Made by a program: the position numbers and the translations under genes
In this document: positions 1 to 64,000 of the stretch, one piece after another
How the letters are laid out: every line of letters begins with the position of its first letter
How positions within the stretch are numbered: the first letter of the stretch is position 1
Origin: Crocinitomicaceae bacterium
Lineage (GTDB): Bacteria; Bacteroidota; Bacteroidia; Flavobacteriales_D; Sanyastnellaceae
Length of the DNA stretch: 64,000 nucleotides
Assembly: GCA_002700285.1 (NCBI GenBank)
Contig: PACT01000024.1
Location: 1-64,000, forward strand
Direction: 5' to 3'
Notes under the pieces: model-generated
Database searches by the model: none
What the model saw: only the letters and a program-made list of their open reading frames with translations
Told to the model about the DNA's origin: nothing

Positions 1-158
1 CCGGTCCTGCCCAGCCCGACTTTTTAATTGCGTGTGTTTCCAAGCGTTGGCGGCTTGCTTCCTCAGCCATAGCTCCCTTTCGTCCCCGCCTCCCTCCCCG
101 AGTAAATCAAAAGATCAGCCTAACGCGGTTTTTTCTCACTATAATCGGACTTCTTAAT

Positions 159-569
159 TTACTCGTCCTCCTCCGTGCGGATCTTGGCGTTGCCGTTGCT
201 CACGCGGATGTTGAGCTCCTCGGCGCGGTTGACGATCTCGCGGCGCTTGCGGGTGGACACGTTGTGGGCGATCTCGGCGACGTACTTGCGGTTGTGCATC
301 ATGAGCAGCTCCAGCTCCTTCACGTTGAAGACGCGGAACTTAAGGAAGCCGTTGGGCATGTAGTGCTTCGTCTTCTTGTCCGTGCCGTAGCCAATGTTGG
401 GCATCGCAATGGTGCCCTTGAAGCGGCGGCGCACGCGGCCATCAATACCCTTCGGCTTCCTCCACGACGGCTTGACGCATTTGAAGCGATCGTGCTGCCA
501 GCGGCGGAACACGTGGGTGCCCTGCTTCTTGACCTTCTTCTTCGCGAGCAACGGGGTGGGGCGCGCCAT
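159..569 (-). CDS. RPL32: Eukaryotic 60S ribosomal protein L32 (eL32), intronless; foreign to the rest of the window
   Basis: Translation carries eukaryotic eL32 signatures: [60 protein letters not shown], ending in an E/D-rich tail. Codons are strongly G/C-ending, unlike the downstream genes. Confidence 0.93.
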
Positions 570-598
570 GGTAAAAAAAAAGGCTTGTCTTCTGAGAG

Positions 599-871
599 GT
601 GAAACTTAAAATTGAGATGAAAAAGCACATCGTGTCGTTTAAGCAGGGAGAAATTAATCTGCCAAAGAAAGAATTTCAATTGTTGGTTTTGCTCTGTAGC
701 CAACCCGGGGTGGTCCAAACTCGAGGAGACATCATGGAGAAAATTTGGGGCAGTGAAGTCGTTGTCGGAGACCGAACCATTGATGTACATATCAGGAAAC
801 TGAGGGAGAAGTTCGGAGAAGACTTGATTGTGACGATCAAAGGGGTTGGATACAAAGTAAAAACCTCTTAA
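599..871 (+). pseudogene. 5'-truncated OmpR/PhoB-family response regulator; only the winged-helix DNA-binding domain remains
   Basis: LPKKEFQLLVLLCSQPGVVQTRGDIMEKIWGSEVVVGDRTIDVHIRKLREKFGED..IKGVGYKV is a Trans_reg_C domain. No receiver domain is present and the frame closes at an upstream TGA (593-595) at the junction with the eukaryotic segment. Confidence 0.85.
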
Positions 872-1924
872 ATGTCCTCCGAACGCACACCCAAAGACGT
901 CGCCAGGCAATCCTCTGTGTTCATTGGAGTGCTCAGTTCCGTGGCTGTGCTTATCGTATTGAGATTATCCAACTCATTGAACCTGTGGACCATTTCCATC
1001 ATCGTAGGAGTCGTTCTTGAAGAGCTTAGTTATTTTGTGATTTACAATGCGATAGAGAAGTACATAGACCACCGCATCAAAATCCTTTATAAAACAATCA
1101 GCAAAGTGAAAGGTGGTGGAGATCTAACCATCAATATGGATGAAGATGTCGTAGAACTCGCAAATCAAGATGTCATGGAGTGGGCGGATGGCCAAATAGA
1201 GGAAATCAATCTTCTACGAGAAACCGATTCCTTTCGCAAGGATTTTATCGGAAACCTCGCGCATGAACTGAAGACCCCTCTTTTCAATATTCAAGGATTT
1301 ATCTTGTCACTCCTAGAGGGAGGTGTTGACGACCCCGAAATCAATCGAAAATTTCTATCTAAAGCGGAGAAAAACATCGATAGAATGACCAGCTTACTTG
1401 AAGATCTAGACAGTATTTCAAAAATAGAATCGGGAGCGATGAACATCGAACTAGAGACTGTGGATATTACCGAACTAAGTTCTGAAATTGCAGAAAACCT
1501 TGACCGGCAGGCAAAAGACGCCAACGTACAATTAAAAATTCAAGAAGAAGAAGAGAAATTCAACGTCCTCTGCGATCCAAATAAAATCGGTCAAGTCCTC
1601 TCTAATCTTCTCGTAAACTCAATAAATTACGGTGTGGAGAATGGCAAAACCGTGGTGAGGTTTTATGACATGGGAGACAATATTTTGATCGAGGTCGCCG
1701 ACGACGGAATAGGGATTAAAGATGAGGATCTGCTGCGCATTTACGAAAGGTTTTATAGGGTTGACAAAAGTCGTTCAAGACATGCTGGTGGGTCAGGACT
1801 TGGACTGTCGATTGTCAAGCATATTGTGGAAGCCCACGGAGGGAACCTTCATGTCCGTTCAACGTTAGGTACAGGAACTACTTTCAGTTTTACCTTACAA
1901 AAAGCACCCATAGGAAAAACTTAA
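872..1924 (+). CDS. PhoR-like sensor histidine kinase
   Basis: N-terminal TM segments, H-box HELKTPLFNIQGFILSLLEGG, N-box, DDGIGI, GSGLGLSIVKHIVEAHGG; directly follows the response regulator. Confidence 0.92.
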   Translation: MSSERTPKDVARQSSVFIGVLSSVAVLIVLRLSNSLNLWTISIIVGVVLEELSYFVIYNAIEKYIDHRIKILYKTISKVKGGGDLTINMDEDVVELANQDVMEWADGQIEEINLLRETDSFRKDFIGNLAHELKTPLFNIQGFILSLLEGGVDDPEINRKFLSKAEKNIDRMTSLLEDLDSISKIESGAMNIELETVDITELSSEIAENLDRQAKDANVQLKIQEEEEKFNVLCDPNKIGQVLSNLLVNSINYGVENGKTVVRFYDMGDNILIEVADDGIGIKDEDLLRIYERFYRVDKSRSRHAGGSGLGLSIVKHIVEAHGGNLHVRSTLGTGTTFSFTLQKAPIGKT

Positions 1925-1949
1925 CATTGTCTTAACCTAGAATTCATAA
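1920..1949 (+). promoter_or_regulatory. Candidate Pho box (8-bp direct repeats with 3-bp spacers)
   Basis: CTTAACAT-TGT-CTTAACCT-AGA-ATTCATAA: two strong half-sites and one weak half-site at 11-bp periodicity. The first repeat overlaps the kinase stop codon. Confidence 0.5.
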
Positions 1950-1997
1950 AGCTTGAGAACTTTTAAAAGACCTTGCACTCAAATTATTTAAGAAGAC

Positions 1998-3086
1998 ATG
2001 GTAGCTTTATTTACGACAATCGGATTTATCCTCGCAGGATACTCAGTAATTGCAAACGACAGTGTTCAAACACTCGGAACATGGATCGCCTCAAATAGAG
2101 AACGGTTTAAGTGGTGGCAACTTTGGATTGCAGCTTCAGGTGTGCTTATTGTGACGCTTGTCTATGGATGGTACACAGGAGATGGAGATATTTCTTTTGG
2201 TCGTCTCTCAAAGATTCCATACATAGAACCACAATGGTACCACGCCATGGCACCTCTTGCTTTGGTAGTCCTCACAAGGAAAGGAATACCTGTATCTACT
2301 TCATTTCTGGTGCTTTCAGCGTTCGCTTCCACCTTCGTCCTTGAAAAAATGCTCATTAAAAGCATGCTGGGCTATGGACTGGCTGCACTCGTGGCTTATG
2401 TTCTCTGGCTTGTTGTGGCACGTTTGGTCAATGAGAAAGAAGATATCAGTGACAAATACAAGCCCTTCTGGAGAACATTCCAGTGGTTCAGTACAGGTTT
2501 CCTTTGGTACACATGGCTTTCGCATGATGTCGCAAACATCGCTGTTTTCCTCCCTCGCCAATTAGAGTCTTGGCAACTCATCCTCATTATTGTCTTTTTC
2601 GTTGCTGGTTTGGCAAATATTTTCTACAGTAAAGGAGGTAAAATTCAGCAAATCGTTCTCGACAAACAGAGCACCAAATACGTGAGATCTGCAACCTTAA
2701 TTGACCTTGCCTACGCCTTTCTTTTACTTTATTTCAAACAAATGAATGAAATCCCTATGTCAACAACATGGGTGTTTGTAGGTCTTCTTTGTGGCCGTGA
2801 ACTTGCGCTAAATACTGGACTTACAAAAAAGGGCAACATTAAAATGATTTTCCCTATCGTGGCCAAGGATTTCCTGAAACTCGTTGTGGGACTGATGGTG
2901 AGCGTAGCCATCGTCTTAGGCATACACTATGGTACAGACCAAAAAGAATTAAATCAAGCTGCTTCTGACAAATTAGAATTAACCAAATCTAATAATAGTA
3001 ACATCCTTGACCATAAATCAAAAGTTGCACCTCAAGATTCAATTCAATATAATTCGATAGAATCACCCGATACTATACAAGAATAA
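1998..3086 (+). CDS. Divergent PiT-like (PHO4 family-like) multi-pass membrane protein
   Basis: Polytopic membrane protein with two PiT-like signature segments: GYSVIANDSVQTLGT near the N-terminus and WLSHDVANIAVFLPR mid-protein, plus an ISTT-like PVSTSFLVLS segment. Confidence 0.6.
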   Translation: MVALFTTIGFILAGYSVIANDSVQTLGTWIASNRERFKWWQLWIAASGVLIVTLVYGWYTGDGDISFGRLSKIPYIEPQWYHAMAPLALVVLTRKGIPVSTSFLVLSAFASTFVLEKMLIKSMLGYGLAALVAYVLWLVVARLVNEKEDISDKYKPFWRTFQWFSTGFLWYTWLSHDVANIAVFLPRQLESWQLILIIVFFVAGLANIFYSKGGKIQQIVLDKQSTKYVRSATLIDLAYAFLLLYFKQMNEIPMSTTWVFVGLLCGRELALNTGLTKKGNIKMIFPIVAKDFLKLVVGLMVSVAIVLGIHYGTDQKELNQAASDKLELTKSNNSNILDHKSKVAPQDSIQYNSIESPDTIQE

Positions 3087-3087
3087 C

Positions 3088-4107
3088 TTGAAGAAACTCG
3101 GTTTTTTAGACAGGTATCTCACGATTTGGATCTTCCTAGCGATGGCTTTGGGCGTTCTCATTGGCGCATGGATTCCTGGCGTCTCGGATGCGATCGATCT
3201 TATCGCATATAAAGGAATAAATATTCCGATTGCAACAGGTCTGATTGTGATGATGTATCCACCGCTTGCAAAGGTGGATTACCGTACCCTTCCCGTCGTT
3301 CTGAAAGACAAAAAACTACTCTCACTATCACTTATCCTCAACTGGGTAGTGGGTCCACTTTTCATGTTTTTCTTGGCCTCATATTTCTTGAGTGACAGAC
3401 CTGAACTGATGACAGGTGTGGTATTGATAGGGCTGGCGAGGTGCATCGCAATGGTTCTTGTTTGGAACGATTTGGCCGACGGAGACAGCACCTATGGGGC
3501 AGCATTGGTGGCCCTTAACTCTCTTTTCCAAGTCTTCACATTCAGTTTTTATGCGTGGTTCTTTTTGACCATTTTACCAACCTGGATTGGCTTGGGAAGT
3601 ATTCTGGTTGACGTCCCATTCACGATGGTCGCAACGAACGTGGGCATCTATCTCGGCATCCCCTTTTTACTTGGAATTGGAGGCCGCGCGGTTCTCATTC
3701 GTTTAAAAGGAGCATCGTGGTATACTGAATCATATCTCCCACATATCGGACCGCTCACATTAATTTCACTCCTGTTCACAATCGTTTTGATGTTCAGTCT
3801 TCAGGGCGCTCGGATTTTAGACCAAACCTCTGACGTTCTTCTCGTTTCAATACCCCTCCTGCTCTACTTCTTCGGGATGTGGTTAATCAGTTATTTTGCT
3901 GGAATTAAATTGGGAGCCGATGAACCCAGAAATCGCGCTGTTGCCTTCACTGCAGCCGGAAACAATTTTGAACTGGCTATCGCGGTAGCGATCGGCGTCT
4001 TTGGACTTCACTCCTCAGAAGCATTTGTAGGGGTCATAGGCCCATTGATTGAGGTTCCCGCCCTCCTACTACTCGTTCAGCTTTCAAAACGACTCTCAAA
4101 GCAATAA
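3088..4107 (+). CDS. acr3: ACR3-family arsenite efflux transporter (TTG start)
   Basis: About 10 TM segments; GLIVMMYPPLAKVDY, LARCIAMVLVWNDLADGD, AFTAAGNNFELAIAVAI and GPLIEVPALLLLVQL are ACR3 hallmarks. Confidence 0.9.
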   Translation: MKKLGFLDRYLTIWIFLAMALGVLIGAWIPGVSDAIDLIAYKGINIPIATGLIVMMYPPLAKVDYRTLPVVLKDKKLLSLSLILNWVVGPLFMFFLASYFLSDRPELMTGVVLIGLARCIAMVLVWNDLADGDSTYGAALVALNSLFQVFTFSFYAWFFLTILPTWIGLGSILVDVPFTMVATNVGIYLGIPFLLGIGGRAVLIRLKGASWYTESYLPHIGPLTLISLLFTIVLMFSLQGARILDQTSDVLLVSIPLLLYFFGMWLISYFAGIKLGADEPRNRAVAFTAAGNNFELAIAVAIGVFGLHSSEAFVGVIGPLIEVPALLLLVQLSKRLSKQ

Positions 4108-4120
4108 GGCCTGATTGCGT

Positions 4121-4789
4121 TCATTGTTGTAACATTCCTGTTCCAGCGCCATTCACAAAAGGATTTGAGGCCCGCTCTTTCCCGATAGAAGTTGGTGCTC
4201 CATGACCGGGATATACGATGTAATCGTCTTCTAAACTGAACAACTGTTCGGTGATACTTCGCGCAAGAACATCCGGATTGCCACCAGGCAGATCCGTGCG
4301 GCCAATACTCCCCTCAAAGAGAACATCACCTCCCACAACAAATTTATGGGCATGGCACACAAAAATCACATGCCCCTTGCTGTGTCCAGGGGCCAATCGA
4401 ATCTCGAGTTTCATATCTCCACACGAGATCTCAGTACCTTGATTACCCAAGTCCTCTCCCCGAGTGGGAAGCTCATCCATATCTATCCCATATAGCTTGG
4501 CCGAAATAGGTGCCTGTTTCCAGGTCGTTTCATCAGTCGGGTGTAATCTGGGACCACAGCCAAATTTATCTGACACCCAAGCTGTACCCATAACATGGTC
4601 CAGATGAGCATGCGTAAGTAAGCACTGGGTGACCACGACTCCAAGTGTTTTGCAAGTCTCCTCAAAGTGGGACCTCTCTTCCAGAGAGCTCATTCCCGGA
4701 TCAAAGACCGTTGCTTCGCCATTGCCGTGATCTAGTAAATACGTTTGCTCACTAAAGGCATTAAATCTGAAGGAGTGAAGATGGTTCAT
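4121..4789 (-). CDS. MBL-fold metallo-hydrolase (glyoxalase II-like)
   Basis: LLTHAHLDHVMG (HxHxDH), LAPGHSKGHVIF, VGGDVLF..GRTDLPGG, VYPGHGAPTSIG. Confidence 0.9.
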   Translation of the reverse strand: MNHLHSFRFNAFSEQTYLLDHGNGEATVFDPGMSSLEERSHFEETCKTLGVVVTQCLLTHAHLDHVMGTAWVSDKFGCGPRLHPTDETTWKQAPISAKLYGIDMDELPTRGEDLGNQGTEISCGDMKLEIRLAPGHSKGHVIFVCHAHKFVVGGDVLFEGSIGRTDLPGGNPDVLARSITEQLFSLEDDYIVYPGHGAPTSIGKERASNPFVNGAGTGMLQQ

Positions 4790-4834
4790 GAAATATAAAG
4801 GGAATGATCTATTTAGGGCGTAATTTCGGGAAGC

Positions 4835-7800
4835 ATGAGTCCAAATCTCACATCTAAATTAACGATTCTCCTATTTGGAGCACTAATGCTTTGTAACCAG
4901 GGAGTTACAGCGCAATTTTACGATGGACTACAAGTGGAGTATGGAAAAAACAGAATACAGTACAGGGATTTTATTTGGCAATATCATACTGTGGGGCACT
5001 TTGAAATTTACTTTTATCAAGGTGGTCAAGAACTCGCTGGAGCAATTGCGGGAATCGTAGAAGAAACAGCAAAGGAATTGACCCCCTATTTTGGAAACAA
5101 ATTAGAGGGGCCAATTCAAATCCTTGTGTACAATAATATTGCTGAATTCCGACAAAGTAATTTGGGGGTTTTGTCCATTGAAGAAGAAGCTATAAACATT
5201 GGCGGAACTGCAAAGATTATCGGGAATAAGCTCTTTATATATGGACGAGGGGACCGTGCTGGTTTAGAAAGAGATCTGAAGGGTGGGCTGGCAAGAATAG
5301 GGCTGCAACAAACAATTTATAGTGGCAGTTGGAAAGATGCTTTGAAAAACTCGAGCATGTTACAAATTCCTGAGTGGTTTGAAGAGGGGCTTGTCAGTCA
5401 CCTTTCGTGGCAGAAATCAGCGCGCGCAAACGTGTATGCATTTGATGCAGCCAGATCTGGTGCGCTCGCGAACATTGAAAGCAGTGAAGGCGATGAAGCA
5501 GGAGAACTCGGAAGCGCAGTTTGGGATTACATTGCAAATATCTATGGTGTTCCGGCGATTGCGAATGTTTTGTATATGATACGAATAAGTCGAAGCGTAG
5601 AAGGGGGATTCAGGTTTGCGACTGGCTTGAGTTTGCCTCAACTCATGTCTGAAGCAATCGTTTATCATAAACGACAAACCCCCATTAATTACGATAAAAA
5701 TCTTCCAACAAACGCAGGACGGAAAAATGTTCGTAATGCATTAAAAGACGGAGGAGAAATCCCTTTCAAGCTCAAGAAGCGATATGACTATATCTCCATA
5801 AGCCAATCCCCCGACGGCGAAAATATTGCATTCATCACTGACGAAAGAGGACAATGGAAGGTTTGGACTTGCGGCGTTGAGGAAGGGAGCAATGTTGTAC
5901 GAAGAGCCAAACACGGACACAAACTTGATGTGTTAAAAAATGACTTGTTGCCAATGATTGCTTGGCATCCCGACGGAACACAGTTTACCTATAGCATCAT
6001 ACAAAAGGGACAACCCGTTCTTGTGACCATCCGATTGGACGATAACAAGGCCATTCAAAAAAAACTTTTTAAGATTGACGAAGTACTCTCTATGGACTAC
6101 GCTCCAGATGGAAGAAGTATTGTTTTTTCTGGCATGACAAATGGAAGATCTGATCTCTACATCTACCGAATTATTGGAAATTTACAAGAACCCCTTTGGA
6201 AAGACCGGTTTGATGATTTAAATCCAAGATATACTTCGGACGGAAAATCAATTATTTTTTCTTCAAACAGACCTGATGAAACCCTTCGTGATGACAGAGA
6301 GAATATTCCATTTGCTGCTCCCTTGGATTTATTTCTATGCCATTTAGAGGGTGATGAACCGCGATTAGAAAGACTCATCAACACACCCAACATTGATGAA
6401 CGATTCCCTATACCGCTTCCAAATGACGAATTTATCTACCTATCTGAGTATCGTGGAGGACGTCAAGAATACAGCTGGGGATGGGCCGACAGCACCATTC
6501 TGAGCATAGATACCGTCATCAAATACAGGTATTTTTTTGATACCCGAGTCCTCAATGATCTCGACGTTCCCATTTTAAGCATGCATTGTGATACTGCAAA
6601 TGGGATGTGTTATGGTGTGACCGAAATCCTTCAACACTCATATAGAACCAAACTCGGGAAGATGCCCAAAACCGAGCAAAGGTCTGCCGAAAAATTCCAA
6701 TCCATAAAAGATTTCGAAGACGAAAGTGGATTGCAAGATTTCGAAGCTCCCGATTGGTCAATGACGTTTGAAGATACCGAAGCAGACATCAGAGCGTACC
6801 AATTTGAATTCGAGAAACGGATAGAAAAAACGAAAAGAAAAAGTATTGATCAAAACCCTGTAAATACGATTGCAAGATCATCTACAACGCTCAAACCAAA
6901 AAACTACAGATTAAATTATGCACTGCAGAAACTGCAGAGCCAAGTGAGCAATGCCTTTCGCTCTCAGTTCTACAGAACATACGACGGGTCCGTCTCTTCC
7001 TTGCCGGGATTAGGAAATGCCTCAGAGATTCGAATTTGCGATTTGTTTGAAGACAAGCATATTATTGGTGGATACAACATCTCTACAAATCTGAATAACA
7101 GCATGATCGGTGTCGCTTATTATAACCTAGAAGGCAGAGTAGATAAAATGTTCTCCATTCAGCGACAAGGCACCACGTCATTGGAACCCAATAGTTTTAA
7201 TCTTGTGGAAAGCCAATCACATTTCGCACGATATCGCTTTTCATACCCATTAGATGAGGTCAGAAGCGTGCGGGCAGGTATCGGTCTTCGACTTGACAGA
7301 GCGGTGACGCAAGGAACTGAAATGTTCAGTTTAACAGCCCCAAATCGATGGACAGAACAAGTCGGTCTATCTGTAGCGTGGGTTCACGATGACACAAGAA
7401 TACCTACGCTGAATATTCGAGAAGGATTACGCGCAAAAGTGTGGGCTGAGTTATACTTAGATGGATTCGATAGCAGCTTTGGAACCGTCGGATTTGATGT
7501 GCGGAGATATTTCAAAATATATGCAAACGCAATATTTGCAATTAGGGCCGCCGGCAATTGGTCGATCGGTGAAAAGAAATTACTTCACCTTTTAGGTGGT
7601 ACAGACAACAGACTCCTGACGGCCAGTAACAATAACGCATCTCCAATTGACCAAAATCAAGCGTATACATACCAAACCAACATAACGCCTCTCAGAGGAT
7701 TTGCAAACAACGCACGAAACGGAACGAACGCTGCGATCATCAATGCAGAAATACGCATCCCTATTTGGAGCACCGTTTTTTCTGAACCTGCCAAGTCGGA

Positions 7801-8083
7801 CTTACTGAGACATCTTCAGCTGATCTTTTTCTCGGACATCGGTTCTGCTTGGATCGGAGCGCATCCATATTCCGAAGAAAACACATTCAATACGACCACA
7901 TTTGAAAACAATCCGATTACGGTAACAATCGATAACAATAGGGAACCGATCGTATATGACTTTGGGTTTGGAGTAAGGTCGCGTGTCCTTGGATACTGGC
8001 TTAGCGCGGATTGGGGATGGGGCGTTGACAATGGTATGATGATGCCCAAACGATTCACCTTAAGTCTAAATTTTGATTTCTAA
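4835..8083 (+). CDS. Secreted protein with peptidase-like N-terminus, TolB/PD40 beta-propeller and C-terminal outer-membrane barrel
   Basis: Signal peptide; IPEWFEEGLVSHLSW; repeated S-P-D-G-x-x-I propeller motifs; C-terminal BamA-like barrel with terminal aromatic (FTLSLNFDF). Confidence 0.8.
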   Translation: MSPNLTSKLTILLFGALMLCNQGVTAQFYDGLQVEYGKNRIQYRDFIWQYHTVGHFEIYFYQGGQELAGAIAGIVEETAKELTPYFGNKLEGPIQILVYNNIAEFRQSNLGVLSIEEEAINIGGTAKIIGNKLFIYGRGDRAGLERDLKGGLARIGLQQTIYSGSWKDALKNSSMLQIPEWFEEGLVSHLSWQKSARANVYAFDAARSGALANIESSEGDEAGELGSAVWDYIANIYGVPAIANVLYMIRISRSVEGGFRFATGLSLPQLMSEAIVYHKRQTPINYDKNLPTNAGRKNVRNALKDGGEIPFKLKKRYDYISISQSPDGENIAFITDERGQWKVWTCGVEEGSNVVRRAKHGHKLDVLKNDLLPMIAWHPDGTQFTYSIIQKGQPVLVTIRLDDNKAIQKKLFKIDEVLSMDYAPDGRSIVFSGMTNGRSDLYIYRIIGNLQEPLWKDRFDDLNPRYTSDGKSIIFSSNRPDETLRDDRENIPFAAPLDLFLCHLEGDEPRLERLINTPNIDERFPIPLPNDEFIYLSEYRGGRQEYSWGWADSTILSIDTVIKYRYFFDTRVLNDLDVPILSMHCDTANGMCYGVTEILQHSYRTKLGKMPKTEQRSAEKFQSIKDFEDESGLQDFEAPDWSMTFEDTEADIRAYQFEFEKRIEKTKRKSIDQNPVNTIARSSTTLKPKNYRLNYALQKLQSQVSNAFRSQFYRTYDGSVSSLPGLGNASEIRICDLFEDKHIIGGYNISTNLNNSMIGVAYYNLEGRVDKMFSIQRQGTTSLEPNSFNLVESQSHFARYRFSYPLDEVRSVRAGIGLRLDRAVTQGTEMFSLTAPNRWTEQVGLSVAWVHDDTRIPTLNIREGLRAKVWAELYLDGFDSSFGTVGFDVRRYFKIYANAIFAIRAAGNWSIGEKKLLHLLGGTDNRLLTASNNNASPIDQNQAYTYQTNITPLRGFANNARNGTNAAIINAEIRIPIWSTVFSEPAKSDLLRHLQLIFFSDIGSAWIGAHPYSEENTFNTTTFENNPITVTIDNNREPIVYDFGFGVRSRVLGYWLSADWGWGVDNGMMMPKRFTLSLNFDF

Positions 8084-8109
8084 ATGCGTCTTTAATAAAT
8101 TAGCCACCC

Positions 8110-8508
8110 ATGGAACTCTCCACTTTATTTATTCTACTTACAATCGGCGTTTTAGCGGGCATTGCAAGCGGATTTGTGGGGATAGGTGGCGGGTTAATTA
8201 TTGTGCCTGCTTTGATATACTTTTTGGGTTTAGACCAACACACTGCACAGGGAACCTCACTGGCCCTCATGCTACCCCCTATAGGGATAATGGCTGCCAT
8301 GCAATACCACAGTGAACAACACGTTGAATGGACGTATTCAGTGATCATTGCTGTGACATTTATATTGGGTGCATGGCTCGGCAGTAAATGGTCGTTAAAA
8401 CTCCCTACATCTGTGGTTAGATTGGTTTTTTCCGCAATTCTTTTTTACGCTTCGATAGGCATGGCTGTGAAGGCTTTTCGTGATATTTTCCCAGGAAATG
8501 GAACTTAA
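8110..8508 (+). CDS. Half-length TauE/SafE-family membrane transporter
   Basis: GIASGFVGIGGGLIIVPALIYFLGL motif; 132 aa, about 4 TM segments. Confidence 0.8.
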   Translation: MELSTLFILLTIGVLAGIASGFVGIGGGLIIVPALIYFLGLDQHTAQGTSLALMLPPIGIMAAMQYHSEQHVEWTYSVIIAVTFILGAWLGSKWSLKLPTSVVRLVFSAILFYASIGMAVKAFRDIFPGNGT

Positions 8509-9697
8509 AAACATACGTTTGGCTGATCTTTTTAAATCCGCTGCTGAAAACCTAGCCCCTCAACTTTCTATTTGGAGAAGGCATCTTCATTCTCATCCTG
8601 AACTCTCATATGAGGAATATGAAACGATGAAATATGTCTCTGGAGAATTAGATAAAATGGGGGTAAGCCACACTTCGGGTGTCGCAAATACTGGTATCGT
8701 TGCTACAATTGAAAGCAATGACCCCACATCTCGGTTAATGGCATTGCGTGCAGATCTAGACGCTCTACCTATTCAAGAACTTAACGATGTTCCTTATGCT
8801 TCTTGTAACCCCGGAGTGATGCATGCGTGCGGACACGATGTACATACGACTTCACTTCTAGGTGCTGCTCACATACTCTCCACAACCAAAGATCAATGGA
8901 AGGGCACGGTGCGATTGATCTTCCAACCTGGAGAAGAACAGCTTCCCGGCGGAGCCTCTCTTATGGTGGCAGAAGGCGTCCTTAAAAACCCTACACCATC
9001 TCACATCCTTGGATCACATGTATTCCCTGAACTCCCTGCCGGTCATGTAGGGATGCGTCCAGGAACGTATATGGCATCCGCAGATGAAATTCATCTTACC
9101 ATTGTAGGGAAAGGGGGCCATGCGGCACTCCCCGAGAATCAGTCAAATCCACTCATTGTGGCATCAGAAATAATTTTGGCACTGGAAAAGTTAATACATG
9201 AACGGCCAGACCCCAGCATCAAGACAGTGCTTGCATTTGGGTTTATTGAAGGGTTGGGTGCGACAAATGTCATCCCAAATCAAGTTCATCTTAAAGGGAC
9301 CTTCAGATCACTTAACGAAACGTGGAGATACGAAGTTCACAAGAAAATGAAATCCATTGTGGAAGAGATCTGCAAGAAAAGAGGTGCTTCAGCTGACCTA
9401 AAAATACCTGTTGGATATCCGAGTGTTTATAATGATCCTGATTTAACCGCAAGGATGAAATCAAGTGCCATTGCATTCTTGGGGAAGGAAAAAGTGCATG
9501 ATCTTCCTGTACGAATGACCGCGGAGGATTTTAGCTTTTACGCGAGAGAAATTCCTGGTTGTTTCTATAGAATTGGAACGTCTAGCCCCACTTCTGATTT
9601 GGGACATCGTGGACTACACACACCTCATTTCGATGTCGATGAAGACGCTTTAAAACTTGGCGCTGGACTTATGGCTTATGCCGCAGCAACGACTTAA
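8498..9697 (+). CDS. M20-family metallopeptidase / amidohydrolase
   Basis: WRRHLHSHPELSYEEYET, ACGHDVHTTSLLGAA, FQPGEE, MTAEDFSFYAREIPGCFYRIG. ATG at 8498 preferred over the GTG at 8480 in the ORF track. Confidence 0.92.
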   Translation: MELKNIRLADLFKSAAENLAPQLSIWRRHLHSHPELSYEEYETMKYVSGELDKMGVSHTSGVANTGIVATIESNDPTSRLMALRADLDALPIQELNDVPYASCNPGVMHACGHDVHTTSLLGAAHILSTTKDQWKGTVRLIFQPGEEQLPGGASLMVAEGVLKNPTPSHILGSHVFPELPAGHVGMRPGTYMASADEIHLTIVGKGGHAALPENQSNPLIVASEIILALEKLIHERPDPSIKTVLAFGFIEGLGATNVIPNQVHLKGTFRSLNETWRYEVHKKMKSIVEEICKKRGASADLKIPVGYPSVYNDPDLTARMKSSAIAFLGKEKVHDLPVRMTAEDFSFYAREIPGCFYRIGTSSPTSDLGHRGLHTPHFDVDEDALKLGAGLMAYAAATT

Positions 9698-9703
9698 GTA
9701 AGA

Positions 9704-11902
9704 TTAATTCGCGACGTCACTTAGAAACTTGACCCGCATCAATCTAAGTTCATCTTCAGAGTAGGTTCCCTCAAATTCAACCAATGCTGAGTCAATCCCT
9801 TCGTCTTCTGTTTCACTATAAAACTCAAACAGTTCCTCCACGCAATCTTCATCCATAGATTCTTGAATAAGGTGGTCGATATTAACTTTGGTTCCAGCAG
9901 CGACGATTTGTTCTATTTCACCAAATACTTCTTGTCGCGTTAAATTCGTACGAGCCGCCATGTCATCAAGATTCATCTTTCTGTCAATTTGTTGAATAAT
10001 TGACACCTTGTTGGAAGATTTCTTGGACGAAGTCCTCACCAGCAAATCTTCTGCTCGCTCTATGTCATTCTCCATGACATATTTAGAAATAAGTTCTAGA
10101 AACCGAAGACCAAACTTTGTTGCCTTACCTGCGCCCACTCCGGTAATCCGTAACAATTCATCTTCCTTGATTGGATAGTGAATTGCCATTTCGTCCAGTG
10201 ATACATCTTGAAAAATAACGTAAGGAGGTAAACTCTTTTCATCAGCGATGTCCTTCCTCAAGGTAACGAGCATCTTTCTAAGTGTCGCATCTGCAACCCC
10301 TCCCTGTCCTCGTCGGGTTTGCACCATTGTGTCTCCAGTATCCACATCTCTGTAATCTCTTTCTTCTGAGAGCATCACTGGTTTCGGATTCATAAGAAAG
10401 TCCTGGCCTTTTTCCGTAATCTTTAAAATTCCGTATTTCTCAATTTCTTTCTTCAAGAATCCAAGAACAATCGCCTGACGTATGATGCCTTTCCAATATC
10501 TATCTGACTTCTCTTTTCCTCGCTCCCAAAATGAGCTTTTATCACCTTCATAATCATCTACCTCTCTGTTGTGCTCACCGATAAGAATCGCTGAAATAAA
10601 CTGCATTTTATGAGCCTCTTTATGCTCAAGCGTAGCACTAATGACCATATGAATTTCTTCCTGACCATCGTATTGAGGCTTTGGATATCTCATATTGTCG
10701 CAATTTTTTGCGCCGGGTCCATTTACTTCATCAAATTCTTCACCGAAATAGTGAAGTAAGAATTTTCGGCGAGACACAGACGTTTCAGCATAGGCCATGA
10801 CTTCTTGTAAAAGTTGAGAGCCAATCTCCTGTTCAGCAATAGGTTTGCCTTGTAAAAACTTCTCAAGCTTTTCGATATCCTTGTGGCTATAGAAAGCGAT
10901 ACAATGCCCTTCTCCTCCGTCACGACCCGCACGACCTGTTTCTTGATAATAGCTTTCTAAACTTTTAGGGATGTCATAGTGTATGACTGATCTCACGTCT
11001 GGTTTATCTATGCCCATTCCGAATGCGATCGTCGCAACAATAATATCCACATCTTGCATAAGAAACTGATCCTGTATTCGGCTTCTCGTTTTAGAATCCT
11101 TTCCAGCGTGATAAGGCAACGCCTTAATCCCATTGACGGATAGCGTTTCAGCAATTTGTTCCACTTTCTTTCTGCTCAAACAGTAAACGATACCGCTTTT
11201 TCCTTTGTTGTTAAGGCTGTATTGAACAATCTGCTTGAGAGCATCTTTTTTAGGTCGAACTTCATAATAAAGGTTGTCCCTGTTAAAGGATGACTTGATT
11301 AAAGTTGCATTGACCATTTGAAGGTTCTTCTGAATATCTTGTTGAACCTTGGGTGTCGCAGTTGCTGTGAGCGCGATGATAGGCACATCTGCAATTTGTT
11401 TGATGATGGGGCGGATCCGTCTGTACTCAGGACGAAAGTCGTGCCCCCATTCAGAAATACAGTGCGCCTCATCTACAGCAACGAAACTGATCTTTACAGA
11501 TTTCAAAAACTCTATGTTGCTTTCTTTGGTGAGGGTTTCTGGGGCAACATAAAGCAACTTTGTTTTTCCTGAGACTACGTCTGCCCTCACTTGCTCCGCT
11601 TCAGACTTATTTAAAGATGAATTTAGAAAATGAGTGATTGCTGGGTCGGCGTGATTGCCTCGCATGGCATCCACTTGATTTTTCATCAGCGCAATCAATG
11701 GTGACACGACAATCGCGACACCCTCTAGCATTAGGGCAGGTAGCTGGTAACACATGGACTTCCCTCCACCTGTAGGCATAATGACAAAGGTGTCTTTCCC
11801 ATTGAGTACACTCTGGATTGCAGTTTCTTGCTCACCCTTGAATTCATTAAATCCAAAATATGTTTGTAAAGCGCTTAGTGGCGATTCATCAATCAGGCTC
11901 AT
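9704..11902 (-). CDS. recQ: ATP-dependent DNA helicase RecQ
   Basis: IMPTGGGKSMCYQLPA, DEAHCISEWGHDFRPEY, ATIAFGMGIDKPDVR, YYQETGRAGRDG; C-terminal HRDC-like region. Confidence 0.97.
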   Translation of the reverse strand: MSLIDESPLSALQTYFGFNEFKGEQETAIQSVLNGKDTFVIMPTGGGKSMCYQLPALMLEGVAIVVSPLIALMKNQVDAMRGNHADPAITHFLNSSLNKSEAEQVRADVVSGKTKLLYVAPETLTKESNIEFLKSVKISFVAVDEAHCISEWGHDFRPEYRRIRPIIKQIADVPIIALTATATPKVQQDIQKNLQMVNATLIKSSFNRDNLYYEVRPKKDALKQIVQYSLNNKGKSGIVYCLSRKKVEQIAETLSVNGIKALPYHAGKDSKTRSRIQDQFLMQDVDIIVATIAFGMGIDKPDVRSVIHYDIPKSLESYYQETGRAGRDGGEGHCIAFYSHKDIEKLEKFLQGKPIAEQEIGSQLLQEVMAYAETSVSRRKFLLHYFGEEFDEVNGPGAKNCDNMRYPKPQYDGQEEIHMVISATLEHKEAHKMQFISAILIGEHNREVDDYEGDKSSFWERGKEKSDRYWKGIIRQAIVLGFLKKEIEKYGILKITEKGQDFLMNPKPVMLSEERDYRDVDTGDTMVQTRRGQGGVADATLRKMLVTLRKDIADEKSLPPYVIFQDVSLDEMAIHYPIKEDELLRITGVGAGKATKFGLRFLELISKYVMENDIERAEDLLVRTSSKKSSNKVSIIQQIDRKMNLDDMAARTNLTRQEVFGEIEQIVAAGTKVNIDHLIQESMDEDCVEELFEFYSETEDEGIDSALVEFEGTYSEDELRLMRVKFLSDVAN

Positions 11903-11968
11903 CGATGTTTAAATTTGCTCATTATAAAGATAAGAAGTTTAACCTATTTTGCAACCATAAATTTATAT

Positions 11969-12976
11969 ATGGGCCATAAAAATTTAAATCCACCCTCTTC
12001 ATCTGAGTCAATTCTACAACGAGGCACCCAAACACTTCGTCTAGAAGCTGAAGCAATCAATCGACTTGCAGACCAACTAGGCACTCCTTTTGTTGATGTC
12101 ATCAATCTCATCATGAAGACCTCTGGAAGGGTCGTTTTAACAGGTGTAGGCAAAAGTGCAGATGTGGGGAGAAAAATTGTTGCTACGCTTAATTCGACGG
12201 GTTCACCTGCCCTTTTTGTCCATGCAGGAGATGCAGTCCATGGTGACTTAGGGGGGATTCAGGAGGGAGATGTCGTCATATGTCTCTCTAAAAGTGGAAG
12301 GAGTGCAGAAATGATCGCTTTGGCGCCTTTGTTAAAAGAACACGGTCATACAATTGTGGGCGTCACAGGAGTTGCTGATTCACCACTCGCTCAACAATCT
12401 GACATCGTCTTACTCGCTGGGGGTGATGCCGAAGCTTGCCCATATAACCTTGCCCCTACTACGAGCACAGCTGTACAGATGGCGTTGGGGGATGCCTTGG
12501 CGATGTGCCTTATGGAAGCCAAGGGGTTTGGGGCGGAAGATTTTGCGAGATTTCATCCTGGAGGTGCACTCGGAAGACGGCTTACAGTGAGGCTTAACGA
12601 TCTTATTGATCCCGAGAGAAGACCCTCAGTCACCTTTGATTCTCAGATACAAGATGTCCTTCTCTCCATGACAGCCGGCAGATATGGAGCGACTGCGATT
12701 GTGGGTTCGGAATCAAACATTGTTGGAATCATCACCGATGGAGACTTAAGAAGAGCTCTCGTAGTAGGCAATGCCATCAATTCAAAAGCTGAGGAGATCA
12801 TGACGCCGAAACCATTTGCGATGTTAGGAACCGAACTCGCTGCACATGCTGCAAAAATGATAGAGGACAAAGGAATATCACAGGTCATCGTTACAAATGA
12901 AAATGGAGGGTACACAGGAATGGTTCATTTGCACGATCTTGTTAGAGAAGGCATCACACAGGTAACAACGACATGA
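11969..12976 (+). CDS. kdsD: KpsF/GutQ-family arabinose-5-phosphate isomerase (SIS plus CBS domains)
   Basis: GVGKSADVGRKIVATLNSTGSPALFVHAGDAVHGDLG, LSKSGRSAEM, FHPGGALGRRL, then a CBS pair. Start taken at the internal Met before GHKNLN. Confidence 0.93.
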   Translation: MGHKNLNPPSSSESILQRGTQTLRLEAEAINRLADQLGTPFVDVINLIMKTSGRVVLTGVGKSADVGRKIVATLNSTGSPALFVHAGDAVHGDLGGIQEGDVVICLSKSGRSAEMIALAPLLKEHGHTIVGVTGVADSPLAQQSDIVLLAGGDAEACPYNLAPTTSTAVQMALGDALAMCLMEAKGFGAEDFARFHPGGALGRRLTVRLNDLIDPERRPSVTFDSQIQDVLLSMTAGRYGATAIVGSESNIVGIITDGDLRRALVVGNAINSKAEEIMTPKPFAMLGTELAAHAAKMIEDKGISQVIVTNENGGYTGMVHLHDLVREGITQVTTT

Positions 12977-13824
12977 GCCCTCTTGATCAAGAACTACCCA
13001 ACGAGAAAGAAATGGGCTTTCTCGATCATCTAGAAGAAGTCAGAAAAAGATTGTTTTATTCCGCAATGGCGATTGTCGCAGGAGCTACATTTTTATTCAT
13101 TCAAAAAGACTGGTTATTTAACACTGTTCTTTTTGGGCCTAGAAATGAGAACTTTTTCAGCTTTAGGGCTTGGTGTAAACTTTCGGAACTCATCGGAGCA
13201 GGGGACAAACTATGCGTCAAAGACATCTCTTACGAACTCATCAATACAACCATGATGGGCAACTTCACGGCCCACATGATCGTCTCGCTCATCGGAGGAG
13301 CAATCCTTGCGTTCCCCTTTTTAACAATACAATTGTGGGCCTTTGTCAAGCCCGCACTTAAAGCGCCAGAAAAAAAGGCGGCAAGAGGCGCTGCAGCAGC
13401 ATCGTCAACACTGTTTTTCATGGGTGTGGCATTTGGCTATTGGGGAATCGTTCCGCTTTCACTTCAATTCCTAGGTCATTATGAACTCGGAGATTCAATT
13501 GCGGGAACAGTTGTAGCCCATAGAATAGGCGTAATGTCATATGTGAAGACAGTGGCGACCATTTCGTTCTCTTCAGGTCTGATTTTCCAATTGCCCGTAT
13601 TGATATTCTTTCTCGCTCGAGCAGGAATTGTGACACCGAAAGGTCTTAAAAAGTATCGCAGACATGCACTTGTGGGGATTCTTGTCCTGTCTGCAATTAT
13701 CACTCCACCAGATGTTACAAGCCAAGTCATGGTCTCTATGCCGGTTCTTGCGCTCTACGAGTTAGGAATCATTATTGCCAGAAGAGAAGAGAAAAGAAGA
13801 AAAAAGAAACACAATCACATTTGA
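12973..13824 (+). CDS. tatC: Sec-independent protein translocase TatC
   Basis: EMGFLDHLEEVRKRL, FVKPALKAPEKKAARG, YRRHALVGILVLSAIITPPDVTSQVMVSMPVLALYELGI. ATGA overlap with the preceding gene. Confidence 0.97.
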   Translation: MSPLDQELPNEKEMGFLDHLEEVRKRLFYSAMAIVAGATFLFIQKDWLFNTVLFGPRNENFFSFRAWCKLSELIGAGDKLCVKDISYELINTTMMGNFTAHMIVSLIGGAILAFPFLTIQLWAFVKPALKAPEKKAARGAAAASSTLFFMGVAFGYWGIVPLSLQFLGHYELGDSIAGTVVAHRIGVMSYVKTVATISFSSGLIFQLPVLIFFLARAGIVTPKGLKKYRRHALVGILVLSAIITPPDVTSQVMVSMPVLALYELGIIIARREEKRRKKKHNHI

Positions 13825-16265
13825 AGTATCTTTTCCTAAGTCTCAGTCTTATTGTCTGTCAATTAAGTCTTTGGAGTCAAACCACCTTGGTATCAGGCCA
13901 TGTTTTTGATGGGGAAACTGGACAAGCGCTGCCATATGTAAATGTGAGCTTTGCAGGCACATCTATCGGCACGATGACGAATATAAAGGGGCGATATGAG
14001 CTCGCAAGTGAACACAAAGTAAGTCGAATCGTTGTCTCTTTCATGGGGTATGCCTCTCAGAGCATTTCTATTCAAAAACAAGTCAAACAAAAGATTGATG
14101 TCGCCCTTGAGCCTAGGAGTATCACACTTGATGCCGCAGAGGTCAGACCCGACAAAAAGAAACAAAATCCAGCAAAACCGCTTATGCAAAGAGTCGCAGA
14201 TGCAAAGCAAGTAAACGACCCTGCCAACATTTCTGCAGTAAGTTATAACTACCACGAAAGACTTCAAATTGACCTTAATGACATTCCTGAAAAGTTGCCT
14301 GCACGAAAGTTCTGGGGCGTTTTCGGGTGGGTATGGGACAATCTAGATTCCAGCGATGTAAGAATCGCGCTTCCAACATTTTTATCAGAATCAATCGGGA
14401 CAAAAAGATCTCAAAAAAAGCCGCGGAGATCAGAACAAAACGTCGAAGCTGCAAGGGCAACTTGGCTTTCCGACGGAGAAAGCTCGACAAGTGTAAGTGC
14501 TGAATTCATCAATATCAACCTCTACGAGAACCAGCTTTTACTTCTTAACAAAGCCTTCACCAGCCCCTTACACGACAGGGGAAATCTCCACTACAGATAC
14601 TACATTCTTGATACGCTAGAGATGCACGGAAGACCTTCATTTCACATGGCATTTGTCCCAAGAAGAAGAGGGGAACTGACTTTTGAGGGTGAATTGTGGA
14701 TTGATACTTTATCTCTTGCATTGAGCAAGGTAGAGGCCAAAATCAGTGAGGGTGCGAATCTTAATTTCGTTCGGGCGTTAAGATGGAGGCAAGAGTACAC
14801 GCGCATTGATGGAAATTGGATCATCATCAAGCAAGAAGATATTATTGACCTCTCCATGACCGGTTCGAGTATGGGGATGTATGTCAGGGGAACGCGAATT
14901 AATACAGATTTCAAATTTTCAGAGCAGTGGCCTGACTCAGTTTGGTCTTCAAGAAGGGATTTAAGTTTTGACAAAGGGAGCAATGACATGCTGGAAAAGG
15001 AATGGGTCTTGAAAAGACCAGAACCCTTGTTGGAAAAAGAATCCAACATTTACTGGATGGCCGATTCTGTTCAATCTATGACACAGTATAAATTGATCAA
15101 GGGGCTTTTATATGGCCTAGGGTCTGGAAATGTGAAGTTGGGGAAGATCGAACTTGGCCCATGGTATTATGCATACTCCAACAACCCCACTGAAGGCAAT
15201 AGATTTAGACTGGGAGTAGAAACCAGCAATGATTTCAGTAGAACATTTCTACCAAAGGCCTTCCTGGCTTATGGATCAAAGGATGAAATCTTTAAGTACG
15301 GTGGAGAACTTACTTGGCTGCAACGTAAAATACCTCGTATCGAATGGTATGCATCACATTCAAAAGATCTTGAACAATTTGGTATGTTAGGCTTTTTTAA
15401 TCAAGGCAATGTGTTTATCTCCGCACTTTCAGTTGAGGGTGGCGCAGTGAATTTAACGGAAGTGGTGAAAACTGAGGCGAGCTTTCTCGCTGAGTTTGGA
15501 TCGGGTTGGTCAACGTTTGTTGAACTCCGACACCGAGACATTACCGCGAGAGGTGAACTTGAATTCCCCTTGCCCGAAAATCAGGAGGGAAATAAAGTGT
15601 TAATTACTGCCGAAAGTACTTTTCAGTTGAGATATGCCCATTCTGAGAAATTTGTCAGCGGTGCATTTAACCGTGTTTCTCTGGGGTCACGATTTCCGAT
15701 CATCACAGCTTCGACGACACAGGCCTGGAAAAATATTGCCGGAAGCCAGTATAGATATGGAAGGTACACCTTGGAACTTGAGGGGAAACTCAGGTTTGGT
15801 CCACTGGGAAGAGTGAGATGGAATACAAACACCGGCATTTACTCAGGAACAGCACCATTTGCGCTGATGGAACTTCAACCTGCGAACGAGACCGCACTTT
15901 CGATACAACCTTCATTCAATTTATTGCGCTATTTCGAGTACGTCACTGACAAATGGGTGCGCGCAAGTGTAGAGTGGCATGGAGAAGGCGCTATTTTAAA
16001 TCACATCCCTCTGATCCGAAGGGCCAAATTTAGAGAAGTCATCGGAATGAAGGGAGTCTTGGGAGCTTGGGACACAAAACACGAAGCACTCGTATCTCTC
16101 CCTGATGGTACAACAGGTCTGAATGGCATCTATGCAGAAGGTGTCATCGGTATCGAAAATATTTTTCAATTATTCCGTATCGATTACCACAGACGACTTA
16201 CGGGGTCTACAGAAGGGATGAGAGATAATTGGGGAATCCGATTGGGTTTTTCTGTTGAACTTTAA
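13821..16265 (+). CDS. DUF5686 / carboxypeptidase-regulatory-like domain outer-membrane protein (TTG start)
   Basis: Signal peptide KYLFLSLSLIVCQLSLWSQ; N-terminal VSGHVFDGETGQALPYVNVSFAGTSIGTMTN..G carboxypeptidase-D-like plug; long barrel-like C-terminus. Confidence 0.87.
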   Translation: MKYLFLSLSLIVCQLSLWSQTTLVSGHVFDGETGQALPYVNVSFAGTSIGTMTNIKGRYELASEHKVSRIVVSFMGYASQSISIQKQVKQKIDVALEPRSITLDAAEVRPDKKKQNPAKPLMQRVADAKQVNDPANISAVSYNYHERLQIDLNDIPEKLPARKFWGVFGWVWDNLDSSDVRIALPTFLSESIGTKRSQKKPRRSEQNVEAARATWLSDGESSTSVSAEFININLYENQLLLLNKAFTSPLHDRGNLHYRYYILDTLEMHGRPSFHMAFVPRRRGELTFEGELWIDTLSLALSKVEAKISEGANLNFVRALRWRQEYTRIDGNWIIIKQEDIIDLSMTGSSMGMYVRGTRINTDFKFSEQWPDSVWSSRRDLSFDKGSNDMLEKEWVLKRPEPLLEKESNIYWMADSVQSMTQYKLIKGLLYGLGSGNVKLGKIELGPWYYAYSNNPTEGNRFRLGVETSNDFSRTFLPKAFLAYGSKDEIFKYGGELTWLQRKIPRIEWYASHSKDLEQFGMLGFFNQGNVFISALSVEGGAVNLTEVVKTEASFLAEFGSGWSTFVELRHRDITARGELEFPLPENQEGNKVLITAESTFQLRYAHSEKFVSGAFNRVSLGSRFPIITASTTQAWKNIAGSQYRYGRYTLELEGKLRFGPLGRVRWNTNTGIYSGTAPFALMELQPANETALSIQPSFNLLRYFEYVTDKWVRASVEWHGEGAILNHIPLIRRAKFREVIGMKGVLGAWDTKHEALVSLPDGTTGLNGIYAEGVIGIENIFQLFRIDYHRRLTGSTEGMRDNWGIRLGFSVEL

Positions 16266-16305
16266 TATGCGTTATCTGAAATAATAATCGTTGTAATTTT
16301 ACACC

Positions 16306-17061
16306 ATGGGATTAACGAATGATCTAAACGACGCTTTACATTCTGAAGGACTTGTCAAAAGCTACGGAGGACGAAAGGTTGTGAATGATGTCAGTTTTTA
16401 CATTAAACCTGGAGAGGTCGTAGGGTTACTGGGTCCAAATGGTGCAGGCAAAACCACAAGCTTCTATGCAATCGTAGGGTTGGTTCGACCAGATGAAGGA
16501 CGGGTCTTCATCGGAAAAGAAGAAATCACAAGGACGCCGATGCACGAAAGAGCAAAGAAGGGCATTGGATATCTCCCTCAAGAAGCGTCTGTTTTCAGAG
16601 CTTTGTCAGTCGAGGATAACTTAAAAGCCATATTAGAATTACAAGCCCTTTCCCAAGAAGCGCAAGCCGTTAAATTAGAAGAGGTGATCGAAGAGTTTGG
16701 GCTGAATAAGGTGAGGAAAAGTATGGGCAACGTTTTGTCTGGTGGAGAGAGACGAAGAACTGAGATTGCCCGAGCATTGTGTTGCTCTCCTACATTCATC
16801 CTTTTGGATGAGCCATTTGCAGGTGTCGACCCCATCGCGGTTGAGGATATTCAACGTATCGTGATTCAGTTAAGTCAAAAAGGAATCGGCATCTTAATTA
16901 CAGATCACAACGTGCAAGAAACACTTCACATCACTGACAGGGCATATTTGCTTTTTGAAGGCCAAATCCTAAAAGAAGGTACCGCCGCGTCACTTGCTTC
17001 GGACGCGCAGGTAAGACGCCTTTACCTTGGTGAAAATTTCGAATTAAGACCCAGCAGGTAA
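16306..17061 (+). CDS. lptB: LPS export ABC transporter ATP-binding protein LptB
   Basis: [73 protein letters not shown]. Confidence 0.96.
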
Positions 17062-17655
17062 TCTCGCAGACAAGATTTTTGACATGTATTTTCCAAAGAT
17101 GTCAAACTCTAGATTTACGGTATCTCTCGGCACCAATGTGTGCATGTTCGTTTCATTCCATGTATAAGGTATGAGCGCAACAGAAAATGAATTTTGTGCG
17201 CTTTCAACAACGGTCAATGAGATCCCATTAATGGTCACAGATCCTTTGGGAACGGTAATCCAAGCGGGGTTTTCAAGCGTTGAAGCGTGTTCAAATGTAA
17301 GAACGTAAGAACCATCTCTCGACTCAGAACCAACAAGAACACCTGTCGTATCAATATGACCTTGAACCATGTGACCGTCGAGGCGGTCACCGAGACGAAC
17401 ACATCGCTCGAGATTGACTTGATCCCCAAGCTTCCAGCTGCCGAGTCGGGTCCGAATGAGTGTTTCTTCAATCGCGGTCACTGTATACCGTTCGGCATCG
17501 CACTTGACGACAGTGAGACAGGTTCCGTCATGGGAAACACTTTGGTCTATTTTAAGTTCAGACGAAAAGGGACAACGAAGTGTGAAGTGGACATTTGAAC
17601 CCTCTTTCTCAATACCCTCGATGACTCCTAAGGATTCAATAATTCCTGTAAACAT
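17044..17655 (-). CDS. ribE: Riboflavin synthase, alpha subunit
   Basis: [55 protein letters not shown]. Start at MFTGII; the longer ORF runs upstream without support. Confidence 0.95.
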
Positions 17656-17680
17656 CCTTTCGTGATTTTTCCGTTTCGTG

Positions 17681-20455
17681 TTATTCAACAATAAGACCTT
17701 TTCCACCAACCAAATGCAAGGTACCTGATATTTTCTCAGGAACGATGCCTTCCAAACGTCTGGTATAAACAACAGCTGTATAGTAATAGACACCATCAGG
17801 CATACGTTCACCCGTCTCGAAGTGAGTACCATCCCAATTGACATTGGGATCGAGCGTATAAAACACGGGGACACCCCATCTGTTATTTATTACAAAATCT
17901 ACGCTATCAACAAACTTCCAAGGGAATGACTGAAAGACATCGTTCATGTTGTCCTGATTTGGAGAGAACACATTCGGTAGAAAGTAAAAAGGACAGTTGT
18001 CGACACATTGAATGTTTGAGAACGCACTCTCGTTTCGTCGATATTCACCATCAGGTCCTATGTTTAAACTATCCAATGCTGTCACAGCAAAACATCCCGC
18101 AATACTGCCCTCCTCCCCTTCTTCATTAAATATAAAAGAAGTGTCCAATGCGACCACGCCATCATTGTCAAAAACGGCATAGGGCTTGAGTGAATCGTCT
18201 TCGAAAGGAGCCCAGTACAAAATATACCCCATTACATCATCTGCACATCCATCAGTCTCATGCCATGAGATAACGTCAATCTCTTGAGGGCAATCTGGAT
18301 CTACTTGTAAAACAGGCGGACAGGGAGGTGTGAAATCGTAGGGGGTGGCACAAACGATTTGGGCTGCATTACGCAGAGGTGTTTCGATATCTGAAGCATC
18401 ATAATTTCCCTCAGAAATAACTCTATAACAATACTCTAACCCATTAACTAAGTCCGAATCTTCATATAAAAATGACTGATAAATGGGGAAAGCCTGCCCG
18501 CCTCCTGGCGCCACAACACCGGATATATCAACGCCCACCTCAACCGTGTCGAGAGGGGAGAAATTCAGTTCTAAAGGGCCTTTGCGTTCCAAATAGAATA
18601 CTGTATTCGACCACGGCACGGTCGCCTTAAGTTGCAGTTCAATTCTATTGTCGTTCGGGGTGGGCGTCAAGAATGGGGTTTGGGCTGGGATACTCACACC
18701 AATCATTTGGTCTCCAGCAATGGTTCCTGACCACGCCTCCACCTTATACGTGCTCACTTCAGTTTCTGTATCTACTTCAACGTGAATAAACGTCGTATCT
18801 AAAGCGAATATATCTAAGGGGGAAGATACCGAAGGACCAATTGTTGAGACTTCAACAGCTTCTTCTGCCCCATGCAAATGAAACACTTTATAAAAATACG
18901 GCCCTGGAAAAGCCATGGTGTCCATTTCTGTAGGAGGTGACCAACCCACGTTCACGACTCCTTCAACAGCATCTGTCACCACAACGTCAGCATGCGTCAT
19001 CACAGGCACATCTTTTACGATGGTTGCACATACATCGTCACTTGCAAGTGATTCAGAACCATCCTGAAATCTCATCACGATTCGATAACAGTAGGTCGCT
19101 CCGAAACTCAACATGTCTTCATCCACATAGCCTGTTTCGTCCAGATCTGGCAAACTGGCAACACGTTCATACCCCAATTCCTCAGGAACACCTGTTTCGC
19201 AGACAGTCGGACTCCACGCATCAGGATCAAGTTTCCTATAGATGTCGTGATACCCTGCATCCAATTGCCAACTTTCTAGATTCTCACTACATTCTCCACC
19301 AGTCCATCCAAGAAGGACTGTATTCCCTACTGTTTCAGCAATGACATTTTCTACTGGCGGAGCCACAACTCTAACATAGGCTGTAGAAATATCTGTCAAA
19401 GGAACTGCAGTGCCTTGATCGGTGGCTTTAAAAATGATTTGGTAAGGCGCAAGTCGAACTTCAGCACAGCTTGGCGCCCAGGCAAATTCACCTATGCCTC
19501 CTCCCAAATTCGTAAACACTGCTGGGTGGTTCACTTCACTGATAGGCCCACCGACGGCATTTAAAGTAAGGTTGTTCCCATCGGGGTCAGTAGCGTTAAT
19601 AAACCAAGTCAAAAAAGATCCTGCGACGATACATGTATCCGTCTGTTCTGAAATCTCTGGTGGTTGATTTGCACAAACTTGTACATCAATCTGCATGTCT
19701 CTCACGACTTCGCCCACTTTGCGTAACGATCCTGCAACTTCTCTCCATTCCTCTACGCGAATTGCAATATTGTATTCACCCACGAGTTGAGGACTGTTCC
19801 AAGTCACATCACCTGTAAGCGCGTCAATCGCAAACACGTCATCAGTGTTACTGACTTCATCAGGATAGATGTAAGTAGGTATGGGTTCACCATTAAAACC
19901 TCTACATGGCACCAAACTGAATTTAAGTAAGTCACCATCTTCATCAAAAGCTGCTGGGTTGTGAACCCAATCTCGATTTAGGCAAGCATTTTCTGTCGCT
20001 GGATTTAAAAGTTGTACGCTGTTGTTGTGTCCAGCTTCAGGATCAATAATAAGAAGTGACCGAATGGAAAATGGAGTATCAACTGACCCAATCATATTGA
20101 GAACACCCTCATTTCTGTTAGGGTCTTCCACCTTAAGCTCAAATAAGCCTGGCCCTCCGTATGTATGCGTACCTTTATAAGTATTCACTTGAATATCTCC
20201 TACGAGGATATTGATGGACTGTCTATTAAGTGAATCATATGCCAAACCATTTTCATCTCCCCACCTCAAATACAAAACAGGCCTGTCAGCAAAAGCAGAT
20301 GCCTTGGTATAGGTGGTGACTAATACCTCATACGTTAACCCTTCAAGATGACTGTAGGTTATTTCGCCAGCTCTGTTGTGCGTAGCATTCGCAGTCAAGG
20401 CGAAAAACATGACGCCAACTGAAAGAAAAAACGTCTTTAGTAGGTGGATAAACAT
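17681..20455 (-). CDS. Large secreted protein with T9SS type B (gliding-motility-associated) C-terminal sorting domain
   Basis: Signal peptide; Ig/FnIII-like repeats; C-terminus FLPNVFSPNQDNMNDVF..VINNRWGVPVF..WDGTHFETGERMPDGVYYYTAVVY. Confidence 0.92.
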   Translation of the reverse strand: MFIHLLKTFFLSVGVMFFALTANATHNRAGEITYSHLEGLTYEVLVTTYTKASAFADRPVLYLRWGDENGLAYDSLNRQSINILVGDIQVNTYKGTHTYGGPGLFELKVEDPNRNEGVLNMIGSVDTPFSIRSLLIIDPEAGHNNSVQLLNPATENACLNRDWVHNPAAFDEDGDLLKFSLVPCRGFNGEPIPTYIYPDEVSNTDDVFAIDALTGDVTWNSPQLVGEYNIAIRVEEWREVAGSLRKVGEVVRDMQIDVQVCANQPPEISEQTDTCIVAGSFLTWFINATDPDGNNLTLNAVGGPISEVNHPAVFTNLGGGIGEFAWAPSCAEVRLAPYQIIFKATDQGTAVPLTDISTAYVRVVAPPVENVIAETVGNTVLLGWTGGECSENLESWQLDAGYHDIYRKLDPDAWSPTVCETGVPEELGYERVASLPDLDETGYVDEDMLSFGATYCYRIVMRFQDGSESLASDDVCATIVKDVPVMTHADVVVTDAVEGVVNVGWSPPTEMDTMAFPGPYFYKVFHLHGAEEAVEVSTIGPSVSSPLDIFALDTTFIHVEVDTETEVSTYKVEAWSGTIAGDQMIGVSIPAQTPFLTPTPNDNRIELQLKATVPWSNTVFYLERKGPLELNFSPLDTVEVGVDISGVVAPGGGQAFPIYQSFLYEDSDLVNGLEYCYRVISEGNYDASDIETPLRNAAQIVCATPYDFTPPCPPVLQVDPDCPQEIDVISWHETDGCADDVMGYILYWAPFEDDSLKPYAVFDNDGVVALDTSFIFNEEGEEGSIAGCFAVTALDSLNIGPDGEYRRNESAFSNIQCVDNCPFYFLPNVFSPNQDNMNDVFQSFPWKFVDSVDFVINNRWGVPVFYTLDPNVNWDGTHFETGERMPDGVYYYTAVVYTRRLEGIVPEKISGTLHLVGGKGLIVE

Positions 20456-20535
20456 AGACGACTAAGTTACATCACGACTGTGGCACGAACGCGAGGTTTT
20501 GATGGCTACCTTTGAGATTCATAAAACAACAACTT

Positions 20536-21591
20536 ATGCGAATAGGACTTACTTCAGGCGACCCAAATGGAATAGGTGTTGAAACCATTTTAAACGTTTT
20601 TGCGGACGATAGAATGTTGATCGGACTTACGCCAGTTTTATACGCTTCTCCAGTTCTTATTGCCAAAAATCTTGAGGCTATAGGCTTAAAAGATCTAAAC
20701 TGGAGTGAAGTAGATTCAGCTGAAAACGCGAAACAAGGACAGCTTAACATACTCAATATCTCTGTTGATGACTTCAATCACCGACCTGGGGCATTAACTG
20801 CTGAGGCTGGACACTATGCTTATAAATCACTTGAGTGCGCTGTTGAAGACCTTGCAGCTAGCAAGGTCGATGTGCTTGTGACAGCGCCGATTAACAAAGA
20901 GGCCATAACGCAATCTGGATTTAAATTTCCAGGTCACACTGAGTATTTGGCCCACATCGCAAACGCGGAGGATGTATTAATGTTTCTCGTCGCAGAAAAC
21001 CTTCGCATAGGAATTGTAACAGGGCATATCGCACTCAAGGATGTTGCGTCCAATCTCACTGAAAAAAGCATCAAAAGCAAACTAAATCTGATGCACGAAT
21101 CCCTCGCGCGAGATTTCGGATGTGTGACGCCGAGAATAGCGGTTTTAGGACTCAATCCACATGCTGGAGACAACGGACTGATGGGAAATGAAGAACAAAA
21201 CATGATCTCACCTGTCATTAAAGAAGCAAAGACTTCTGGCATGAACGTTTTCGGACCTTTTGCAGCAGATGGGTTTTTCGGCTCTGGCGCACACAAAGAT
21301 TTTGATGGCGTTCTTGCGATGTATCACGACCAAGGACTGGCGCCTTTCAAAGCGATGAGTTTTGGCAGAGGCGTGAACTTTACGGCAGGGTTACCCATTG
21401 TCAGAACCAGCCCAGATCATGGAACAGGCTTTGATATTGCAGGCAAAGGCACAGCATCTTCAGACTCGATGCGCACAGCAATATTTCTTGCGCAGGATAT
21501 TCATAAAAGCAGAGTTGAGCACAAACAATTAACGTCAAATCCACTAGAAATTGCACCCCCTAAACGCGATTATCGCGACTCTCGACGTTAA
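20536..21591 (+). CDS. pdxA: 4-hydroxythreonine-4-phosphate dehydrogenase
   Basis: MRIGLTSGDPNGIGVE, TAPINKEAITQSGFKFPGHTEYLA, GLNPHAGDNGLMG, MYHDQGLAPFKAMSFGRGVNFTAGLPIVRTSPDHGTGFDIAGKG. Confidence 0.97.
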   Translation: MRIGLTSGDPNGIGVETILNVFADDRMLIGLTPVLYASPVLIAKNLEAIGLKDLNWSEVDSAENAKQGQLNILNISVDDFNHRPGALTAEAGHYAYKSLECAVEDLAASKVDVLVTAPINKEAITQSGFKFPGHTEYLAHIANAEDVLMFLVAENLRIGIVTGHIALKDVASNLTEKSIKSKLNLMHESLARDFGCVTPRIAVLGLNPHAGDNGLMGNEEQNMISPVIKEAKTSGMNVFGPFAADGFFGSGAHKDFDGVLAMYHDQGLAPFKAMSFGRGVNFTAGLPIVRTSPDHGTGFDIAGKGTASSDSMRTAIFLAQDIHKSRVEHKQLTSNPLEIAPPKRDYRDSRR

Positions 21592-21604
21592 TTACAGAAA
21601 ATTA

Positions 21605-21635
21605 TTGGGAAGCAGCGATCTATACACTATCTTTG
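21605..21635 (+). promoter_or_regulatory. Candidate Bacteroidota sigma-ABfr-type promoter (TTG-N20-TATCTTTG)
   Basis: TTG at 21605-21607 and TATCTTTG (TAnnTTTG) at 21628-21635, 21 bp before the DUF177 start. Confidence 0.5.
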
Positions 21636-21656
21636 CCGTCCCGAAATTTGGACGGA

Positions 21657-22160
21657 ATGAATCCCTTGGCATACTATAAAATCCCATTTATGGGTCTTAA
21701 GCCTGGTAATCACGAATTCCGAATGGACGTGGACCCTGAGTTCTTTGCTTGCTTCCCTGAATCAGAAATCCAGAGTGCCCAAGGCGCTGTGGATATCGTG
21801 CTAGAGTATTCGGTCACTACAATGACCTTACGCCTTGCACTAGATCTCACATGGAAGGTGCCTTGTGGACGTTGTCTAGAGGAACTTTCCTATCCGCTTC
21901 AACACGAAGAGCAAATTGCAATTCGATATGGAGATGAAACTGAGTATTCTGACACGTTGTGGATTCTAGGTAAAAATGAGTTTGAATTAGATCTAAGCCA
22001 AACCATTTACGAGATGGCTCATGTCTCTCGACCTACGAACCGAGTTCATGAAAATGAATCCGATTGCGATCCAAATATGCTCGGTTTCACGATGAATGAT
22101 TCAGAAGTAGAAAGTAAAAAACAAACGGACCCTCGTTGGGACGCATTGAAGAAATTGTAA
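21657..22160 (+). CDS. DUF177 (YceD-like) protein
   Basis: [29 protein letters not shown]; immediately upstream of rpmF as in many bacteria. Confidence 0.85.
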
Positions 22161-22170
22161 TAACACCGAA

Positions 22171-22359
22171 ATGGCACATCCAAAAAACCGGCAGAGTAGT
22201 ACGCGTACACGTAAACGTCGTACGCACTACAAGGCAACAGCACCTAACGTAAGCACCTGCCCTACAACTGGTCAACCACATATGTTCCATCGTGCCCACT
22301 GGCACGAAGGAAAGCTATACTATAAAGGTAAAGTTGTGATGGAACGCGAAGAAGCGTAA
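22171..22359 (+). CDS. rpmF: 50S ribosomal protein L32 (bL32)
   Basis: [52 protein letters not shown]. Confidence 0.97.
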
Positions 22360-22400
22360 ACTTTATTGGGGGTAGTGCGTATTTATTCTCTTGTAAATTG

Positions 22401-22423
22401 AAGGGGGCTTCTGCCCCCTTTTT
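22401..22423 (+). terminator. Rho-independent terminator after rpmF
   Basis: AAGGGGGC-TTCT-GCCCCCTT followed by TTT: perfect 8-bp stem, 4-nt loop, T-tract. Confidence 0.85.
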
Positions 22424-22513
22424 CTATTTCTTAGCGTTTTATTCACTCATGGTTATCCACCAATCGACGTTAAGACTCCTGATAAATTTATTAAAGAGTA
22501 CGAAATAGCCGTA

Positions 22514-22521
22514 TACCTTTG
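22514..22521 (+). promoter_or_regulatory. Candidate Bacteroidota -7 element upstream of fabH
   Basis: TACCTTTG matches TAnnTTTG, about 20 bp before the fabH ATG and downstream of a terminator. No convincing -33 element seen. Confidence 0.4.
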
Positions 22522-22539
22522 GACAACAATAATAATTTC

Positions 22540-23532
22540 ATGCGAGCAGCAATTACATCTGTAGCGGGATACGTCCCTGAGGATACTCTTACAAATGAAG
22601 ACCTCTCAAAAATGGTCGATACAAACGACGAGTGGATAAAATCTCGTACGGGTATATCAAAACGTCACATCCTTAAGGACCCTACAAAAGCATCCTCATT
22701 TATGGGGGCTGAAGCCGTGAAGGAACTTTGTAAAAAACGAGGCATTGACCCGACTGAAATCGATGTCATTATCACGGCAACCGTAACGCCTGACATGCTT
22801 TTTCCTTCAACAGCAAATTTAATCGCTCAAAAAGTGGGTGCGACAAAAGCATGGGGATTCGATTTAAGTGCCGCTTGCTCAGGGTTCCTATTTGCCCTCA
22901 CTACAGGCACTCAATTTATTGAAAATGGGACTTACAAGAAAGTCGTCATTGTGGGAGCAGATAAAATGAGCTCTATCGTGGACTATACAGATCGCACCAC
23001 TTGTGTTCTTTTTGGGGACGGTGCTGGAGCCGTCTTATTAGAACCAAGTGAAGATGATAATGGAATTATTGACCACATTCATTACTGTGATGGAGAAGGA
23101 GCCGAGTCTCTTCGTCAGGCAGGTGGTGGGTCATTGAATCCAGCATCACATGAAACCGTGGACAAGAAAATGCATTTCTTATACCAAGATGGAAAACCCG
23201 TGTTCAAAGCAGCAGTGACAGGAATGGCTGATGTGAGTTATGAGATTATGGAGCGAAACGGACTGACTGGAGATGACGTTGCTTGGCTTGTGCCTCACCA
23301 AGCAAATCTTCGGATTATAGATGCCACTCAAAGGCGAATGGGAGTGGATAAAGAGAAAGTAATGATCAACATCCAGGACTACGGAAACACAACAGCAGCA
23401 ACAATCCCATTGTGCATTAGAGATTGGGAGTCCCAACTAAAAAAAGGGGACAATCTTATTTTGGCGGCATTTGGAGGTGGCTTCACTTGGGGATCTATTT
23501 ATTTGAAATGGGCATACGACGCTAAATCTTAA
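22540..23532 (+). CDS. fabH: 3-oxoacyl-ACP synthase III
   Basis: [68 protein letters not shown]. Confidence 0.97.
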
Positions 23533-23572
23533 CTTCCAGGTATTACCTTTCGGACCTGAAAATCATGATATC

Positions 23573-24094
23573 ATGAAATTAAATGAAATTCAAGACCTCA
23601 TCAAGTTCATCGCAAAAACCGGTGTAACTGAGGTTGAAATAGAACAAAAGGACTTTAAAATAAACATAAAGTCTGAGATGCCTAAAGGGCGAAGAAGAGC
23701 AAGTGAAGACATTGCCGTGAAGACCATTCATGTCCCTCAGGAACCAACGGAACAAATACCAGTAACTGTAGTGGCACCACCTTCTCCTACTGTCGTCACA
23801 AAAGAACCTGTTGAAGCAACAGCGTCAAATGCCACAGTAGAAGACACATCCCACCTCATTGAAGTCAAGTCACCCATGATTGGTACCTTTTATCGCCGAC
23901 CAAGCCCAGACAAGGATCCTTTCAAAGATGTGGGAGACAGAATTAAAGATGGCGATGTGGTGTGCGTCATCGAAGCGATGAAGCTGTTCAACGAAATCGA
24001 GTCTGAGGTCACAGGTAAAATCGTCAAATTCCTTGTAGAAGATAACAATCCTGTGGAATACGACCAGCCTTTATTCATCGTCGACCCTACTTGA
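23573..24094 (+). CDS. accB: Acetyl-CoA carboxylase biotin carboxyl carrier protein
   Basis: C-terminal biotinyl domain [16 protein letters not shown]...[16 protein letters not shown]; proline/valine-rich linker. Confidence 0.96.
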
Positions 24095-24116
24095 TTTAAC
24101 CCTTAAACTCAAAGTC

Positions 24117-25451
24117 ATGTTTAAGAAAATCCTCATTGCAAATAGAGGCGAAATCGCATTACGCGTGATTCGCACATGTAGAGAAATGGGCATCGCTACC
24201 GTAGCAGTCTACTCTACTGCTGACAAAGACAGCCTGCCGGTAAGGTTCGCTGATGAAGCTGTTTGTATCGGCCCTCCCAAAAGTTCCGAGAGTTACCTGA
24301 ATATCCCCAACATCATTGCTGCCGCAGAAATCACCAATGCAGATGCCATCCATCCTGGGTATGGATTTCTATCTGAAAATTCCGCTTTCTCTAGAATTTG
24401 TAGAGAAAATGATATCAAATTTATAGGTGCTAGCCCTGAGATGATTGATTCTATGGGAGATAAGGCCGCTGCAAAGAACACGATGAAAAATGCAGGCGTG
24501 CCAACCATTCCTGGCTCTGAAGGCATTCTTCAAACCTATGAAGAGGCGGAAAAATGTGCAAATGACATGGGGTATCCAATCATGATCAAAGCAACTGCAG
24601 GAGGAGGAGGCAAGGGCATGGCAATGTGCAACAATAATGAAGAGCTCGCTTATGCTTGGGAAAACACAAGGCGAGAAGCTGCTGCAGCATTTGGTAACGA
24701 TGCAATGTATATGGAGAAGTTCATCGTCGAGCCGCGTCACATAGAAATACAAATTGCTTCTGACTACCGCGGCAAGGCCTGTCACTTGTCTGAACGAGAT
24801 TGTTCGATACAGCGTCGACATCAAAAACTTGTTGAAGAAACGCCTTCACCATTTATCACAAATAAACTACGTGAAAAAATGGGTGAAGCTGCTGTAAGAG
24901 CTGCTGAAGCGGTGAAATATGAAGGTGTGGGTACAGTTGAATTTCTTGTTGATGCAAACCGGGACTTCTACTTTATGGAGATGAATACGCGGATTCAAGT
25001 CGAACATACGATCACAGAAGAGGTCATCAATTACGACCTCGTCAAAGAGCAGATTAAGCTTGCAGCGCGTGAGAAAATAAGTGGACGCAATCATGTTCCT
25101 GCGATGCATGCAATTCAGTGTCGAATTAACGCTGAGGATCCGGACCGTAACTTTGCCCCTTGTCCAGGAACGATCACACATTACAATCAACCCGGAGGTC
25201 ATGGTGTACGATTAGACACTCATGTATACGCAGGCTATCGCATCCCTCCCTACTATGACAGTATGATTGCGAAACTTATCGTGGTTGCTCAAACCCGTGA
25301 AGAAGCGATTACAAAAATGGAGCGTGCACTTGATGAATACATCATTGAAGGTGTCAAGACCACGATTCCATTCCATCAGCGTTTGATGAAAAATGAAAAA
25401 TTTCGTGCTGGAAACTTCACAACAAAGTTTCTGGAAGAGGAAGAAATCTAA
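24117..25451 (+). CDS. accC: Acetyl-CoA carboxylase, biotin carboxylase subunit
   Basis: [65 protein letters not shown]. Confidence 0.97.
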
Positions 25452-25452
25452 G

Positions 25453-25941
25453 CTACTTCTTGTTTAGAATTGATGTGGTGCTATGTCCAGGCAAGAGTGG
25501 TATTGAGTGGACCGTCCCTCCAGCATTTCGAACTTCGTGAGACCCTACGATATAACGCGAGTGCGCAATATCTTCACATGTGGGATCATAGTCCCCGCCC
25601 TTAACGAGTACATCTGGTGAGAGCGCCGATATTAATTCTAGTGGTGTGTTTTGGGAGAAAACAGTGACTGCATCTACACACGTAAGGGAAGAAAGAAGTT
25701 TGGCTCTGTCCCTGTCGCTATGTATGGGGCGGTCTGGACCTTTGCCAAGTTTGCGCACACTAGAGTCAGAATTAATCCCCACAACCAATCGAGTTCCATA
25801 AGATTTGGCAGATTCCAACGAATGAAGATGGCCTACATGGAGCAGGTCAAAAACGCCATTTGTAAATACAACTTTCTCCCCTTCAGAAGCCCATTTGGTT
25901 CTTAATTCAATCAATTCTGATAGCGTAAAAGATGACATCAT
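25453..25941 (-). CDS. D-glycero-beta-D-manno-heptose 1-phosphate adenylyltransferase-like nucleotidyltransferase (stand-alone RfaE2)
   Basis: VFTNGVFDLLHVGHLHSLESAKSYGTRLVVGINSDSSVRKLGKGPDRPI, LVKGGDY. Confidence 0.92.
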   Translation of the reverse strand: MMSSFTLSELIELRTKWASEGEKVVFTNGVFDLLHVGHLHSLESAKSYGTRLVVGINSDSSVRKLGKGPDRPIHSDRDRAKLLSSLTCVDAVTVFSQNTPLELISALSPDVLVKGGDYDPTCEDIAHSRYIVGSHEVRNAGGTVHSIPLLPGHSTTSILNKK

Positions 25942-26924
25942 TCAGGTGTGGATTTCTTCAAAGACATCCGAAAAGCAGCCAAGAAAAAATAGCCTAGGGT
26001 GCCAACAATAATAATCATGCCTGTTTGGGTCAACCAAACTACATTTCCAACTGAGACGCCTACAAGCTGATCATATCCTAACGACTCAAATCCTAAAGTC
26101 ACCGCCCATTGATAAGATCCGATGCCTCCTGGAGCCGGAAAAACCATCCCGAAACCTCCTGATACCATCACCCATACTGACTCAAAAATGCCAATTCCTC
26201 GGGAACCGTCCATAGAAATGAAAAGCCCATAAGACATCAAGAAGTACATGATCCAAATGAAAAACGTATGAAAAATGAATGCAATGCGACGTTTCATCAA
26301 GAGCACACTTTTAATTCCTTTGCCAATACCTAAAACAAATTCTACGATTTTTTTCTGAATCGGATGATTTGATGTTTTGGCGCTTCTTATCATGAATACG
26401 ATAAGAATGATTGCAATCACAAAGACAATGATGTAATTCTGAAACCCTGAACTGTCTGGTCGCTTTATTTTACCAAACAAACTGATGACAGCATCGTAAT
26501 TCGTGACAAGCGCAATCGACATAAATAGAAAGAGCATGATCAGATCTACAACTCTTTCTGTGATGACTGTCCCCAAAAGTTTGTTGACTGGGATATCATC
26601 CGTGGAATTTAGGGCGGCACAGCGGGCGACTTCACCAGACCTTGGAACAAATGTATTCGCGAAATATCCAAAAGCGACAGCGCACACTGCTCTGAAGCCT
26701 GACGCTTTGTATCCAAGGGGCTCTATCAACAACACCCATCTGTAACCTCGACTTACTATGGCCAGAAAACCCATCGTAAAAGTCATTGAAATTGCCCAAA
26801 TTGGTGCCGAAGACATGTAATTAAAAAGCTCGGATTTGTCTTCTACCATGTCCATCAGTTTTACAAATAGAAAGACACCTATTGCAAAAAATACAGAAAG
26901 AGTGAGCGCTTTTTTCCAATTCAT
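25938..26924 (-). CDS. UPF0104 / lysylphosphatidylglycerol synthase TM-region family (flippase-like) protein
   Basis: Polytopic; FANTFVPRSGEVARCAALN, FPAPGGIGSYQWAV motifs. Confidence 0.85.
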   Translation of the reverse strand: MNWKKALTLSVFFAIGVFLFVKLMDMVEDKSELFNYMSSAPIWAISMTFTMGFLAIVSRGYRWVLLIEPLGYKASGFRAVCAVAFGYFANTFVPRSGEVARCAALNSTDDIPVNKLLGTVITERVVDLIMLFLFMSIALVTNYDAVISLFGKIKRPDSSGFQNYIIVFVIAIILIVFMIRSAKTSNHPIQKKIVEFVLGIGKGIKSVLLMKRRIAFIFHTFFIWIMYFLMSYGLFISMDGSRGIGIFESVWVMVSGGFGMVFPAPGGIGSYQWAVTLGFESLGYDQLVGVSVGNVVWLTQTGMIIIVGTLGYFFLAAFRMSLKKSTPE

Positions 26925-26926
26925 AC

Positions 26927-27277
26927 TTAAAGAATGGTGTTGGTGCCTGTGTCCGGAAAAACAACCTTGGGGGTAAATGTTTTTGCCTCTTCAAGCGTCA
27001 TCATTCCATAGGCGATGACAATAATGACGTCCCCGGGCTGACATCGTCGGGCAGCAGGGCCATTAAGGCAAACTTGTCCAGTACCGCGTTCTCCTTTAAT
27101 GGTATAGGTCTCTAATCTCTCACCGTTATTGACATTGACAATTTGAACCTTCTCCCCTTCAATAAGGTCAGCCGCCTCCATAAGGTTTGGATCAAGCGAG
27201 ATACTCCCTACGTAATTCAAATCCGCCTCAGTGACTGTAAGTCGGTGTAGTTTTGAGCGCATTACTGTTATAAGCAT
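26927..27277 (-). CDS. panD: Aspartate 1-decarboxylase
   Basis: [24 protein letters not shown] (G-S self-cleavage site), [20 protein letters not shown]. Confidence 0.96.
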
Positions 27278-27341
27278 GGTGTAAAAGTATGCAATCTTTG
27301 ATTGTCGTTGCGTCTGTATTTCGCTAGGTTTAAAAAAACAT

Positions 27342-28811
27342 CTACAACACTTCCCACCTTAGCTCGACACGTCTATTTACAGCATGTACTTCAGGGGGAC
27401 AATCTGAAAATGGATCAGAGATATTTGGACAACGTTCTACCGGGAATCTTGCGCCCATACCACGCGTGCTAACATGTTCGGCATGAACGCCTTTAGAAAT
27501 TAACCACTCCTTGAACCAAATTGCCCTTTTTTGACTCAAATTTTCATTTGAATCTGTCGTCCCCGTAACATCAGCATGGCCTTCTAACACAAGCGCGAAC
27601 TCTTGGATTTTCACAATAAAATCTTCGGCGTTATTCTCCCACCATAACTCCAATTGGTCCTCAGAGTGAGATGTAGGCGTAGATACATTTAGGTCGAAGT
27701 AGAGTGTATAGATTGGAGGATAACGAGATGGGAGACCGCTTAAATCATTCAAATCATTCAAATCAAGATCATTGATTGAATCCAGAGGTAAGAAATCCAC
27801 AGATAGCGTACCTGATGTATTGACTGCATAGGTTCTCACAACCTCCCCTTCGGCATTCATGATCCGTACAACAGTTCCTTCAATAACAGGTGACTCTATC
27901 GACCCGATTCGCATAGACAAAACCCTGCTTGAGGGAAGCTCATCTAAAGAGATGAATCCTCGAGCGTCTGTGGTATTCTCAAAAATTGTCGCACCATGGG
28001 TAAATCCTGATGGTTCTACCCATTTAACTTCCACATCCGAAACTGGATTACCATCCAAGGTTAATTCCAAATAGAATCCTGTCGCGAGGGATTCATTTTT
28101 AGCTCTTGACAAGAGATAAACGTCAAAACCTTCTGCATGTGTTCGGTTAGAACAAACATACATCTCGTCATGATTCAGAACAACCAAAGAGAGATCGTCA
28201 GAATGAGAATTGATGGGGGAGTCAAGGACAGTTGCAAATTGCCATTGCAGATGACGAGGCGCAAAAAAGATGTCAAAGTCAGTCTCATTTCTGTTGGATG
28301 CAAAATAAAATCCATCCTGAATAAACTGAGGGTAAACTTCATCAGACGTAGAATTTAATGAGACCAACGGATACGCTTTTGACCAAAGAATCGAAGTCTC
28401 AGTCTTCTGAAATCTAGGTTTTGGAAGGGTGGAGCTGATGAACAAATCGTAATCAGGAGCCCCAGGGTAAGGACGAGCTGAAATCACCGCAAGGCCACGT
28501 TTCTCATCTATAGACACATGCTGAATTTCACCGAGTTCGTCCCAAGCTTCATCTCGTATTGCGACAATCGATACTTTTTCTGGTGTTCCAGGAAGTGCAG
28601 GGTTAGACACACGAGGTGACCTCACATGCACCCCTTCCTGTTTCAGATACACGTATGAAGAATCGACCCCGAATGGCACATCATGGCCTGAGGTATTGAG
28701 AGGTGAAACAGGATGTATGGTCCAAGGATTATGTGTCTGAGCGAAAAGAGAGTCAACACAAATGAAGACTACGAAAAACGTAATAATGGAAATAAGCAGT
28801 GTGTTTCTCAT
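27342..28811 (-). CDS. PD40/OmpA-family cell-envelope protein (start 28811 or 28835)
   Basis: PD40-like [25 protein letters not shown] and carboxypeptidase-regulatory-like middle; C-terminal OmpA peptidoglycan-binding domain [24 protein letters not shown]...[11 protein letters not shown]. Confidence 0.87.
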
Positions 28812-28818
28812 CTCTGCA

Positions 28819-29412
28819 TTAGGACTTTCCTTCATTTTTCTTTTCCTCTGTCCAAACCTTCATTGTGGCTAACGCCTCCGCGTACCAGTTCATGCCAAAC
28901 TGACGTACAAGCGCATCTTTACAAAACTCCAATATGGTTGTTTTTCTTGCTATACCACAAGAAAGCGCTGAGTTACATATTTCCCATTTGTGGTAATTAA
29001 GGGCTGTGAAGTCAATGAGTTCTTTGACGCGAATGGGATAAAGATGACACGAAATGGGTTTTTTCCACGATATTTTCCCTTCGTTGTATGCTTGTTCTAT
29101 GCCGCATTGTACATTTCCCTTAGGAGAGATCGTTGTGTAAACACAAGCACGGCCATCAATAAGCGGTGTTTCTAAAGTGCCATCGCTTCCCATCACGAAC
29201 AGACCCTCTTCCTGGAGTACGTCAAGACCTTCCTTCCGGAGAAAAGGCTTGACATCTTCGAAAATGTCATCTAGAATCGCACACTCCTCCTCAGTGAGGG
29301 GGGCGCCACCAGATCCTTCAACACAACACGCACCCTGACAAGCAGAAATATCGCATGAGAATTGAACGTCAAAAATGTCTTCCGAAAGAAGTTTGTTTCC
29401 TACTACTATCAT
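28819..29412 (-). CDS. DUF3109 family cysteine-rich protein
   Basis: QFSCDISACQGACCVEGSGGAPLTEEE, ISPKGNVQCGIEQAYNEGKISWKKPISCHLYPIRV, CNSALSCG. Confidence 0.85.
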   Translation of the reverse strand: MIVVGNKLLSEDIFDVQFSCDISACQGACCVEGSGGAPLTEEECAILDDIFEDVKPFLRKEGLDVLQEEGLFVMGSDGTLETPLIDGRACVYTTISPKGNVQCGIEQAYNEGKISWKKPISCHLYPIRVKELIDFTALNYHKWEICNSALSCGIARKTTILEFCKDALVRQFGMNWYAEALATMKVWTEEKKNEGKS

Positions 29413-29527
29413 CGCAACGAATATACGTAGTGAACGCGGTCGAACTTACTACCTTTATACAATGTATTCACGTGCAATAGTTCAAGACAGATGGAGGCGA
29501 CTACGCGTACTTAATTGGAGGCGCATA

Positions 29528-30475
29528 ATGAATATATTCAAACTTGTGCTCGGATTTAAGAAACGTAAAATGTTGGCCGGAGTGATGCCGATGGTTTTAA
29601 GCATAGAACCCACTACGTCATGTAATTTACGTTGTCCGGAATGTCTTTCGGGGCTTAGAGGTTTCTCAAGACCTACTGGAATGGTTGAGTTAAAGATGGT
29701 CGAAAACATCATGGCGCAAATGGGTAAATGGCTCGTATATGTCAATCTGTATTTTCAGGGAGAACCCTATATACACAAAGGGATGGACGATTTGGTGCGA
29801 GCATGTAAAAAGAATGGCGTGTACACTTCAACTTCTACAAATGCGCATCATTTAAACCCCGAAAAATCAAACGAGCTTGTGGCCTCTGGACTTGACCGCC
29901 TGATCATATCTATAGACGGGACGACACAAGAAACCTACTCGGCCTATCGCGTTGGGGGCAGTTTAGAGAAAGTTCTTGAAGGAACGCAAAACGTTATTAA
30001 AGCGCGAAAAAGTGCAAGAAGCAGAACACCATTTGTGGTGTGGCAATTCTTGGTCGTGAAACCCAACGAACATCAAGTAGAAGATATCAAAACGCTTGCA
30101 AAACATTATAAAGTTGACGAAGTGGTCATTAAAACAGCACAAATCGACGACCCCCATGATGACCACCCACTCCTCACATCCTCACCCGCTCTAAATCGTT
30201 ACAAAAAAGACCCCACATCCGGTCGTTGGAATCTTCGAAATCCCATGAAGAACGAGTGTTGGAGGATGTGGAGTGGATGCGTGGTGACATGGGATGGGAA
30301 AATCGTTCCATGTTGCTTCGACAAAGACGCCACACACGAAATGGGAACGGCAAATGACATCGAAACGGTTTGGTCAGGTAAAGAATATGCACATTTCAGG
30401 AAGGACATATTCTCAGATCGCAAGGCTATAAAAATGTGTACAAATTGCTCAGAAGGGACAAAAACATATGCATAG
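29528..30475 (+). CDS. Radical SAM / SPASM domain protein
   Basis: SIEPTTSCNLRCPECLSG (CxxxCxxC), LYFQGEPYIH, SIDGTTQETYSAYRVGG; C-terminal SPASM-like CWRMWSGCVVTWDGKIVPCCFDK...MCTNC. Start at the internal ATG before NIFKLVLG. Confidence 0.9.
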   Translation: MNIFKLVLGFKKRKMLAGVMPMVLSIEPTTSCNLRCPECLSGLRGFSRPTGMVELKMVENIMAQMGKWLVYVNLYFQGEPYIHKGMDDLVRACKKNGVYTSTSTNAHHLNPEKSNELVASGLDRLIISIDGTTQETYSAYRVGGSLEKVLEGTQNVIKARKSARSRTPFVVWQFLVVKPNEHQVEDIKTLAKHYKVDEVVIKTAQIDDPHDDHPLLTSSPALNRYKKDPTSGRWNLRNPMKNECWRMWSGCVVTWDGKIVPCCFDKDATHEMGTANDIETVWSGKEYAHFRKDIFSDRKAIKMCTNCSEGTKTYA

Positions 30476-30594
30476 AAAAGTCACCAAATCAGGGTGCTAC
30501 AAGAAAAAAAATAACATTTGTCACAACCCAACTAATTATAATCTTTATCTTTAATAGCGTATTTAACGAATTATATCATTGTATTTTATCATTT

Positions 30595-33498
30595 ATGATG
30601 CATCGGCTATCCATCATTCTCTACATATCTATTATCTCCATTCACGTGAGTTTTGGCCAGAGTACATCAACCAAATCCTATACACTCGCTGAAAAAGGTA
30701 ATTTTGAAAAAGCACGTGAAAAAGCAATTGCGCTTTTAGAAAAAGACCCACGCAATGCGCTGGCTAAATTCTCTTTGTCCTGGGTGCTAAAACAGACCGA
30801 CTCAACTCCGACTCACCAAGCATACCTACTTGCATGTGAAGCTTTAGCTGACTTTCAGGAATCCTCAAGCGACAAGCAAAAAGCGGTATGGCGTGAATTG
30901 CCCTTTTCCAGCAATGAAATAATCACACTCATTGAAGCCTTGGCTAATAAAGTATCATTGGAGGCGTTAGGAAGTAATCAAGAAAGTCTATGCGCTACGT
31001 TTTTACAATTGTATACAAAAGCCACACCCACGGATCGTGCATTGGTAGAGCAGCATCTTTATACAATTGCATTTGAGGCGGCAACTTCTAAAGGCAGTTC
31101 ACAAGCATATTCTTCATTTATCTCAACACATCCAATGGCTCCTCAAGTTACGGAAGCATATGCATTAAAAGACCGCATTGATTTTACAAATGCACAAGAG
31201 ACAAACACATTAGAAAACTGGGAGTCATACATCAATGAACACCCCAATTCTTTATATATCAATCAAGCACAAAAAATGCTGCATGTGGTGGCATTTGAAG
31301 AAGTCCTTGAAGAACATCAGGTCTGGGCATATGAGGCTTTTATCAACACCTATCCAGAAGCGTTACAAATCGACAATGCAAAACGAAATAGAGACCGTAT
31401 TGAATATGATGTAGCTGCTCAAATCAACACAATAAATGGTTGGATACATTTTCTACACACTCACCCAGAAAGTGAAATCTTCGAAGAAGCTCATGACCAA
31501 TTGGGAGATTTGAGGTACTTGAAATTTACTGAAAACAGTTCAACTTACGGAATGTGGAGCCTGCTAAATGAACATCCAGAAAATGTAAATTATGCGCGAA
31601 TAGTAGACCACTTAATTGATCTTGCTTTGGCTCAGAAAAATGACGACTTGCTTTTACAAGCGTTACAAATAGTGCCCGAAAGTTATGTTTTATTCATCTT
31701 AAATTCTGCACTTGAGCACTACAGTTGGCAAGGTGAAGAATCACATATCGAGGTGTATTTAGACCGTTACGAATCCCATTTAATTGACTACCCTGACATG
31801 CGTCAAAAGGCGAATGAACGATTAGAAACATACGCTTCTGCATATACTTATAATGATTTCTCCAGTGAACTACAAACTCGGAACGCGGTGTTTGACCCTA
31901 CGTATCTAAAGTTTCTTCAATCATACAAAGCATACACTTGGCACTTAGATGAATTTCACAGTCTGATGAATGACGACCCCACGGGAGTCGAAAAATACCT
32001 TAACGACGTTCAAGATTTTAAAATAAACAACCCTTGGATAGACGAACTCTACACACTTTTCAATGATCAATCTCGTACGCAGCAAGCACACTCCATTTCC
32101 TCCACTGTAAATACCGAAAATTCTGAAATCTCCCCTGTCCCCTCTGCAAATGGAAAGCATTTGTATTATTGTCTACACACAGATGCTGAACGTGTTTATG
32201 AAGACATTTATAGAGCGGATTATATAAATGACACTTGGCAAGCACCCGTTCCAATCTCCGAGTTAAATACAGCTGAATACAACGAGGCCCCATTAAATAT
32301 TTCAAGTGACGGGACTGAAATGATTATGTTTAACAGTGGGAGTATTCAGGTTTCTCAAAAAGATATTGATGGGTGGGGGGCGTCAGAACCAGTCGATGAA
32401 ATAAACATTAGTGAATGGAATGCGGACGCACAATTGGTCAGTACAAAAGAAGCAATCATATTTGCATCCAGAATAAATGAGGATGTCAATTTATTTGTAG
32501 CCTTAAAAGACAACAATGGCATAATTAGTGAGCCCATGAATATGGGGGCCGTATTAAATACCTCAGGAATGGAACGAAGTCCATTTCTTCATCCTGACAT
32601 GAAATCTTTGTACTTTTCCTCTGATGGTCATGGCGGATTTGGAGGGAGGGATGTCTTTGTCAGCAAACGACTGCATGACTCATGTTGGACATGCTGGAGC
32701 AAACCTGTCAACATGGGTAAACAAATTAACTCTATCTCAAACGACTGGGGCTTTAAGATTTCTACGGATGGTGAAAAGGCATATTTCTCTAAATCTGGAA
32801 ACGTGGAAAACAAATACGATGAAGACATTTATGAGATCACGCTTCCAGAAGAAAGGAGGCCAGATCTTGTGGCAACTGTAGAAGGCTATGTGCTTGACCG
32901 TTATTCTCAACCTTTAAAGGCAAAGATTATATGGGAAGATCTAGAAGCAAATGAAATTATAGGGGAAGCAAACACAGATCCATCAAATGGACATTATTTT
33001 ATTGTATTACCTACAAGCAAGATTTATGGATATTTTGTAGACTCCGAAGGTTATTATCCAGTATCCTCTAGTGTCGATTTGAGAGAACAAAGTAAATTCA
33101 TCACTGTAGATGAGGATGTAGACATGGTATATGTTGAGGATGTTCTTGTAGGAGACCAAGAGGTGTCTATTCCTATAAATAACATTTTCTTTGAAAACGG
33201 ATCAAAAGAACTGTTAACCATCTCAAATGCGGAACTGGAACGATTGGCGGAATTTATTTTAGATCACCAAATAGGCGTGATGCTTTCCGGTCATACCGAC
33301 AATGTCGGTTCAGAAGAGAGCAATCAAATTCTTTCTGAACAAAGAGCTTTATCTGTTAAAAATGTACTGATTGACTTGGGGTGCCCAGACGACTTACTCG
33401 ACACCCAAGGTTTTGGAGAATCTCTTCCTGTCACAGACAATGAAACAGCAAAAGGGAGGCAAACAAACCGACGTGTAGTCCTCACCATTTCAAAATAG
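30595..33498 (+). CDS. PorE-like outer-membrane protein: TPR-like repeats, PD40 propeller, carboxypeptidase-regulatory-like domain, OmpA domain
   Basis: Signal peptide after MMHRLSIILYISIISIHVSFGQ; helical repeats; SPFLHPDMKSLYFSSDGHGGFGGRDVFVSKR; EGYVLDRYSQPLKAKIIWED; C-terminal MLSGHTDNVGSEESNQILSEQRALSVKN...GRQTNRRVVL. Confidence 0.85.
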   Translation: MMHRLSIILYISIISIHVSFGQSTSTKSYTLAEKGNFEKAREKAIALLEKDPRNALAKFSLSWVLKQTDSTPTHQAYLLACEALADFQESSSDKQKAVWRELPFSSNEIITLIEALANKVSLEALGSNQESLCATFLQLYTKATPTDRALVEQHLYTIAFEAATSKGSSQAYSSFISTHPMAPQVTEAYALKDRIDFTNAQETNTLENWESYINEHPNSLYINQAQKMLHVVAFEEVLEEHQVWAYEAFINTYPEALQIDNAKRNRDRIEYDVAAQINTINGWIHFLHTHPESEIFEEAHDQLGDLRYLKFTENSSTYGMWSLLNEHPENVNYARIVDHLIDLALAQKNDDLLLQALQIVPESYVLFILNSALEHYSWQGEESHIEVYLDRYESHLIDYPDMRQKANERLETYASAYTYNDFSSELQTRNAVFDPTYLKFLQSYKAYTWHLDEFHSLMNDDPTGVEKYLNDVQDFKINNPWIDELYTLFNDQSRTQQAHSISSTVNTENSEISPVPSANGKHLYYCLHTDAERVYEDIYRADYINDTWQAPVPISELNTAEYNEAPLNISSDGTEMIMFNSGSIQVSQKDIDGWGASEPVDEINISEWNADAQLVSTKEAIIFASRINEDVNLFVALKDNNGIISEPMNMGAVLNTSGMERSPFLHPDMKSLYFSSDGHGGFGGRDVFVSKRLHDSCWTCWSKPVNMGKQINSISNDWGFKISTDGEKAYFSKSGNVENKYDEDIYEITLPEERRPDLVATVEGYVLDRYSQPLKAKIIWEDLEANEIIGEANTDPSNGHYFIVLPTSKIYGYFVDSEGYYPVSSSVDLREQSKFITVDEDVDMVYVEDVLVGDQEVSIPINNIFFENGSKELLTISNAELERLAEFILDHQIGVMLSGHTDNVGSEESNQILSEQRALSVKNVLIDLGCPDDLLDTQGFGESLPVTDNETAKGRQTNRRVVLTISK

Positions 33499-33503
33499 AA
33501 CTT

Positions 33504-35423
33504 ATGATGATACGGATATTTTTACTAACGATATTACTGAGCTTGGTTTCTTTTTTAGGCTATTCTCAAAACAACCGTGGAAAGGCAGAAAGACCTCCTT
33601 GGCTTTCAAAAACATGGATAGAGAGAACGTATCCTTCTGATGATTTTATTTCTGTGATTGACAGTATTTCTATCAAAAAAATGAATGCTGTTGAAATTGG
33701 TGAAACCAAGGTTTTGTTAGATAAAAATCTTAAAGAAGAATTGGCGAGTCTGATATCCGTCAAAATAAATACAGTCACAGATCAACAAACACGACAAGAT
33801 GACAATTGGGAAGATGACAAACACACCGTCAAAACGTCCACTGCATTTACGGAGAAACTGAACATTACGGTTTCAGCATCGTTTCAATTTAAATTTAAAA
33901 AAGATTTCGCGGACAAACGCTATCAATTTGCATTGAGAGTCATTGACCGAAGTGTCAGTGCAACTGTGCTTATCGATAAAGCGGAAGGCCTATTAAAAAA
34001 CTGTATTGCAGAGGTTGAAGTGTCCATTGCAAGTAAGAGTTCGGCATCTTTATTCGACTATGAAAATAAGCTCGATGTTGCGCAACAATATTGGGGAAGT
34101 GCAATTTGGCTCGATCCAGATGTGAATCACACAAAATATTCAGAATTGGCCGTGGACTTGAGCAGATATATTCAACAAGTCAAAGAAATGGACTCAGAGA
34201 AGAAGCTGAAAGAAGATCAAGGGAGGGTCATCGCATTTATGCAAGAAGACAATTATTCAAGTGCCGTTAAACTGGTACTCCAATTGAAGATTATTTATAA
34301 AAACAGAGAAGAGATTCAGGATTTACTGCAGAATGTAAATACCCAATACAGACAATATGTTCTTGAAATCAACAACCGAGAAAGAGATAGCCCCCACTAT
34401 TGCATCGAAGTCATGGGAGATTTTCTCAGTTATTTCCCTGAAGACGCGATCGTTTTGTCTTCGCTTCAAAAACTTGAAGGAGATCTCTTTGCAAAAGCAA
34501 TTTACGAAGCAGAATTAGCAATCAGAGAAGAAAACCTCAGCTTGGCCCTCAAGATGGAACGTAATCTTGATAAGATTAGGATTGTTGACTTACAAAAATA
34601 CGAGCGAGTAAAAAGAGATTTAAAAGAGCTCAGACGAAAAGTAGTCGTCAAATCACTCGATAAAAAATGGCTAGACAAACAGTACACGGACGGTTGGAGC
34701 ACGGTCCAAAAATTGATTGCTGACAATGCCATTCTGCTTGAAGATGAACAAATCATGTCATACCGAAAAAAATTCGGAAAGAAATGTAAAAAGTTGGATA
34801 TGTCAAATGCACGTGATCAAATGCCACATCAGTTTTCGGCTTCTTTTGGCGCTGAGTTTCGGTCCAACCCCACTGAAGCCAGTAACATTTTCACAGCACA
34901 ACCAGTGTACGAGGTAGTTTCTGGCTACACGGCGTATACAGGCGCCATCTATCTGAGACGCATCAAAGAGGTCTCGATTGTCACGAAGGGTGAAAGAAAA
35001 TTAGACAAGTCGAAGTCCAATCTAATCGGATTAAAATACAGCCACTTAGATTTCACAACGAACCGGATGATCACTGATTCTGAATATAATTCCATGCATA
35101 CATACGAAGATTCTGAAGGGTGGGAAATTAGCTTAGATATGTACCGCAATGATTTTTGGCACTTCGGCGTGGGAATGAGAAATAATGGAGCCTTTTCTAC
35201 AAACATCGATTTTTCAGAAAGCAATTACTTTACAACCTTTGGTATTCAAATTCCTTTTAAGGGTAAGCGAAGTTGCATTGCATTTAAAGCTGATTCATGG
35301 TTGTACCAATCCACAAAGAGTGATTTGTTCTTCCAACTAAGTGGTGGGATTGTATGGAATCCGCTTTTTGGACGAATAGTGGAGAATCGAAAGTCCATCT
35401 CAAATAAATACAAATCGTTTTAA
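33504..35423 (+). CDS. Secreted protein with LPP20-like N-terminus, coiled-coil middle and barrel-like C-terminus; function unknown
   Basis: Signal peptide; PPWLSKTWIERTYPSDDFISV and LDKNLKEELASLISVKINTV resemble LPP20-type proteins; C-terminal alternating-hydrophobic strands. Starts 5 bp after the PorE-like gene. Confidence 0.65.
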   Translation: MMIRIFLLTILLSLVSFLGYSQNNRGKAERPPWLSKTWIERTYPSDDFISVIDSISIKKMNAVEIGETKVLLDKNLKEELASLISVKINTVTDQQTRQDDNWEDDKHTVKTSTAFTEKLNITVSASFQFKFKKDFADKRYQFALRVIDRSVSATVLIDKAEGLLKNCIAEVEVSIASKSSASLFDYENKLDVAQQYWGSAIWLDPDVNHTKYSELAVDLSRYIQQVKEMDSEKKLKEDQGRVIAFMQEDNYSSAVKLVLQLKIIYKNREEIQDLLQNVNTQYRQYVLEINNRERDSPHYCIEVMGDFLSYFPEDAIVLSSLQKLEGDLFAKAIYEAELAIREENLSLALKMERNLDKIRIVDLQKYERVKRDLKELRRKVVVKSLDKKWLDKQYTDGWSTVQKLIADNAILLEDEQIMSYRKKFGKKCKKLDMSNARDQMPHQFSASFGAEFRSNPTEASNIFTAQPVYEVVSGYTAYTGAIYLRRIKEVSIVTKGERKLDKSKSNLIGLKYSHLDFTTNRMITDSEYNSMHTYEDSEGWEISLDMYRNDFWHFGVGMRNNGAFSTNIDFSESNYFTTFGIQIPFKGKRSCIAFKADSWLYQSTKSDLFFQLSGGIVWNPLFGRIVENRKSISNKYKSF

Positions 35424-35478
35424 ATCCATCTATTGTAAAGCATACAAGGACGCTTGGGAGGAGTGATTTGAAGAACAA

Positions 35479-36513
35479 ATGTTCAAGAGTAAAGAGAAAG
35501 AAACGTTTCCAGGTGGACACAGATACAAAGCGCTAATCCCCACAATGATGGGATTAGGAGCAATCCTCTATTTATATGGAGATGACCTTATGATGCTACG
35601 TGACATTGAGTTTTCGCAAAGGTCTGCTTGGGCGCTTGTTGCTGCAATCGGACTGGTAGCGATGAGAGATCTTGCATATATGGCTCGTGTAAAAATTCTT
35701 TCAATGGGGCAATTTGATTGGCGGTGTTCACTCCGTGTTGTATTGCTTTGGGAATTTGCATCCGCCATCACGCCGTCCGTCATCGGAGGGAGTCCCATTG
35801 CCATTTTCATTATGCAACGTGAGGGGATGACCCTTGGAAGAAGTGTTGCAACTGTACTCGCGACATCATTCATGGATGAATTGTTTTACGTTTTTGTCGT
35901 ACCCATATTCGTTTTTGCAGTCGGAACTGAGGTCTTTATTCCAGAGGGGTTAAGCGAAACGGCACAGTTGAGTATCCAATCCATTTTTTGGACTGGATAT
36001 TCTATTCACTGCGTATTAACGCTATTGATTTTGTTTGTTTTATTTCTCCGTCCAAAAAGGACTCGGGAAATTTTCTTGATGTTATTTAGAATGAGATGGT
36101 TGAGGAGATGGAAGCTTTGGGCAGAAACATTGACAAACGAATGGATGCGTGCATCTGAAAGCTTGAAAGGCGCAACGAAAATGATCTGGTTAAAGACGTT
36201 GGGCGTCACTTTTGTGAGCTGGACCTCAAGGTTTTTAATACTCAACGCCGTCTTGTATATTTTCTTTGACTCGGTCCTAAATCTCGAGGTCTTTGCAAGA
36301 CAGTTGTCACTTTGGATTGCGATGATCGTCAGCCCTACACCTGGCGCTTCTGGGATTGCAGAGTTTTCCCTACCTATCTTCATGCAAGGCGTTGCTGTAG
36401 TGGGAGGTGTATCGGTCCTTGTTTGGAGAATACTCACCTATTTCATCTATCTCATTATCGGCTCAATTTTACTTCCGAGATGGATGGTTAAAATCAATCC
36501 TAAATCTTCGTAA
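35479..36513 (+). CDS. UPF0104 / flippase-like membrane protein (second copy)
   Basis: Polytopic; FASAITPSVIGGSPIAIFIMQREGM, SPTPGASGIAEFSLPIFM. Confidence 0.83.
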   Translation: MFKSKEKETFPGGHRYKALIPTMMGLGAILYLYGDDLMMLRDIEFSQRSAWALVAAIGLVAMRDLAYMARVKILSMGQFDWRCSLRVVLLWEFASAITPSVIGGSPIAIFIMQREGMTLGRSVATVLATSFMDELFYVFVVPIFVFAVGTEVFIPEGLSETAQLSIQSIFWTGYSIHCVLTLLILFVLFLRPKRTREIFLMLFRMRWLRRWKLWAETLTNEWMRASESLKGATKMIWLKTLGVTFVSWTSRFLILNAVLYIFFDSVLNLEVFARQLSLWIAMIVSPTPGASGIAEFSLPIFMQGVAVVGGVSVLVWRILTYFIYLIIGSILLPRWMVKINPKSS

Positions 36514-36542
36514 CTTTACTAACCGCTAACAAGAAAACAATT

Positions 36543-37709
36543 ATGATGAATAATGGAAAAGGCAAAGGCACGAGGGCTGTTCACGCTGGTGTAAAACATG
36601 ACCCATCTACGGGAGCGATTATGACTCCGGTGTATCTCACTTCGACTTACGTCCAAACCAAAGTTGGCGAACACAAAGGGTATGAATACTCTCGGACCCA
36701 GAATCCAACGCGTCATGCGCTAGAAAACGCTTTTGCAGAGCTTGAAGGTGCAAAACATGGAATGGCATTTGCGTCTGGTCTTGCGGCGATGGATAACCTA
36801 TTGAAAACGCTTAAGCCTGGGGACGAAGTCATTTCGACGAACGATTTGTATGGCGGAAGCTACAGACTCTTTACTTCAGTTTTTGCCAACTATGGCATAA
36901 AATTCCATTTTATAAACCTTGACGAGCCTTCGACGAGCCTTGAAGATGTGGTGAATGAAAATACCAAAATGATTTGGATTGAAACACCTACAAATCCGAT
37001 GATGCAAATCACCGATATATCAGCAGTCGCAAATGCAGTCAAAGGGAAAAACATACTCGTGTGTGTAGACAATACATTCGCAACACCGATGCTTCAGCAA
37101 CCTCTTGCACTGGGAGCAGATTTGGTGATGCATTCAGCCACTAAATACTTGGGTGGACATTCAGATGTCGTCATGGGATGTTTGATGGTCAACGATGACG
37201 CACTTGATGAAAAACTTCGCACGTTACAAAATTCCTGTGGTGCCATTGCTGGTCCCATGGATAGTTTTCTGGTTCTCCGTGGAATAAAAACACTCCATTT
37301 AAGAATGCAGCGTCACTGTGAGAACGGCCGTGCAGTCATAGATTACTTAAAAACGAACGATCAAGTCGAGAAGATATATTGGCCAGGGCTTAAAAGTCAT
37401 CCTGGACACGAAGTCGCCTCCCGTCAAATGTCTGATTTTGGCGGAATGGTTGCTTTTACTATTAAAGGAAACGACCTCGCAACAGCAAATAAGTTTGTTG
37501 AATCTACTGAACTGTTTACATTGGCTGAATCTCTGGGAGGAGTAGAGTCGCTTATTGGGCATCCTGCATCGATGACTCACGCTTCTATACCCAAGGAGGT
37601 GAGAGAGAAGGTGGGTGTCACTGACGGACTGATTCGCCTAAGTCTCGGTGTGGAAGATTCTATGGACATTATCAATGACCTTAAACGCGCATTTAATGCC
37701 ATTTCTTAA
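36543..37709 (+). CDS. Trans-sulfuration PLP enzyme (cystathionine gamma-synthase / gamma-lyase family)
   Basis: GTRAVHAGVKHDPSTGAIMTPVYLTSTY, YEYSRTQNPTRHALE, VMHSATKYLGGHSDVVMG (PLP Lys), SLGGVESLIGHPASMTH. Confidence 0.93.
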   Translation: MMNNGKGKGTRAVHAGVKHDPSTGAIMTPVYLTSTYVQTKVGEHKGYEYSRTQNPTRHALENAFAELEGAKHGMAFASGLAAMDNLLKTLKPGDEVISTNDLYGGSYRLFTSVFANYGIKFHFINLDEPSTSLEDVVNENTKMIWIETPTNPMMQITDISAVANAVKGKNILVCVDNTFATPMLQQPLALGADLVMHSATKYLGGHSDVVMGCLMVNDDALDEKLRTLQNSCGAIAGPMDSFLVLRGIKTLHLRMQRHCENGRAVIDYLKTNDQVEKIYWPGLKSHPGHEVASRQMSDFGGMVAFTIKGNDLATANKFVESTELFTLAESLGGVESLIGHPASMTHASIPKEVREKVGVTDGLIRLSLGVEDSMDIINDLKRAFNAIS

Positions 37710-39143
37710 ATGAAGACTGGGATTCAGAATCAAGAACATCATGCCGTTGTCGGCGCAGGACTTGTGGGAAGTTTGCTTGGCCTGATGCTCGCGCAACGTG
37801 GGTATAAAGTCACCATCTATGATCGCAGATCAGATCCTAGAAAAGGTAAAGCTATAGAAGGTCGCTCCATCAATCTGGCGCTCAGCGACAGAGGATGGCG
37901 GGCTCTCGAAAAAGCGGGGCTAGCTGACAAAGTCCGTGAAATCGCACTGCCCATAAAAGGGCGTCGAATGCATGACCACTCCGGCAATGAGACATTCCAA
38001 GCTTACGGCGTTGGAAATCAATGTATTTATTCTGTATCTAGATCTGGTCTCAATCTCATTTTAGTAACCGCTGCAGAAGCACACCCCTCTCTAGAGGTCA
38101 AATTCGACTTTATAAGTACGGGGTATACAATTGAAAATCAAGACGGGGTTTCTGGGGTAACACTGAATTTCAAAAACAAACCGGATGTCCTTCACGATAG
38201 AATTTTTGGCGCCGATGGTGCCTTTAGTGCAATCAGAGGTAAAATGACGCGGACAAATCGCTTTGACTTCTCCCAACAATATCTTCCTCATGGATATAAG
38301 GAAATTTTCATGTCCGCCAATTCTCAAGGTGGTTTTAGAATTTCTGAGGATGGATTACATATTTGGCCGAGAGGGAATTTCATGTTGATGGCACTGCCTA
38401 ACCCGGGTGGTACATTTACATGCACTCTTTTTGCACCTTTTGAAGGAGATGAATCATTCGACAACATCAAATCTAATGGTGATGTCATGGCATTTTTCAA
38501 ACGCCATTTTCCAGATGCCATTCAACACCTCCCCAATCTTATTGACGACTGGAATTCAAATCCCGTCAGCTCTCTTTGCACTGTAAAATGTCATCCTTGG
38601 AATATAAAGTCACGTGTAGTCATAATCGGAGACGCAGCGCATGCCATGGTTCCCTTCTTCGGTCAGGGCATGAATTCTGGCTTTGAAGACTGTACAATTC
38701 TCAGTTCATTAATCGATGAATCTCAACCAAACAGCGAAGCAGAGTGGCATTCCCTGTTGGACAAATACACGCGCGTTCGGAAACCCGCTGGAGATGCAAT
38801 CCTGGACCTCGCGCTTCACAACTATATCGTGATGCGTGATAAAACTGGAGACCCTGACTATCTGATACAAAAAAGAATTGAAGCGCGAATTGCCGCAGTC
38901 CATCCAGACCGATGGAAGCCGCTATACTCACTTGTCACATTCAGCCATATTCCATACGCAGAGGCATGGTCTCGAGGTGAGATTCAACAAGCCGTCATGA
39001 ATGAAATCATGGCTACTCATGACATCTCTGAAAACTGGGAGAAAGATGAAATCGTTGCTCAAGCCATCAAACTGCTTGATGCTTTTGAATCTGGAACTGA
39101 CACGATTGACCGTCCCTTACCCCTCCTTAGCACTGATGTCTAA
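37710..39143 (+). CDS. kmo: FAD-dependent kynurenine 3-monooxygenase
   Basis: VVGAGLVGSLLGLMLAQRGYKVTIYDRRSDPR, EGRSINLALSDRGWRALEKAGL, VVIIGDAAHAMVPFFGQGMNSGFEDCTIL. Confidence 0.92.
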   Translation: MKTGIQNQEHHAVVGAGLVGSLLGLMLAQRGYKVTIYDRRSDPRKGKAIEGRSINLALSDRGWRALEKAGLADKVREIALPIKGRRMHDHSGNETFQAYGVGNQCIYSVSRSGLNLILVTAAEAHPSLEVKFDFISTGYTIENQDGVSGVTLNFKNKPDVLHDRIFGADGAFSAIRGKMTRTNRFDFSQQYLPHGYKEIFMSANSQGGFRISEDGLHIWPRGNFMLMALPNPGGTFTCTLFAPFEGDESFDNIKSNGDVMAFFKRHFPDAIQHLPNLIDDWNSNPVSSLCTVKCHPWNIKSRVVIIGDAAHAMVPFFGQGMNSGFEDCTILSSLIDESQPNSEAEWHSLLDKYTRVRKPAGDAILDLALHNYIVMRDKTGDPDYLIQKRIEARIAAVHPDRWKPLYSLVTFSHIPYAEAWSRGEIQQAVMNEIMATHDISENWEKDEIVAQAIKLLDAFESGTDTIDRPLPLLSTDV

Positions 39144-40062
39144 GCGGACTATCTCTTCTATAATTAGCTTCATTTTACTGTCGCTCAACGCCTTTTCTGC
39201 ACAAATCTCATTCTTTACACCGACCTTGTCTGATTACAAATCTTCGGGGTGGACGTTGTCGCTTGGGGTCTCTGGTCTGGGGGGAGCACATGCCCAATTC
39301 GTCGATGAACTCCTCCTTGCAAACACATCAACAGCATCAATTGACACTGTATATTCCGGCACATGGACGCCGGACGGCGGAATACACTTGACAGGAGGAA
39401 TAGGTAAAATATTTGTTGTCAAACGACCTCTTCTCGCTGACAGGGTCACGGTTGCGGTGACAGGTTCAAGACGTTCAATATCAGAGACGTTTCATGGACG
39501 TATTGCAGAACCCACAATGCAAACAGACGCAATAGGACTCCCTATAGACAGTTCAATCACTGGCGCAGGTCAATCAGTTAACTTGGGAATTCATTGTGCT
39601 GGGCTTCGGGCTTTTACACTTTCACAAGATGTATTCATAGAACTAGGTATCGGTGCGACTTTTCGATATGATTTCGTGTCCGATTTTGAGTTCAGTTCTT
39701 CAACCCCATTATACCTTTCAGAAGACGCTGGGGTTGATCCTGAATCAGCAATGTCTCCATATTCTGCCAGTTTCGAGATTCTTGCAGGAGCTGGCATAAT
39801 GATGTGGAGAGGGAGATATCTCCGGATTCAACTTGGCGCTGATCTGCTGCAACTAGCCCCAATCAATTCAACCTCTAAGCTTCCATGGTTGGTCGGCAAC
39901 TATAGACCATACAGAGTGATGTTACATTGGGATTTATTTGGCCTTAAGCCGCCAAAACTAGCAGGATCATGTGCCGCTCCCACGCATTCGGAAAAAGCAA
40001 AAGAACTGTTCGGAAAGGACATGAGAAAAAAACCAAAGAAGCGGAAGAAAAAACGAGGGTAA
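39136..40062 (+). CDS. Predicted outer-membrane beta-barrel protein, function unknown
   Basis: Signal peptide (SKRTISSIISFILLSLNAFSAQ), strand-rich body, Lys/Arg-rich tail (KKPKKRKKKRG). Start overlaps the kmo stop. Confidence 0.65.
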   Translation: MSKRTISSIISFILLSLNAFSAQISFFTPTLSDYKSSGWTLSLGVSGLGGAHAQFVDELLLANTSTASIDTVYSGTWTPDGGIHLTGGIGKIFVVKRPLLADRVTVAVTGSRRSISETFHGRIAEPTMQTDAIGLPIDSSITGAGQSVNLGIHCAGLRAFTLSQDVFIELGIGATFRYDFVSDFEFSSSTPLYLSEDAGVDPESAMSPYSASFEILAGAGIMMWRGRYLRIQLGADLLQLAPINSTSKLPWLVGNYRPYRVMLHWDLFGLKPPKLAGSCAAPTHSEKAKELFGKDMRKKPKKRKKKRG

Positions 40063-40090
40063 ACTGAATAAAGGGTTTTGGATTGCTGAC

Positions 40091-40483
40091 CTATCCCGCA
40101 CAGAGTTCCACCAGGACTTTTGACGTGTCGGAAGGATGAAGAAAAGCGATGCGCTTGCCATCTGCGCCATCCTTAGGACCAGCGATGCATCGATATCCTT
40201 TGGCTTCCAATTCTGTAATTTCAGCGTCAAGATCATCGACTTGAAAAGCAATGTGATGCAACCCTTCTCCCCGCTTTAAAATATGACGCGCAATGGGGCC
40301 ATCCGCAGAAGTCGATTGAAGAAGTTCTATTTTCGAGTCACCCGCTTGAAAAAAAGAAGTCAGTACACTTTCTGAGTCCACCTCTTCGCGTTTGTATGGT
40401 AATTCTCCCAAAACATCACTGAAGATTCGTTCAGCAGCTTCGAGATCTAAAACAGCTATCCCTATGTGTTCTAATTTCTTCAT
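40091..40483 (-). CDS. mce: Methylmalonyl-CoA epimerase
   Basis: MKKLEHIGIAVLDLEAAERIFSDVLG, KIELLQSTSADGPIARHILKRGEGLHHIAFQVDDL, KVLVELCA. Confidence 0.93.
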   Translation of the reverse strand: MKKLEHIGIAVLDLEAAERIFSDVLGELPYKREEVDSESVLTSFFQAGDSKIELLQSTSADGPIARHILKRGEGLHHIAFQVDDLDAEITELEAKGYRCIAGPKDGADGKRIAFLHPSDTSKVLVELCAG

Positions 40484-40531
40484 GTGCGTAAAGTTATGCT
40501 ATCATCGAAAGCAATCCTTACATTTGCCTGC

Positions 40532-41317
40532 ATGAATCTATCTCTAGAAGGAAGACATGCTCTCGTTTGCGGAGCATCACAAGGAATTGGATTGGCGGCT
40601 GCAACAGAACTTGCTGCGCTTGGCGCAAGAGTGACGCTCATGTCACGTAATGCTGATAAATTGAAAATTGCTGTTTCGGATTTACCAAAAGTAAACAGTG
40701 GACCGCACGGTTTTGTGGTGGCTAATTTCAGCAATCACAATGAAGTTAAGAAAGTCGCTGTACAACTAGCTGCATCAGAAAAAATAGACATTCTTGTTAA
40801 CAATACTGGCGGTCCCAAAGGCGGCGCCATCGCTGAGGCTGGCATTGAAGAGTTTACAAAGACATTTGAGCAGCATCTCTTATGCAATCATGTCTTGACC
40901 CAAGCTGTCCTGCCAGGGATGAGAGAGAGAAGACACGGTAGAATAGTGAATGTGATCAGTACTTCTGTCAAAGCACCACTCAATGGCCTGGGCGTTTCTA
41001 ACACGATTAGAGGTGCTGTCGCGAATTGGGCCAAAACACTGGCGAATGAAGAAGGCAAGTATGGGATCAGAGTAAACAATGTGCTGCCTGGAGCTACGAA
41101 TACGGGAAGATTACAAAATATTATTGAGGCTAAGGCACAAAAGGGAAACACAACGCAAGAAATCATCACAAAATCGATGGTCGGCGCAGTTCCAGCGGGA
41201 AGATTTGGAGAGCCCGAAGAAATAGGGGGAGCAATCGCGTTTTTATGCACACCAGCAGCGGACTATATCAGTGGTATCAATCTGCCAGTCGATGGAGGGC
41301 GAACTGCATCACTTTAA
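40532..41317 (+). CDS. SDR-family oxidoreductase
   Basis: ALVCGASQGIGLAAATELAALGARV, LVNNTGGPKGG, NTIRGAVANWAKTLA, GEPEEIGGAIAFLCTPAADYISGINLPVDGG. Confidence 0.92.
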   Translation: MNLSLEGRHALVCGASQGIGLAAATELAALGARVTLMSRNADKLKIAVSDLPKVNSGPHGFVVANFSNHNEVKKVAVQLAASEKIDILVNNTGGPKGGAIAEAGIEEFTKTFEQHLLCNHVLTQAVLPGMRERRHGRIVNVISTSVKAPLNGLGVSNTIRGAVANWAKTLANEEGKYGIRVNNVLPGATNTGRLQNIIEAKAQKGNTTQEIITKSMVGAVPAGRFGEPEEIGGAIAFLCTPAADYISGINLPVDGGRTASL

Positions 41318-41329
41318 TATAACTTCGAT

Positions 41330-41337
41330 TATCTTTG
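41330..41337 (+). promoter_or_regulatory. Candidate Bacteroidota -7 element upstream of gdhA
   Basis: TATCTTTG matches TAnnTTTG, 38 bp before the ATG. No convincing -33 element seen. Confidence 0.35.
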
Positions 41338-41372
41338 GCAGGCAAAGCGTAAATATCCACGTTAAAATTTAG

Positions 41373-42719
<1,347 letters not shown>

Positions 42720-42730
42720 AATAAAAGATC

Positions 42731-43066
42731 ATGAAAATAGCTTTTTATAACACATTAAATTCAATTGTTCTCATAGCTCTCGGTCTATGGGGTTACATCG
42801 ATGTTCAGTCACCAACAGCACTCATTCCTGTTGGATTTGGTGTTATTCTATTGTTGTGCTCCAACGGCTTAAAGAAGGAAAATAAAATCATTTCGCATGT
42901 CGCCGTTCTTTTAACATTGGTCATCCTTGTGGCCTTGGTTGGAATGAGATTACCGAAAAGCCTTGTATCAGGAGGATTGGGATTGGTGCGTGTGAGCGCA
43001 ATGATTTTAACGTCAATTTTATCGATGGTTGCATTTGTTCTCAGCTTTATTAAAGCGCGTAGATAG
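42731..43066 (+). CDS. Small TMEM14-like membrane protein
   Basis: 111 aa, about 4 TM segments with Gly-rich helices. Confidence 0.6.
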   Translation: MKIAFYNTLNSIVLIALGLWGYIDVQSPTALIPVGFGVILLLCSNGLKKENKIISHVAVLLTLVILVALVGMRLPKSLVSGGLGLVRVSAMILTSILSMVAFVLSFIKARR

Positions 43067-43069
43067 CCT

Positions 43070-43435
43070 ATGAATGTGGCAAGCCGCTTCCATGTGTTTT
43101 TAACGTCATGCCTCGCTGTTTTCATGGTTTTATCCTGTGAAAACCCTAACATCAAAACTGAAATAGGGCGCGAGAATCAGCTTGAAACTGAACAGAATGC
43201 GCAAATCAATCTCGAAGGTATTGCGCTCATGTACAAATACAAATGCGCAATCTGCCATGGTGAAAACGGCGTGTCTGTGATGAAGAATGCACCGAATTTG
43301 GTCACCACAGAATACAACATGGAAGAAAGAGTCGCCATTATCATGTATGGAAAAGGCACCATGCCCCCTCAAAAAGATGTGCTTGATATGCCTACGATTA
43401 GAGGACTTGCGATGTACATTGACAGTCTTAAGTAA
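43070..43435 (+). CDS. Monohaem c-type cytochrome, probable lipoprotein
   Basis: N-terminal lipobox-like VFMVLSCEN; haem motif CAICH; distal Met in YGKGTMPPQ. Confidence 0.85.
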   Translation: MNVASRFHVFLTSCLAVFMVLSCENPNIKTEIGRENQLETEQNAQINLEGIALMYKYKCAICHGENGVSVMKNAPNLVTTEYNMEERVAIIMYGKGTMPPQKDVLDMPTIRGLAMYIDSLK

Positions 43436-43443
43436 CAGATATT

Positions 43444-44631
43444 ATGGCAAAAAGACAACCTGTTTCGACTGCTGAAGACAAGGAAACATGTGTTCTGATA
43501 GGCCTTGCAACCCAGAACCAAAAACGGGAACAGCTTGAAGAGTATCTTGAAGAGCTCGCGTTCCTTGTGACTACGGCAAATGCAGTTTCTAAAAAGACAT
43601 TTATTCAATCTCTCACGAAACCTGATTCAAAAACATTTATAGGGTCGGGCAAGCTTTTAGAAATTAGAGATTATGTCAAAGCCGAAGGAATCGATATGAT
43701 CGTATTCGATGATGAACTCAGTGGATCTCAAATCAGAAATATCGAAAAAGAAATCGAGGGAGTCAAGATTATAGATAGACCCAACCTCATACTCGATATT
43801 TTTGCCCAAAGAGCAAGAACATCTCACGCCAGAACTCAAGTAGAACTCGCACAATATCAATACCTGTTGCCGCGTCTCACAAATATGTGGACGCACCTTC
43901 AAAAACAAAAAGGGGGCATCGGCATGAAAGGCCCTGGAGAGAAAGAAATAGAGACCGACCGCAGAATTATCAGGGACAGGATTGCACTGTTAAAAAAGGA
44001 ATTGATTGCCATAGATAAGCAAATGGCTACGCAGCGAAGCAACAGAGGTTCTATGATTCGAGTGGCGCTTGTAGGCTATACAAATGCTGGGAAAAGCACG
44101 CTTATGACTGCGCTTTCTAAGAGTGATGTGTTTGCTGAAAATAAGCTTTTTGCCACACTCGACACGACTGTTAGAAAAGTCGTGGTTGCAAATCTTCCGT
44201 TTCTACTAAGCGACACTGTCGGTTTCATCCGAAAGTTACCCACCCAACTTATTGAGAGTTTCAAATCTACACTCGATGAAACCCGTGAAAGTGATTTACT
44301 GATTCATGTCATCGACGTCAGTCATCCTCAATTTGAGGACCAAATCGAGGTCGTCGAGCGTACTTTAGAAGAAATCGGCAGTGATGACAAGCCTACTTTA
44401 CTTCTTTTTAATAAAACTGATCTATTAGAAAACAAGGATGAAGGGGATACTGAGGTGTCTGGTGTTGAAATCATTCAGGGACTGAAAGAGCGGTTCGAGA
44501 AGGATGGGCTTGATGTTGTTTTTATGAGTGCAAGAAATAAAGAGGATATTACCAACTTAAGAGACTTGCTCTATAGCAGAGTGAAGGATCTCCATGTCAA
44601 GCGGTATCCGTATCATCAATTTCTATATTGA
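43444..44631 (+). CDS. hflX: GTPase HflX
   Basis: FIGSGKLLEI, ARTSHARTQVELAQYQYLLPRLTNMWTHL, GGIGMKGPGEKEIETDRR, VALVGYTNAGKSTLM, DTVGFIRKLPTQLIESFKSTLDE. Confidence 0.97.
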   Translation: MAKRQPVSTAEDKETCVLIGLATQNQKREQLEEYLEELAFLVTTANAVSKKTFIQSLTKPDSKTFIGSGKLLEIRDYVKAEGIDMIVFDDELSGSQIRNIEKEIEGVKIIDRPNLILDIFAQRARTSHARTQVELAQYQYLLPRLTNMWTHLQKQKGGIGMKGPGEKEIETDRRIIRDRIALLKKELIAIDKQMATQRSNRGSMIRVALVGYTNAGKSTLMTALSKSDVFAENKLFATLDTTVRKVVVANLPFLLSDTVGFIRKLPTQLIESFKSTLDETRESDLLIHVIDVSHPQFEDQIEVVERTLEEIGSDDKPTLLLFNKTDLLENKDEGDTEVSGVEIIQGLKERFEKDGLDVVFMSARNKEDITNLRDLLYSRVKDLHVKRYPYHQFLY

Positions 44632-44660
44632 AATTATATTATCTAAGCTAACTTCGTCAC

Positions 44661-44999
44661 ATGTCAAGTATTCGTCAAGAAAAAGTCGCAACCCTTATTA
44701 AACAAGAGTTAAGTATCATCTTCCAAAGAGAAGCATCGATGCACTTCGAGGGGCTTTTTATCACGGTGACGCTGGTACGTATGTCTCCTGACCTGGGAGT
44801 CGCAAAAGTATATCTTAGCTTTATGACAGTGAAGGATACTGAATCCGCATTAAAAGTGGTGAAAAAAGAAATGAATTGGACGCGTCATCATTTGGCTGGT
44901 GTGATCGGAAAGCAGGTTCGCCGAATTCCAGAGTTGCAATTTTACATTGACGACAGCTTAGATTACTATGACGCAGTAGAGAAAGCCTTAAAAGAGTAA
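44661..44999 (+). CDS. rbfA: 30S ribosome-binding factor A
   Basis: RQEKVATLIKQELSIIFQRE, SPDLGVAKVYLSFM, IGKQVRRIPELQFYIDDSLDY. Confidence 0.93.
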   Translation: MSSIRQEKVATLIKQELSIIFQREASMHFEGLFITVTLVRMSPDLGVAKVYLSFMTVKDTESALKVVKKEMNWTRHHLAGVIGKQVRRIPELQFYIDDSLDYYDAVEKALKE

Positions 45000-45004
45000 G
45001 TAAA

Positions 45005-46213
45005 GTGCGACTTCCATTCAGACTTGCTCGGAGATATCTATTCCAACCTCAATCACGGAAACTCGTTCACGTTATTTCAGGAATTTCTATGTTCGTGATT
45101 GCAGCGGTCACGATGTCTATGATCGCTATTCTATCGGCTTTTAATGGAATAGAGGATCTTGTACAGGACTTGTTTGGCACCTTAGATGCTGACCTTGCTG
45201 CTGTACCCATTTCAGGAGAAGTGCTGCCGAATGCGCTCGGAGAGATCATAGGCGAATATCCAGGTGTTGCAGTTTACTCGGCAGTGATTGAAAGTGAGGC
45301 AATCATTCGTGGCAATGGAGTGACGCAAATATGTTCTGTATTAGGTGTTGACGTTCAATATGGAGACGTCTCACGAATAGATAGTGCAATTGTTGAAGGC
45401 ACATGGGGAAGATCCTTTGAAAATTCGCAATGTGTTTGCCTTGGATATGGCATCCGTTCAGAGATGGGGATTCGGGCTGACTCAATCATTCCTCCCCTCA
45501 TGTCTCTTGGTGCACCTGTCAGAGGGAAAAAACTAAGTAGACATAGAGCGAGCGCTTTCAGAACCTTACCTGCTTTGGCTTGTGGTACATTCTCTATTAA
45601 CGCAGATATCGACACAAGATATGTCCTTGCCCCTTTGGAATTTGCCCGTGAGCTATTCGACAGACCAAACAAAGTGTCCAGGTTTGAAATTCAAGTAGAT
45701 GAAGGTGTTTCCCCTTCGCGTTTGGCAAATGACGAAAAATTCATTGCGGCCCTAGGTGACAACGTTCATTTACGCACACGTGAGGAAAAACATACGTTTA
45801 TTACCCAAACAAATCGGGCGGAGAAGCTCGCCACATTTGTGATTCTTAGCTTTATCCTCGTGGTGGCCGCATTTAACATTTTGGCCTCTCTGACGATGTT
45901 GCTCATTGATAAAAGACAGGACCTTGAGGTTTTTAAGGCGATGGGGATGAACAACCTCGCTTTGGAGCATACGTTTTCTTTGCAGGGGCTGGCCATAAAT
46001 GTTTTGGGAGGCGTCATCGGTACAGTTTTAGGAGTTGCACTCGTGATCGGCCAAGATGCGTTCGGGTGGCTTACACTTGAAGGGTCGGTAGTCCCTTCTT
46101 ACCCGGTTAGACTAGCAGCAACAGATATTTTGGGCACACTTGCTGTGGTGATTGGAATCGGGGGGTTGGGATCTGCCGCGATGGTAAAATTTCTGATTCG
46201 AAGGCTTTCTTAG
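45005..46213 (+). CDS. LolC/LolE-like FtsX-family ABC transporter permease
   Basis: Membrane-anchored FtsX topology; FILVVAAFNILASLTMLLIDKRQDLEVFKAMG, LGGVIGTVLGVAL. Confidence 0.9.
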   Translation: MRLPFRLARRYLFQPQSRKLVHVISGISMFVIAAVTMSMIAILSAFNGIEDLVQDLFGTLDADLAAVPISGEVLPNALGEIIGEYPGVAVYSAVIESEAIIRGNGVTQICSVLGVDVQYGDVSRIDSAIVEGTWGRSFENSQCVCLGYGIRSEMGIRADSIIPPLMSLGAPVRGKKLSRHRASAFRTLPALACGTFSINADIDTRYVLAPLEFARELFDRPNKVSRFEIQVDEGVSPSRLANDEKFIAALGDNVHLRTREEKHTFITQTNRAEKLATFVILSFILVVAAFNILASLTMLLIDKRQDLEVFKAMGMNNLALEHTFSLQGLAINVLGGVIGTVLGVALVIGQDAFGWLTLEGSVVPSYPVRLAATDILGTLAVVIGIGGLGSAAMVKFLIRRLS

Positions 46214-46223
46214 GATTGAAATA

Positions 46224-47219
46224 TCACCTTGAAAAATCGTGATCTTTAAAAAGATCCGCGATTAAAAGAAGTTTGGCACGAATGTCCTCAACAGTGTCAA
46301 AGGTCACAAGATCTAATCTGTGTTTTTTAAAGTCAGGAATTCCTTTGAAATAATTTGCATAGTGGCGTCTCATTTCAACAATTCCCAGTCGATCTCCCTT
46401 CCATTTAAGGGACCCTTCGAAATGCATTGACGCAGCTGCAATGCGTTCCTTCATGTTGGGTGGGGCAAGATGTTCGCCCGTAGCCATAAAATGTTTTATT
46501 TCATTAAAAATCCATGGTGAACCGATACTCGCTCTCCCGATCATAATCCCATCCACACCGAAGCGATCGCGATACTCCACTGTTTTTTCCGGCGTATCAA
46601 TGTCTCCATTTCCGAAAACTGGAATATTCATTCTGGGATTATTCTTCACAGCTGCAATCAAAGACCAATCTGCATCTCCCTTATACATTTGAGCTCTTGT
46701 ACGACCATGAATGCTTATCGCCGCAATCCCAACGTCTTGAAGTCTTTCGGCAACCTCAACGATATGTCTTGAACCATCATCCCAGCCCAAACGTGTTTTC
46801 ACGGTGACGGGAAGGCTACACGTGTTCACAATCTCCTTGGTCATCTCCACCATCTTAGGAATATTCCGAAGAATCCCCGCTCCAGCACCTTTTAATGCCA
46901 CTTGCTTGACAGGACATCCGTAGTTGATGTCAATAAGATCGGGGCCCGCTTGCTCTGCAATCGCTGCCGCTTCACGCATAGGCCCTATATCAGCTCCAAA
47001 AATTTGAATTCCTACGGGGCGTTCATACTCGAAGATATCAAGCTTCATTGTACTCTTAGCGGCATCACGAATCAACCCTTCCGAGCTTATAAACTCTGTG
47101 TACATAAGGTCCGCCCCATACTTTTTGCAAACTGCGCGAAAAGGAGGGTCGCTTACATCCTCCATAGGCGCAAGCAAGAGTGGAAACGCTCCCAATTCTA
47201 TATCTGCTATTTTAACCAA
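46224..47219 (-). CDS. dusB: tRNA-dihydrouridine synthase
   Basis: LLLAPMEDVSDPPFRAVCKKYGADLMYTEFIS, DINYGCPVKQVALKGAGAGILRN, ISIHGRTRAQMYKGDADW, FGNGDI. Confidence 0.96.
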   Translation of the reverse strand: MVKIADIELGAFPLLLAPMEDVSDPPFRAVCKKYGADLMYTEFISSEGLIRDAAKSTMKLDIFEYERPVGIQIFGADIGPMREAAAIAEQAGPDLIDINYGCPVKQVALKGAGAGILRNIPKMVEMTKEIVNTCSLPVTVKTRLGWDDGSRHIVEVAERLQDVGIAAISIHGRTRAQMYKGDADWSLIAAVKNNPRMNIPVFGNGDIDTPEKTVEYRDRFGVDGIMIGRASIGSPWIFNEIKHFMATGEHLAPPNMKERIAAASMHFEGSLKWKGDRLGIVEMRRHYANYFKGIPDFKKHRLDLVTFDTVEDIRAKLLLIADLFKDHDFSR

Positions 47220-47266
47220 ACTTATCCCTGAGTTTTACGAACTTGCCGCAAAATTAAGCCCTTCAC

Positions 47267-48214
47267 ATGACGTTCATACAAAACGCCTTCCATAATCTTC
47301 ATCCACTCCTCCAAATCACATTCATTATTTGTGTTTCAATAACAGGTATGGGACTTTCTGTTTTCTTCGGAACATACATATCTGCTTGGTGTTGCGGGAC
47401 GGGTGACACCCTCCCTGAATTGATGTCATCCCTTATGAATCTTGAGTCAACATCTGGGATTTGTGCAACGCTTCTCCTCAATTCATTAAACCAAATCCTA
47501 GCGTTTGCCGGTGCCGGATGCGTCTATGCCATGCTACATGGACCTGGTAGAGGTGTGGGATTCAGTCAAAATGGCAATAATGCGCATCTGTTCAAGTTTC
47601 TCATTGGCGCCGTGATTATCACACTCGGCTTTTCTCCTTTTTTAGACCTCACTTATCGGTTAAATGAATGGCTTCTTGTAGATGGTTCTGCCCTACATAC
47701 AATGGCAGCCGCACTTGAAGATGAAGCCGCGAGGATAACCCAAGCCATGCTCCAAATGGAAACCTCGAACCAATTTCTAGCGACGCTCGTAGCCGTCGCA
47801 ATTCTTCCTGCGATATGTGAGGAGTGGTTATTTAGAGGCGCTTTACAACCGCTCATATCCAAATGGAGTGGCAACATCCACGTAGGGGTCTGGGTGAGTG
47901 CAATCTTATTTAGTGCCATACACTTTCAATTCTTTGGATTTATTCCTCGCTTGTTACTCGGCGCTGGGTTTGGTTACATGGTTGTAGCGAGTGGGAGTTT
48001 GTGGCCAGCTGTCCTTGGGCACTTTGTAAATAATGGTGTCGCTGTATGTGCAGCGTGGTGGTTAGGCCCTGAGTGGATTGAAAAAGGAATGAATCCCGCA
48101 GAAACAGTTTGGGGGACCACAGAAAGCGTAAGTGCGATAATAGGGCTCACAGCGATTCTTGTATGTGTGAGTTGGTTAAAGCCCAAAGTGAACCTTCAGG
48201 AACTTCAACCTTAG
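47267..48214 (+). CDS. CPBP-family intramembrane metalloprotease
   Basis: LPAICEEWLFRGALQPLI, AILFSAIHFQFFGFIPRLLLGAGFGYM, GHFVNNGVA. Confidence 0.92.
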   Translation: MTFIQNAFHNLHPLLQITFIICVSITGMGLSVFFGTYISAWCCGTGDTLPELMSSLMNLESTSGICATLLLNSLNQILAFAGAGCVYAMLHGPGRGVGFSQNGNNAHLFKFLIGAVIITLGFSPFLDLTYRLNEWLLVDGSALHTMAAALEDEAARITQAMLQMETSNQFLATLVAVAILPAICEEWLFRGALQPLISKWSGNIHVGVWVSAILFSAIHFQFFGFIPRLLLGAGFGYMVVASGSLWPAVLGHFVNNGVAVCAAWWLGPEWIEKGMNPAETVWGTTESVSAIIGLTAILVCVSWLKPKVNLQELQP

Positions 48215-48879
48215 GCCAATGCCTTGGCAAGAAGGAGATCTTCGGGCGTTGTGACCTTCAAATTAATGGGGTCGCCTGCGCAAATTGTTATTTTGTGACC
48301 CGCTGCTTCAAAAACAGATGCATCATCCGTAAAGGCAGGGGAATAGGAAACGGCAAATGATGGTTTTAACAACGCCAAATCAAAACACTGAGGGGTTTGG
48401 ACAGAAATGAAATCTGATCGATTAAGTGCAACAGATTCATTTGTATTAACATCCGAAATTTTACGAATGCTGTCCTTAAGAGGCACGGTCGGAATCGCTG
48501 AACCATGAATTGCCGCCATATCAAACGTATCGCGAATAAGCTTCACCGATGGAAAAGGACGGACAGCATCGTGAATGGCCACCAGTCCATTATCCGGCAA
48601 AGTAACAAGACCGTTTAATACTGAATGGAACCGTTCAACACCCCCTTGTATGAGGTGTGTGACACCTGATGGTCCATATTCTATCTCTAAACTGCGAAAT
48701 TCGTCGAAAAGAGATTCGTGTAAGACCAAAGAGATTGGGGCGTCCGGAACAGCTTCATAAAAACGACGAAGGGTCCACCACATAAGCGGCAGACCCTTAA
48801 TTATTAGAAATTGTTTGGCAGTCTTTGTACGCATTCGTGTACCAGTACCACCTGCAACGATAACAATGTGACGACTCAC
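48211..48879 (-). CDS. ispD: 2-C-methyl-D-erythritol 4-phosphate cytidylyltransferase
   Basis: VAGGTGTRMRTKTAKQFLIIKGLPLMWWTL, VAIHDAVRPFPS, LNRSDFISVQTPQCFD, FTDDASVFEAAGHKI. Confidence 0.94.
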   Translation of the reverse strand: MSRHIVIVAGGTGTRMRTKTAKQFLIIKGLPLMWWTLRRFYEAVPDAPISLVLHESLFDEFRSLEIEYGPSGVTHLIQGGVERFHSVLNGLVTLPDNGLVAIHDAVRPFPSVKLIRDTFDMAAIHGSAIPTVPLKDSIRKISDVNTNESVALNRSDFISVQTPQCFDLALLKPSFAVSYSPAFTDDASVFEAAGHKITICAGDPINLKVTTPEDLLLAKALA

Positions 48880-48887
48880 AGTGAGAG

Positions 48888-49496
48888 TTACTTTGACGCT
48901 GAAGCGTAACGCTCAGCGATTGCATTCCAATCTGCGACATTAAAAAATGCAGAGATGTAGTCTGGTCGGCGGTTTTGATAATTGAGGTAATACGCATGCT
49001 CCCAAACGTCGAGGCCCATGATAGGCGTACATCCACAACCTATACCAGGCATAAGTGGATTGTCTTGGTTTGCCGAAGAACACACACATAATTTACCTTC
49101 GTCACAGACGCATAGCCAAGCCCAGCCAGAGCCAAAACGAGTTGCAGCAGCTTTTGAAAACTGATCAACAAACTCATTAAATGAACCGAAGTCTCTGTCT
49201 ATGGCAGAAGCCAAATCTCCTGAAGGTGTTCCACCTCCATTTGGGGACATCGAATTCCAAAATAATGTGTGGTTATAAAAACCTCCGCCGTTATTTCGGA
49301 CTGCTGTATTATCAGTATGACTCGCAAGAAGGTCCTCGATACAAGACCCTTCAAGGTCAGATCCAGATACAGCTGCGTTCAATTTCGCTGTGTAACCAGC
49401 GTGATGCTTTCCGTGATGGATTTCCATAGTACGCGCGTCGATATGTGGCTCAAGAGCGTCGTAGGCGTAGGGTAGATTAGGTAATTCAAATGCCAT
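48888..49496 (-). CDS. sodB: Fe/Mn superoxide dismutase
   Basis: [75 protein letters not shown]. Confidence 0.96.
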
Positions 49497-49507
49497 TGTC
49501 TTATTTT

Positions 49508-51235
49508 TTAATACATATTTAAATTTTGATCCGTGATTGTTGAATCATTTAGCAGCAAATATACTCTTCCTTCTTGCGTCCCGAACCTATCATCTTCTAA
49601 CAATTCATAAAGTGCCCTTTCAACGAATTCATCGCCGGAGGTTCTCACTTTATAGTAGGCGTTTTCACCTTTTACGTTTCTCACAACTTGGGCAAAGAAT
49701 CTGATCATAATGCGTTCTATTTCTTCCCTTCCTTCATCACTGGACTTGTCAGGCCAAACCGTACCTTGTTTCTCTGCCACTTTCTTTATTGAAGACAGGC
49801 CCCCGGTGGCAGAATTTGTCCAAATAGAACTCGTTTCAGAAAGGGTGTTTGTTAAATTCTCACTGCGATGAAGATCCACCCAAGTAAATGCGGCATCACG
49901 TAACGCACCTGTCCACACCAGCTCTGCCAATGCCCTGTTTGACTGTGAACTGTCTAATGGGATAAAGACATCTGGGGTAATTCCACCACCACCATATACC
50001 TTGCGGCCTAACAAAGTTCTGTAGGCGATCGTATCTGTATGCTGTATGCTATCCGATAGAAAAAGCTCGCCAGACGCAATCCGATCTTGGTAATCATTCG
50101 CATAATTCACACCTTCACCGTACGGCTTTTGGATTGCTCTGCCGCTTGGAGTGTAAAACCTAGCGACTGTGAGACGAAGAGCGCCAGCTCCTGACAAGGC
50201 GTGTGGAACAGAAAATTCTTCCTGAACCAGTCCTTTTCCGAAAGATCGTCTGCCCACGATAAGACCTCTGTCGTTATCCTGCAATGCGCCGGCAAATATC
50301 TCACTGGCCGAAGCCGAGTTTTCATCTATGAGTACCGCAATAGGCCAACTTCTGTATTCACCACGATATGTAGAATTATAATTTATTCTCGGGGAGGCCT
50401 TGCCCTCGGTGTAAACAATCCCGAGTCCTTCATCTAAAAATCGATCAATCATATCTGTTGCGGAATGTAAATATCCGCCCCCGTTCCCTCTTAAATCTAC
50501 AATCACTGAAGTAGCGCCTTGATTCGCCAAATTTATCATTGACTGCTCAAACTCGAGGGCGGTCGTCGCAGAAAAACGAATGACTTTGATATAGCCCACG
50601 CTGTTTTCAAGTACAAAGGAAGCCACCACACTATGTATAGGAATCCTTGCACGCTTAATCGTCACTTTGAGTAGTTCATCTACAGTGGTTTTATTGTCGG
50701 CAACTGCATTTCTGTTTCGGGCAATCCCCAAATCAACCTGAGTTCCTCTTGGGCCCTTAAGCAGCTTCATCACCCTGTCATTAGTGAGAGCGGGGCCAGA
50801 AATAGATTCGCCTTCAACTTCTATAATTCGATCTCCCGCTTTTATCCCCGCACTTTCTGAAGGCCCCCCTGGGATGGCGTTGACAACCATTAATGTGTCG
50901 TCCCGAATGATAAACTCGACGCCAATGCCTTCAAAATTCCCCTCCATAAGAACAGCGTTCGCTAATAGATCTTCGCTAGAGAAGTAATTTGTATGGGGGT
51001 CGAGTTCTTGGACAATCGATTGAACAGCAACATCAATTAATGACTCACGATCTACAGAGTCCACATAGAGAACTTCAATTTGGTTCAAAATGTGTGAAAT
51101 TCGGTTGTCCTTGTGAGGACTATGTTGTGAACCGTCATGACATCCGCGGCCCAGCATAAGTCCCAAGGCCAGCGTAAGTGCGATGATCAGTGGTTGAGCT
51201 GGTCCGTTGAGCAGGCCATTTTGATTAGTCGACAT
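49508..51235 (-). CDS. S41-family C-terminal processing peptidase with PDZ domain
   Basis: [86 protein letters not shown]. Confidence 0.95.
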
Positions 51236-51247
51236 AAGCTGCTTGCA

Positions 51248-51676
51248 TTACTGTTCTAAAAGTTCTGTAACGATGGACGATTTCCTGAGAAAATCGACGC
51301 CACTTGTATCTTTGTAAGCCGATTTATAGACGACTCGCTTGATTCCCGCTTGCAGAATGAGTTTTGCACAATCTCTACATGGTGAGAGCGTAATATAAAG
51401 GGTAGAACCCTCTGCTGAGTTGTGACTTCGGGCAAGTTTAGTAATCGCATTTGCCTCAGCATGCAAGACGTACCAATGTGTTTGTCCCTCATCATTTTCA
51501 CACTCATTTGGAAACCCACTGGGAGTACCATTATAGCCATCGGCAATAATCATGTTGTCTTTTACGATAAGAGCGCCCACGTTTTTCCGAGTACAATGAG
51601 AAAGTTTGGCCCACTCCTCTGCCATTTTCATATAGGCAATATCATACCTCAGTTGCTTTTTCTTCGCTTCATTCAT
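51248..51676 (-). CDS. dCMP deaminase family protein
   Basis: YDIAYMKMAEEWAKLSHCTRKNVGALIVKDNMIIADGYNGTPSGFPNECE, VLHAEANAI, LYITLSPCRDCAKLIL. Confidence 0.95.
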   Translation of the reverse strand: MNEAKKKQLRYDIAYMKMAEEWAKLSHCTRKNVGALIVKDNMIIADGYNGTPSGFPNECENDEGQTHWYVLHAEANAITKLARSHNSAEGSTLYITLSPCRDCAKLILQAGIKRVVYKSAYKDTSGVDFLRKSSIVTELLEQ

Positions 51677-51709
51677 TAATGCGCAAGATAATCTATGTAG
51701 TTTCGTTTT

Positions 51710-52255
51710 ATGCGTATCTATACAAGAACAGGTGATGACGGAACTACTGGGCTTTTCGGTGGAACACGTCTCTCAAAAGACGACCTTAGAATCGAAGCTT
51801 ACGGCACAGTGGACGAGCTTAACACATTCATAGGCAGATTAATAGAACATGAATCAATGAAAAAACATCGGGTGTTTTTTCGAGAGATTCAATCTCAGCT
51901 TTTTCTTTTGGGCAGCCATCTGGCAACAATAGACCCTCAGATGAAAGAAAAATTACCAAAGTTTGCATCGAATACTGTGGTGGATTTTGAAAATTGGATT
52001 GATGCGGCGAATCAACAAACCCCAGATCTAAAGAACTTCTTATTGCCAGGAGGCCATCCAGCTGTAGCTGATGCGCATATTGCTCGAGCTGTGTGCAGGC
52101 GGGCCGAACGCAGATGTGTTGCACTTGCGAGAGAACAAAAAGTTGATCCGGAGCTTATTAAATATCTGAATAGACTGTCAGATTTACTCTTTACAGCTGC
52201 AAGATTGCTTTCTCACATCACGAAGACCGAGGAAATCGCTTGGAAAGCAAGATAA
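51710..52255 (+). CDS. PduO-type cob(I)alamin adenosyltransferase
   Basis: MRIYTRTGDDGTTGLFGGTRLSKDDLRIEAYGTVDELNTFIG, ADAHIARAVCRRAERRCVAL, YLNRLSDLLFTAAR. Confidence 0.95.
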   Translation: MRIYTRTGDDGTTGLFGGTRLSKDDLRIEAYGTVDELNTFIGRLIEHESMKKHRVFFREIQSQLFLLGSHLATIDPQMKEKLPKFASNTVVDFENWIDAANQQTPDLKNFLLPGGHPAVADAHIARAVCRRAERRCVALAREQKVDPELIKYLNRLSDLLFTAARLLSHITKTEEIAWKAR

Positions 52256-52339
52256 TCTATACTTAATCCCCATAAAACTTGCAATCAAATGAGATTCGGT
52301 TATTTTTGCGCGCTATAACCTTATATAAGGAATAAAGGA

Positions 52340-52561
52340 ATGTACTGGACTCTAGAATTAGCATCTTACTTAGAAGACGCGCCTTGGCCCGCCTCTAAAG
52401 ACGAACTCATCGACTTCGCTATGCGAACAGGTGCACCTCTTGAAGTCGTTGAGAATCTTCAAGGTCTACAAGACGATGGAGAGAACTACGACACCATTGA
52501 GGACATTTGGCCTGACTACCCTTCGAAGGAAGATTTTTTCTTCAACGAAGACGAATATTAG
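52340..52561 (+). CDS. DUF2795 family small acidic protein
   Basis: MYWTLELASYLEDAPWPASKDELIDFAMRTGAPLEVVENLQGL; acidic C-terminal half. Confidence 0.8.
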   Translation: MYWTLELASYLEDAPWPASKDELIDFAMRTGAPLEVVENLQGLQDDGENYDTIEDIWPDYPSKEDFFFNEDEY

Positions 52562-53835
52562 ACTTTTATAGCGCGTAACAAACGCCTATGCGTAGATGGA
52601 TTTTTTTGTTCCATCACGATCTCCTTCCCTGCGGTTAATTGATCCATCAGCTGAGCGTTACCGTGCCTCATCGTGAGCAATTCTAATCCCTTTTCTGTGT
52701 TTGTCCAAAACCCATCTCCCAACCCCTCTACAAATCGATGTCGTCTTTCTGGGTCCTCCTCGAAGACCAAATCAAATTGAACCGCCGAGTTTTGCATCAT
52801 TCTCACGTGAATTCCAGATGTATTTAGCCTTGCAAAAAGAGTTGAAAGATGATCCTCCCCTACAAATGAATTGTCGGCAGGTCCTAAAGACAAAAGGGAA
52901 ACATTCGGGCGTGAGATGTACATAGGGATCCCGGGAAGCTTTCCTGGATACGAAGCGATTCTCGTTTGAGGTGCATTTAAATCCACAAAACTTTTTACAA
53001 AAAGAGGAATGCCTTCGTTCTGAAGTGGTTTGATCGTTCTGGGATGAATCACACTGGCGCCATAGTAACTGAGTTCTAGCGCTTCTCCATAATCTAATTC
53101 TTTGATTGTTTCAGTGTGATCAAACACACGAGGGTCTGCGTTGAGCATCCCTGGAACGTCTTTCCAAATGACGACTTCTTTTGCGCCGATTGCACACGCG
53201 AGTAGCGCCGCTGAATAATCAGACCCTTCGCGTCCCAAAGTCGTCGTTTTACCAGAAGGACAACGACCTATAAACCCCTGAGTGACGATGATTCGATTCT
53301 CCCTTTCCGAGAGCGCCTTTCTTAAACTCGCTCCACTTCCATAGATTTTATGTTCATTGACTCTCGCGCTTCTGTGTTTTGAGTCCGTTATAATAATCTG
53401 TCTTGCATCAGACCACTTCGCATCAAAGTTTTGTGCTTTCAAATACGCCGACAATACGCGCGTACTCGCATCCTCACCTGCCGCGACAAGCGCATCATAT
53501 CGTGCGTCGGCATCTTCAAGCGTATTTGCCGTTTTTAGAGCTGACTCAAAGATCACACGTAAGTCAACAATGATCCCCAGTTCTCGCGCGATGGCTTCGT
53601 GAGCATCGATGATCGAATTCATTTGGGATTGGGCAGAAACAACTCCCTCTTTGGTTAAAACCCCAAGTACACCCTCCAATTCATTCGTTGTCTTTCCCAT
53701 CGCAGAAACGACGACGACAGCGGATCCTTGGATATGTTGAGTCAATAGCGTAGCGACATTTCTCACCGCCTCAGCATTTTTAACCGAAGCGCCACCGAAT
53801 TTATGTACAACGAAATGATGGTTTTTAATTTGCAC
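52558..53835 (-). CDS. lysC: Aspartate kinase
   Basis: VHKFGGASVKNAEAV, VVVSAMGKTTNEL, TQGFIGRCPSGKTTTLGREGSDYSAALLACAIGAKEVVIWKDVPGMLNADPR, YYGASVIHPRTI. Confidence 0.95.
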   Translation of the reverse strand: MQIKNHHFVVHKFGGASVKNAEAVRNVATLLTQHIQGSAVVVVSAMGKTTNELEGVLGVLTKEGVVSAQSQMNSIIDAHEAIARELGIIVDLRVIFESALKTANTLEDADARYDALVAAGEDASTRVLSAYLKAQNFDAKWSDARQIIITDSKHRSARVNEHKIYGSGASLRKALSERENRIIVTQGFIGRCPSGKTTTLGREGSDYSAALLACAIGAKEVVIWKDVPGMLNADPRVFDHTETIKELDYGEALELSYYGASVIHPRTIKPLQNEGIPLFVKSFVDLNAPQTRIASYPGKLPGIPMYISRPNVSLLSLGPADNSFVGEDHLSTLFARLNTSGIHVRMMQNSAVQFDLVFEEDPERRHRFVEGLGDGFWTNTEKGLELLTMRHGNAQLMDQLTAGKEIVMEQKNPSTHRRLLRAIKV

Positions 53836-53879
53836 AATGCGAAGTTACCTGAAGAAAGCCCTTGAACGTACATTGCAAT

Positions 53880-54470
53880 ATGGAATCATCACAAATTATA
53901 GATATTGCTTTAGGTATCATCCTAATTTGGGGTGCCTTCTCTGGATTCAAGAAAGGGTTTATTCTATCAATTGCATCATTTATCGCAATTGTTGCGGGAG
54001 CAATCGCGGCGTATTATGGTTCTGAGGCGATTGCTACAGCATTGGCCTCAGAGGTTGACTGGAGCAGTCAAGAGATTGCTGTGGCCGCCTTCGCCATTGC
54101 GTTTATCGCCGTCGTTCTGATTGTACATCTTTTGGCAAGAATTTTAGAGAAATTTATCGACTTGTTGGCTTTAGGGTTTGTAAACAAACTCTCTGGAGCT
54201 ATTTTCGGAATGGCAAAAAACGCACTTCTTCTCACATTTGTCATTTTTGGAATTAAAGGATTCGGAGGAAAACATATCCCTGAAAGTGTAGAGAAGAACT
54301 GCGTGATTTTTCCTATCGTAGAATCCATTGCTCCGCTTGTGTTGCCGTATTGGAAGGATTGGTCTGAGAAGACGGATCTAGAAAAATTGGAAGAAAAAGC
54401 CAACGAAAAAATGAAAGAAGCGAAGGAGAAGATTAAAGAAACAAAAGAGAAACTAGAGGACAAACGCTGA
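53880..54470 (+). CDS. CvpA-family membrane protein with charged coiled tail
   Basis: IDIALGIILIWGAFSGFKKGFILSIASFIAIVAG; C-terminal EKANEKMKEAKEKIKETKEKLEDK. Confidence 0.88.
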   Translation: MESSQIIDIALGIILIWGAFSGFKKGFILSIASFIAIVAGAIAAYYGSEAIATALASEVDWSSQEIAVAAFAIAFIAVVLIVHLLARILEKFIDLLALGFVNKLSGAIFGMAKNALLLTFVIFGIKGFGGKHIPESVEKNCVIFPIVESIAPLVLPYWKDWSEKTDLEKLEEKANEKMKEAKEKIKETKEKLEDKR

Positions 54471-54476
54471 TTTTTC

Positions 54477-57110
54477 TTACGCTGCACCCACAGCTCGAAA
54501 CAACGCTGTAATTTGATTGGTCAGCTCTGATTTTTTCTCTAAGTAGTCGTCGGTAACTTGCAGCGTTGTATTCACACTTACATAGAATTTTATCTTTGGT
54601 TCTGTCCCTGAAGGACGAACCGTAATTAGAGACCCCTTTTCTGTGACAAACTGGAGAACATTTGACTTAGGTAAAGGTATATTATTGACTTCCGAGGATA
54701 TTAGATTATGATTTTTTTGTGTTTTAAAATCAAGCAGTCCTATAACTTTTTCTCCAGCAAGCATGCGAGGAGGGGATGATCGAAATCTAGAAATCAACTC
54801 GGAGATCTCATGTGCGCCTTCCCTGCCCATTTTCACGATGGACACCAACCCTTCTTGATAGAGGCCATATGTTCGGTGAATATGCTCAAGGTGAGCCAAC
54901 ATCGTGGTTCCGTTTTCTTCTAGTGAATGTGCGAGCTCAGAAAGTACACAACATGCTGCGATCGCATCTTTATCTCTTGCAGTATTCTTGATAAGGTATC
55001 CGTAACTCTCCTCTGCGCCGACAATAAAATTTCGACCATTCATCCCTTTCTCTTCTTCTGCGATTGCAGCAGCGATATGTTTAAATCCAGTGAGCGTTGT
55101 TCGCACACCTAATCCATAACTTTCTGCAATTACAGCCAGAAGCGGAGAGGTGACAACAGTCGAAGCCACAAAATCTGATGCATCGTATGCCTCTCCATTG
55201 TCTCTTCCACAACGAATGACGTAATCGAAAAGCAACGCGCCAGTTTCATTTCCATTCAGCAATTGAAAACCTCCTTCTCCATTTGGGACAGCGATCCCTA
55301 CCCGATCAGCATCTGGATCTGTCCCCATAACAAGCGTCGCGCCTAACTTTTCGCCGAGCGAAATTGCTTCTGCCAAAGCTTGCCCCTCTTCGGGATTAGG
55401 GCTTGATACCGTCGGGAAATTCCCGTCAGGCAACGATTGTGACGTAACCTCGTGAACATTTGAAAAACCAAACGCCCTTAGTGCTGGAGGGACACTTACA
55501 GATCCTGCACCATGTAACCCGGTAAAAACAAGACACGATTCCGAACTGTTTTCTTTGAGTGAAACTGAACGTCTTAATTTCAGAATTGCATTGAGATATC
55601 CTTCATCCTCTTCTGGTCCTAGAAAGGTGATCAAGTCCTCAGAGGCGATCTCTCCAGAAGCGACTTTCACTTCTGAAAGTGATTTTATTTTTCGAACTTC
55701 TTCAATGATGGCGGAGTCATGGGGAGACACGATTTGGCCGCCATCATCCCAATACACTTTGTATCCATTATATTCTGGAGGATTGTGTGATGCCGTCACA
55801 ACGACACCTGCCACACATCCTAAGTGTCTGACTGTCCAACTCAATTGAGGTGTGGGCCTTAATTCTGGATATAACAATGCTTGGATGCCATTCCCTGACA
55901 AAACCCTCGCGGTAACCTCTGCAAATTCATAACTTTGATGACGACAATCGAATGCAATGGCTACTTTTAAGGGTGTTGACGTATGTGGTGTCGTTTTCTT
56001 GATGTAATTCACGAGCCCTTGTGTGGCGCCCGAAATAACAGCCGCGTTGATGCGGTTCGTCCCCGGGCCACAAATGCCCCGCATCCCACCCGTTCCAAAT
56101 GCGATATCCTTGTGGAAGGCCTCTATCAAAAGATCTTCTTTATTTTCCAACAACCACATCCCCACGGTCTTTCTAGTTTCCTTATCATATGGTGCGTGAG
56201 ACCAAACCTCTGCCTTTCTTCTTACTCTCTCTAGCTCGCTCCCCACACACATTTTTAAAGATTCTTTCCACGTTCGTTTTTCTAGATTTAATAATGTCCG
56301 AAGATGCGTTCCACCCAGATGTGAATTGGCTGGTCTGACTGCACGTGTAGGATATTCAGAGGTTGTAATCCCCACCACTTGAACATCCATGTCTAATTCT
56401 TCAAATATAGCTCTGGCAAAAGAGGCCCAACACGTGACGCCCTCATCGCTAAAGTGCAATACCCCAGACTTCACATCCCCGCCTTTAAGAACGAGCTTAC
56501 GTAAGGCCTCTGACAAAGACCCCACATAAGTTGGCGTCCCTCTCTGATCGTAAACGACTTTAATTTCGCTTCTCTCCTGTCCCAGTTTAACCATCGTGGT
56601 GAAGAAGTTATGTCCCACATTGTCATACAACCAGCTTGTTCTCACGATGTGATACCTTCCTCCGCCTTTTATCATCTCCGCTGCAATCGCTCGCTCTCCT
56701 TCCGCCTTAGACTCACCATAAACTCCCAAGGGATTCACAGTGTCACTTTCCAGATATGGCCTCTCTTCTGTACCTCCCTCTTTTCCGTTAAAAACATAAT
56801 CTGTGCTTAGATGAACCAAAGCAATGTCCAGTTCACAGCAAATACGTGCGATGACTCCTGGCGCAACTGCATTTACTTCCCAAACCATTTTTTGATCACT
56901 TTCAGCCTGATCAACATCTGTATATGCAGCGGCATTAATAACGCAATCTGGGCGTTCGGCAGACAGTACCTCCTGAATCCTATAAGCGTCACAAACGTCG
57001 AGGTCCTTCCGAGTGAATCCAACCCAATGAAGATCAGCGTCCATTGCAAACCGCCTGAGAAGACAATTGCCTAATTGCCCACTTGAACCCATGACTAATA
57101 CTTTTTTCAC
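54477..57110 (-). CDS. Fusion protein: N-terminal dTDP-4-dehydrorhamnose reductase (RmlD) with C-terminal phosphoglucomutase/phosphomannomutase
   Basis: One 877-codon ORF. Residues ~1-289 RmlD (VMGSSGQLGNCLLRRF, VINAAAYTDVDQAESD, STDYVFNGKEGGTEERPYLESDTVNPLGVYGESKAEGE, VRTSWLYDNVGHNF). Residues ~290-877 alpha-D-phosphohexomutase (AFGTGGMRGICGPGTNRIN, TASHNPPEYNGYKVYWDDGGQI, MGTDPDADRVGIAVPN, EESYGYL, RPSGTEPKIKFY). Confidence 0.92.
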   Translation of the reverse strand: MKKVLVMGSSGQLGNCLLRRFAMDADLHWVGFTRKDLDVCDAYRIQEVLSAERPDCVINAAAYTDVDQAESDQKMVWEVNAVAPGVIARICCELDIALVHLSTDYVFNGKEGGTEERPYLESDTVNPLGVYGESKAEGERAIAAEMIKGGGRYHIVRTSWLYDNVGHNFFTTMVKLGQERSEIKVVYDQRGTPTYVGSLSEALRKLVLKGGDVKSGVLHFSDEGVTCWASFARAIFEELDMDVQVVGITTSEYPTRAVRPANSHLGGTHLRTLLNLEKRTWKESLKMCVGSELERVRRKAEVWSHAPYDKETRKTVGMWLLENKEDLLIEAFHKDIAFGTGGMRGICGPGTNRINAAVISGATQGLVNYIKKTTPHTSTPLKVAIAFDCRHQSYEFAEVTARVLSGNGIQALLYPELRPTPQLSWTVRHLGCVAGVVVTASHNPPEYNGYKVYWDDGGQIVSPHDSAIIEEVRKIKSLSEVKVASGEIASEDLITFLGPEEDEGYLNAILKLRRSVSLKENSSESCLVFTGLHGAGSVSVPPALRAFGFSNVHEVTSQSLPDGNFPTVSSPNPEEGQALAEAISLGEKLGATLVMGTDPDADRVGIAVPNGEGGFQLLNGNETGALLFDYVIRCGRDNGEAYDASDFVASTVVTSPLLAVIAESYGLGVRTTLTGFKHIAAAIAEEEKGMNGRNFIVGAEESYGYLIKNTARDKDAIAACCVLSELAHSLEENGTTMLAHLEHIHRTYGLYQEGLVSIVKMGREGAHEISELISRFRSSPPRMLAGEKVIGLLDFKTQKNHNLISSEVNNIPLPKSNVLQFVTEKGSLITVRPSGTEPKIKFYVSVNTTLQVTDDYLEKKSELTNQITALFRAVGAA

Positions 57111-57187
57111 CCTACGAAACTACGACGAACACTATATTTGTTTGAATCAAAAATTCACTTTGGCACGTCTCTTGTATTAAATAACCC

Positions 57188-57904
57188 ATGAAAAAATCTC
57201 TATTTCTATTGTTTGCATTGATTGCATTGACATTTGTCACCCAAGCCCAAACCTCAAATAACAAATCCGCTTCGTCAAAAAGCAAAAAGCATATAGTCCA
57301 CAAAGCGGTCCAACACATCTTGACGTTTAGCGCAATGTCTGATGTCCATAACGAGGATAATTTTGGGTTATTGCTTGACAGTCCGCAACTTGGGTTTGAC
57401 CTCAGTTACCGCAAACAAGACCAAACCAAGTTATTATCCAATGGCATCAGTTTGGGATGGCAACCCATTGCCACTGCGGATAATGAAATTGAGACCTCTG
57501 GGCAGGAAGGAGAGCTTAAGGCCGTTAACCAAATGATTCATGCGCATTATACGGTGACCCTTTCTCCATTCAAACAGAAACGTTTCCAACCCTATCTAGA
57601 AGGGATTGTCGGCGCAAAAGGCGTGGCGCTTTCTTCATCCTATGATTACGATGATCCACAACTAAAAGATGTGAATGACATCCCATACTTTTCGGCGACT
57701 CTTAATTATGGATACGCAGGTGGATTTAGACTTCGAGCAACAGAGCTTATTTATCTCGATGTGAGGTATGCAAGAATTCAATCCGGCAACTTAAAAAGAA
57801 TCTCAGACATAGATATTGATGAAAATGGGGAGCTTTCTTATTCTACAGATGAGTGGAAAGCGCCTATTGGATATTTAAGAGCGGGGATCTCACTGTCTTT
57901 CTAA
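57188..57904 (+). CDS. Predicted outer-membrane beta-barrel protein, function unknown
   Basis: Signal peptide MKKSLFLLFALIALTFVTQAQ; strand-rich body ending in aromatic LRAGISLSF. Confidence 0.7.
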   Translation: MKKSLFLLFALIALTFVTQAQTSNNKSASSKSKKHIVHKAVQHILTFSAMSDVHNEDNFGLLLDSPQLGFDLSYRKQDQTKLLSNGISLGWQPIATADNEIETSGQEGELKAVNQMIHAHYTVTLSPFKQKRFQPYLEGIVGAKGVALSSSYDYDDPQLKDVNDIPYFSATLNYGYAGGFRLRATELIYLDVRYARIQSGNLKRISDIDIDENGELSYSTDEWKAPIGYLRAGISLSF

Positions 57905-59145
57905 GACGTCCTCATGGCCTCCACTGGAGGCATTCTAGAAGCGGATAAGGCTGGAGCGATCCCAGCGACGAGTCCTGAGATGACTGCGATACTCATGGCC
58001 ATCATGACTCTGTCAAACGAGACTCTAAGTGTAATTCCAAGCCCAGACATATTCACAAGAAACATCAGAAACTCCAAGGCCAAAAGCGCGAGGATGGCGC
58101 CAAATACGCAGAGCACAATCGCTTCGAAAAGGAATTGAATAAGGATGAAACTAGATTTGGCACCGAGCGCTTTTTGGACGCCTATAATCTTCGTTCTTTC
58201 ACGAACCGATACAAACATGATGTTTGCAATACTGAAGCAACCCACAAGGATCGCGAAAATTGCAATAAACCAGCCGCCTAATTCAACTTGAGTAAAGATT
58301 GAGGATATGATGTTGGTGAGCATATCTATTTGGTTGATTGAGAAATCATTCTCATTGGCAGGCCTGACGCGCCTCACACTTCTCAATTGTTGAATAATCT
58401 CATCCTTAAGAACCCCCATCTCAATCCCGGGGAGCGCCTTGACCATAATTGTATTGCCCTCCATATTTCGGGTGTCAAAAATCCGAGGAGCAAAGGTGGC
58501 TGGAACCATGACGAATTCATCAAATCCGTTGGAAATCATGGATTCTCCTTCTTGTTTAAACGTGCCAATAATCTCAACTCTTTCCCCCCCAATTTTAAGT
58601 TTCTGACCTAACACCTCTTTTGAACCAAAGAGGTTCATCGCGATGTCATATCCCACGATCGCAACAGGGCTCCCGGACGCACTTTCTGAACCGTTAAAAA
58701 ATCTGCCCGACGCCAGGTCCAAACTAATCACACCAGGAAAAGTATGTGAAACTGCGGCAACGGGAACATTGGGATATGCGTTTTCGGATGCTTCAAGATT
58801 AAACAAACCCTTCATTTGAAAAGCAACCTCCGAAGCTTGAGAGAGTCTCCCAGCAAGTTCTTCAGAATCGCGAAGTGAGGGCTCTCTCCTTTGGACATAT
58901 TTCCACCAAGGGTAATCTTCCCCCATACTCCATGGCCATTTGCTGACAAAGAGGACATCATCATCGAGCATATTGAATGATTCCATCAAATCATCCTCCA
59001 TAGAATCAACGACTGCAAATATTGAGCTAATCACAAAAATGCCCACCATAACGCCTAACAAAGAGAGAAATGTTCGCAGTTTATTCACAACAATAGCACT
59101 CCATGCAAAGCTTAAACTTTCTCTTAATAATCGCAGCCACATCAT
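57901..59145 (-). CDS. MacB/FtsX-type ABC transporter permease
   Basis: NKLRTFLSLLGVMVGIFVISSIFAVVDSMEDDL; periplasmic MacB_PCD-like region; FVSVRERTKIIGVQKALGAKSSFILIQFLFEAI. Start at an internal Met (MMWLRLLRES) preferred. Confidence 0.9.
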   Translation of the reverse strand: MMWLRLLRESLSFAWSAIVVNKLRTFLSLLGVMVGIFVISSIFAVVDSMEDDLMESFNMLDDDVLFVSKWPWSMGEDYPWWKYVQRREPSLRDSEELAGRLSQASEVAFQMKGLFNLEASENAYPNVPVAAVSHTFPGVISLDLASGRFFNGSESASGSPVAIVGYDIAMNLFGSKEVLGQKLKIGGERVEIIGTFKQEGESMISNGFDEFVMVPATFAPRIFDTRNMEGNTIMVKALPGIEMGVLKDEIIQQLRSVRRVRPANENDFSINQIDMLTNIISSIFTQVELGGWFIAIFAILVGCFSIANIMFVSVRERTKIIGVQKALGAKSSFILIQFLFEAIVLCVFGAILALLALEFLMFLVNMSGLGITLRVSFDRVMMAMSIAVISGLVAGIAPALSASRMPPVEAMRTS

Positions 59146-59204
59146 GCCTCCAAAGCTACACCTTGAGTTAACTTCGCCCACTTAAATATCATTATCTTTT
59201 TTAT

Positions 59205-60749
59205 ATGTCGCAACCACGAAAGCTTCGCTCAGCCCTTATCTCTGTTTTTAACAAAGATGGATTGGCTCCAATCATTCAGGAATTGATTCGTCTTGGCGTG
59301 ACCATTTACTCAACAGGTGGAACCCAAAAAAGAATCGAAGAACTTGGAGGAACAGTCATTCCAGTTGAAACGCTGACAGATTATCCATCCATTTTAGGAG
59401 GGCGTGTTAAAACACTTCACCCCAAAGTATTTGGTGGAATATTATCTAGAAGGGATGATGAAGGAGACCACAAACAGATGACGGAATACGAGATTCCAGA
59501 AATCGATCTTGTTGTCGTTGACCTTTATCCTTTTGAAGAAACAGTGGCGAGCGGAGCAAGTGCAGATGCAATTATCGAAAAGATTGACATTGGTGGGATT
59601 GCCCTTATACGTGGCGCTGCAAAAAACCACAAAGACGTCGTGATTGTTCCCAGCATGGATGATTACGCGAGACTATTAGATATCCTCAAGAACCAAGATG
59701 GAGAAACATCACTTGAAGAAAGGCGTGAACTGGCGGCCAGAGCGTTCCGTACGAGTTCTCATTACGACACGATGATTCAACAGTATATGCTTGGTACCAC
59801 AGATAACATGTCACCTCTTGATACATTAAACCTAAGCGTAACCGAGGTGAAAGCTTTGCGATATGGTGAAAACCCGCATCAAGCAGGTCGGTTTTTTGGA
59901 GATTTAGATGGCATCCTTAAACAGCTTCATGGTAAAGCGCTTTCTTACAACAATCTTCTAGATGTTGATGCCGCCGTAAGCTTAATGGAAGAGTTCAAAA
60001 ACGATGCGCCCACTTTTGCCATCATGAAGCACAACAATGCGTGTGGTCTTGCGACGCGTGAAACACTGTCTGAAGCTTACACGCGGGCACTCGAAGGAGA
60101 TCCAGTGAGTGCTTTCGGAGGCGTCCTCATTGCAAACCGCCCAATCGACCTCGCAACAGCAAATCAAATACACACACTTTTCTGCGAAGTGGTTATTGCG
60201 CCGCGTTTTGATGCCGATGCGCTAGACGTTTTACAAGGAAAGAAAAACAGAATCCTACTGGAAAGACAAGATGTATCTCTCCCGACTTCTACAGTGCGAA
60301 CTGCATTAAACGGATTTCTTGTTCAGGAGAGAGATAATAAAATGGAGGGTTTGGCTGACCTTTCTTGTGTGACCAAGACACATTCTGATGAAAAAGAAAT
60401 TGCCGATATGCTGTTTGCAATGAAACTTGCCAAGCACACGAAGTCAAACACCATCGTTTTTGCAAAAAATGGTCAGCTTCTTGCATCAGGAACAGGCCAA
60501 ACTTCGCGGGTTGATGCACTCAAACAAGCCGTCGAAAAAGCTGCAGGATTGGGGCTTTCACTTGAAGGAAGTTCGATGGCTTCAGATGCCTTCTTTCCAT
60601 TCCCAGACTGCGTTACACTTGCAGCTGAAGCTGGAATAAAAAACGTGATACAGCCTGGCGGATCAATCAATGACACCAAAAGCATAGATGTGTGCAATGC
60701 GTTGGGACTTTCAATGTACACCACTGGAACAAGACATTTCCGTCATTAA
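59205..60749 (+). CDS. purH: Bifunctional AICAR formyltransferase / IMP cyclohydrolase
   Basis: ALISVFNKDGLAPIIQELIRLGVTIYSTGGTQKRIEE, LRYGENPHQAGRFF, MKHNNACGLA, SDAFFPFPDCVTLAAEAGIKNVIQPGGSI. Confidence 0.97.
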   Translation: MSQPRKLRSALISVFNKDGLAPIIQELIRLGVTIYSTGGTQKRIEELGGTVIPVETLTDYPSILGGRVKTLHPKVFGGILSRRDDEGDHKQMTEYEIPEIDLVVVDLYPFEETVASGASADAIIEKIDIGGIALIRGAAKNHKDVVIVPSMDDYARLLDILKNQDGETSLEERRELAARAFRTSSHYDTMIQQYMLGTTDNMSPLDTLNLSVTEVKALRYGENPHQAGRFFGDLDGILKQLHGKALSYNNLLDVDAAVSLMEEFKNDAPTFAIMKHNNACGLATRETLSEAYTRALEGDPVSAFGGVLIANRPIDLATANQIHTLFCEVVIAPRFDADALDVLQGKKNRILLERQDVSLPTSTVRTALNGFLVQERDNKMEGLADLSCVTKTHSDEKEIADMLFAMKLAKHTKSNTIVFAKNGQLLASGTGQTSRVDALKQAVEKAAGLGLSLEGSSMASDAFFPFPDCVTLAAEAGIKNVIQPGGSINDTKSIDVCNALGLSMYTTGTRHFRH

Positions 60750-60863
60750 CAATTCGCTAACAGGTAAACGCAACGTTTTCAACCTAATTGGAAACTTATC
60801 CACTAAGTCACATTTAGAGCGTTTTCAAATCGGTTTTGTATTGGTGAAAGTGTAAATTTGAGT

Positions 60864-61892
60864 ATGGGCTTGTTTAACTTTTTCGTGCAGGATATCGCCA
60901 TTGATTTGGGAACTGCAAATACAATTATTTACTACCAAGACAAAGTCGTCGTTGACCAACCTTCGATAGTAGCAAAGGACATTAAGACGGGACGCGTCGT
61001 CGCAATAGGTCGTCTTGCACAACAAATGCATGGGAAGACGCATAAAAATATCGAAACAATACGACCATTGAGGGATGGTGTCATTGCCGATTTTGAGTCT
61101 GCTGAGCAGATGATAAAAGGCATGATTAGAATGATCAACGAGAATAAAAAATCTTGGTTCACGCCCTCTCACCGAATGGTCATATGCATCCCTTCTGGGA
61201 TCACAGATGTAGAGAAACGTGCTGTAAAGGATTCGGCAGAACATGCAGGAGGCAAGGATGTCTATCTCATTCATGAGCCTATGGCCGCAGCAATTGGCAT
61301 TGGTATTGATGTCGAGGAACCTATGGGAAATATGATTGTCGATATCGGAGGAGGTACATCTGAGATCGCCGTCATTGCGCTTGGAGGCATTGTAACCGAT
61401 ACAAATATTAGAATTGCGGGGGACGAGTTTACGCGTGACATTGAAGATTACATGAGACGTCAGCATAACATCTTGATTGGAGAAAGGACAGCTGAGCAAG
61501 TAAAAATAAATGTGGGATCTGCGATCAGTAAGCTTGAAAATCCGCCTGAGAGCTATCCTGTTCTGGGGCGTGACTTGATGACTGGACATCCCAAAGAAGT
61601 CATCGTTACGTATTCTGAAATCGCGGGGTGTCTTGACAAAAGTATCAGTAAAATTGAGGATGCGATTCACACTGCTTTAAACCAAACCCCACCTGAACTG
61701 TCTGCGGATATATTTAAAACCGGCATATACTTGGCTGGAGGAGGCGCGCTTTTACGCGGTCTCGACATTCGTATTTCATTACGCACAAAGTTGCCTGTCC
61801 ATATTGCTGAAGACCCGCTTCACGCTGTCGCAAAAGGAACAGCGATTGCACTTAAGAACATTGATCGTTTCCCTTTCCTCATGCATGGTTAG
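60864..61892 (+). CDS. mreB: Rod shape-determining protein MreB
   Basis: DIAIDLGTANTIIYYQDKVVVDQPSIVA, IVDIGGGTSEIAVIALGGIV, LAGGGALLRGLD. Confidence 0.97.
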   Translation: MGLFNFFVQDIAIDLGTANTIIYYQDKVVVDQPSIVAKDIKTGRVVAIGRLAQQMHGKTHKNIETIRPLRDGVIADFESAEQMIKGMIRMINENKKSWFTPSHRMVICIPSGITDVEKRAVKDSAEHAGGKDVYLIHEPMAAAIGIGIDVEEPMGNMIVDIGGGTSEIAVIALGGIVTDTNIRIAGDEFTRDIEDYMRRQHNILIGERTAEQVKINVGSAISKLENPPESYPVLGRDLMTGHPKEVIVTYSEIAGCLDKSISKIEDAIHTALNQTPPELSADIFKTGIYLAGGGALLRGLDIRISLRTKLPVHIAEDPLHAVAKGTAIALKNIDRFPFLMHG

Positions 61893-61917
61893 GATATGTG
61901 AATAATATGCCTATTCA

Positions 61918-62739
61918 GTGCACACATTAATTCAACTACTTCGCCGCAATCACCGCATGGTGTTATTTGTATTGCTTGAAATTATCGCGCTTAGTTGGAT
62001 CGCTTCTACACATTCTTACCCCAGGGGAAAGATCACATCAATTGGAATGAAAATGTCATCCAGTTGGACTGAGACGCTTGGGCAAATGATGTATCTCAAA
62101 GATTTGAAGACGACAAATGTCAACTTATTAATGGAGAACGCCAGGCTCAGGACAGCAAATTTAAATTCTCAGAAGACGGGCTTAACTGACACCTCCATTG
62201 TGACGCTTAATCAAGAAGCATGGAAGAGTATTCCCGCTGAAATAATTAGATACTCATCCGACTTTAAGAATAATATTTTAGTTGCAAATCGAGGACGTTC
62301 GTCAGGGATTACACCTGGGATGGGCATGCTCGATAATGGGAATATCGCTGGGTTAGTGACTGAAGTTACAGAACATGCATCTCTTGTGCTACCTATCATT
62401 CATTTACATACCCAATGGAGCGTCAGACTCGGAAATGATGGGGCGATTGGGAGAATGGTTTGGTCTGGACAAGGAACTGAATATGCAACATTGATGGATA
62501 TCCCGCTCACAGAACTCATTATTCCGGGGGACCCTATAGTAACCACCGGATTCCAGGGCACATTCCCTTCTGGTCTTAAGGTAGGTACAGTGGAAGAGGT
62601 TCTTGTAACCCCGGCCGATAAATTTCAATCTGTCACGGTTAAACTGGGTGCCGATTACAAACATATTCACTATGTTGAATTCCTTACAAACGCCGGTTCC
62701 GGAATGATCGATTCACTGATAACACTCGCCCCAGAATGA
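61918..62739 (+). CDS. mreC: Rod shape-determining protein MreC (GTG start)
   Basis: N-terminal TM, coiled-coil, VANRGRSSGITPGMGMLDNGNIAGLVTEVTEHASLVLPIIH; follows mreB. Confidence 0.93.
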   Translation: MHTLIQLLRRNHRMVLFVLLEIIALSWIASTHSYPRGKITSIGMKMSSSWTETLGQMMYLKDLKTTNVNLLMENARLRTANLNSQKTGLTDTSIVTLNQEAWKSIPAEIIRYSSDFKNNILVANRGRSSGITPGMGMLDNGNIAGLVTEVTEHASLVLPIIHLHTQWSVRLGNDGAIGRMVWSGQGTEYATLMDIPLTELIIPGDPIVTTGFQGTFPSGLKVGTVEEVLVTPADKFQSVTVKLGADYKHIHYVEFLTNAGSGMIDSLITLAPE

Positions 62740-63284
62740 ACGCTATTATTCGCGCAATAGGTTTACTTGCCCTCACTTGGTTTTTACAAGTGATGATCTT
62801 TCGGTTTGGTATATTTTCAAATGGATGGCTTGTAATCTGTTTTCATATCTATGGACTGATACTCTTGCCTTTGGATTTACCTAAAGCAAGTTACTTGATC
62901 ATCGGGGCTGTGACAGGTGCCTTTTTAGATGTTGTGATTCTGACTGGGGGGCTACACATGGCTGCTGGCACATTCGTGGGTTTAATGATTCCAAGGTGGA
63001 GTGAATTAATTACACCGCGCGATGGCTTTATAAAGGGGCACACTATCAATGTAAGCGACGATGGATGGGGCCGGTTCATCGGGCTCAGCACACTGATTAC
63101 CTTCTCCTATATGTTCGTTCTGTTTGCAGTAGAAGGGTTTAAATTAAGTTTGATCCCAAGCTCGTCTGCAAAAGCGCTGTGTTCAAGTGTACTCAATATT
63201 ATTCTCTTTTCTATCGCTCAGGGATTGTTTGGCCAAAAACCAAAAACCAAGGGTCCTAAAGTCAGTGCATATCCTTGGTCATGA
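62736..63284 (+). CDS. mreD: Rod shape-determining protein MreD
   Basis: Polytopic 182-aa protein between mreC and pbp2 with short overlaps at both ends. Confidence 0.85.
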   Translation: MNAIIRAIGLLALTWFLQVMIFRFGIFSNGWLVICFHIYGLILLPLDLPKASYLIIGAVTGAFLDVVILTGGLHMAAGTFVGLMIPRWSELITPRDGFIKGHTINVSDDGWGRFIGLSTLITFSYMFVLFAVEGFKLSLIPSSSAKALCSSVLNIILFSIAQGLFGQKPKTKGPKVSAYPWS

Positions 63285-64000
63285 ATAAAACAGGGCTAAA
63301 AAATCGAAGTCTTGTGTTTGGAGGGATTGTTGTCATCATCTCGCTTGTTTTTATTGCACGATTGGGACACATTCAACTCATAAGTTCAGATTGGTCCAAT
63401 TATGCGGGCCGACTTACTGAAGAACGTGAAGCACTAGATCCAATGAGAGGAAAGTTTCTCGACAGAGATGGAGCGTTAATTGTATCAAATATAGCGAGTT
63501 ACGACCTTTTATTTACGCCTCGAAAAGCAAAAAATTTAGATACAATAGCGCTCGGAAAAGTTCTGGGATTTGAATATGAAGCGCTGAAAAAACGTCTTGA
63601 CAAAGCAGCTGCATATTCTCGATATGTGCCTTCTATCATCGTGAAGCAATTGAATGCGCAAGAATTCGCAATGATTTCTAAAGCGCTCATGAACTTCCCG
63701 GGGTTAAAAGCTAAAACGCGCTCCTTAAGGTCAAACGTAGCTGGGGTTGCAGGACATATTCTGGGGGAATATAGAGAAGTTGACAGAGCCGATATTCGTG
63801 GAGATGCGTATTATCAACTGGGAGACTATAAAGGCAAGTCTGGTCTTGAATCGTCTTTTGAACAATCGCTGAGAGGGATCCCTGGCGCTCGATATCACAT
63901 TGTCGATGTGAGAAATAACGTACAAGAAACCCTGCTTGAACTTGACACAATGCCCATTCCAGGGAAGGATGTCACACTAACGATTGATGTCGAGTTGCAG
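63281..64000 (+). CDS. mrdA: Penicillin-binding protein 2 (partial, runs off the window end)
   Basis: Manual translation from ATG 63281: MNKTGLKNRSLVFGGIVVIISLVFIARLGHIQLISSDWSNYAGRLTEEREALDPMRGKFLDRDGALIVSN; no stop before 64000; follows mreD. Confidence 0.9.
   Translation, partial: MNKTGLKNRSLVFGGIVVIISLVFIARLGHIQLISSDWSNYAGRLTEEREALDPMRGKFLDRDGALIVSNIASYDLLFTPRKAKNLDTIALGKVLGFEYEALKKRLDKAAAYSRYVPSIIVKQLNAQEFAMISKALMNFPGLKAKTRSLRSNVAGVAGHILGEYREVDRADIRGDAYYQLGDYKGKSGLESSFEQSLRGIPGARYHIVDVRNNVQETLLELDTMPIPGKDVTLTIDVELQ

Follow-up and report, generated by a model that had tools for sequence, protein, structure and literature searches.

A single open reading frame in a 64,000-nucleotide stretch of DNA (hereafter the window) joins two complete enzymes of sugar-nucleotide metabolism that act at opposite ends of one pathway: the dTDP-4-dehydrorhamnose reductase RmlD and a phosphoglucomutase (PGM)-type phosphohexomutase. 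PGM makes glucose 1-phosphate (G1P), from which RmlA, RmlB and RmlC produce dTDP-4-dehydrorhamnose, the substrate that RmlD reduces. The host genus is one of small-genome, apparently flavobacterial Bacteroidota. The fusion arose at least twice, independently, from neighbouring genes. We consider it probable that the loss of a stop within an ancestral rhamnose operon created a bifunctional polypeptide, with 1:1 co-production of the two enzymes, and not channelling, as its likeliest benefit.

The frame lies on the minus strand (54477..57110) and runs uninterrupted through 877 codons, encoding 877 amino acids, from a GTG at 57110 to a TAA at 54477-54479. Residues 1-289 form a complete RmlD, directly joined to a complete phosphohexomutase in residues 290-877. 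Pfam matched RmlD_sub_bind (PF04321) to residues 3-289 (1.2e-86) and PGM_PMM domains I-IV (PF02878, PF02879, PF02880, PF00408) to residues 337-845, all over cut-off; the RmlD half also scored 286.9 bits against the TIGR01214 rmlD equivalog, for which the cut-off is 224.05. A preliminary description, made from the letters of the sequence, had proposed the unbroken 877-codon frame, the two domains and a seam at about 56243; all three were right, and the strand is added here.

Table 1. Coordinates of the rmlD-pgm fusion gene and of its predicted functional elements in the window.
Feature	Position	Strand	Basis or remark
rmlD-pgm fusion gene, 877 codons, GTG start, TAA stop	54477..57110	-	fixed in genus
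RmlD (dTDP-4-dehydrorhamnose reductase) domain, residues 1-289	56244..57110	-	PF04321, TIGR01214; best solved relatives 1vl0, 3sc6, 1kbz
NAD(P)-binding GxxGQLG, residues 8-14	57069..57089	-	G8, G11, Q12, L13 and G14 invariant in alignment of relatives
Predicted RmlD catalytic Thr103 (T104 of Salmonella RmlD)	56802..56804	-	alignment to 1kbz; triad from PMC4832382
Predicted RmlD catalytic Tyr131...Lys135 (Y128, K132 of Salmonella RmlD)	56706..56720	-	alignment to 1kbz; PMC4832382
Seam, residues 281-303, predicted one helix, no added linker	56202..56270	-	AlphaFold2 models
Alpha-D-phosphohexomutase (phosphoglucomutase type) domain, residues 290-877	54480..56243	-	PF02878/79/80/PF00408; fold search matched solved PGMs
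Catalytic phosphoserine loop TASHNP, residues 439-444	55779..55796	-	motif, genus-conserved
Metal-binding loop DPDADR, residues 598-603	55302..55319	-	motif, genus-conserved
Sugar-binding loop EESYG, residues 700-704	54999..55013	-	motif, genus-conserved
Phosphate-binding loop RPSGTEPK, residues 832-839	54594..54617	-	motif, genus-conserved

The motifs of both enzymes are intact, as first proposed, and are conserved in the complete sequences of the genus. The catalytic triad of Salmonella RmlD is T104/Y128/K132 (PMC4832382); alignment to 1kbz matched it with T103, Y131 and K135 of the fusion, and the triad is invariant among relatives. The same alignment placed C16 and G197 at the positions of the Salmonella interface and dimer glutamates E15 and E190 (motif from PMC4832382), a pair that marks the Mg-dependent dimeric, Salmonella-type subclass and is absent from the fusion. 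Because C16 and G197 replace E15 and E190, the RmlD domain resembles the metal-independent monomeric class. GacA, a stand-alone RmlD of that class (PMC4832382), has the same triad and likewise lacks the Mg/dimer glutamates; the fusion differs in that its RmlD C-terminal helix is predicted to continue into PGM. A fold search returned RmlD structures with TM up to 0.95 of the target.

All four phosphohexomutase active-site loops are present in the other half, for which the fold search returned phosphoglucomutases at TM about 0.7. None of the NCBIfam PGM, PMM and GlmM equivalogs scored over cut-off on this half; a preference for glucose over mannose or glucosamine phosphates is putative. Stand-alone phospho-sugar mutases (phosphoglucomutases) of Bacteroidota, of ~580 amino acids and, unlike the fusion, without an RmlD domain, share about 42-54% identity with the PGM half. 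The only other phosphohexomutase in the genome is of the GlmM type; the fused PGM therefore probably acts as the cell's general PGM, and must serve further pathways too.

We compared 14 genomes of the genus; contigs cover the seam in all but one, where only the last part of PGM is on a contig. The same frame was open across the seam in all 13 of the separately assembled genomes with coverage, and the fusions, at 56-92% identity to the window protein, contained no stop. The frameshift or missed stop near 56243 that had been raised as a danger to the preliminary description is accordingly not borne out. An identity as low as 56% to the window protein means that the fusion is old. Both halves are under purifying selection: in the seven pairs tested, pairwise dN/dS was 0.12-0.18 for the RmlD part, 0.06-0.16 for the PGM part and 0.06-0.31 across the seam. 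A sequencing or assembly error that joins two genes might be suspected from sister genera, where rmlD and pgm are two genes, but the same open frame in 13 separate assemblies of diverged sequence rules out such an artefact and leaves this explanation a negligible probability.

The related genera covered by the comparison (g3, g5 and others) have rmlD and pgm as two neighbouring genes in the same order; in 44 split pairs, PGM homology begins 4-63 nt after the rmlD stop. Split neighbours in relatives had been named beforehand as evidence against a fusion; they do exist in sister genera, but they represent the ancestral state and not an artefact. In a tree of both halves, the 12 complete fusions of the genus grouped together (SH-aLRT 99) as sister to the split g3 (100). 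A second RmlD-PGM fusion occurs in two species (L136 in genome G128, L135 in G131) inside the otherwise split g11 of the same family; these two proteins are 67% identical to each other, and their seam differs from that of the window genus. Parsimony required two changes for the distribution of fused and split genes, and an AU test rejected all fusions as one clade (p = 4.6e-5). Separate genes in some genomes and one conserved ORF in others are the pattern of a Rosetta Stone-type gene fusion. Strong matches to further RmlD-PGM fusions were absent from the sampled genomes of the order (399), class (395) and phylum (396). Three candidates suggested by long open frames (G112, G022 and G021) proved to be split once the sequence was read.

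Structure prediction bears on how the two halves are joined. Both AlphaFold2 models gave one helix through residues 281-303, composed of the RmlD C-terminal and PGM N-terminal helices. The alignment behind the first model had misplaced RmlD rows, and the second model replaces it; at a moderate seam pLDDT (about 66-88) and a pTM of 0.65, the way in which it arranges the two domains relative to each other is tentative. Three genus members (L011-L013) have two extra residues in the seam helix, and the seam is shorter in L135. Given this variation in length, selection for a fixed geometry between the active sites is unlikely. The ORF could also yield two proteins, with PGM freed by cleavage or made from an internal start at the seam, where most members have an ATG or GTG nearby. 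This is very unlikely: the codons for residues 283-300 of L013 include no ATG, GTG or TTG, the L135 seam lacks a Met, and both models, at moderate confidence, show a seam helix and no disordered linker.

The preliminary description had linked the protein to dTDP-L-rhamnose while noting that rmlABC are missing from the window. The link holds and the remark, true of the window, misleads: rmlA sits 8 kb after the last window position, on the contig that also carries the fusion (C20:71933-72778), rmlB is on contig C5 and rmlC on C33. Presence of all three in the genome rules out another role for the RmlD half on the ground of missing rmlABC, and the fusion is the sole RmlD. In other families of the order, rmlD-rmlB-pgm lie on one strand (G037, G039, G050), and in G040 rmlA-rmlC run to a contig break, with rmlC-rmlD-rmlB-pgm beyond it. 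Because outgroups carry rmlD-rmlB-pgm operons, the link between PGM and dTDP-rhamnose synthesis does not depend on the fusion. The rmlA gene of the window genome (L180, G000:C20:71933-72778) adjoins genes for a polyprenyl synthase, an MMPL-family protein and 2-oxoglutarate dehydrogenase E1/E2. In several genera of the family, rmlA is roughly 15-27 kb from rmlD-pgm.

We propose that the ancestral rmlD-pgm pair was a remnant of an rml-pgm operon and lost the stop and short spacer in frame, which would explain why the last RmlD helix is continuous with the first PGM helix. The C-terminal half would interconvert glucose 6-phosphate and glucose 1-phosphate, RmlA, RmlB and RmlC, encoded elsewhere, would carry out the intermediate steps, and the N-terminal half would reduce dTDP-4-dehydro-L-rhamnose to dTDP-L-rhamnose with NAD(P)H. 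In a single uncleaved protein, the supply and terminal enzymes would be made 1:1 from one transcript. Direct channelling is unlikely and not to be expected, because RmlA, RmlB and RmlC act between the fused activities, which share no intermediate; a survey of metabolic fusions (PMC4921024) notes that the view that fusion alone produces channelling has been disputed. The earlier idea that the fusion ties entry supply to terminal reduction survives only in the sense of co-production or co-localisation, because the steps are not consecutive; PGM must also serve other pathways.

The main rival to a benefit from matched amounts is neutral fixation: after stop loss, the bifunctional protein may act just as two separate enzymes would, with no effect on flux or regulation. 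We regard this account, in which drift would explain the fusion, as credible, if the less probable one. The fused steps are not consecutive, no fixed domain geometry is kept (the helix at the seam has a two-residue indel, and L135 has a shorter seam), and fusion is mechanically easy because the spacers of split relatives are so short. Yet every genus member checked retains the fusion, down to the most diverged, and the fusion arose twice. Alternatively, the first and last enzymes may be tethered as a scaffold around which RmlA, RmlB and RmlC assemble, holding intermediates locally. Pathway logic and the presence of rmlB and rmlC among outgroup operon neighbours speak for such a metabolon, but the geometry of the seam varies, all other G1P users must be supplied by this PGM as well, and rmlA, rmlB and rmlC are scattered in the genome, so that we think it improbable. 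Slightly more doubtful still is a protein that forms an Rml metabolon core or couples the two activities by regulation, the occupancy of the terminal reductase, by NADPH or product, altering PGM flux; if this were true, a housekeeping PGM would be partly governed by rhamnose demand.

The fusion is a modest and apparently undescribed variation on fused sugar enzymes already known. Its nearest described counterparts both join consecutive steps. Like the RmlC/D fusion of Prymnesium parvum and other algae, which was shown to be bifunctional (PMC6556577), it is a natural fusion of dTDP-rhamnose RmlD; the algal protein combines RmlD with the step just before it, whereas the bacterial one combines RmlD with the PGM at the pathway entrance, with three steps between them. 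UGP1 of the diatom Phaeodactylum, a pyrophosphorylase with a phosphoglucomutase domain (PMC10356853), likewise pairs PGM with a sugar-nucleotide enzyme, but there the partner is the next enzyme and here it is the terminal reductase. The preliminary description did not know the fusion as a described enzyme, and we found no description of an RmlD-PGM pairing in the literature searched, the scope of which ended short of subscription journals and architecture databases. The main text of the survey of metabolic fusions (PMC4921024) mentions neither rhamnose nor phosphoglucomutase. The fusion is a clean natural case in which the two ends of a sugar-nucleotide pathway, and not consecutive steps, were joined twice independently. 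It singles out the fused Bacteroidota PGM as one with a functional link to rhamnose synthesis, and it lends itself readily to testing whether channelling or matched enzyme amounts are the reason that fusions are kept.

The fusion gene itself stands alone between a convergent CvpA-like gene (53862-54470, plus strand) and a divergent gene for which Pfam gave no match (57188-57904, plus strand). A TAnnTTyG-like box, TAGTTTCG, lies at 57115-57122 on the minus strand, 4 nt before the GTG start. We take it to resemble the Bacteroidota -7 promoter element, which would imply a nearly leaderless mRNA. The other genus members read have a similar box at that position, with TTAG instead of TTCG in L008-L010. 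Many genus members also have a conserved cGTGCCAAA element, between 57111 and 57187 in the window, at a varying distance upstream of the start.
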